NCBI GenBank assembly: GCA_020631655.1
Contig: JAHDGV010000005.1
Coordinates: forward strand, 1-40,325
DNA from: Chloroflexota bacterium
GTDB lineage: Bacteria; Chloroflexota; Anaerolineae; Promineifilales; Promineifilaceae
Direction: 5' to 3'
Length of the DNA stretch: 40,325 nucleotides
Shown: one piece after another, positions 1 through 40,325 of the stretch
Position numbering within the stretch: position 1 is the first letter of the stretch
Layout: each line of letters starts with the position of its first letter
Notes under the pieces: model-generated
The model's database searches: none
What the model was told of the DNA's origin: nothing
The model's input: only the letters and a program-made list of their open reading frames with translations
Translations under genes and position numbers: made by a program

Positions 1-1
1 A

Positions 2-586
2 CATTTCGATATTGCTTCCATTGGTTGTATCGGCCCATGGTAAATCAAGACATTGGCCGCCAACGCCCTGCATTGGGCCAACAGTTGTTTGAACAGGCGC
101 TGGGAAAAGCCACTTTTGAGCAGCAGTTTGATTACAACCATACATCCAAACTTTGGTCTTTGGCTCTGAGCCAGAGTACGCAACGTCTAGACAAAGATTG
201 GGGTGCCGGCCGCTACGAATTTCACCAGCCCCCGTCATGTACCAATCAGGATCGCCATCGTTCTGACAAGATCTTATTTCAACATATGCCCCTTCTCGCA
301 CATCGCCTTCAATCGACAAACACTTCCCTTTTACCGAAAGTTGGCCGCCTGACAGTGTCCATTCTTGAGCTTTAGACCCATTACACGTGTACATCTCAAG
401 GTTGCTCCCCTCGGTTGTATCTGCATAGGGCAAATCCAAACACTGACCTGCATACCCTTTCAATTGCCCAATTACGGCCGATACTTGAGCATTTGTAACC
501 TGCGGATCAATTTGGCTGAGCAAAAACACACCCAACATTAGACTAAACATCACGCATAGCCTCTTTCCAAATTTTGTGATTTTCAC
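2..586 (-). CDS. Secreted ricin-type beta-trefoil lectin-domain protein, truncated by left window edge (C-terminus missing)
   Basis: Manual minus-strand translation from GTG at 586-584 preceded by AAGGAG: (M)KITKFGKRLCVMFSLMLGVFLLSQIDPQVTNAQVSAVIGQLKGYAGQCLDLPYADTTEGSNLEMYTCNGSKAQEWTLSGG...CLSIEGD...CLDVAYSGSEPKTKVWMYGCNQTAAQKWLFPAP...GGQCLDLPWADTTNGSNIEM; signal peptide, QxW-type repeats (QEW, QKW); no stop before the edge. Confidence 0.85.
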   Translation of the reverse strand, partial: MKITKFGKRLCVMFSLMLGVFLLSQIDPQVTNAQVSAVIGQLKGYAGQCLDLPYADTTEGSNLEMYTCNGSKAQEWTLSGGQLSVKGKCLSIEGDVREGAYVEIRSCQNDGDPDWYMTGAGEIRSGRHPNLCLDVAYSGSEPKTKVWMYGCNQTAAQKWLFPAPVQTTVGPMQGVGGQCLDLPWADTTNGSNIEM

Positions 587-648
587 TGTTTTCTCCTTAA
601 AACTAATTTTTAACTAAAAACAGCGTAAGGTGAACCGTCCTGCAAATC

Positions 649-666
649 ATTGACGTTGCCGTCAAT
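649..666. promoter_or_regulatory. Inverted repeat attgacg-ttgc-cgtcaat in divergent intergenic region, candidate operator
   Basis: Perfect 7-bp arms, 63 nt upstream of the lectin GTG start, in the region shared with the divergent HTH gene. Confidence 0.35.
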
Positions 667-940
667 TTCATTGTAACTCTCCAATTTGAGCGCCAATTTA
701 ATTGACAAACACGCAATATCAGTGAAATCTACTCAGAATTTTGAGGGTAAACTCCACCCAGATTGAAAATTTTGATTTCTTAATTCATAATCTAGTTTCG
801 AATCGCTAAAAAAGACAGTCATTCTAAAAAATACGAAATAGATTCTTAAGGGGGTTAACACAATTTTTGGGGCCAAGAATCATTTCCTACTTTTGTTTTA
901 AACACCAAACCAACCAACACAACCAAGGAATAGGGAAAAT

Positions 941-2566
941 ATGGGAAATCAAAATGAGGTTTGGGGAGCCCAGCTTAAAAAATTCCGCATGACAACGGGC
1001 CTTTCGCAAGCTAAGTTTTCCGAAGAACTTTCGCTAAAAATCGCAAACCTTGATGCATCAAAGAAAGAAAGCTTGGAGAAAATCGGCCTGTCCTATGACT
1101 TTTTAGACAATACAGAGTTGAGTCGATATGAAAACGGGAAGCGATTGCCCCGCTACCGAAGCCGTTATATTTTCTTGATTTGGGGGCTTGTAGAGCTCGG
1201 GGGCATTAAGTCAATTGAGGAGGCTAACGATTGGTTGTTTTTGGTAGACCAATCTTATTTAACAGAATCCGAAACTGAAACCATCTTTATTAACAACGGC
1301 ATAAATCCATCTATCCCCACACAATCATTCAGCAACGAAGGCAACCCCAAACAAATTGTTCCATCTAACAGTTTAACGTTGTGGGGCATCGGTTTGGGCA
1401 TTCTCCTCCTCTTATTGGTATTTGGCTTTTTATTTCGGGGGCAATTTTTTGGTGGAGATCAGCCGACAGCGATCACTGAGTCGAACAATGCAAATATTCA
1501 GGCAAAAGCAGAGCCGGAGCAGGTTGAAGTTGCTCCTACAGCTACGGAGATTCCCCCAACCGCAATTCCCACCGATACGCCTACTGCAACGCTATCCCCA
1601 ACAGAAACGGCGGTTCCAGCGACGCCAACTGAAGTTCCTCCGACAGAAGAACCTCAACAAGAACCGGCCGAGTCTCTTACCGCATTAATTAGCAATTTCG
1701 ACAATTGGAAATCGAATGCAAGCGGAGAAGCGGTTCAAAACATTGAAATTAAAGACGGCCGCATGTGCTCGACCATCCTTAAGAACAGCATCTATCCATG
1801 GGAGCTAAGGCTTACCCTCGATCAAGTCCCGCTTGATGAATTGACGGCTTACGAGCTTTCATTCAAAGTTGAGTCTGATGTGGAAGGAAGTGTAACGGTC
1901 TCTTGGGCCAACGATGGTGAAGACGGTGTTGGGTATTTGTATAGCACTCAGCCCTTAATTGCCGGAATAAATGAAATTAAAATCCCATTTACTCAAACAG
2001 TCGCAGATCCAGAAACAACTTTAAAATTTTGGCTCGGCCGCAGTGGAGAGGGTGTTGTTTGTTTTGAAGAGGTTGCCTTAAACCCCATCGGAACAATCGA
2101 TGCTACGGCCGTGGGCGAGCCGGTTTCAGCAGCGTCTCTCATCAAAAAAGGGGACTTTTCTAAGGGCGGGCTCGAAAGACCATGGTGGATGTTTGAGGAA
2201 GGCATTGGTGCATTTAGGATCACCGTTGAAGATCATCAATTGTGCGGTCAGGTAATCAAGCCACCGCCCAACTTATGGGATTTGACCCTTGGCCAGCACG
2301 AAATTATGATGATGCCTGAAGGCAAATATAGGCTTACGTTTGATGTTGAGACAGATCGTGATATGGATTTACTTGTCTTATTGAAAAGCAACATCCATAC
2401 CCATCTAGATGAAACCACAACGATTCAAACTGGGAGCACTCAAAGTTTGAGTTATGAATTTAGCTCAGAAATCGAAGATTCCGCAACCTTCTCGCTTCGC
2501 TTTGGCGGGCAGGATGGAAAAATCTGCTTTGATAATATCGAGCTCCTACCGATTGTTGAGCAATAA
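941..2566 (+). CDS. Membrane-anchored XRE-type HTH protein with Pro/Thr linker and two tandem extracytoplasmic beta-sandwich/CBM-like domains
   Basis: N-terminal HTH-like region (LKKFRMTTGLSQAKFSEEL...ELSRYENGKRLP), single TM (LTLWGIGLGILLLLLVFGFLF), Pro/Thr linker, two repeats each ending C-F-[ED]-[EN]-[VI]-[AE]-L. Confidence 0.8.
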   Translation: MGNQNEVWGAQLKKFRMTTGLSQAKFSEELSLKIANLDASKKESLEKIGLSYDFLDNTELSRYENGKRLPRYRSRYIFLIWGLVELGGIKSIEEANDWLFLVDQSYLTESETETIFINNGINPSIPTQSFSNEGNPKQIVPSNSLTLWGIGLGILLLLLVFGFLFRGQFFGGDQPTAITESNNANIQAKAEPEQVEVAPTATEIPPTAIPTDTPTATLSPTETAVPATPTEVPPTEEPQQEPAESLTALISNFDNWKSNASGEAVQNIEIKDGRMCSTILKNSIYPWELRLTLDQVPLDELTAYELSFKVESDVEGSVTVSWANDGEDGVGYLYSTQPLIAGINEIKIPFTQTVADPETTLKFWLGRSGEGVVCFEEVALNPIGTIDATAVGEPVSAASLIKKGDFSKGGLERPWWMFEEGIGAFRITVEDHQLCGQVIKPPPNLWDLTLGQHEIMMMPEGKYRLTFDVETDRDMDLLVLLKSNIHTHLDETTTIQTGSTQSLSYEFSSEIEDSATFSLRFGGQDGKICFDNIELLPIVEQ

Positions 2567-2590
2567 GTCAATATCCCCCTAAAAATAAAA

Positions 2591-2614
2591 AGCGCCCCGC
2601 TTTCGCGGGGCGCT
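2591..2614 (-). terminator. Rho-independent terminator of the nuo operon
   Basis: agcgccccgc-tttc-gcggggcgct perfect 10-bp stem; A-run on + strand gives U-run on the minus transcript, just downstream of nuoM. Confidence 0.9.
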
Positions 2615-2651
2615 CAATGCATTACTATTCGATTGTAGGCATCTGCCTCAA

Positions 2652-4220
2652 CTAGTTTCCAGCGATCGCCGTAATTGATTCGATTGCAGGAGCAATTTGT
2701 GTGTTAACCAAGTCAGCTACGGTTGCATCCATTGCGGCAAACCATGGTTGTGAATTAACACCAATCCAAACGATGAAGATCAAGAATGACAACATGATCG
2801 CCATCTCGCCACCGTTCATTTCGCGCAAGTTGGCGTTTTCTTCTTTGTCCAGCGGCCCCATGAATACACCTTGGTACATTTTCATAAGGTAAACGGCCGC
2901 CAAGATCACACCGGTCGTAGCAAATGCGGTGTAGATCCATGGACGGCTACCACCAACTGCCAATGCGTCTGAGCCCATAGAGCCAAGCAAGATCGAGAAC
3001 TCACCTACGAAGCCGTTCAATCCCGGAAGACCCATCGAAGACAAGCTCACAACCAATGAAAGAACTGCGAATACAGGGATTGATTTCCACAATCCACCAA
3101 ATGCGCTTAGCTCACGGGTGTGACGTTGTTCATAGATGAATCCTACAATGAAGAACAATGCACCGGTACTTAAACCATGATTCACACCCTGTAGAATCGC
3201 ACCTTGGATACCGATCTCGTTAAGAGAGAAGATACCAAGCATAACGAAGCCAAGATGGGAAATCGATGAGTAAGCAACCAGTTTCTTAATGTCAGTTTGA
3301 GCAAATGAAACGATTGCACCGTAAATGATACCGATGATGGCAAGCACTGCGATGATGGGTGCAGCTTCAACAGATGCCTCTGGGAACAGAGGAAGGTTGA
3401 AGCGGGTAAAGCCGTATGTACCCATTTTCAACAACACACCGGCCAAGATGATAGAACCGGCCGTTGGTGCCTGAGTATGTGCATCTGGCAACCATGAGTG
3501 GAATGGGAAGACCGGAACCTTGATTGCAAACGCAATCGCAAAGCCCCAGAACAGCCAGTTGTTTCCAACCCACAGGTCATTTTGTGCGATGAGTTCTGGC
3601 AAGTTGAATGTTTCAGCTTGAATCCCCATATAAAGGATCGCCAACAACATCAACAATGAACCAGCCATCGTATAAAGGAAGAATTTAAGCGAAGCATAGA
3701 CGCGATCTTTGCCACCCCAAATCCCGATCAAGAAATACATCGGTACAAGGGTAAATTCCCAGAAGATGTAGAACAAGAACAGGTCTTGAGCAAAGAACAC
3801 ACCCAGCATACCGGTCTCTAGCAAAAGCAAGAAGATGTAGTATTTTTTGATTTGCTCTGTAATCATGTTCCATGACGCGCCGATGGCTAGCGACATGATG
3901 AACGTTGTTAGACCCAAGAAAAGGATACTAAGACCGTCGATACCCATGTGATAGGTGATTCCCAAAGCAGGAATCCAACTGAATTTATCTTCGAATTGAA
4001 GACCAGGGTCAGTCCCATCAAATGAGATCATGATTATGATTGAAAAGACCAGCGCAACGGCCGCAACCAAGTTGGCCGCGATTTTAATTCCTTGCGCACC
4101 CTCTTCAGTCTCATCAGACATGAAGAGTAAGATGAGCACACCCACTAGAGGGATGGCCATCAAAATTGTAAGTAATGCAGAAAAAGAGCTTTCCATTGGA
4201 ACTCCAAATTTATTGCCCAA
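2652..4220 (-). CDS. nuoM: NADH-quinone oxidoreductase subunit M
   Basis: Multi-TM antiporter-like protein; KVPVFPFHSWLPDAHTQAPTAGSIILAGVLLKMGTYG. Confidence 0.97.
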   Translation of the reverse strand: MGNKFGVPMESSFSALLTILMAIPLVGVLILLFMSDETEEGAQGIKIAANLVAAVALVFSIIIMISFDGTDPGLQFEDKFSWIPALGITYHMGIDGLSILFLGLTTFIMSLAIGASWNMITEQIKKYYIFLLLLETGMLGVFFAQDLFLFYIFWEFTLVPMYFLIGIWGGKDRVYASLKFFLYTMAGSLLMLLAILYMGIQAETFNLPELIAQNDLWVGNNWLFWGFAIAFAIKVPVFPFHSWLPDAHTQAPTAGSIILAGVLLKMGTYGFTRFNLPLFPEASVEAAPIIAVLAIIGIIYGAIVSFAQTDIKKLVAYSSISHLGFVMLGIFSLNEIGIQGAILQGVNHGLSTGALFFIVGFIYEQRHTRELSAFGGLWKSIPVFAVLSLVVSLSSMGLPGLNGFVGEFSILLGSMGSDALAVGGSRPWIYTAFATTGVILAAVYLMKMYQGVFMGPLDKEENANLREMNGGEMAIMLSFLIFIVWIGVNSQPWFAAMDATVADLVNTQIAPAIESITAIAGN

Positions 4221-4237
4221 ACTGGGGCAGTTAAAGT

Positions 4238-6565
4238 TTAGCTAGCGAAAATAAAGTAAACGACGAGAACGGTTACACCAATAAATAAACTTAGGGCGTA
4301 ATTTCCGACGTTACCAGTTTGAATACGACGTAATTGAGTTGAGAAGGCACCGATAAGTTTACCTGTCCCATTCACCACACCGTCAACACCATCAGGATCT
4401 ACGGCGTTAGATAAAACATCTGCAACAGAGATGAATGAGTCTCGGATCAGGTTGTTGTGCACATAGTCGTGCCAGAAATCCCAATCAAGTCTCTCTGATA
4501 AAGCGGCCATCGGTTTGAATATTGTTTCAACCCAGCCGTTGATCATGAGCCGGTCAAAGGGCAAGCTCTGGAAGAAGAGCCAGACGCTACCCACAACGGG
4601 TATCGCTTCAAGCCTGTCTTTGGCAAACGGTTCTTCCTTGGACCAACCACTATAGAAGAGCCAACCAAGCACAATCGCCGCTATCGCTATGATCGAAGAC
4701 TGGATCGCAACTCTAAAGTTTAGGGTTGTTGGCCAGTGCGGCATTTCAAGAACTGGAGGATCAGCTTTGTTGGTTAAGTAGTAAGATTCAATTGAATGCT
4801 CGAGCCAGTGCTCAAGGGCCAATGTTGGAATCAAGCCAGCTTCTTCCTCTTCGGCCGGAGCTACAGCGGCTAGTACACCTGCATAAGCTTGTTCCCCGCC
4901 ACCAAATTCAATTTTGGGGAAGTTAATCGCTCCTGCAAAGATTACTGCGATGGCTAAAACAACCAGTGGGAAGGTCATGTACCCATTGCTTTCTGGCACA
5001 TGCTCAACCGCTTCATGACGGCCTTCACCGAAGAAGACCATTTTCACTTGACGTGTCATATAGAAGGCGGTGCAGAAAGCCGCAATTGTTAGCGTCCATC
5101 CCACAAAGGTAAACACGGCACCTTGGTCTGGATTGTCAGCAACCGTGGCCAAGATCTCGTCTTTTGACCAGAACCCAGCAAGTGGGAAGATACCGGCCAA
5201 AGCCAATGAGCCAACCATGTATGTCCAGAAGGTAGTTGGCATTTTGTGCCGCAAGCCACCCATCGTCCGCATGTCTTGTGGATCAAAATCATCGTGGTGA
5301 TCTTCACCCGGATGTTCACCGTGGTCATCTCCATGATGATCGTCGTGATGATCATGCAAATGATGATGCCCGTGCTCCATACCGTGGATGATTGAACCCG
5401 AGCCCATGAACAACAGCGCCTTAAAGAACGCGTGTGTGATCAGGTGGAACATACCAGCGATGTATGATCCCATACCAACGGCCGCAATCATAAAGCCAAG
5501 CTGACTAACAGTTGAATAAGCCAATACTTTCTTGACGTCGTTTTGTGTAAACGCCACCAACCCCGCATACAGTGCAGTCAGTGCGCCCACAATCGCCACC
5601 AAGTCTGGCGTTGAAATATTTCCAAATAAGTGGCCCGAATCTCCAGATGCCCGGACGATCTCAAATAGAACGTTGCTACGGGTGATCAAGTAGATACCCG
5701 AGGTAACCATGGTTGCCGCATGGATCAGCGCAGAAACCGGTGTTGGACCAGCCATCGCGTCTGGCAACCAGATGAATAGTGGAATCTGGGCAGATTTACC
5801 GGCCGCACCAACCAAAAATAGGAAGGTGATCCATTTTAGAACTGCGCCTAAGCTGTATGTTCCCCAAGGAAGAACAACTTCTTCACCGGCTTTGAACATC
5901 TCAATCGCACTTTCAAATACCGGTTCATAGTCCATTGTGCCAAATACCCAGAAGGTTAGGCACATGGCCAAGATCATGGCAAAGTCACCAACGCGGTTGG
6001 CGACAAACGCTTTGCGCGCCGCCATCGAGTTAGCCCAGCCAACCCCATCTGGCTTATCAAACCAGAAACCGATCAGTAAGAATGAGCACAATCCAACCCC
6101 TTCCCAGCCCACGAAGAGCATCAGGTAGCTGCTACCTGTGACCAGAATGATCATGAAGAAGAGGAATAAGTTTAAGTAAGAGAAGAAGCGAGCAAATTCT
6201 TTGTCGCCGTGCATGTAGCCAATGGCGTAAATGTGAATCAACGAGCCAACACCGGTGATCACCAACAACATGGTTGACGATAAGGTGTCTAGTTGAAACG
6301 CCCATTGAATACGGAATAGGCCACCTTGAATGTTAAACCAGTCAAACAGCGGAATGATGTGTGAATGGTGATCGTTGAGTAGTGATACCCAGATGAGGAC
6401 TGCGATAACAAACGAAAGCAGTGCCATGCCGGTTGAAAAGAATCCGGCCCATTTTTCACCAACTTTGGCATCAGCCCGTACAAAACGATAGCCAAACCAG
6501 CCGTTGAAAATTACCCCGATCATCGGGAAAACGAGTAAAAGTGGTGCGAGTCCAAATGCGTTCAT
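4238..6565 (-). CDS. nuoL: NADH-quinone oxidoreductase subunit L, with His-rich insertion
   Basis: LFVGWEGVGLCSFLLIGFW; AGKSAQIPLFIWLPDAMAGPTPVSALIHAATMVTSGIYL. Confidence 0.97.
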   Translation of the reverse strand: MNAFGLAPLLLVFPMIGVIFNGWFGYRFVRADAKVGEKWAGFFSTGMALLSFVIAVLIWVSLLNDHHSHIIPLFDWFNIQGGLFRIQWAFQLDTLSSTMLLVITGVGSLIHIYAIGYMHGDKEFARFFSYLNLFLFFMIILVTGSSYLMLFVGWEGVGLCSFLLIGFWFDKPDGVGWANSMAARKAFVANRVGDFAMILAMCLTFWVFGTMDYEPVFESAIEMFKAGEEVVLPWGTYSLGAVLKWITFLFLVGAAGKSAQIPLFIWLPDAMAGPTPVSALIHAATMVTSGIYLITRSNVLFEIVRASGDSGHLFGNISTPDLVAIVGALTALYAGLVAFTQNDVKKVLAYSTVSQLGFMIAAVGMGSYIAGMFHLITHAFFKALLFMGSGSIIHGMEHGHHHLHDHHDDHHGDDHGEHPGEDHHDDFDPQDMRTMGGLRHKMPTTFWTYMVGSLALAGIFPLAGFWSKDEILATVADNPDQGAVFTFVGWTLTIAAFCTAFYMTRQVKMVFFGEGRHEAVEHVPESNGYMTFPLVVLAIAVIFAGAINFPKIEFGGGEQAYAGVLAAVAPAEEEEAGLIPTLALEHWLEHSIESYYLTNKADPPVLEMPHWPTTLNFRVAIQSSIIAIAAIVLGWLFYSGWSKEEPFAKDRLEAIPVVGSVWLFFQSLPFDRLMINGWVETIFKPMAALSERLDWDFWHDYVHNNLIRDSFISVADVLSNAVDPDGVDGVVNGTGKLIGAFSTQLRRIQTGNVGNYALSLFIGVTVLVVYFIFAS

Positions 6566-6574
6566 ATTTATCGT

Positions 6575-6889
6575 TTATCCCTTGAGCAAGTTAACTTCGC
6601 TAATGTCGATTGATTTCTTCGATTGGAAGATCGCTACAATCAACGCCAACCCAACTGCCACTTCGGCCGCCGCTACCGTCATCACGAAGAAGACGAGCAC
6701 TTGCCCCGTTGCATCACCCAAATGATGGGCAAAAGCAACCAGCAATAAATTGGCCGAATTGAGCATTAGCTCAACAGACATGAAGATGATGATGGCATCG
6801 CGGCGAAGCAAAACCCCTAGTGCACCAATGGTGAACAGGATTGCGCTTAGAGCGATATACCATTCAATCGTTACGGTTGTTAAATCCAT
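6575..6889 (-). CDS. nuoK: NADH-quinone oxidoreductase subunit K
   Basis: 104 aa; [25 protein letters not shown]. Confidence 0.97.
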
Positions 6890-6893
6890 AAGT

Positions 6894-7412
6894 TTATGCG
6901 TCCTCCATTCTTTCTTTGTTGGTCAGCTTGCGGCTCATAACGTAGAGTCCAACAACGGCCACCAAAAGCAAAACACCGGTCACTTCGAAGGGGAAGACAA
7001 ACTCTTCGAACAAAATGACAGCTAAGGTGCGTGGTCGGGTATCAGCCACAACTGAAGCAGGTGCAGTGCCACCCATCTGGGTAACAGCCACAATAAACGA
7101 ACCAACAACCAATACTGCGCCGATAATCCCGGCCGTTAATTGTCCTGTTCGCGTGCTCAGCACACCTGCACTTTCTTCTGCCCCCAAAAGCATGATGACA
7201 AAGAGAAAGAGAACCATGATCGCCCCGGCGTACACCGTGATTTGCACGGCCGCCAAAAATGGAGCATTTAAAATCAGATAAAACACAGCAATAGCGGCAA
7301 AGTTCAAAATCAAGAACAGTGCGCTATGCACAGCGTTTTTACTGGTTAGCATCGATACAGCCGCGAAGACCGAAATCGTTGCTAAAATCAAAAATAGTAC
7401 TGGACCACCCAT
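6894..7412 (-). CDS. nuoJ: NADH-quinone oxidoreductase subunit J (start revised to [12 protein letters not shown])
   Basis: NuoJ-like TM pattern and genomic context; track ORF start at 7496 adds 28 non-homologous-looking residues. Confidence 0.93.
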
Positions 7413-7438
7413 AAGGTTTTTCCTGAAATTGGGAGTTT

Positions 7439-7642
7439 TAAAACGGAGTTTCCTAAACTGACACACACGGAAAAAGAGCGCACCACAAGGGTCCATCTCT
7501 TTTTCTCCGTTTTATCTTTTAAACTTAAAAGGGAAACCGTTCCCCTTTTTCCTTTTCTTCTTTCTGAGTGTCAACGACATTCATGTTGACACAGTGGCTA
7601 AAAATTATTGTCTAGCGCATAAAACAGCGGAACGAAGTTCCG
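7439..7642. repeat. Cluster of inverted repeats in nuoJ-nuoI spacer
   Basis: taaaacggag/ctccgtttta (7439-7448/7505-7514), aaaaagag/ctcttttt (7471-7478/7497-7504), gtgtcaac/gttgacac (7568-7575/7585-7592), cggaac-gaa-gttccg (7628-7642). Confidence 0.8.
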
Positions 7643-7659
7643 TGCGTAAGCGAAGCGAC

Positions 7660-8169
7660 TTATTTTGGATCAGCCATGTCGGGGATTGCCCGATCAAATG
7701 CGCCAGGTTCAACTTGGCGAGGAGAGCCTTCTACTCCTTCAGCCGGGTTAACGATCAACATCTCTTTGGTGTAGATGGCGCTCGCCCGATCATAGAATGA
7801 GAGCTCGTAGTTATTTTCAAGCACAATCGCTTCAGTTGGACAGGCATCTTCGCAAAAACCGCAGAAGATACAGCGCAACATGTTAATTTCGTAGGTGCTT
7901 GCGTAACGCTCACCGGGAGAGAAACGAACATCGTCCGTATTTTCAGATGCCTCTACGAAGATTGCATCGGCCGGACAAGCGGCAGCACACAACGCACAAC
8001 CGATACATTTTTCTAGCCCATTGTCGTACCGTTTTAGCTCGTGACGCCCTTTAAAACGATAGCGAGTCGGCCGTTTGATTTCCGGATACTGAATCGTGAC
8101 CGGGTCTTCGAACATATGTCGAAAAGTAATTCCCAGTCCGCGTAAAAGTTCTACAATTCCGTTTAACAT
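7660..8169 (-). CDS. nuoI: NADH-quinone oxidoreductase subunit I (2x[4Fe-4S])
   Basis: CIGCALCAAACPADAI and CIFCGFCEDACPTEAI. Confidence 0.97.
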   Translation of the reverse strand: MLNGIVELLRGLGITFRHMFEDPVTIQYPEIKRPTRYRFKGRHELKRYDNGLEKCIGCALCAAACPADAIFVEASENTDDVRFSPGERYASTYEINMLRCIFCGFCEDACPTEAIVLENNYELSFYDRASAIYTKEMLIVNPAEGVEGSPRQVEPGAFDRAIPDMADPK

Positions 8170-8182
8170 AGCGTTTTTATCT

Positions 8183-9307
8183 CTAGAATAATCCGTTGAT
8201 GGTATTTAAAATCCCATCAAACACGCCCTCTTCAGCCAAAACGATGAAGATACCGGTGACGATTACATTGAGTACCGCAATAGGTAAAAGCGTTTTCCAG
8301 CCAAGATCCATCAATTGGTCATACCGCATCCGAGGCCATGAAGCCCGGATCCAGATCATGATGAACAAGCTGAACAAAATTTTGATAATTAGATACAGTG
8401 GTCCAAGCATTGGAGCCGCATCTAAGAACGGGCCATGGTAGCCACCCAAGAACAGGGTTGCCCAAATCGCACTGAAGATAATCATCTTCATGTACTCAGC
8501 CATCATGAACATCGCGAAACGCATCCCTGCATATTCAACGTTGTATCCAGAGGATAGCTCCTGCTCAGCTTCGAGCAGGTCAAATGGAGCCCGTTGTAGC
8601 TCGGCTAATGCTCCAATAAAGAACAAAATACCAGCGATTGGTTGCAATAAGATGAACCAAGCAGAGTCGATTTGAGCTTGAACGATATCGTTAAGGTTAA
8701 GCGAGCCGGCGATCATGACGGGAATCAGCAAAGTCAAACCAAGTGACAATTCATAGCTGATCATCTGAGCCGTTGAGCGAATACCGCCCAAAATCGCATA
8801 TTTCGAGTTAGATGCCCATCCGGCCAATACCACACCGTAAACTTCGATAGAGGTAATCGCCAAAATGAAGAGGAGTGCGATGTTTAGACCTGGGGCAATG
8901 GCAAGATATTCATAGCGTCCCAAATAGTCAGGAACCAGTTCCCACAACCAAGGGATTCGTGGGGCCCATGGAATCACGGCCAAACTAAACACGGCCGGAG
9001 CCACGGTCAGCATCGGAGCCAGATTGTAAACAACAGGATCAACGTGTGTTGGGGTCAAGTCTTCTTTCATGAACAACTTAACCGCGTCAGCCAATGGCTG
9101 CATCACACCACCCAGCAAACGGCGTTCCGATTGCCCACGACGTGGAATGGGGATGTATCCTGCCCGGTTTGGACCAACTCGCACCTGCATGCGAGCCAGC
9201 AACTTACGCTCAAGAAGCGTTGAATATGCAAATCCGGTGATCACCACAAAAACGATGATCCCTGCAACTGCTAGAGTTTGTAATGCGATTTGGCCTGCTA
9301 TACCCAT
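8183..9307 (-). CDS. nuoH: NADH-quinone oxidoreductase subunit H
   Basis: LERKLLARMQVRVGPNRAG; RAPFDLLEAEQELSSGYNVEYAGMRFAMFMMAEY. Confidence 0.97.
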   Translation of the reverse strand: MGIAGQIALQTLAVAGIIVFVVITGFAYSTLLERKLLARMQVRVGPNRAGYIPIPRRGQSERRLLGGVMQPLADAVKLFMKEDLTPTHVDPVVYNLAPMLTVAPAVFSLAVIPWAPRIPWLWELVPDYLGRYEYLAIAPGLNIALLFILAITSIEVYGVVLAGWASNSKYAILGGIRSTAQMISYELSLGLTLLIPVMIAGSLNLNDIVQAQIDSAWFILLQPIAGILFFIGALAELQRAPFDLLEAEQELSSGYNVEYAGMRFAMFMMAEYMKMIIFSAIWATLFLGGYHGPFLDAAPMLGPLYLIIKILFSLFIMIWIRASWPRMRYDQLMDLGWKTLLPIAVLNVIVTGIFIVLAEEGVFDGILNTINGLF

Positions 9308-9310
9308 AAT

Positions 9311-9388
9311 TTTGATTGGGGATTTAAGATTTACGATTCAGGTTGCTTTAGCGAAACCGTATCGTAAATCCAAAATCGTAAATCGGTT
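9311..9388 (-). repeat. Period-7 inverted DNA repeat element filling the nuoG-nuoH spacer
   Basis: Minus strand heptads AATCGTA-AATCTTA-AATCCCC-AATCAAA then ATT-ATG; opposite arm + strand atcgtaa-atccaaa-atcgtaa-atcggtt. Confidence 0.85.
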
Positions 9389-11907
9389 TATCCTTTAGTA
9401 ATTTCCGCGTCGATCACACCCGCTACGTGCGGCACACCGTTAAGCAGCGCAACACCTTGTGGAGCTACACCGTTTACGTATGCTTGGAGTGTCATCGTTT
9501 CACCATTCACCCGAACTTGAACTTCATCACCCGTAGCGATGCCATTAGCATCAGCTTCGTTGATCATAATGCGTGGCGTCGCCATGCGTGGCTCAAGCAG
9601 TTCAGAGTGCTGTAGCAAACTGCCATTGGTGTAAAGCGCCGCGGTGCGAATGGTCGCAATTCCGCTCACTTTTGATGATTTTGCATCTGGGATATCCAAT
9701 GAGGTGACTTCGCCAGACTCAGCCGCCGATGCCCATTGTTGTCCCATGCCATGTTTATTTTCGTACGAGTTACCGCCGTAGTACAGATCAGCGCCGCCCA
9801 CATCTGGGAACTGTTTTTCTACCTGTGCCAATGAGCGATAATCCATCCCTTTGTATTGGGCAACTCCGGCCGCAATTGCTTTCTTAAAGACAAGGCTCGC
9901 AGCCATTTTCGGCTTATCGCCACCCATCTTTTCGTTAAGCATGCCGATAATTTGCCAATCCGCCTTGCTTTTACCCATTGGGGCAATTGCAGGGTAGTAA
10001 AGTTGAATACGACGTTCACCATTGGTGAAGGTCCCATCCCGCTCGGCCCAGCTTTGTGCTGGCAAAACAACATCAGCAAGTTCGGCCGTGGCGTTCATGA
10101 ACAGCTCTTGAACAACCATGAAGCCAACATTTTTGCGGCCGTTCATCAAGCCATCACCTACAGGGTCAGCACCCATCACATAAAGTGCATCTGCACCGCT
10201 TTCATAAATATCAGCGGCCGATTTTCCAGCTTTGTCCAATGCTTTATAGCCAGGACCAAATGCTGGATGGATGCCCATGTCCCATGCACCTTGAGTGTTG
10301 TTATGTGGCCAGACGGCAATCAAACCGTTGTTTGCTTTGCCAACATTGCCATTTACAAGCAACACATTCGCCAAAATGCGAGACAATGAATCTGTTTCTT
10401 CGTAGGTAAGACCTTCAAATCCGTAGAAAGCAACAACGTTTTCTGCATCAGCAATTGCGCTTGCAATTGCACCAACGCCATCTTTGGCTTTTTGGTCAGA
10501 TACGTTGAGCGCATTAAGCAACGCACGTGCAGTGTCGATTGCGTCTCCCGGTTTGTAGAGTGTGGTTTCAGCCGCAACTGCGTCTAAGCGAGTTTCACGA
10601 ACATTAAAGGTAAACACTTTTGCGCCACGTTGTGCCGCTTGTTTCACCCGTAACCACCAGATCGGTGCTTCTTCGTGCAGGTCACTCGCAAATACAATGA
10701 CCGCATCTCCAGCGCCCATGTCTGCTAAGTTGGTTCCGGTTCCAACACCCACTTGTGCGGTCACATCCCCACCAGCAATCCGGCCGTTGGCCAAATCGAT
10801 GTTGTTGGTGCCAACGGTGTTGCGCATCATGTCTTGGAATGCGAACAAGTCTTCGTTGCTCATCCGATCGCCAGACAATCCGGCCGCATTTGATCCGGCC
10901 GCTTTAAATTTGTCAGCAACTAAGCTTAGCGCTTCGTCCCAAGATGCCGCCTGCAATTCACCATTTTTACGAACCATTGGAGTCATTAAACGGCCGTCAG
11001 CATCAGCAAAGTGATGTCCGAAGCGGGTCCGGTCAGAAATCCAAATTTCGTTAACCTGTTCGTTTTGGCGCGGCATGATCCGTTTGATCACAACCCGGCC
11101 GCCAGATTTCGCTTCTTGGCGGGTAGACATGGTGATGTTTTCACCTTCTGGGCCATGTGGCGAAATTGATGCAACAGGTCTTAATTCCCAAGGACGCGCA
11201 CCAAAGCGGAAGTCATTGGTGGTCAAAGCACCTACCGGGCAAATGTCTGTCGTGTTTCCTGACCAGTAGCTGTCAAAGCCAGGGTCAGAATAGGTGATAA
11301 TTTCAAGTTTACGGCCGCGGTTGTGGAACCCAAGCACAGGATCATCTACCACTTCATCTTGGAATCGAACGCAACGGGCACATTGGATGCACCGCTCACG
11401 GTCCAGGGCGATCAAATCACCCAAAGGCACGTGCTTATCGTTCTTCATCTTTTGATCAAATGGGAAATGGCTGTCGCCCAAACCATGAGCCATCGTTAGA
11501 TTCTGTAGCGGGCACTCTCCACCTTTGTCACAAATTGGACAGTCAAGCGGATGGCTGGTAAGCAAGAATTCGATGACAGTGTTGCGCGCGTCCAAAACCC
11601 CTTCGGTGTTGGTACGAACGTTCATCCCATCTGCCACACGAACCGTACAACCGGTTTGCATACCGCGTCCCCAGTTGATTTTTTGAGTCCCGTCATCATC
11701 CATGACCGGTTCACGTGTTTCACGATCAAACATCGGCATACCGATATCAACCAAACACATGCGGCACATGCCAACTGGCTCTAGTTTAGGATGATGGCAG
11801 AAAACCGGAATATCAACGTCAACCATTTTGGCTGCGTCTACAACGGTTAACCCTTTTGGAACTTCGGCCTCGATGCCGTCTACAATTATGTTTACAGTTT
11901 CAGACAT
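9388..11907 (-). CDS. nuoG: NADH-quinone oxidoreductase subunit G
   Basis: N-terminal 2Fe-2S (CHHPKLEPVGMCRMC), CPICDKGGECPLQ, CIQCARCVRFQ, C-terminal molybdopterin oxidoreductase-like domain. Confidence 0.97.
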   Translation of the reverse strand: MSETVNIIVDGIEAEVPKGLTVVDAAKMVDVDIPVFCHHPKLEPVGMCRMCLVDIGMPMFDRETREPVMDDDGTQKINWGRGMQTGCTVRVADGMNVRTNTEGVLDARNTVIEFLLTSHPLDCPICDKGGECPLQNLTMAHGLGDSHFPFDQKMKNDKHVPLGDLIALDRERCIQCARCVRFQDEVVDDPVLGFHNRGRKLEIITYSDPGFDSYWSGNTTDICPVGALTTNDFRFGARPWELRPVASISPHGPEGENITMSTRQEAKSGGRVVIKRIMPRQNEQVNEIWISDRTRFGHHFADADGRLMTPMVRKNGELQAASWDEALSLVADKFKAAGSNAAGLSGDRMSNEDLFAFQDMMRNTVGTNNIDLANGRIAGGDVTAQVGVGTGTNLADMGAGDAVIVFASDLHEEAPIWWLRVKQAAQRGAKVFTFNVRETRLDAVAAETTLYKPGDAIDTARALLNALNVSDQKAKDGVGAIASAIADAENVVAFYGFEGLTYEETDSLSRILANVLLVNGNVGKANNGLIAVWPHNNTQGAWDMGIHPAFGPGYKALDKAGKSAADIYESGADALYVMGADPVGDGLMNGRKNVGFMVVQELFMNATAELADVVLPAQSWAERDGTFTNGERRIQLYYPAIAPMGKSKADWQIIGMLNEKMGGDKPKMAASLVFKKAIAAGVAQYKGMDYRSLAQVEKQFPDVGGADLYYGGNSYENKHGMGQQWASAAESGEVTSLDIPDAKSSKVSGIATIRTAALYTNGSLLQHSELLEPRMATPRIMINEADANGIATGDEVQVRVNGETMTLQAYVNGVAPQGVALLNGVPHVAGVIDAEITKG

Positions 11908-11931
11908 AGTCTTTTTTAGCTGGATAAAGCT

Positions 11932-13200
11932 CTAGTCGGCCGGAACCGCTTCAGCTTGTCTTACTTTAGCCACATACTCACTACGGAAATGTTTGAGCGT
12001 GCCAATTACCGGGCTAACAGCAAATTCGCCTAATGCACACAGGCATTTGCCCTGCATTGAGTGAGCCACCCGATCTAATGTTTTAATATCTTCTTCAGTG
12101 CCGTGTCCTTCCATAATGCGGTGGAGCGTTTTCTCCAACCAGAAGGTTCCTTCGCGACACGGGGTACATTTACCACATGATTCATGTTTGAAGAAATGGG
12201 TCATTTTCAGTGCGGCCCATACCATATCGGTGTCCTCATCCATCACGATGACAGATGCAGATCCCATCATTGAACCATAGTCGTTCAACCCTTCAAACGA
12301 GACGTTTCCGTCCAATGCGTCTGGCAATACTACAGGACCAGATCCGCCTGATGGCAATAGAGCTTTAAACTCTTTGCCGTCACGCATCCCTTGGCAGTAC
12401 TCATCACCGTAAATCAGCTCACGATAAGTCACTTTGCCCATTTCAACTTCGTAGTTGCCGGGGCGAGCCACATGGCCACTCATACATACGATTTTGACAC
12501 CGTTGCTTTGATCTGTACCCAAGTTGGCATACCAGTCAGCACCATTCACCATGGTTGGTGGAACGTTTGCTAAGGTCTCTACATTGTTAACAACAGTTGG
12601 TTTGTCATAGGCTCCAGCTTGTGCTGGGAAAGGTGGCTTAGACCAAGGTTGGCCCAAGTTACCCATTAATGAGTTCAGCAGAGCGGTTTCTTCGCCGCAA
12701 ATGTATGCACCAGCTCCAAAGTGATTGTGATAATCACAGTCAAAGCCACTCCCTAAAATGTTTTTGCCCAAGTAACCGGCTTTGTATGCATCTTTGATCG
12801 CTTTCTCGGCCGGATATGCAGCATCCATGTACTCACCACGCCAGTAGCAGTACACCATGTCAGCGCCTACAGCATAAGCAGCAATCAAAGCGCCTTCAAT
12901 AACTTGATGCGGGTTGCCTTCAAGAATCTCGCGGTCTTTGAACGTGCCGGTTTCCGATTCGTCGTTATTGATAACGATGTATTTTTGGCCGTCACCTTTG
13001 GGCATAAAGCTCCATTTGATACCGGCTGGGAAACCTGCCCCACCGCGACCTCGAATACCGGCCGCCTTAATTTCGTTTACAACTTCTTCGGGGGTCATGC
13101 TCAACGCTTTTTTGAGCCCTTCGTACCCGCCGTTCTTTACGTAAACGTCTAGTTCTTTAATATTCTCTACATCTCTGTGCCGTAAAATTACATGAGCCAT
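11932..13200 (-). CDS. nuoF: NADH-quinone oxidoreductase subunit F (start revised to MAHVILRHRD)
   Basis: GIRGRGGAGFPAGIKW FMN/NADH region; ESCGKCTPCREGT. Confidence 0.97.
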   Translation of the reverse strand: MAHVILRHRDVENIKELDVYVKNGGYEGLKKALSMTPEEVVNEIKAAGIRGRGGAGFPAGIKWSFMPKGDGQKYIVINNDESETGTFKDREILEGNPHQVIEGALIAAYAVGADMVYCYWRGEYMDAAYPAEKAIKDAYKAGYLGKNILGSGFDCDYHNHFGAGAYICGEETALLNSLMGNLGQPWSKPPFPAQAGAYDKPTVVNNVETLANVPPTMVNGADWYANLGTDQSNGVKIVCMSGHVARPGNYEVEMGKVTYRELIYGDEYCQGMRDGKEFKALLPSGGSGPVVLPDALDGNVSFEGLNDYGSMMGSASVIVMDEDTDMVWAALKMTHFFKHESCGKCTPCREGTFWLEKTLHRIMEGHGTEEDIKTLDRVAHSMQGKCLCALGEFAVSPVIGTLKHFRSEYVAKVRQAEAVPAD

Positions 13201-13203
13201 AAT

Positions 13204-13278
13204 CTTGATTGTCGATTTACGGTTTAGGATTGACCCAACCACCGTTTATCGATACTTGTACCTTCATACTTTCCACTA
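13204..13278 (-). repeat. Period-7 DNA repeat element filling the nuoE-nuoF spacer
   Basis: Minus heptads AATCCTA-AACCGTA-AATCGAC-AATCAAG then ATT-ATG; other side + strand gatactt-gtacctt-catactt-tccacta. Confidence 0.8.
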
Positions 13279-13281
13279 AGC

Positions 13282-13818
13282 CTAGTGGTGAGTTTGGATT
13301 AAAATCTTATCTACAACCGTTGGTTCGCTATCACCAGCGGCCGCTTTGGCACGATAATCCGCGATTAGTTGGTCAAATTTTGCTTCGTCTAGATTCTCAT
13401 GGAACTTGAGATTACATTGCAACATAGGAGCCCGATCACAGGCACCCAAGCACATCACATTTTTTAATGTAAACATGCCATCTTCTGTGGTTCCTTCAAG
13501 ATCGATGCCAAGTTTGCCTTCAGCCATCTTGATGAACTCGTCTGCACCTCGCAATGCACACGCTAAGTCGTTGCAAACTTCTAGAACGTACTTGCCGACC
13601 TCTTCTTCATAATAAAGAGAGTAGAAGCCTGCAATACCGCGAACGTGGGTTGGATCACAGCCGATGATCTCAGCCACTTCTTTCATCGCCTCTTCGCTTG
13701 AATACCCATACTCTTGTTGAGCAATGTGTAGCAACGGCAATACGGCCGATTTACGTTGGTCGGCCGGATACCGTTCAAAGAGCGATTCGATTTCTTTTGC
13801 GTATTTCTCTGCAATCAT
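13282..13818 (-). CDS. nuoE: NADH-quinone oxidoreductase subunit E
   Basis: Thioredoxin-like 2Fe-2S protein: C-N-D-L-A-C...CLGACDRAPML. Confidence 0.95.
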   Translation of the reverse strand: MIAEKYAKEIESLFERYPADQRKSAVLPLLHIAQQEYGYSSEEAMKEVAEIIGCDPTHVRGIAGFYSLYYEEEVGKYVLEVCNDLACALRGADEFIKMAEGKLGIDLEGTTEDGMFTLKNVMCLGACDRAPMLQCNLKFHENLDEAKFDQLIADYRAKAAAGDSEPTVVDKILIQTHH

Positions 13819-13825
13819 AATTCTT

Positions 13826-15082
13826 CTAGCGATCAATCTCGCCTAAAACAATATCGGTTGATCCGATAATCGCGATCAGGTCCGCTACATATAAATCTTT
13901 TGACAAGACGGGAATCGCCGCCAAGTTAACATACGACGGGGTCCGGAAATGAACCCGGGCCGGTTTTGCTGATCCATCTCCACGGATATAGCACATGAAC
14001 TCACCACGTGGCGATTCGATGCTTACTTTCGCGTATCCTTCAGGGGCTTTGAAGCCTTCAGTCCACAATTTGAAGTGGTGAATCACAGCTTCCATGCTTT
14101 GTCCTAGAGTAGAACGAGGCGGAGGAACAATTTTTGGATCGTTTAGGTTAAATTCTTTACCTGCTTTTGGAAGCATGTCCATACACTGCTGGATGATGCG
14201 CAAGCTTTCACGCATCTCACGCATACGGCACGAGTAACGTGCGTACACATCGCCTTCATGCTCTACAGGTACATCAAATTCAACTTCATCATATTTTAGA
14301 TACGGGAATTTTTTGCGAATGTCCCAGTCAACACCAGAACCGCGCAAACATGCACCGGTCATTCCCCACTGAATCGCATCTTCACCCGAAATTACACCAA
14401 CATCTTTGGTCCGTTTCAAAAAGATTGGATTATTGGTCAACAACCCTTCGTAGTCGTCGATGCGTGATGGCATGAAGTCTAGGAATTGGCGAACCGCATC
14501 TTCAAATTCTTCAGGCACATCGCGCCACAAACCACCCGGCCGGAAATAACTACCCATCATCCGTTGCCCAGCAACCATTTCAAACACGTCTAGAATGTAC
14601 TCGCGTTCGCGGAAGGCGTACAAGAATACGGTCATAGCCGCAAGGTCAAGGGCTGAAGTGCCTAGCCAAACCAAATGGCTAGAAATACGTTGGAGCTCAA
14701 CCAAAATCATGCGGATGAGCTGTGCGCGTGGTGGAGATTCCACACCGAGTAATTTTTCAACGGCCAAAATATAGCCGAGATTGTTTGACATTGGCGCGAG
14801 GTAATCCATGCGGTCTGTCATGACCAACCCTTTGGTATAGGTTTTGGATTCCATCGATTTTTCTACACCTGTGTGTAAAAAGCCGATGTCAGGGGCTAAA
14901 TTGACGATTCTTTCGCCATCTAGCTCAAGCAAAAGACGAAGAACACCGTGGGTTGATGGATGCTGAGGCCCCATGCTGAGAAGCATGTGCTCTTCATCTT
15001 CAATCTCCATGAGCGTGCCCATTTTGGCACGAAGCTCTTCGACTGTAATTTCTGCAACTGTATCGCCTGATGGAGCTAACAT
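13826..15082 (-). CDS. nuoD: NADH-quinone oxidoreductase subunit D
   Basis: MGPQHPSTHGVLRLLLELDGE; C-terminal DIVLGEIDR. Confidence 0.97.
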   Translation of the reverse strand: MLAPSGDTVAEITVEELRAKMGTLMEIEDEEHMLLSMGPQHPSTHGVLRLLLELDGERIVNLAPDIGFLHTGVEKSMESKTYTKGLVMTDRMDYLAPMSNNLGYILAVEKLLGVESPPRAQLIRMILVELQRISSHLVWLGTSALDLAAMTVFLYAFREREYILDVFEMVAGQRMMGSYFRPGGLWRDVPEEFEDAVRQFLDFMPSRIDDYEGLLTNNPIFLKRTKDVGVISGEDAIQWGMTGACLRGSGVDWDIRKKFPYLKYDEVEFDVPVEHEGDVYARYSCRMREMRESLRIIQQCMDMLPKAGKEFNLNDPKIVPPPRSTLGQSMEAVIHHFKLWTEGFKAPEGYAKVSIESPRGEFMCYIRGDGSAKPARVHFRTPSYVNLAAIPVLSKDLYVADLIAIIGSTDIVLGEIDR

Positions 15083-15101
15083 AGTTTTTTATCCCTAACT
15101 A

Positions 15102-15641
15102 TTATTCGTCACCGATTTGTTTTTTACCGGCGTATGGCTTCTTGCCTTGAATCGCATCATAGTTGAACGAGAACTGAACTTCTTCGTAACCGAGCGGGTA
15201 ATCTTTGCGCAATGGATGGCCGACCCAGTCTTCCGGAAGGAACAAGCGACGCTGGCTGTTATTCCCTTCAAAACTGATCCCCATCAAGTCATAAACTTCC
15301 ATTTCTAACCACGTTGCGATTTTCCAAACGTCACCAACAGTTTTTGGCCCTTCGTCAGGATCCTCTACGGTTGTGCGCAGACGGAAATCATGCACGTTGT
15401 CCATAGACCGCAAATGGTAGCTAACGGCAAAACGAGGATACTCTGGCAACATGTCATCACCGACAATATCGATGATGAAGTTGTACTGGAGATCCTCGTC
15501 GTCACGCAGTAGCTGACAGATGTCATGGACAAATTCTTGCCCTACAACAACTGTAAGTTCACCCCGGAAATCTCCGGTTGACTCAACGGCTTCTGGAAAA
15601 GCCTCTTTAATTTTGCTTACTACTAAATCGTCTTGACTCAT
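15102..15641 (-). CDS. nuoC: NADH-quinone oxidoreductase subunit C
   Basis: WKIATWLEMEVYDLMGISFEGN...RRLFLPEDWVGHPLRKDYPL. Confidence 0.97.
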   Translation of the reverse strand: MSQDDLVVSKIKEAFPEAVESTGDFRGELTVVVGQEFVHDICQLLRDDEDLQYNFIIDIVGDDMLPEYPRFAVSYHLRSMDNVHDFRLRTTVEDPDEGPKTVGDVWKIATWLEMEVYDLMGISFEGNNSQRRLFLPEDWVGHPLRKDYPLGYEEVQFSFNYDAIQGKKPYAGKKQIGDE

Positions 15642-15647
15642 GATGGT

Positions 15648-16157
15648 TTATCCGCGTTCTTCGATGCTCCAAGTTTTGAAGTCTTCCTGACGGATTGATT
15701 CGTGCAGGGTCATAATGCCGTCAATCAAAGCTTCTGGACGAGGTGGGCAACCGGCCACATACACGTCAACAGGAATGATTTCGTCTACACCCTGTACGAT
15801 CGCGTAGTTGTTGAATATGCCTCCGCAACTTGCGCAGTCGCCCATAGCGATAACCCATTTGGGTTCTGGCATTTGATCATAGAGGCGGCGAACAACCGGA
15901 GCCATTTTGCGGCTTACCCGGCCGGCAACAATCATAAGGTCTGATTGGCGTGGTGATGGGCGATTAAGCTCCATACCAAAACGAGACGCATCATAATGTG
16001 AAGATTGAGACGCCATCATCTCGATAGCACAACAGGCCAAACCAAAAAGCATAGGCCACATCGCATTGGTACGTCCCCAGTTAACAAGATCCTCTAGACG
16101 GTGAGTAACAATCCCCGCCATTCCGCTTTTGTCGTTTTGTGGTGTTATTAATCCCAT
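15648..16157 (-). CDS. nuoB: NADH-quinone oxidoreductase subunit B (start revised to MGLITPQND)
   Basis: [39 protein letters not shown]. Confidence 0.97.
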
Positions 16158-16516
16158 TCGAGCAACCCCTTGCGCCAAGCCCATAAGTCACCCACGATAA
16201 ACATCGCGATGAAGATGAGTACGGCCCACAAGCCAAATAATCCTAAGTCACGCAGAGCCACTGCCCACGGCATGATTAGGATGATGTCAATATCAAATAA
16301 AATAAAAAGTACGGCTACCCGGTAAAATTTAATCGGATACCGCTTTTTAGCGTCGCCAACAGCGGTCATACCAGATTCGTATGGCTGCATTTTGCGAAAG
16401 TTATCTCTTTTTGGTGGTCCGAGGGTAACGGAAAGTGTCGGCAAAAGTACGGCTAAAAGTATGGATATACCAAGCAATACTGCGACAGGTACATATGGAA
16501 GTAAATAATCAGGCAT
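16148..16516 (-). CDS. nuoA: NADH-quinone oxidoreductase subunit A
   Basis: [41 protein letters not shown]. Confidence 0.97.
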
Positions 16517-16626
16517 TGATTTTTTGTCTGTACTTCTTAATTCTGATTTTACCCATTAACCCGATCGGCAAAGAGTAACTTCCAGAATTTATGGTTAAAT
16601 AATTTTTGATATCCAAATAGAACTAT

Positions 16627-16646
16627 AAAACGGCCGGGGCCGTTTT
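16627..16646. terminator. Terminator-like hairpin upstream of nuoA
   Basis: aaaacggcc-gg-ggccgtttt, T-run on both strands; no upstream co-directional gene on either side. Confidence 0.6.
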
Positions 16647-16966
16647 TTGTCGCATTCAAATATTAAAATTGCAAATTTTTAAACTGGCTAATGAGTGAAA
16701 CGTGAGGAGTTTGTTCATTTTATCACAATCGATCAAATTTTATCAAAAGTCAGTACAAGTGGGTAGGGAAAATTGGGCTGGTACAGCAACGCCTAATCAA
16801 ACGAATACATTTTTATGTGAAGAAACAGCCCTTTCGTTACTCCTGATGAATCGTTTTGACCCAAAATCTACAAATATTTGCGTACCTGCATTTATAAATG
16901 AATTGTAAAACTTTAATCATTTAGACCCGCCATCATTTAACACCTGACTCTGTTTTAGGGTCTAGA

Positions 16967-17665
16967 ATGATTGGTATGACTATGCAAGATGACTTTCAGA
17001 GGATCAAAAAAGCGGGACTCATTTTATTTATTTTTATTATTTGTGTACTGCAGCTATCTGGTGTGATGGCAGATGGATCAGACGAAGAGACGGCTCCAGA
17101 GCCAACAACTTCGTCGGCCGTTAATGAATTGCCACCACATCAGATAGCAGACCCTATAACCTCTCAACAAGCAAAAGACGCCGAATCTACCGCCACAACC
17201 ATCTTTCTCACCATGATCTTTCAGCCCGGCACACCAGAACCGGAAACTGAAGAAGGGGGAGAAGATTTACCGTTCATGAACGAGTTTGAACAGGCTGTTC
17301 TAGATCTGGTCAACGTTGAACGACAAAATGCAGGATGTGGCCCGGTCGAAGGGGAGTATTATTTGCGAACCGCCGCGTTTTTACACAGCAAAGATATGGC
17401 TGACAACGGTTACTTCTCTCATACGGGGCAGAACGGCTCTCGTTTTTGGGAACGGGCTTCAGCAGCTGGCTACGAAGGCTTCGCGGCCGGTGAGAACATT
17501 GCGGCCGGGTACAGGACACCAGAATCTGTGATGAACGGCTGGATGAACAGCTCGGGTCACCGCGCTAACATCTTAAATTGTAGCCACACACATTTGGGTG
17601 TCGGGTATTACTACGGCGATGGATCCCCGTATGGAGCTTACTGGACGCAGGTGTTTGGCCGATAG
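16967..17665 (+). CDS. Secreted CAP (SCP/PR1)-domain protein
   Basis: N-terminal hydrophobic segment; FEQAVLDLVNVERQNAG...HSKDMADNGYFSHTGQNG...GENIAAGY...VMNGWMNSSGHRANIL...LGVGYY. Confidence 0.92.
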   Translation: MIGMTMQDDFQRIKKAGLILFIFIICVLQLSGVMADGSDEETAPEPTTSSAVNELPPHQIADPITSQQAKDAESTATTIFLTMIFQPGTPEPETEEGGEDLPFMNEFEQAVLDLVNVERQNAGCGPVEGEYYLRTAAFLHSKDMADNGYFSHTGQNGSRFWERASAAGYEGFAAGENIAAGYRTPESVMNGWMNSSGHRANILNCSHTHLGVGYYYGDGSPYGAYWTQVFGR

Positions 17666-17707
17666 GCAACTGCCAGACAACCTCTAAAATCAGCTCGGCC
17701 GTAGCTC

Positions 17708-18784
17708 CTAAGGGGCAAACTGCGGCCGAGTTCCGTTTAAAACAAAGCTCATTTCACCTGATTCAACATCTACCAGCCAAATCTCTGGTTGTGCATCAGC
17801 CTCAGTCAGATTAAAGCGCTGAAACAGCAACTGTGTCCCATCGCTGTTCCAAGAGAGTGCTCCATTTTGGATTGAGAGGTCATCGGTCAAGCTCCGTGCA
17901 TTAGCCCCGTCAGAATCCATCACCCAAACTTGCCGCCCAACTCCCCCCCGTGGCGGCTTACGGGTAAATGCCAACTGGCTCCCGTCAGGGGACACAACAT
18001 ATCCTCCATCATCAACGGCCAACCCCTCTCCGGTTAAATCTGTCACATTTTCGCCACGTGCATTGGTTTTAAAAATGTGGGTCGACGCCCGCTCCTGATC
18101 AACCCGAAGCGCAGAAAAGTAAAGGTCTGAGTCAGCCCCCCACACGGCCGCAACATTTGATCGAGACGAAATCACCCCAATTTCCCCCGTTTGCAAATCA
18201 AAAATCTGAATCTCATCAACGGCAGGCACGACGTAAGTCAGCTTACGACCGTCGGCCGAAAATCGAACATCTTCTCCCAACCAATTCTCATCTGCAAACA
18301 TCGGAATCAGCTGGAACGATTCTAAGTCGTACCACCACAGCCGAGACTCTTTTCGAGCAATCTCGCCATCGTAAATGGGGGATTGTTCATAGGCAAACAC
18401 ATTTTGAGACGGTGACCAACGCGGGTTTTGACAGGCTCCGGTGGGACCGCATTCAACCAGCGGAACAGTATCGGGCATCTTGTTCCACAACAGCCAAATA
18501 TCAAGGCTGTTATCATCATCGGATTGTGTAAATGCCGTATGCCCTTTGGGGCTAATATTAAACTCTAAAATATCCTGAGCTTGTGTCGTTAATTGTTTTG
18601 GAGCTGGGTTACGGGCAGATGGGTCATAGGTGAAAAGCTGATACCGACCGTTATCACCCACATCTATATAAACGATATGGTCAGTCGTGAAATGACTTTG
18701 ATTTTGACAGGATGCAAGGCTCAGCAGCAAGGCAAGAAAAACAACTATTTTTTTGGCTGAAAAAGACTTAAAAGGGAAAAACAC
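17708..18784 (-). CDS. TolB-like beta-propeller lipoprotein
   Basis: GTG start, lipobox LLSLASC, repeated SADGRKLTY / SPDGSQLAFTR / NSDGTQLLFQR motifs. Confidence 0.85.
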   Translation of the reverse strand: MFFPFKSFSAKKIVVFLALLLSLASCQNQSHFTTDHIVYIDVGDNGRYQLFTYDPSARNPAPKQLTTQAQDILEFNISPKGHTAFTQSDDDNSLDIWLLWNKMPDTVPLVECGPTGACQNPRWSPSQNVFAYEQSPIYDGEIARKESRLWWYDLESFQLIPMFADENWLGEDVRFSADGRKLTYVVPAVDEIQIFDLQTGEIGVISSRSNVAAVWGADSDLYFSALRVDQERASTHIFKTNARGENVTDLTGEGLAVDDGGYVVSPDGSQLAFTRKPPRGGVGRQVWVMDSDGANARSLTDDLSIQNGALSWNSDGTQLLFQRFNLTEADAQPEIWLVDVESGEMSFVLNGTRPQFAP

Positions 18785-18867
18785 GGCGACATCTTATCAT
18801 ACGAGATATCGACTGCGCCCCATTCTCATGACTTTTTTCCCTTGTTGTGCCAACGCGTTGGCACAAC

Positions 18868-19287
18868 TCATTGACACGACTCGCAAACCCCGTAGATTTC
18901 AAGCATGTGCCCTTCGATCTTAAATTTAAACTGCTCGGCCAACTGTTGGCTTAGGTCATCTGCAAAAGAACATTCAGCAAATTCAACCGAGTTGGAACAG
19001 CGTATGCACACCAAGTGATGGTGATGGCCATCCTCGAGAAGGACAAAGTGTGCGGCGCCACTGCCTCCATAGGCCGGCCGCACAACGCCAATTTCTGCTA
19101 GCAGATCAAGGGTGCGAAATACGGTCATCCGGCCTACGTTCGACTCATCATCACGCATTTTTTCGAACAGATCATCGGCCGTCATATGACCGTGATATTT
19201 AAGCAGGGCATCAACTACTTCCATTCGAGATGAGGTTGCTCTATGCCCCAGTTCAGTCAATTTGGCTTCAATTTGTGACTTATTCAT
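18868..19287 (-). CDS. Fur-family metalloregulator (Zur-like)
   Basis: LGHRATSSRMEVVDALLKYHGHMTADDLFEKM...RMTVFRTLDLLAEIGVV; HHHHLVCIRCSNSVEF; C-terminal CESC; start revised from 19362. Confidence 0.92.
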   Translation of the reverse strand: MNKSQIEAKLTELGHRATSSRMEVVDALLKYHGHMTADDLFEKMRDDESNVGRMTVFRTLDLLAEIGVVRPAYGGSGAAHFVLLEDGHHHHLVCIRCSNSVEFAECSFADDLSQQLAEQFKFKIEGHMLEIYGVCESCQ

Positions 19288-19294
19288 AGCTGAT

Positions 19295-20155
19295 TTAAGG
19301 ATTTGTACTAACGGTGGGAGCGGGTGCCATCCACCTAGAGAATACACCTTGATTGGGTGCAAACAAAAATATCAAAACAAAAATAACTGTAGCTACCAGC
19401 ACAACGGCCGGTCCTGATGCGATGTTTAAATAAAAGCTACTGTAAAGCCCAACCGCACCAGAGACAGCGCCAATCGTAGCTCCGATACCCATCATCGGTA
19501 GCAAGCGTTTGGTTAAAAACGAAGCGGCTGCGGCCGGGGTAATGATCATAGCCAACATGAGCGATATGCCCACCGCATTTAATGCCACAACAATTGTTAC
19601 AGCGATAAGGACAAGAAGTAAATAATTGTAAAAGCGAACGGGCAAACGGAGCGTGCTTGCCAAAGTTTGATCAAACGAAACGACAAGGAGCTCTTTGTAG
19701 AACAGAATGATCACCGTAAATACGATAAGGCTTAGCCCCAACATTGTCCACAGATCAGAAGACGAAACACCCAGCAGGTTGCCAAACAAAAAGTGGGTCA
19801 AATCAACCGCATAGCCGTCTGTAGCAGAAAGCATAGCAATTCCCAAGGCAAATGCACCGGCAAGAATGACTCCAATGGCGGAATCTTCGCGCAAGAGATT
19901 GCTTTCACTTAGTGCACCAATGGCAAAAGCCGTCAGGATACCCATCACCAACGCCCCGATCACAAGCGGAATGCCGGTTAAAAATGCGATGACAACCCCT
20001 GGCAAAATAATGTGAGCCAGTGCATCACCTAAAAATGCCATCCCCCGCAGGACTACATAGGTCCCCAAAACGGGGCAAAGCACGCCAACTATGAGGGCGG
20101 CTGCCAATGCTCGTTGGAAAAAGCTAAAGGTTAAAGGGTCTGTGATGAATGACAT
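19295..20155 (-). CDS. Metal (Zn/Mn-type) ABC transporter permease, ABC-3 family
   Basis: Multi-TM; FLGDALAHIILPGV; adjacent ATPase and Fur-family gene. Confidence 0.92.
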   Translation of the reverse strand: MSFITDPLTFSFFQRALAAALIVGVLCPVLGTYVVLRGMAFLGDALAHIILPGVVIAFLTGIPLVIGALVMGILTAFAIGALSESNLLREDSAIGVILAGAFALGIAMLSATDGYAVDLTHFLFGNLLGVSSSDLWTMLGLSLIVFTVIILFYKELLVVSFDQTLASTLRLPVRFYNYLLLVLIAVTIVVALNAVGISLMLAMIITPAAAASFLTKRLLPMMGIGATIGAVSGAVGLYSSFYLNIASGPAVVLVATVIFVLIFLFAPNQGVFSRWMAPAPTVSTNP

Positions 20156-20157
20156 AT

Positions 20158-20979
20158 TTAATGATCACAACATGTGTCTGCGATCAGAACACCGTCTTGT
20201 GCATGCAAATGGCCACCATAAGCGGTGACTAAATTATCGGCCGTCAATACTTCATTCGGCCGGCCAAGCGCAACAAGTTCACCGTTGAGCAGTAAAATTT
20301 TATCAAATCGGGTGGCTGCCATATTAAGATCATGCGTTGCAACAATGGTGGTAATGCCACTGGCGGTAACACCCTCCAGCACCTCAAACACCTGATCTTG
20401 GCTCGGTATGTCTAACCCTGCTAGCGGTTCATCCAGCAACAAAAGCTCCGCCTCTTGTGCTAAAGCCCGGGCAATAAACACCCGCTGCTGCTGACCACCA
20501 GATAGCTCGCCTATCTGCTTTTTGGCAAGATGGGTTGCACTGACTCGTTCCAGACTTTGCTGAACGATATTGCGATCGTGTTGCTTGGCCCAACGAAAAA
20601 GCCCGATTTTTGCTGTGCGGCCCATCATCACTACATCTTCAACTGTGACGGGAAAATTCCAATCAACCGTTTGCCGCTGGGGGACATAGGCGACACACAA
20701 ATGCTCGGCCGGGTCGCTACCGTGTAACGTGGCACGGCCGCTTGTCGGTGACAGCTCCCCTACCATAAGCTTAAACAAGGTGCTCTTGCCCGCCCCATTT
20801 GGCCCCACAACCGCAACCTGTTCACCCGTTTTGAGCGTAAACGACAAATTGCTTAGAGCCACATGGGAGCCATAACTCACTGTAACACCGGCCGCATCAA
20901 ACAGCGGTGCATCAGGTAAATGCTGAACCCCGTATGTTTTTTCATTATTGTTGAGAATTGGTTTTATTGCTTCAGCCAT
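20158..20979 (-). CDS. Metal ABC transporter ATP-binding protein
   Basis: Walker A GPNGAGKST, signature LSGGQQQR, Walker B ELLLLDEP. Confidence 0.93.
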   Translation of the reverse strand: MAEAIKPILNNNEKTYGVQHLPDAPLFDAAGVTVSYGSHVALSNLSFTLKTGEQVAVVGPNGAGKSTLFKLMVGELSPTSGRATLHGSDPAEHLCVAYVPQRQTVDWNFPVTVEDVVMMGRTAKIGLFRWAKQHDRNIVQQSLERVSATHLAKKQIGELSGGQQQRVFIARALAQEAELLLLDEPLAGLDIPSQDQVFEVLEGVTASGITTIVATHDLNMAATRFDKILLLNGELVALGRPNEVLTADNLVTAYGGHLHAQDGVLIADTCCDH

Positions 20980-21015
20980 ACTGGTATTTTATATCAATAT
21001 TGTCTGAGATGAGAC

Positions 21016-22479
21016 TCATTCTTGCGAAACTTCAGCATCTACTTCGATTTCAACCAAATAATCGCTTCCAACTAGCTCAGCTTGTACAAGAGTGTTTGCT
21101 GGCAAAATATGGGCAAAGCGTTCCCCATGTGCTCGAGCAACAGGCTCCCAATCATCGATATTGGGAACATAGATGCGTGACCGCACGACATCTTCTAGTC
21201 GGCCGCCCAGCGACTGCAGAGCCCCCTCAATTTTATCGATAATAAAATGGGTTTGTGCCCCCGGATCAGTCCCCCCAATCACCCGGGTGCCATGTGTTGC
21301 CGTGGTTCCTGAAACGGAAATTTTGTTACCGTGTCGTACCGCTCGGCAGTAACCGGCCAGCGATTCCCACGTTGTGCCGGTCAACACCCGTGTCCGGCCG
21401 TCGTTCCACGTTTCTGTAGGATACGGAGCTGGAAATGTCTCAAGATGATCGCTCAGGTCACCTGTCGCAGTCAAAAACGGTGGTTTGCGATATTCGTCGC
21501 CGCAATCTCCGGGGATAGTTTTTAGCTCGGCCAAGGCTTCTCCAATCAACGCCTGATCAGCGTCATCCAGCTTAAAGTCAAACAAACGCAAATTGTCTGA
21601 GATATGCTCGCTCTTGCCTAAACGTGCGCCAATAATTACCCCGCCTACGGCCGGTTGATCGAGCAAATAGCGCGTTGAAATGTTGGCCAAAGAGACCTGA
21701 TGTTTGTCGGCCGCTTTTTTCATTTGGCTCAACAGATTTTGGAACGGTCCCCAGCCCCCAGCTTCCCGAATATATCGGCCGTATTTCATTTGTGACCATG
21801 TTTCTAGATTGTCCCAATCTGGCTCTGGCTTACCCAGCCATTTATCGGTCAGAAAGCCACCGGCTAGCGTGCCAAAAGCCAGTAGTTTCACCCCAAACTC
21901 AGCGCACAAATCGGTCATTCGGCCGCGGGCGCGCTGGTCTAGCATCGAATAACAGACCTGATTGGTGACAATTTCCACCCCGCTGGTCAGCGCCATGCGT
22001 AGATGGGCCGTATCTACATTGGTTAACCCAAGATGTCTGATCAGCCCTTCCTCTTTTAGCTCTTGTAGCCAAAACAGACAGTCGAGCCAAACCGGATCAG
22101 AGTATGTCCAGCAGTGGAATTGAAGCAGATCCAGCGTCTCCATCTGCATCCGATCAAGTGAGGTTTGCACGGCCGCACGCACCTCATCCCGTGTGACAGG
22201 CCCCGGCTTGGGGACCCATTTGGTAAAGGTTTGAACCGCGTTTGGATCGGGCAACGTTTGCCGAAAGGTTCCCGCAATTATTTCGGCCGAACCATAATGG
22301 TCCGCCATATCAAACGTTGTTAAACCAGCATCGAAATAGGGTTGCATGGCTGGGGCGGTTGCAACTGGATCAAGCGTTTGTCCATGTCGCTCCATATCTG
22401 CAATTTGCCACAGGCCGGTTAATACGCGTGATATCGAAAATCCGGGGGCTATTTCTATCCGCTCAACAGTGCCGTTCAT
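21016..22479 (-). CDS. Aldo/keto reductase fused to C-terminal RidA/YjgF-like domain
   Basis: AKR: GLTTFDMADHYGSAE, LDLLQFHCW, HLGLTNVD; RidA-like: GNKISVSGTTATHG...VVRSRIYVPNIDDWEPVARAHGERF...VEIEVDAEV; start revised to MNGTVERIE with GGAGAAAAAAG upstream. Confidence 0.88.
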   Translation of the reverse strand: MNGTVERIEIAPGFSISRVLTGLWQIADMERHGQTLDPVATAPAMQPYFDAGLTTFDMADHYGSAEIIAGTFRQTLPDPNAVQTFTKWVPKPGPVTRDEVRAAVQTSLDRMQMETLDLLQFHCWTYSDPVWLDCLFWLQELKEEGLIRHLGLTNVDTAHLRMALTSGVEIVTNQVCYSMLDQRARGRMTDLCAEFGVKLLAFGTLAGGFLTDKWLGKPEPDWDNLETWSQMKYGRYIREAGGWGPFQNLLSQMKKAADKHQVSLANISTRYLLDQPAVGGVIIGARLGKSEHISDNLRLFDFKLDDADQALIGEALAELKTIPGDCGDEYRKPPFLTATGDLSDHLETFPAPYPTETWNDGRTRVLTGTTWESLAGYCRAVRHGNKISVSGTTATHGTRVIGGTDPGAQTHFIIDKIEGALQSLGGRLEDVVRSRIYVPNIDDWEPVARAHGERFAHILPANTLVQAELVGSDYLVEIEVDAEVSQE

Positions 22480-22649
22480 CTTTTTTCTCCAAACCAAATT
22501 TTTATCGATTCTACTGTTGAACGGCGAAATATCGAAAAAGAATAACGGAGTCAACTGGCTTGGAACATATTCTAAAAAGTTTCAGCTTGCTTATCTCCTA
22601 TATCCCACTAGGATTAAGACCTAGGAGGTAGCCAAAACTAGGAGAGAAA

Positions 22650-24041
22650 ATGGAAAACTTTGACTATGACTTGCTGGTAATTGGGACAGGGCCTTCAGGG
22701 CAAAAAGCGGCCGTTCAAGGGTCAAAAGCGGGCAAAAGGGTAGCCATTGTGGACAAGCGCAGTTTTATGGGAGGCGTGTGTGTCAACACCGGAACTATTC
22801 CCAGCAAAACTTTGCGTGAGGCGGTTCTTTATCTGTCTGGTCACCGCGAGAAAAACATTTATGGCGCTTCTTACCGGGTGAAGGACCAAATTTCGATGAC
22901 CGACCTCAATTTTCGCTGTGATTATGTGATGCACAACGAAATGGATGTGGTGGCTCATCAGCTCCAGCGGAACGGAATCAAGCTCATTAATGGATTAGGG
23001 AAATTTGTTGATCCGCACACGCTGATGGTGCAAACGTCTGATGGAGATCAAAAAGTTTCGGCCGCCAAAATCGTCATTGCTGTCGGGACTTCTCCCACCC
23101 AGCGGAAAGATATTCCATTTAAAGAAAACGTCATTTTTACCAGTGATGGCCTATTGCAAATGACAAATATCCCGCGGTCACTGGCTGTGATTGGAGGCGG
23201 TGTTATCGGTATCGAGTATGCCAGCATCTTTGCTGCATTAGGGGTGCGTGTCACAGTGGTAGATATGCGGGCTAACTTACTTGGCTTTGTAGACGATGAG
23301 ATTGTGGGAGCACTTATCTATCATCTGCGACAAAATCGAGTCACCTTCCGCTTAGGCGAAAAGGTCACAAAAATGGAGCTGGATGAAGAGGACAATGTCG
23401 TTACAACTCTGGAAAGTGGCAAGATGATTACCACAGAAAAAGCGCTGTATGCGGTCGGCCGGACCGGTGCCACAGCCAGTCTAAACCTAAAGGCGGCCGG
23501 ACTGTCAGCCGACAACCGCGGCCGACTAAAGGTCAACGAACATTACCAGACAGAGGTGCCACACATTTATGCGGTTGGGGACGTGATTGGCTTCCCAAGC
23601 TTGGCTTCAACCTCGATGGAGCAAGGCCGTTTGGCCACCTGCCATGCATTCGACATACCAACCAGCTCGATCCACGGGTTATTCCCATACGGCATTTACG
23701 CCATACCAGAAATTTCGACAGTTGGTAAAACTGAGGCAGAGCTCACAGAGGCCGGAATCCCATATGAAATCGGCAAAGCCCACTACAGAGAAATTTCTCG
23801 TGGTCAGATTATTGGGGACCAAATCGGGATGTTGAAGATCATTTTCCACCTCGATACCCATGAAGTGATGGGGGTTCACATCATTGGAGAAGGGGCGAGT
23901 GAGTTAATTCACATCGGCCAAGCGGTGATTGCGTTTAAAGGCAAGCTGGAATACTTCATCAACACGGTTTTTAACTACCCTACTCTGGCCGAGGCCTATA
24001 AAGTTGCCGCACTTGATGGGTACAATCGGGCTCACCATTAG
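22650..24041 (+). CDS. sthA: Soluble (Si-specific) NAD(P)+ transhydrogenase
   Basis: FAD/NAD-linked reductase; GGVCVNTGTIPSKTLREAV, where the second redox Cys is Thr as in SthA rather than dihydrolipoamide dehydrogenase. Confidence 0.88.
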   Translation: MENFDYDLLVIGTGPSGQKAAVQGSKAGKRVAIVDKRSFMGGVCVNTGTIPSKTLREAVLYLSGHREKNIYGASYRVKDQISMTDLNFRCDYVMHNEMDVVAHQLQRNGIKLINGLGKFVDPHTLMVQTSDGDQKVSAAKIVIAVGTSPTQRKDIPFKENVIFTSDGLLQMTNIPRSLAVIGGGVIGIEYASIFAALGVRVTVVDMRANLLGFVDDEIVGALIYHLRQNRVTFRLGEKVTKMELDEEDNVVTTLESGKMITTEKALYAVGRTGATASLNLKAAGLSADNRGRLKVNEHYQTEVPHIYAVGDVIGFPSLASTSMEQGRLATCHAFDIPTSSIHGLFPYGIYAIPEISTVGKTEAELTEAGIPYEIGKAHYREISRGQIIGDQIGMLKIIFHLDTHEVMGVHIIGEGASELIHIGQAVIAFKGKLEYFINTVFNYPTLAEAYKVAALDGYNRAHH

Positions 24042-24054
24042 GTACAAGATCTAC

Positions 24055-24414
24055 TTAGCTCTCTCGATTTTGAAACAGCCACTGGCCACCGGCGTTAATC
24101 ATCACGATACACAAAACCATCATCGAGCCGCGTGACAAAATCGATGCCATACTGGCGGAGTTGGTAAACACGTCTGAGATCACATTGGCGGCGCCTGCGG
24201 CCCCCAGCACAGCAATCACAATCGCGATAATCGTCATCAACCGCGTTCTTTCAGAATTGCGCGCAATCCATCCCAAGATAGCGATGGGAACCCCGAAAAA
24301 GAGCGGGATTAAAGCGGTGATGCTTGTGGTAGCGGTCAAAATTCGGCCCAACAAACCAACAATAATTAATAAAACTCCCACAACAATCATCGTGGTTGAA
24401 ACGTTATCCTTCAT
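24055..24414 (-). CDS. Small multi-TM membrane protein of unknown function
   Basis: 119 aa, three to four hydrophobic segments, plausible start. Confidence 0.65.
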   Translation of the reverse strand: MKDNVSTTMIVVGVLLIIVGLLGRILTATTSITALIPLFFGVPIAILGWIARNSERTRLMTIIAIVIAVLGAAGAANVISDVFTNSASMASILSRGSMMVLCIVMINAGGQWLFQNRES

Positions 24415-24447
24415 TCTGTCTCCTTCATTGCAAAATGGGAAATAGGC

Positions 24448-25398
24448 TTAAGCATCTTTTTCGCTGTCTTTGAGCTTTTGAATCTCGTCGGCCGCTTTGT
24501 CCGGCGTTTTTTCATAGGTTCCACCACCCAGTTCCAATAGCTGATTCACCCGCATTTCAAGCGTATTGAACATCTCTTTATCGGCCGCCAGCTCTCTCTC
24601 AAACTGGAGCAGTGCATATGACCCTGAAATAGCCAGATTATGAAACTCGCGCATGTTAGTAATTTGTGCCAGACCGGGATTGGCATCAACCCATTTTTGG
24701 ACCAATGTGTTTTCATTCGGCCGCCCATACACTTTTAGCTCTTTTGAATCCATTTTTCGCACAAAGGTTGTAATCTGCCGATATCCGAGCCTCAGCCGCT
24801 CGTCATGCAGTTGCCCGTTTAAGACTCTACGATTCGAAATATCTGATTTACGCAGTGTCGTTTCAAGAGGTTTTAGACCGTAAGCAATCAACATGTCTGG
24901 GAATGTTTGATGTGCAAAGTTGACCATAATGGCTGTCTCTCCCAAATTCCCATCGTTATCAAACACCCATGACCGGCCGTTAGTGTGCTCCCGCTCAACA
25001 ATGTGGCTCACATCCCACCTGTCGGTCTGAACACCGGCCGAATTTTTGAGCAGGTTTTGTTGCAAAGTCTCATCGCTCCGCAAATACAAAGACCCTTGCT
25101 CGGCCGTGAGCACTTTCAGATCAACCTCACGCAAATCATCCCCCTCTACTTTTGAGAACCACAAAAGGAAGATACCATAGGGTACCAAGAACAAGAACAT
25201 GCCGATTACACCGATTACCAGCCATCCATTGCCCAAACCGGCCACGTTGTTATCAGCCAAAATTCCGATAATGATGGCCCCCACAACGATGGCACCAATT
25301 CCGATGTAGCCACCATATCCGCCATCCTGATTTTGCTGATCATTTGGCCCCCAAGGTGGCTCAATAACTCTTCTGCCAAATCTTCCGAATCTTCTCAT
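24448..25398 (-). CDS. Membrane protein of unknown function with cytoplasmic-like C-terminal domain
   Basis: Two N-terminal TM segments followed by about 220 soluble residues; no recognised family. Confidence 0.75.
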   Translation of the reverse strand: MRRFGRFGRRVIEPPWGPNDQQNQDGGYGGYIGIGAIVVGAIIIGILADNNVAGLGNGWLVIGVIGMFLFLVPYGIFLLWFSKVEGDDLREVDLKVLTAEQGSLYLRSDETLQQNLLKNSAGVQTDRWDVSHIVEREHTNGRSWVFDNDGNLGETAIMVNFAHQTFPDMLIAYGLKPLETTLRKSDISNRRVLNGQLHDERLRLGYRQITTFVRKMDSKELKVYGRPNENTLVQKWVDANPGLAQITNMREFHNLAISGSYALLQFERELAADKEMFNTLEMRVNQLLELGGGTYEKTPDKAADEIQKLKDSEKDA

Positions 25399-25584
25399 AG
25401 CTTTAGCGTGATGGTAAATGCCTCACCAAACACGAATTGTTGAAATGTAATTGCACTCAGTTAAAACATTGTCCACAGAAACCGTCCGTATTACAAGGAT
25501 CAAAACGAACACCAGTCCCCAAGGCTAGGAATTTTGGGTCCAACCGAAATAATAAAAAACACAAGTATCAACTCAGGAGAAGCA

Positions 25585-26589
25585 ATGTCAACCACCCCTT
25601 TAACCGTCAGCGAAATTTTTGATTTAGCCAAGCAATGTTTGTTGAACAACGGCTGTAACGTAGACAATGCGGAAGCGGCCGCCCGCACCATTAGCACGGC
25701 CGAGCGTGATGGCTCTGAGTCACACGGACTGTTTAGATTGCCCGGTTACATCAAGTCATTGCGGAGCGGCAAAGTCAACGGCCACGCAGTGCCTAAACCT
25801 GAGCCGCTTACCCCGGCCGCCATTCGGCTAGATGGAGACAATGGCTTTGCTCCGCTCGCCATCGAAGTGGGAACACCCTTGCTGGCAGAAGCGGCCGAGC
25901 AGTTGGGAGTCGCCGTGCTTACCATTCGCAACAGCTTCCATTTTGCCGCCCTTTGGCCAGAGGTTGAAGCACTGGCCGCAAAAGGCTTGGTTGGCTTAGC
26001 TTGCACCGTTCACACCCCAATGGTCGCCCCGTTTGGCGCCAAAAAAGCTTTTTTCAGCACCAACCCGATTTCGTTTGCGTATCCTCGGCCAAACAAAAAC
26101 CCGTATGTGTTTGACATGGCAACAGCAGCCAAAGCCCGCGGTGACATCGGGGTAGCGGCTCGGGACGGGCATGAACTGCCTCTGGGTATTGGGCTCGACT
26201 CTGACGGGAACCCAACAACCGATGCCAAAAAGATTCACCAAGGGGGGGTAATTTTGCCGTTTGGCGGCTACAAAGGGTCAGCGATTGCGACGATGATCGA
26301 ATTGCTAGCGGCCGGTTTGGTAGGAGACTATTTTAGCTATGAGGCGGCCGAGGCGGATAACAAAGACGGTGGTCCAGCGCGAGGTGGTGAATTTATTATG
26401 GCCCTCTCCCCAAAGATTTTGGCCGGTACAGATTGGGGCGATCACAGTGAAGCGTTTTTGACCAAACTTGAGCAAATGGAAGGGATACGCATGCCGGGGC
26501 AACGTCGTTTTGAAAACCGACTATCGCAGGCTCCAAGGCAAATTAATAGTGAGTTAGTAGAAACAATTAGAGAGTTAACGGCCGGATAA
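25585..26589 (+). CDS. Ldh2/malate-L-lactate dehydrogenase family oxidoreductase
   Basis: AERDGSESHGLFRLPGYIKSLRSGKVN; LPLGIGLDSDGNPTTDAKKI; LPFGGYKGSA; start revised to MSTTPLTV with AGGAGA upstream. Confidence 0.92.
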   Translation: MSTTPLTVSEIFDLAKQCLLNNGCNVDNAEAAARTISTAERDGSESHGLFRLPGYIKSLRSGKVNGHAVPKPEPLTPAAIRLDGDNGFAPLAIEVGTPLLAEAAEQLGVAVLTIRNSFHFAALWPEVEALAAKGLVGLACTVHTPMVAPFGAKKAFFSTNPISFAYPRPNKNPYVFDMATAAKARGDIGVAARDGHELPLGIGLDSDGNPTTDAKKIHQGGVILPFGGYKGSAIATMIELLAAGLVGDYFSYEAAEADNKDGGPARGGEFIMALSPKILAGTDWGDHSEAFLTKLEQMEGIRMPGQRRFENRLSQAPRQINSELVETIRELTAG

Positions 26590-26597
26590 CAGACGGC

Positions 26598-27938
26598 TCA
26601 ATCGACCGGTTTCAGGCGAAACCACATTAATCCCAACAGGCAAAATGCCGCAATCCCGCCAAGCAGAAAGACCCAGTTGGGCCCAATCCCTTCAAAAATA
26701 GCACCACCAACTAGGGGGCCTACAACCGAGCCCAGTGCCGTAAAGGCTGCGGCCGTTCCCAGCACTTCGCCGATCTTTGATGGGTCGGCCCGTTTGGTTA
26801 GCAAACTGCTGATATTTGGGTTCAGCATGCCTATGCCAACAGGCACCAAGAGCATGGTAAACAGCATGTAGGTCAATGCGCCGTTCCCTTGCTCAGCCCC
26901 CTCGGCCGGTAAAAGCTTTAACTGTTCGTCTAAGGTGTCTTGCGGAGTATTAGCAGATCCCTGCTGTAGCTCAGCCACCAAAGCATCGCGCGAATACCAT
27001 GTGACAGGCTGAGACGGGGTAAATCCGGTTAGCACAAAGCCCAACCCAAATAAAAACAGCCCCGTGAAAACGAGTTTTTGTTCCCCAAAGCGTTTGTTCA
27101 GCGGGCCGGCCAGTCCCCCCTGCATGATGGCCGAGATAATTCCAAAGACGCTGAAAAAGATAACGTTACCCAAGCTGTTAAGCCCCAGTTTGGTTAAGGT
27201 AAATGGGGCAAATGTCAGCTGAAAAGAACCAAAAATCACTTGATTTAGAAAGACAAATAAAAAGATGATCCCCAAGGCTGGGTGAAGCATATAGTCTTTC
27301 ATCCGGCCGAAGTTCAAGCCGCGCTCTGCCGTTTCCGCTTTGCCACGTTTTTCGGGGGGATGGGTTTCTTCAAGCACAAACGTTGTGAGAATCACGCTGA
27401 CAAATGCAAAGCAAGCGGCTAAAAACGCAGGAGCGCTGTAATTATTGCCGCTAATCCATAAGGCAAGCCCACTCAACGCGGGGCCGATGACAAAACCAAT
27501 CCCAAATGTTGCACCGATCAAACCGAGGCCGCGTGCCCGATTTTCTTCGTCGGTGCTGTCTGTGATTACTGATTGGGCCGTTGAGAGATTGGCACCGGTA
27601 ATCCCGTCGAGAATGCGGGACAAGAAGACGATCCACAGCGCATTTGAAAAGCCCAGAATGATTAGGCTGATAAACGTCCCCATTTGAGCCGTGGCTAAAA
27701 CCGGCTTCCGGCCGACTCTGTCTGACAAGCCCCCCAAAATAGGGGCAAAAATGAACTGCATGGCCGGATAGGCTGAACCCAGAAGCCCAATCGTAAAGGC
27801 ATCCGCCCCAAATGCAATGGCGTAATATGGTAGAACCGGGATCAAAATAGTTAGCCCCAACACGTCTACCAGTACGACAACAAGCACGGGAACAAGCTTT
27901 TTAAAATCGAGTGAGTTTTCTTCTTTTGCTTCGGCCAA
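26598..27938 (-). CDS. MFS transporter (TCR/Tet-like drug:H+ antiporter group)
   Basis: TTG start; LGGLSDRVGRKPVL motif; about 12 TM segments. Confidence 0.9.
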   Translation of the reverse strand: MAEAKEENSLDFKKLVPVLVVVLVDVLGLTILIPVLPYYAIAFGADAFTIGLLGSAYPAMQFIFAPILGGLSDRVGRKPVLATAQMGTFISLIILGFSNALWIVFLSRILDGITGANLSTAQSVITDSTDEENRARGLGLIGATFGIGFVIGPALSGLALWISGNNYSAPAFLAACFAFVSVILTTFVLEETHPPEKRGKAETAERGLNFGRMKDYMLHPALGIIFLFVFLNQVIFGSFQLTFAPFTLTKLGLNSLGNVIFFSVFGIISAIMQGGLAGPLNKRFGEQKLVFTGLFLFGLGFVLTGFTPSQPVTWYSRDALVAELQQGSANTPQDTLDEQLKLLPAEGAEQGNGALTYMLFTMLLVPVGIGMLNPNISSLLTKRADPSKIGEVLGTAAAFTALGSVVGPLVGGAIFEGIGPNWVFLLGGIAAFCLLGLMWFRLKPVD

Positions 27939-28044
27939 GTGGCTGTTTCCTTTACGAAATAATAAGAGATGGAATTAAAACCTGATTGAGTTGATTCACC
28001 AATCTTCAATACTAAAAATCTAACAGAGCAAAGCGCGGATCACA

Positions 28045-28060
28045 CCATACTTTTGCACAT
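28045..28060 (+). promoter_or_regulatory. Candidate AraC-family binding site, 16-mer CCATACTTTTGCACAT
   Basis: Exact match to 30184-30199 in the araC-like gene promoter. Confidence 0.6.
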
Positions 28061-28150
28061 TTTCACTACATTTTTGATCTTCATTCTCCTTGCTCGAATC
28101 GTCACAATCATTCTGTGTGACATGACTTTTGACTAAAAAGGAGAATTTAA

Positions 28151-29128
28151 ATGGTCCGAAACAAATTTGTACTAATCAGCCTGCTAGCCTTTGCTTTTGT
28201 GCTAGCGGCTTGCGGTGGCTCGGCCGAACCCGTGCCTGAAACAGATGGTGAAACATCTAGCAATACAGAACCAACTGAAGTCGTTATTGTGGTTGAAGAA
28301 GCAACGGAACCTGTTGTTGAAGAACCAGAGCCGGAAGCGGTTCGTGTGGAAGGCATCCCAGTGCCAACAACATCAGACTACCCATCAGGCGCAGAGATAA
28401 TGGTGTATGACTTTGGCGATATGGTGCTCCACGCGTTTGTGAACCCGCCTCAGGGTGCAGGCAACGGCACCTATGTGATTGAAAGCGCCAACACGCTCGT
28501 CTTAATCGATGCTCACTTTGCAGAAGAGTCATCTCGGGCATTCAGAGAGTATGTAGACGCCATCGGTAAACCGATTGACCGGATTTATGCGACTCATGAG
28601 CACCCAGATCACATCAATGGATTAGGGAATGCATTTGCTGACATCGAAAGCTATGCCTCGGCCGAAGTTGTTGAACTTGCTGCTCAAGCGGGCATCACAA
28701 TCGACAATGTTGTGGGTGAAGGGAGCGAGACGATTGACGGCATTAACTACGAATATCAGATTTTCAAAGATGCTGAATCGGAAGAAGCGCTTGTGATTAA
28801 ATTCCCCGATTACGCCGTCATGGCAACGGGTGACCTGATCTACAACAACTACCACATGGTCATGAATCCAAACATTCCAAACTGGATTGATCAATTGGCT
28901 CAGCTTGAAGCGATGACAGAGTATGAACTGCTTTTATCAGGGCATGGGGCTCCGGCCGACCGAAGCGTTTACGCTGAATCAACCGATTATCTTGAAACTG
29001 CTTGGGAAATCTATAATGAGATCGATGACCCAGACGCGTTTCAGGCCGCTTTGGTTGAAGCATACCCTGATTATCAAGCGCCATTCTTTTTAGGATTGGC
29101 GGCACAGCGACTCTACCCAAAACCGTAA
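28151..29128 (+). CDS. MBL-fold metallohydrolase lipoprotein
   Basis: AAGGAG RBS; lipobox FVLAAC; metal motif THEHPDH. Confidence 0.9.
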   Translation: MVRNKFVLISLLAFAFVLAACGGSAEPVPETDGETSSNTEPTEVVIVVEEATEPVVEEPEPEAVRVEGIPVPTTSDYPSGAEIMVYDFGDMVLHAFVNPPQGAGNGTYVIESANTLVLIDAHFAEESSRAFREYVDAIGKPIDRIYATHEHPDHINGLGNAFADIESYASAEVVELAAQAGITIDNVVGEGSETIDGINYEYQIFKDAESEEALVIKFPDYAVMATGDLIYNNYHMVMNPNIPNWIDQLAQLEAMTEYELLLSGHGAPADRSVYAESTDYLETAWEIYNEIDDPDAFQAALVEAYPDYQAPFFLGLAAQRLYPKP

Positions 29129-29217
29129 AGTGAATCGGCTGTCTCCATCAATCAAGATGGCCGAGCGGTAAAACGGATAAACATTCGGCAACCCCAGAGG
29201 TCAAGAATGACTCAGAA

Positions 29218-29248
29218 GGCGACTCATCACTAAAAATGAGTCGCCTTT
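29218..29248. terminator. Bidirectional terminator between convergent genes
   Basis: aggcgactcat-cactaaaa-atgagtcgcct, 11-bp perfect stem; its distal end reaches the stop of the convergent minus gene. Confidence 0.8.
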
Positions 29249-30098
29249 ATTCTTGATTCAGAGCCGCCATCACCGGCCAATCGTAGAGCCCGATGCGGCC
29301 GACAAACTCATAGTTTCCATCCCCCGTCGGCCGATAGACAAACGAATCCCCTTCCTCAAACGTATCATCCAAATCGCGCCAGTTGCGCAACGTACCGATG
29401 TGGGCCACCACAATTGTGTTGGTGCCAGACTCAGGTTCAGTTGCCAAAACCTCTCCAAGCGTTTCTCTCAGCTCAGTACGTGACACAACAAACGGAACAT
29501 CAAACGCTAAAATGGCGGTTTCAAGCGTTCGGCAGTATTGGGTGCTGGTGATTTTGCTGATGGGTAGCTCCAGCTGATCATACGCGTTGCGAATCATAAG
29601 GGCTTCATCCCGGCCGCGTTCGCTCAAAATCCGCTGTGTCTCACAACTCCCCAAGCTGACATCTGTATCCCCCCGACTGCGATCGGTGTGGGTGTGGCGC
29701 ACATAAATCACATAGCCGCCCTCATAGAGCTTGTTGAGCAGTGACTCAAGCTCGGCCGGATCAGAAAGCTCAAAATTGTCTGGCTGACATTCGGCCGCTA
29801 TTCCGGCCGTGATGACATTGACCCATTTATTGAGATCAAGCAACGCATCGTTTTGAGCGTTAAACTCCGCAAACGCCTGTTCAATTAAAAATTGCTGGCC
29901 GGTAACACTGCACAATTCTTCTGGCGGAAGTTCCTCAGCAACAGGTGCCGGTGTATTTGTTGGCTCTGGGTCAACTTCAACACCAACTTCTTGAATGGCG
30001 TCAGGAATTGGATCGGGCGGCGTGGCACATGCAAAAAGTAGGCCAAGGCTTAACAAAACAACTAATCTTTTTATGAGCATTGGTTTCTCTCTATCCAT
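29247..30098 (-). CDS. Histidine phosphatase-family lipoprotein
   Basis: Lipobox LLFAC; YVIYVRHTHTD, SERGRDEALMIRNAY, STQYCRTLETA, VVAHIGTLRNW; start approximate (30098 or 30080). Confidence 0.85.
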   Translation of the reverse strand: MDREKPMLIKRLVVLLSLGLLFACATPPDPIPDAIQEVGVEVDPEPTNTPAPVAEELPPEELCSVTGQQFLIEQAFAEFNAQNDALLDLNKWVNVITAGIAAECQPDNFELSDPAELESLLNKLYEGGYVIYVRHTHTDRSRGDTDVSLGSCETQRILSERGRDEALMIRNAYDQLELPISKITSTQYCRTLETAILAFDVPFVVSRTELRETLGEVLATEPESGTNTIVVAHIGTLRNWRDLDDTFEEGDSFVYRPTGDGNYEFVGRIGLYDWPVMAALNQE

Positions 30099-30173
30099 CA
30101 CAAATTTTCTCCCCCACAGATGCTGTGGTAAGTTGGAGTTATACTTCAAGCTACTAAACCGATGATATTTGAC

Positions 30174-30229
30174 TGTGCAAATTCCATACTTTTGCACATC
30201 ATTTCTATAGTTTTACTATTTTTTGCACA
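30174..30229 (+). promoter_or_regulatory. Candidate AraC-family operator: TGTGCAAA-N9-TTTGCACA inverted repeat plus a second TTTTGCACA
   Basis: TGTGCAAA 30174-30181, TTTGCACA 30191-30198, TTTTGCACA 30221-30229, upstream of AraC-family gene. Confidence 0.6.
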
Positions 30230-30253
30230 GGTCGCTTTTGATACTCTAACTTT

Positions 30254-31141
30254 ATGCAAGACGATAAAGACGTATTTTCAGAAATCCCTGTTATCCCGCA
30301 CGCTCAAGAGTTGGTCACGATCAAAGCCTACATTGGCCAAGGGACCAGTCAATTTTGCTGTGTAGACCACCCCTTTCATCGGCACGCCTTCTACGAAATC
30401 GCTTGGGTCAGTCATGGGGCATCTTCATACTATGTCGACTTTAAAAGCTACGACGTCCCGCCGGGCTCACTCGTTTTTATCTCGCCCGGGCAAGTCCACC
30501 AGTGGCATGAGATCCAAGAAAAATCCCAGCTTACGGTAATTGGATTTGTGCCCGAGCTTTTTGCGATGGATATCACCGATGTGCAAAAGACGCTGATTAA
30601 TTTGCCGTTTTTTGTGGAAGATGCTTCCCCCGTTTACACCGTTCCCCAATCGCTTACCCCGATATTCGACCAGCATTTCAAAACGGCCGTTGCTCGTGCC
30701 TATGTCGATCCGTCCCAAGCGGAAACGCTCATTCGTGCTTATCTAAACCTGATTTTGACCGAAGCTCAAAATACACTTGCAAACAACCCAACTCCCAAAG
30801 TAACTGATCAGCCTGCCCCAATTCGACTAACCCGTCGCTTTCGACTGTCTGTTGAAAAAAACTATTTGCAACGGATTCAGGTTCAGGATTATGCGGATCA
30901 ATTGGGAGTCTCCACAAACCATCTTGTTGAAACGGTGCGTCAAACGGCCGGGCAAACGCCTAAACGGATCATTCAAGACAGATTGTTGCTTGAGGCCAAA
31001 AGATTGTTGGCTTACTCAACACTTTCAGCCGCCGAAATTGGAATCGAGCTCTCATTCCCCAACTCGTCGCAGTTCGGCCGCTGGTTCCGCACAAACGAAG
31101 GGATGGCTCCAGGGCAGTTTAGGCAACAGGTTTTGCAATAA
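30254..31141 (+). CDS. AraC-family transcriptional regulator with N-terminal cupin-like sensor domain
   Basis: HRHAFYEIAWVSHG...SLVFISPGQVHQWHE; C-terminal QDYADQLGVSTNHLVETVRQTAGQTPKRIIQDRLLLEAKRLL...IGIELSFPNSSQFGRWFRTNEGMAPGQFR. Confidence 0.93.
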   Translation: MQDDKDVFSEIPVIPHAQELVTIKAYIGQGTSQFCCVDHPFHRHAFYEIAWVSHGASSYYVDFKSYDVPPGSLVFISPGQVHQWHEIQEKSQLTVIGFVPELFAMDITDVQKTLINLPFFVEDASPVYTVPQSLTPIFDQHFKTAVARAYVDPSQAETLIRAYLNLILTEAQNTLANNPTPKVTDQPAPIRLTRRFRLSVEKNYLQRIQVQDYADQLGVSTNHLVETVRQTAGQTPKRIIQDRLLLEAKRLLAYSTLSAAEIGIELSFPNSSQFGRWFRTNEGMAPGQFRQQVLQ

Positions 31142-31173
31142 CATATATCCCGTTTACTGAGTTTGCCGCCATT

Positions 31174-32262
31174 TTAGCGGCCGAACCAGCGCAAGGTCAG
31201 CTGATCATACACCCCATTTTCTTGCACCCTTAGCAGAGCCTGATTAATCTCTTCTGTGCGGGAACTCCCTTGAGGCAACACAATCCCATAATTCTCATTT
31301 TGAAAGATGTTGGGAACCAGCTGAACGTCCCCTGCAATTGCTAGGTTGGAAAAATACTGCAGCACGGGTGCATCATACACCAGCGCATCGGCTGACCCAT
31401 TTTGTAATGCCTCAAGCCCCGCCTGAACATCAACAACGGTTGAATGGGAAATCCCACGCTCGGTCAGGTATGCGGCCGATGTGGTACCGGGAAGCGTGAT
31501 CACTTCGTGGTTGCGCAAATCTTGCGGCCCGGCAATGCCGGATTCAAGTCGGCCAACGGTCAGGCTACTTGTAACGGTCGCCGTAAAGTACGAGACCAAG
31601 AATAGGCTCATCAGCATCCAGACCACCGCCAACAGTCGGCCGCGACTGTCTTTAAGGACCGTGTCCCCGTATCCCACCGTCGAGGCAGTAACAATGGTCC
31701 AATAAAAAGCTCCCCAAATTCCACGCAGGTAACTCCCTTGAAAATCAGGATTTTCATCTCGCTCCAGCAGCCAGGCGACATGCGCCACCAGTAATAGCGT
31801 GGCTAATGTTGCAATCAAAAATCGAACCAGATTCGGAGTGAAAATAGATCTAAACGCCGCCAAAGCCCCTTGGTCAACATCTGCCGCCGTCATGATTTGC
31901 AATCCAGCCGCAAAAAATGGGAGCGAAAAATCGACGACTTCTTCGCGGGAAGCCCGAATGCTCGTTGCTCCAATCCCCAAGTCAACGTCTCCCGCCTGAA
32001 CAGCCTCGAGCAGTGCAGATACATTTTCTAGCTCAACAAACTCGTATTCAATCCCAGCTTCATTGGCGATTGCGTCCCACAAGTCAACGCTAAATCCACT
32101 TGGCACAGGCCCATCTAAAAATACAAACGGCTCGACAGGATTGATGCCAACCCTAAGCACCCCATCACTTTGAGCCTGCGCAGTAGCCCCAAAGGCCAAG
32201 CCAACCAGCACGGCAACAAACAGACACACAAAAACTTTAGTTTTTCGTAGTGTTTCCCACAT
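31174..32262 (-). CDS. Prokaryotic ionotropic glutamate receptor-like channel (GluR0-like: PBP lobe, M1-P-M2 pore with TVGYGD, PBP lobe)
   Basis: LRVGINPVEPFVFLDG...DFSLPFF; pore WGAFYWTIVTASTVGYGD; M2 FLVSYFTATVTSSLTV; second lobe ADALVYDAPVLQYF...YGIVLPQGS. Confidence 0.88.
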   Translation of the reverse strand: MWETLRKTKVFVCLFVAVLVGLAFGATAQAQSDGVLRVGINPVEPFVFLDGPVPSGFSVDLWDAIANEAGIEYEFVELENVSALLEAVQAGDVDLGIGATSIRASREEVVDFSLPFFAAGLQIMTAADVDQGALAAFRSIFTPNLVRFLIATLATLLLVAHVAWLLERDENPDFQGSYLRGIWGAFYWTIVTASTVGYGDTVLKDSRGRLLAVVWMLMSLFLVSYFTATVTSSLTVGRLESGIAGPQDLRNHEVITLPGTTSAAYLTERGISHSTVVDVQAGLEALQNGSADALVYDAPVLQYFSNLAIAGDVQLVPNIFQNENYGIVLPQGSSRTEEINQALLRVQENGVYDQLTLRWFGR

Positions 32263-32315
32263 TTTCCCTTCTCCACACACCTAAATTTGACATGTAGTCT
32301 ACCAACAAGCTTGAC

Positions 32316-33392
32316 TCAATCAACCCACTCAAACGGCTTTGTGAGCTTTAAGCGTCGCTCGGCCGGTTTGTACCACCCCGTTGGGGCATAAAGATCACTG
32401 TGTAAGTAACACTCAACCAGCACTTCATCGCTTCCCTCTTCAAACGTCAAGCGGCGGCTCATCGGCACAACGGTTCGTTTTACGTGCCAGCGGGTCAACG
32501 CCCCAACGTTTAAAAACCAAGTTCCCCATTTCTGTTCGATGTGGGATCGGCCGCCGTACGTATCGTCTGGATTGGTATGGGTGTGACCACCGAGCCACAG
32601 GGCTGTTGCGGCCGGGTTTTCAGCCAAATACCCTTCAAACGATCCAGAGTCCTCTTGACCACCAACCCAGTACAAATACGAAGCACCGTGCGGCGTCCCT
32701 TCTGGATAATAGCCGTGGTAGTGAGTGCGCCAATTCCCATTTTCATCTTTGCGCATTCCTTCCCAGTCTCCCGAAGCAACGGTTGTGTTTTTAAGCATGT
32801 AGTGATGGGCTGACACAATGATGTCGTTGGGATGGCTCGCCACCATATCCTTCCACCACTCAAAGGTTTCTGCACTTACCACACCGCCCGGATTACCCCC
32901 TAGCGTTCCCCGGCCGATCGTTTGACTTGGCTCATTCCGATCGCTCATCATTAAAAACAGCAGGTTGCCAACACGGAATGAATATCGCTCCCACGTGCCC
33001 GTGATTTCATAAGGCCGCTGTGATTGATCAACTTTTGAAAACTGCGCAAACTGCCCAAGCGGATCAACCCATTTCTGCCACCACCAAGCATCTGGCTCGT
33101 CTAAACCGCTCCGGTCATGGTTGCCACAAATGCTGTAAATCGATTCTCGTTTGTGTTGTTGTAAGGCTCCCAGCTGTCGAACAACTTCTGCCCCTTCTTC
33201 ATCGTCAGGCACATCGTGTCCACCAGACATATCCCCAATGTCGATGGCAAAGTCCCATTCAAACGGAGGTCCGTTCTCCGAGCCTTGTTCTGATTGGGTG
33301 ATCGCATCTGCCAAGCTGGTCCGGCCGTGTTTGATGTCAGTGCCGACATGGGCATCGCCAAACGCCCAAATCCTCAGTTTCCCATCTTTCAT
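32316..33392 (-). CDS. Metallophosphoesterase
   Basis: GDAHVG...DIGDMSGG...CGNHDRSG...VSAHHYM...GGHTHTN calcineurin-like motifs. Confidence 0.92.
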   Translation of the reverse strand: MKDGKLRIWAFGDAHVGTDIKHGRTSLADAITQSEQGSENGPPFEWDFAIDIGDMSGGHDVPDDEEGAEVVRQLGALQQHKRESIYSICGNHDRSGLDEPDAWWWQKWVDPLGQFAQFSKVDQSQRPYEITGTWERYSFRVGNLLFLMMSDRNEPSQTIGRGTLGGNPGGVVSAETFEWWKDMVASHPNDIIVSAHHYMLKNTTVASGDWEGMRKDENGNWRTHYHGYYPEGTPHGASYLYWVGGQEDSGSFEGYLAENPAATALWLGGHTHTNPDDTYGGRSHIEQKWGTWFLNVGALTRWHVKRTVVPMSRRLTFEEGSDEVLVECYLHSDLYAPTGWYKPAERRLKLTKPFEWVD

Positions 33393-33417
33393 GTTAATGC
33401 CCTGTCAAAGATTAAAA

Positions 33418-34293
33418 CTAAAATCCACGCGCTTGCCAAGCGGAGTAAAGCACAACTGATCCAGCCACGGCCGCATTGAGCGATTCAACGTGTCCGCGCT
33501 GTGGAATCTCGAGCACAATGTCGCAGCTATCTCGCACCAAGCGACGCATCCCCTCACCTTCATGCCCTACGATGATGGCCAACGGCCTGTCCAGATCAAT
33601 GCTACCCAGCTTTTGCGCATCCTCTCCAAAATCAAGACCGGCTACCCAAACATCGGCCGCTTTAAGCGTGTCGAGCGCTTTTACTAAGTTAGTCACTTTG
33701 GCAATGCGCAGATGTTCGGCCGCCCCCTGCGAATGTTGCACAATTACCGGCGTGATCTCCGGTGCACGACGATCCTGCAAAACAACACCGTGTACCCCCA
33801 CAATTTCGGCCGTGCGCAACAGTGTCCCAACATTATAAGTCCCCTGCACAAGGTCCATCACCAAAATCAGCGGCTTTTCACCGATGGCTTGTGCATGCTC
33901 TAAAATATCTTCAACTTCACAATAGGGGTAATCCCCGATCCCCAGCACAACCCCCTGATGATCTCCGGCTCCAGCCAAGTTGCCCAAACGATTCTTATCG
34001 ACACGCTCCACATTAACACTGGCTTGCCGAGCCGCATGCAACAGCGGCTTCGCCTGCTTGTCAGACATATCGGCCGCCAAATAGAGCGTTTTAAATTTTC
34101 GTCGATTGGCCCGTAAAGACTCCAGAACCGTGTTGCGTCTCGTTAAAACACCACCCACTGGCGGCTTCTTTTTATCTTTACGCTTCTCCCCTTTTGGCTT
34201 TTGACTAGGCTGTTTTTGGCCGGGTTTTTGATTACCACGATCGCTTTTCCCTTTACCCCTCTTCTCTTGAGCCTTTCCCTTTTTTTGTCTCAA
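33418..34293 (-). CDS. TrmH/SpoU-family RNA 2'-O-methyltransferase (RlmB-like) with long basic N-terminal extension
   Basis: GTYNVGTLLRTAEIVGVHGVVL; IIVGHEGEGM; IPQRGHVESLNAAVAGSVVLY. Confidence 0.92.
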   Translation of the reverse strand: MRQKKGKAQEKRGKGKSDRGNQKPGQKQPSQKPKGEKRKDKKKPPVGGVLTRRNTVLESLRANRRKFKTLYLAADMSDKQAKPLLHAARQASVNVERVDKNRLGNLAGAGDHQGVVLGIGDYPYCEVEDILEHAQAIGEKPLILVMDLVQGTYNVGTLLRTAEIVGVHGVVLQDRRAPEITPVIVQHSQGAAEHLRIAKVTNLVKALDTLKAADVWVAGLDFGEDAQKLGSIDLDRPLAIIVGHEGEGMRRLVRDSCDIVLEIPQRGHVESLNAAVAGSVVLYSAWQARGF

Positions 34294-34919
34294 CCCATTC
34301 TCTCTTTGATAAAGGCCTCACGGCTGGCCGCCAGCATAAATCGGTTGGTCTTTTTCTGATTCCCAATCGTGTCAGTTGTGGTTGGGCCGTAATTATGGCC
34401 GGGATAAATCACCGTGGAGTCAGGTAGCTTCATGAGTACGCCATGGATCGAGTCATACATCGCATTCACATCGCTCTGGGGCAGATCACAACGGCCGCAC
34501 CCATCAACAAACAACGTGTCACCCACAATCATATGATCTCCGTGTTTGAAGCACACACCACCGGGAGAATGGCCCGGGGTATGGAAAACCTCAAACGTCA
34601 ATTCACCCAACTCCATCTCATCTTCGATATCGCTAGTAGGATAGTTTGGATTAAATGAGTCAAGCGTATTAGGGGAAGCCCAGATTTCAATGGTAGGATA
34701 TTCCTCAATTACCGCTTCAACCCCTTCCACATGATCACCGTGAGCATGGGTGAGCCATATTCCGACCAAGTTATATCCGTTTTCATCGATAACATTGAGC
34801 AACGCAGGTACATCCCACGCTGGATCAATAATCACAGCGTCTTTTGTTGCATCATCTGCCAAAACACAGATCAAGTTGTCGTACGCGCCAAGCGCCAATT
34901 GGTGTATTTTTAGTCCCAT
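34290..34919 (-). CDS. MBL-fold hydrolase (glyoxalase II-like)
   Basis: LTHAHGDHVEG; HTPGHSPGGVCF; GDTLFVDGCGRCDLP; YPGHNYG. Confidence 0.93.
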   Translation of the reverse strand: MGLKIHQLALGAYDNLICVLADDATKDAVIIDPAWDVPALLNVIDENGYNLVGIWLTHAHGDHVEGVEAVIEEYPTIEIWASPNTLDSFNPNYPTSDIEDEMELGELTFEVFHTPGHSPGGVCFKHGDHMIVGDTLFVDGCGRCDLPQSDVNAMYDSIHGVLMKLPDSTVIYPGHNYGPTTTDTIGNQKKTNRFMLAASREAFIKERMG

Positions 34920-34922
34920 ATT

Positions 34923-34991
34923 GCGAGAGGTGGGTGGCGAGTGGCGGGTTGTGGACGGGCAAAAACCCGCCACTTGCTACTCGCAGACCCG
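34923..34991 (-). repeat. Period-7 inverted DNA repeat element filling the spacer between ABC-F and MBL genes
   Basis: Minus heptads AACCCGC-CACTCGC-CACCCAC-CTCTCGC then AAT-ATG; perfect core stem agtggcgggtt (34940-34950)/aacccgccact (34964-34974). Confidence 0.85.
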
Positions 34992-36626
34992 CTAAATATT
35001 AATCATCTTTTCGCCGTGGTAATACTCTTCCCGTAACGCCAGAACCCGCTCATCTTTCAAATATTCGTTGAGCGGCAGGCTACGGTCAATCACACCGCCG
35101 GGGGCGATTTCAACGATGCGGTTCGCAATCGTATCAATAAACTGGAAGTCGTGCGAGGTAAAGAGCAGTGCTCCTTCAAACGAGATCAAGCCATCGTTCA
35201 AAGCGGTGATCGCTTCAAGATCAAGGTGATTGGTCGGTTCGTCCATCACCAATGCGTTGGCACCTGACAACATCATCCGGCTGAGCATACAGCGCACTTT
35301 TTCCCCTCCGGAAAGTACTGTGGCTGATTTAAACACTTCATCGCCCGAGAACAGCATCCGGCCGAGGAATCCTCGAATGTAGCTCTCGCTGTCATCGTCT
35401 GAATACTGACGTAGCCATTCAACCAAGTTGATGTCGTCGCTAAACCATTCACTATTTTCTTTTGGAAAGCTAGATGGGGTGATGGTGGTTCCCCACATGA
35501 ATTTACCGCTGTCTGCTTCACGTTGACCGGACAAAATTTCAAACAGAGTTGTTTTGACTAAGTCGTTTGGTCCGATAAAGGCGATTTTGTCACCTTGATT
35601 TACATTGAGCCTAAAATCTTTGAGCAAGTGTTCACCATCAACCGTCGCATTTAAATCTTCAATCTCAAGGATCATTTTGCCTGCGGGGCGTTCCGGCCGA
35701 AAATCGACATAGGGGAAGCGGCGGCTTGAGGCGGGTAGCTCATCAATTTTGATCTTATCGATCATATTTTTACGGGCGGTGGCTTGCTTTGATTTAGATG
35801 CGTTGGCACTAAAACGGCGGATAAAGTTTTCAAGCTCTTTAATCCGATCATCCGCGCGCAGTTTTGCGTTTTTGCGCTGTTGTTGGGCCAACTGACTGGC
35901 TTGATACCAGAAATCGTAGTTCCCCACGTACATTCTAATCTGCCCAAAGTCGATATCGACAATGTGGGTAGACACGTTATTCAAAAAGTAACGGTCATGC
36001 GATACGACGATAACGGTGTTGGGAAAGTTGATCAAAAACTCTTCAAGCCAGCGAATGGTGCCCAAATCTAATTGGTTGGTAGGCTCGTCCAATAGCAGGA
36101 TATCTGGGCTACCAAACAGCGCTTGCGCCAAAAGCACCCGCACTTTTTGTCCCGCTTCCATATCCCGCATCAGGGTCAGATGGAACTCTTCGGGGATACC
36201 GAGGTTGGCCAACATCACGGCCGCATCTGATTCTGCTTCGTAACCGTTCATGTCAGCCATCTTTTCTTCAAGCTCGGCCGAGCGCAACCCGTCTTCTTCA
36301 GAAAAGTCCGGTTTGCTGTACAGGGCTTCCCGCTCTTTGATCACTTCAAACAGCTCTTCGTGCCCCATCATCACCGTATCAAGCACAGAATGCTCGTCAT
36401 ACGCAAACTGATCCTGACGGAGCATGGCCAAACGTTCCCCTTTCCCCATGCTCACGGTTCCACTGGTCGATTCAAGCTCGCCAGCTAACACTTTTAGAAA
36501 GGTTGATTTTCCAGCCCCATTTGCCCCGATTACCCCATAGCAGTTGCCGGGTAAAAATTTTAGATTGACATCTTTGAAGAGGGTCCGCTCTCCAAAAGAA
36601 ACATTTAATTCACTAACAGATAACAT
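34992..36626 (-). CDS. ABC-F family ATPase (YkpA/YbiT-like)
   Basis: Two NBDs: GANGAGKST and LLLDEPTNQLD; LSGGEKVR and VMDEPTNHLD; second Walker A is divergent (GPNDLVKTTL). Confidence 0.93.
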   Translation of the reverse strand: MLSVSELNVSFGERTLFKDVNLKFLPGNCYGVIGANGAGKSTFLKVLAGELESTSGTVSMGKGERLAMLRQDQFAYDEHSVLDTVMMGHEELFEVIKEREALYSKPDFSEEDGLRSAELEEKMADMNGYEAESDAAVMLANLGIPEEFHLTLMRDMEAGQKVRVLLAQALFGSPDILLLDEPTNQLDLGTIRWLEEFLINFPNTVIVVSHDRYFLNNVSTHIVDIDFGQIRMYVGNYDFWYQASQLAQQQRKNAKLRADDRIKELENFIRRFSANASKSKQATARKNMIDKIKIDELPASSRRFPYVDFRPERPAGKMILEIEDLNATVDGEHLLKDFRLNVNQGDKIAFIGPNDLVKTTLFEILSGQREADSGKFMWGTTITPSSFPKENSEWFSDDINLVEWLRQYSDDDSESYIRGFLGRMLFSGDEVFKSATVLSGGEKVRCMLSRMMLSGANALVMDEPTNHLDLEAITALNDGLISFEGALLFTSHDFQFIDTIANRIVEIAPGGVIDRSLPLNEYLKDERVLALREEYYHGEKMINI

Positions 36627-36629
36627 GTT

Positions 36630-36664
36630 TAGTTTTCAGCCTTCAGTTATCAGTTTTTAGCTTG
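36630..36664 (-). repeat. Heptameric DNA repeats upstream of ABC-F start
   Basis: Minus strand CAAGCTA-AAAACTG-ATAACTG-AAGGCTG-AAAACTA then AAC-ATG. Confidence 0.8.
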
Positions 36665-36704
36665 TTTCTGCATGAACGAGCTACACAGATACTGAAACTT
36701 ATCT

Positions 36705-36879
36705 TACAGGCTAAAAGGCCTGTAGCAATAAAACAGTAAAGCGGGATGGTATCCCGCGCCACAAAATTTGATTTTTTAAACTATAGATTGCGTAGGGAGC
36801 CCTGAGGAACGGAACTTACAGAAGCATCTTAAGAAATTTATCGTTCCTCCCCAGCCAAAGAAAAATATTTCTCTTTGGC
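36705..36879. repeat. Cluster of four perfect inverted repeats in intergenic region
   Basis: tacaggc/gcctgta 36705-36724; gcgggat-ggt-atcccgc 36741-36757; gaggaacg/cgttcctc 36804-36849; gccaaaga/tctttggc 36854-36879. Confidence 0.85.
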
Positions 36880-36949
36880 CTTATTCTAACCGGAACGGCT
36901 GAATTCTGGAACAGGAAATATCTTTTTCTTGTAGGTAAATTTTATTTTA

Positions 36950-37504
36950 TTACGGCTCATTCTCTCGATTCATACTGATGATGACAATCGATCCGATGAT
37001 TTCAATCGCTCCGCCAATAAAGCCGCCCCATGCAAACGGAGCATTGAAAGCCAAGCAAAGCCCTCCGGCCACAGCCAGTAACCCACCCACAATCCAGTAA
37101 ATGCGCATGCCGTAAATCGTTTGAAATGTCAGATACCGGCTGCCGATGATTAACAGCATAATCGGAAAGAAAAATGATGGCTCGATGTTCACCATCACAT
37201 ACGCGATAAAAAGCCCGATAAACAAAAGAAAGGTGCCTTCTAAGGCTAAAAATGAAAGCGGATTCCCTTGCTCATGGGCCCCTGCCCGGCCGAGCAGTTT
37301 GGAAACCTGCTGACTGGCCGGCACAATCAGCATCCCACCAAAAAATAGAGTCAAAACGGCCGCTTGCACACCCACGAACCATCCAACCAACCCAGCAATC
37401 AGCCACACAATTCCAGACACAAGCATGCCCGGCCCACCGCCAACGTAGGCATCCCTCATATTTTTTTGCGCATCAACAAAGTTCATTTTCTCTTCCTGAT
37501 GCAT
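36950..37504 (-). CDS. Multi-TM membrane protein of unknown function
   Basis: 184 aa, about six hydrophobic segments; start 37504 or 37486. Confidence 0.8.
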   Translation of the reverse strand: MHQEEKMNFVDAQKNMRDAYVGGGPGMLVSGIVWLIAGLVGWFVGVQAAVLTLFFGGMLIVPASQQVSKLLGRAGAHEQGNPLSFLALEGTFLLFIGLFIAYVMVNIEPSFFFPIMLLIIGSRYLTFQTIYGMRIYWIVGGLLAVAGGLCLAFNAPFAWGGFIGGAIEIIGSIVIISMNRENEP

Positions 37505-37581
37505 AGGCTTTTTCAGTAATAAGTAAGTCAGTAACCAGTGAATCAGTGGCTGGTCAACACCGACCTACTGAAGCCCATTGA

Positions 37582-38649
37582 CTAACCTATTGTCAGTGTC
37601 CAACCAAAGCGGTCAGGGATACGGCCGAACTGAATGCCGGTGAGCTCGTCGTACAAATGACGAGTGACTGAGCCAACTTCGTTGTTGTTCACAATCACAT
37701 CTTCACCCTTGTAACCCATTTTGCCGATTGGTGCGATCACGGCCGCAGTCCCACAGGCAAAAGCCTCGGTACATGCACCAGATTTTATATCAGCCAGCAA
37801 CTCATCAATATCAATCATGCGCTCTTCTGTTTCGTAACCTAGGTCTTTGGCCAAAATCAGCAGAGAATCACGCGTGACGCCGGGCAAAATCGTGCCGGTT
37901 AAAGGAGAAGTGACCAGCTTGTTTCCATACACAAAGCAGATGTTCATCCCACCCATCTCTTCCACGTAACGTCGCTCAATCGCATCGAGCCAAACAACTT
38001 GTTTATAGCCAGCTTTGATCGCTTTATCGGTTGCATGCAGGCTGGCCGCATAGTTGCCGCCGGTTTTAGCTTCGCCCACGCCGCCACGAACGGCCCGCAC
38101 ATACTCATCTTCAACAAAAACAGAGATTGGAGCAAAGCCGTTGGCAAAGTAAGGGTCAACCGGGCTGAGCAGGATAAAAAAGAGTGCTTCGTTTCCGTTA
38201 AGCGATCCGATTGTTTCTTCGCTACACACAAGCGTCGGCCGGATATAGAGCGATGAGTCTGGCTGGCTAGGAACCCACTCATGGTCCAGCTCAATCAGCT
38301 TCACAATTGCCTCTAAATGTTCCTCTTCATCCATCTGCGGTAGCTCCATCCGTTTGGCCGAGCGATTGAACCGTTTGATATTTTGATCGATCCGAAACAG
38401 ATTGATCTTCCCATCCGGCCGACGATACGCTTTGGTCCCCTCAAAAATTTCTTGAGCATAATGAAAAACCGACATCGATAGGCTCATAGAAATGGGGCCA
38501 TACGGTTGGATTTGAGCATCCTCCCAGCCGCCTTCGCCAGAATACTGACGGGTGAGCATATGGTTGCTAAATGTGCGGCCGAAACCAAATTTGCCGTCTG
38601 GCAAGCTACGAGCTTGTGCTTCATCAATTTTATTTAATTCAATTTTCAT
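37582..38649 (-). CDS. ilvE: Branched-chain amino acid aminotransferase
   Basis: IFEGTKAYRRPDGKINLFR; GGNYAASLHATDKAIKAGYKQVVWLDA; GTAAVIAPIG. Confidence 0.95.
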   Translation of the reverse strand: MKIELNKIDEAQARSLPDGKFGFGRTFSNHMLTRQYSGEGGWEDAQIQPYGPISMSLSMSVFHYAQEIFEGTKAYRRPDGKINLFRIDQNIKRFNRSAKRMELPQMDEEEHLEAIVKLIELDHEWVPSQPDSSLYIRPTLVCSEETIGSLNGNEALFFILLSPVDPYFANGFAPISVFVEDEYVRAVRGGVGEAKTGGNYAASLHATDKAIKAGYKQVVWLDAIERRYVEEMGGMNICFVYGNKLVTSPLTGTILPGVTRDSLLILAKDLGYETEERMIDIDELLADIKSGACTEAFACGTAAVIAPIGKMGYKGEDVIVNNNEVGSVTRHLYDELTGIQFGRIPDRFGWTLTIG

Positions 38650-38816
38650 CCTAACAAATCTCCAAATGTTTCGTTTGGTGCTCTATTTTGCTCAAAGGGT
38701 CAATCTGAAACAGAATCAATGACAAAGGATTTTGCAAAACAATTCAACCCATATCAAGTCTAGCGATTTTTGACATTAATCAAGAAACTCATATAGCTCG
38801 CCAACTGTAGACACAA

Positions 38817-38852
38817 AAAAAGCGGGGCGATATTTCTATCACCCCGCTTTTA
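38817..38852 (-). terminator. Terminator downstream of FKBP gene
   Basis: aaaaaagcggggcgata-tttc-tatcaccccgctttt, 12-bp stem with one G-U-type mismatch. Confidence 0.85.
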
Positions 38853-38873
38853 ATCAGTTTCAGTCTTCTTGGA

Positions 38874-39605
38874 CTATTGTGAGCCAACAATCTCAACTAA
38901 TTCAACTTCGAAAATAAGTGTCGCGTTGGGCGGGATGGTTGGAGGGCTACCCTGTGCACCATATGCCAATGCAGATGGAATGGTTAGGATCGCTTTTTCA
39001 CCCACAGTCATCTCAGCAATTCCAATTTCCCAGCCGGGGATCACAAAGCCTTGACCCAATGGGAATTCAATCGGTTCACCCCGATCAATCGAGCTATCAA
39101 ATACGGTTCCATCTTCAAGCGTACCTGTGTAGTGAACGCGTACGGTATCCCCTTCTTGAGGTTGTGCGCCGTCCCCTTCTTCAAGAACTTCACGTTCAAC
39201 ATCTAAAATATTCAAGATTTCAATCTCGAAGTGGAGATCAGCGTTGGGTGGAATTGAAGGAGGAGCACCTTGCTCACCAAAAGCGTCTTCGGCCGGTACA
39301 TCAACCGAAATCAGGTCGCCTACTTTTTTGCCCTCAAAGATGGGATCCCAGCCGGGGAAGAAAATCCCTTCACCGTATGGGAAAACAATTGGTTGGCCAA
39401 CTTCATTCGTGTCAACAAATACGTCGCCGGTATCAACTAAGGAGCCTACCATAGCAATTTCAAGAAAATCCCCATCTTGAATCAAGCCATCGCTAGACAT
39501 GCTATCACCACCGCTACTATCTGCAGGTGGTCCACCCGGAGGAGGTCCGCAAGCCGCAAGGAAAGCGGCAAATACGACAAATAAAATACTCAGTTTAAAT
39601 TTCAC
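38874..39605 (-). CDS. Lipoprotein with two tandem FKBP-type PPIase domains
   Basis: GTG start (AGGAGA upstream); lipobox FLAAC; second domain [18 protein letters not shown]...[15 protein letters not shown]...[25 protein letters not shown]; first domain similar but divergent. Confidence 0.9.
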
Positions 39606-39823
39606 AATTATCTCCTGATCCATGACAATGGATTTGGTAATTTAATTAAGATGTTGTCAGACCAAGAGGTCACTATGCTTTCAAGGTCGCTATGCATCCA
39701 AGATCTTGAAAATACATCTTTGCATTATAAAGTTTAGGTTGAAAAGGGAGGAAGGCTTACACAGCAATTTGCTTAGGAACGTGACTTAAATAACTGTTCC
39801 AACTAAATCGCAGTTCCTGCCAA

Positions 39824-39882
39824 ACTGAAGTTTAAATCACTAGAAATCAATTTACAGATGGGACAGTTTTTTAAACTTCAGT
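39824..39882. repeat. 13-bp perfect inverted repeat
   Basis: actgaagtttaaa (39824-39836) / tttaaacttcagt (39870-39882). Confidence 0.85.
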
Positions 39883-39974
39883 CCTTAAGCAATCGAATGT
39901 AGAGGAGTATAACAGGCCAAATGAAGTTTGTCAGAGGTTATTAGGAAAATTATGTAGGTAAAAAAGGTGAGATT

Positions 39975-40110
39975 CAAAGAGTGAGTAAGGCCTATTCTGA
40001 AAATTAATTAGGATGAATCATTGCAAATTTTCAGAATAGGCTCGAGGCGTTTTCGGTTTGATTATTTTTATTTTTCCGAAAACGCCCAATTGCACAAGAT
40101 TCACTCTTTG
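39975..40110. repeat. Nested three-stem inverted-repeat element
   Basis: Outer caaagagtga/tcactctttg (39975-39984/40101-40110); inner gcctattctgaaaatt/aattttcagaataggc (39990-40005/40026-40041) and ggcgttttcgg/ccgaaaacgcc (40046-40056/40076-40086). Confidence 0.9.
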
Positions 40111-40131
40111 ATCTACCAGCTCCGGCAAAGA

Positions 40132-40325
40132 TTACGGCTCTATCGGTTCTTCGGCTAGGCGGACAACGCACAACACATAATCCGCTTCCGTTTCTTCAGA
40201 ACTACACCGTGGGTCTTTGCTCCACCCGAGGCTACTTAACGTTGGTGCTTCTTCATTTCGATTAAAATTCCCGAATTCGGCCGTCGGTAACGGCGTCATT
40301 GTAGGTGTCGGGGTCATTGTTGGCT
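40132..40325 (-). CDS. C-terminal part of a Pro/Thr-linker protein truncated at the right edge
   Basis: Frame continues upstream of the ORF-track Met to the edge: ..PTMTPTPTMTPLPTAEFGNFNRNEEAP. Confidence 0.6.
   Translation of the reverse strand, partial: PTMTPTPTMTPLPTAEFGNFNRNEEAPTLSSLGWSKDPRCSSEETEADYVLCVVRLAEEPIEP

Follow-up and report, generated by a model that had tools for sequence, protein, structure and literature searches.

The gene cluster at 26598-31141 of the window (the whole 40,325-nucleotide stretch of a Chloroflexota contig, JAHDGV010000005.1, that was analysed) raises the question of why two divergent intergenic regions, one between the genes for an MFS transporter and an MBL-fold lipoprotein and the other between those for a histidine-phosphatase-like lipoprotein (HP) and an AraC-family regulator (Table 1), carry the same 16-mer, and which of the four genes it serves. 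The first-pass annotation had taken the shared word, CCATACTTTTGCACAT, as very unlikely to be accidental and as the mark of an AraC regulon comprising all four genes. Exact copies are indeed present at 28045-28060 and 30184-30199, and no other 16-mer is repeated exactly and in direct orientation within the 40 kb of the window. When both intergenic regions were shuffled 2000 times with dinucleotide counts preserved, the longest word that the two had in common was 14, and a length of 16 was never attained. The genome-wide motif search that had been proposed was run by pattern on the window's own genome (G000; other G numbers denote related genomes). In this 6.9-Mb assembly the exact 16-mer is confined to these two places, the next-best matches differ at 2 of the 16 positions, and at up to three mismatches there are 69 places versus 26 for the reversed pattern, not every near-match having been placed. 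Further AraC targets may be missing, because G000 is 82% complete.

Table 1. Features of the locus, in window coordinates
Feature	Position	Strand	Remarks
MFS transporter gene	26598..27938	-	Pfam MFS_1 1.8e-54; nearest named relatives are Tet(A)-type effluxers
Segment absent from G002 (edges approximate)	28029..29246	.	MBL gene and promoter, between MFS and HP; blastn
Putative operator O1 of the MBL gene	28045..28081	+	half-sites CATACTTTTGCACAT (28046-28060) and TACATTTTTGATCTT (28067-28081), 21-bp period
GTCACA-N9-TGTGAC inverted repeat	28101..28121	.	between O1 and MBL start
MBL-fold lipoprotein gene	28151..29128	+	HxHxDH (H149, H151, D153, H154), Glu209, D228, H265
Terminator-like hairpin	29216..29247	.	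between convergent MBL and HP; AAGGCGACTCAT-CACTAAAA-ATGAGTCGCCTT, read from sequence
HP, histidine-phosphatase-like lipoprotein gene	29247..30080	-	NCBIfam PRK06193.1-3 4.1e-27, below cut-off
Segment without G002 counterpart (edges approximate)	30085..31173		AraC gene and promoter, between HP and KCh
Inverted TTTGCACA half, HP side	30174..30181	-	left arm of palindrome; outside conserved site
Putative operator O2 of the AraC gene	30184..30220	+	half-sites CATACTTTTGCACAT (30185-30199) and TATAGTTTTACTATT (30206-30220)
Possible third half-site CTATTTTTTGCACAG	30216..30230	+	31 bp from first half-site; 10/14 positions match it
AraC-family regulator gene	30254..31141	+	AraC_binding/cupin domain and HTH_18; weak full-length similarity to HpaA
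Channel gene KCh	31174..32280		

The conserved feature is a direct repeat with a 21-bp period, CATACTTTTG-N14-A(T/G)TTTT, of which the 16-mer is one half and a weaker copy, 21 bp downstream of it in both promoters, is the other; this layout is the usual one in AraC-type operators. The second half is found at +21 in all three operators examined, those of the window MBL and AraC genes and that of the MBL orthologue in a related genome of another genus (G006), and +21 is the best offset at both MBL promoters. At the AraC promoter, +31 ranks first (10/14) and +21 second (8/14), so that a third half-site is possible there. With up to one mismatch allowed, the A-N-TTTT-N-A form occurs in G000 at the MBL and AraC promoters only, O1 being oriented toward MBL and O2 toward AraC. 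The 16-mer is very probably an operator of the adjacent AraC protein, controlling both araC and the MBL lipoprotein gene.

Among 52 genomes of the family, exact CATACTTTTG-N14-ATTTTTGA occurs twice, upstream of the window MBL gene and upstream of its G006 orthologue, where both halves and the spacing are identical and the encoded protein is 67% identical. The best ungapped match between these two upstream regions covers 28 of 36 bases and scores 20; in 300 shuffles the score never exceeded 17. With one mismatch, the two-half pattern gave a single match in the 52 genomes, and this falls in a predicted reading frame. Inspection of direct-repeat matches covered eight loci; one-mismatch matches at L124 and L129 in G006 and at L120 in G002 are internal to predicted frames and were attributed to chance, and another in G002 (L125, 1185-1216, minus strand) lies just beyond the end of a predicted frame. 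An AraC orthologue was not found in the G006 assembly, which is 78% complete and has only about 0.4 kb of contig in front of the MBL gene, and the region upstream of the closest AraC orthologue, in G020, has no recognisable site (best, 11/16 positions). For AraC regulators of Anaerolineae, a limited literature search turned up no described operator, and in Chloroflexi nothing directly relevant on AraC operators or on AraC plus MBL; the site offers a concrete operator of this kind that can be tested.

The AraC protein has a C-terminal double HTH (Pfam HTH_18 8.4e-19, HTH_AraC 3.8e-08) and an N-terminal ligand domain (AraC_binding 9.6e-11), and its H42, H44 and H82 are invariant in 13 relatives. 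A scan of named genomes with the protein alone gave no relatives, and one with a two-sequence alignment gave, apart from two distant HTH matches, only the G020 record (CALECP010000062.1, from an uncultured Anaerolineae bacterium). Neighbourhoods of AraC and MBL genes recur. The G020 orthologue (63%) lies directly upstream of, and on the same strand as, the gene for an 804-aa protein with two MBL domains; an AraC paralogue in G000 (C83, 36%) is divergent from a gene whose MBL lipoprotein product has 830 aa; and a G006 paralogue (C282), split across two frames in the assembly, is also divergent from an MBL lipoprotein gene. In the 150 bp that precede 9 of the 9 AraC paralogues tested, which are not fully independent, the sense strand carries GG(T/C)ACTTT, in its longer form TGG(T/C)ACTTT and related to the window site, against 0.06 expected, a figure that overstates the evidence because the motif was chosen by eye from those promoters; on the antisense strand it is upstream of none of the nine. 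In a tree, the window AraC groups with that of G020 and, further off, with two paralogues in other gene contexts, and the motif-bearing paralogues form two other groups. We also observed this motif, as TTCTGGTACTTTTTT, upstream of an unlinked MBL paralogue gene in G000 (contig C875, L107, 3-1127); no AraC gene adjoins it on the contig, and it may be a distant target.

The inverted repeats that had been described are present, namely TGTGCAAA-N9-TTTGCACA at 30174-30198, an extra TTTTGCACA at 30221-30229 and GTCACA-N9-TGTGAC upstream of the MBL gene. Since TTTTGCACA alone is not enriched as a motif (22 places at up to one mismatch, versus 20.5 expected), the palindrome around TTTGCACA has no statistical support of its own, and the 21-bp GTCACA palindrome is not kept in the region upstream of the G006 MBL gene. 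A 9-bp ACTAAAAAT repeat flanking the MBL segment was considered as an insertion duplication and rejected, its right copy lying within the terminator hairpin.

A separate observation concerns the hexamer CGGCCG, which occurs 122 times in the window versus 7.5 expected from base composition, 116 of the 122 being within predicted genes, while other G+C-only palindromes in the window are near or below expectation. The excess is about 3- to 20-fold in most family genomes (in sampled loci, mostly of only a few kb), and three genomes from other families (G052, G056 and G058) show little or none of it. In this CGGCCG resembles a highly iterated palindrome such as the cyanobacterial HIP1 (PMC4390886).

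We consider it probable that an operator of two half-sites with a 21-bp period is bound by the AraC protein and controls araC (through O2) and the MBL gene (through O1), such that AraC and MBL make up the regulatory unit and HP and MFS are older neighbours. The 16-mer would be the strong upstream half of this operator. We infer that the AraC protein, most likely a ligand-responsive activator induced by a small, perhaps aromatic, ligand, would bind O1 and O2, and that the bound protein would then control its own gene and that of the MBL lipoprotein. The wider proposal of the first-pass annotation, that AraC coordinates MFS, MBL, HP and itself as an extracellular detoxification or scavenging module, each divergent region being controlled in both directions, seems unlikely to us. 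Both operators do lie in divergent intergenic regions, with 104 bp separating O2 from the start of HP and 107 bp separating O1 from that of MFS, the inverted TTTGCACA half faces HP, and two-way control by one AraC site is common, as in araC-araBAD. HP could still be controlled from the common AraC-HP intergenic region. Against the four-gene module stands the gene order in sister genomes. HP, which has no Pfam hit, has an orthologue (about 75-76%) in G002 only among the 52 family genomes, and there it adjoins the orthologue (89%) of the MFS protein, whose match to NCBIfam tet_MFS is below the cut-off; the two genes are 97 bp apart on one strand, and the locus has neither an AraC nor an MBL gene and lacks the site. 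The G002 row (C306) reads ABCF, GLX2, rRNA methyltransferase, PDE, KCh, HP, MFS, LDH, and the window is 86-96% identical to it, with 86-95% across KCh, MFS and LDH, apart from the lower value for HP. In G004 (C349) an MFS gene, cut by the contig end, adjoins KCh, with no HP, MBL or AraC gene between them and no site. As a side observation, KCh combines SBP_bac_3, Ion_trans_2 and Lig_chan in one protein, like a prokaryotic glutamate-receptor-type channel.

The breaks in the alignment bear on the four-gene module as well. By blastn, G002 ceases to match the window at about 28028 and matches it again from about 29266, inside the HP gene, and the conserved MFS 5' region ends about 16 bp before O1; O1 therefore belongs to the MBL segment, and O2 to the AraC segment. 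The conserved 5' region of MFS lies outside the segment that bears O1. Elsewhere, AraC orthologues have no link to HP or MFS. Because sister genomes keep rows with HP or MFS that have no AraC or MBL gene and no site, the core most likely consists of AraC and MBL and not of four genes: of the regulon first proposed, the operator for araC and MBL is supported and the coordination of all four genes is not, and the detoxification or scavenging role was a guess that found no support. HP and MFS appear from their synteny to be neighbours in an older local gene order and are only candidate members of the regulon. The present arrangement may have arisen either through a single MBL-HP-AraC insertion and later losses in G002, or through separate gains in G000. 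That the site is bound by another regulator, the AraC gene being merely one of its targets, is quite improbable; such a reading would account for the G020 orthologue without a site and for the G006 site without a detected AraC orthologue, but the 21-bp direct-repeat layout, the restriction of the site to AraC and MBL promoters, the recurrent adjacency of AraC and MBL genes and the related sites upstream of AraC paralogues all argue for the AraC protein as the binder. It is hardly credible that the 16-mer is no operator but was left behind by a mobile element with which the MBL and AraC segments arrived. Both copies do lie within segments missing from G002, but at unequal depth (about 16 bp versus about 100 bp from the segment edge), their similarity continues only through the second half at the 21-bp spacing (31 nt, 81%), the site is also found in G006, and the genome holds no further exact copy. 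The regulation envisaged for AraC and MBL is of a type ordinary for bacteria, and the locus illustrates that a regulator and its enzyme can form a small pair within an older row of genes, a situation that misleads neighbourhood-based guesses at a regulon.

The MBL lipoproteins themselves vary in architecture. The G006 orthologue (L105:2075-3700) carries a fused intradiol ring-cleavage dioxygenase domain (8.2e-25), the MBL lipoproteins at L065:3285-5777 and L061:8757-11171 have two MBL domains per chain, near-identical copies in the case of L065, and ABM is weakly matched by the forms in G020 and C83. Together with the weak likeness of the AraC protein to HpaA, the intradiol fusion and the ABM matches hint, with low confidence, at aromatic or quinoid substrates for the MBL enzymes. 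More broadly, it is tentatively conceivable that in this family a clade of AraC regulators co-expanded with MBL surface lipoproteins (occurring singly, in tandem, or as fusions with intradiol-dioxygenase or ABM-type domains) while regulators and operators co-diverged, with CCATACTTTTG in one branch and TGG(T/C)ACTTT in others, and that these lipoproteins, which have Glu in the histidine zinc site, may process extracellular aromatics or quinoids.

Of the known systems, SphR of Pseudomonas aeruginosa is an AraC-family regulator with local targets, whose tested site consists of two 15-base direct repeats 6-8 bp apart (PMC3900636). The window system resembles it in that the AraC-family regulator lies next to the gene it would control, the genome holds very few sites, and the half-sites are two direct repeats of about 15 bases, spaced 6 bp apart; it differs in that the half-site sequence is unrelated and in that the regulator's own promoter has a site, in its own orientation. 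Among named profiles, the one that the AraC protein matches best over its full length is HpaA, the regulator of 4-hydroxyphenylacetate catabolism (NCBIfam TIGR02297, 4e-27), but with 95.2 bits against a cut-off of 274.65 it is not HpaA, and no hpa genes were recognised near the AraC gene. Like subclass B1 enzymes such as VIM and CcrA, the window MBL has the MBL fold, and B1 metallo-beta-lactamases are the best PDB matches of its model, which is of medium confidence (mean pLDDT 78, residues 14-62 low). It misses the NCBIfam cut-off for subclass B1 (41 bits versus 200), and its metal ligands differ from those of B1 beta-lactamases: HxHxDH, D228 and H265 are kept, but the third zinc-site histidine (His196) is lacking, and in the alignment to VIM its position is taken by Glu209, which is invariant in 7 aligned sequences and may, by this alignment, bind metal. 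The profile of the window MBL also matches Pisa1, one of the type III alkylsulfatases along with SdsA1. In the alkylsulfatases SdsA1 and SdsAP a Glu likewise replaces B1 His196 (PMC5426288), a feature that the window protein shares by sequence alignment only. Unlike them, it has an Asp (Asp228) in place of the second Glu, that at the Cys221 position, and where type III alkylsulfatases have a C-terminal dimerisation domain, its Pfam hits include no alkylsulfatase domain. MBL lipoproteins of this kind, with a Glu replacing a zinc-binding histidine, make up a small enzyme group.
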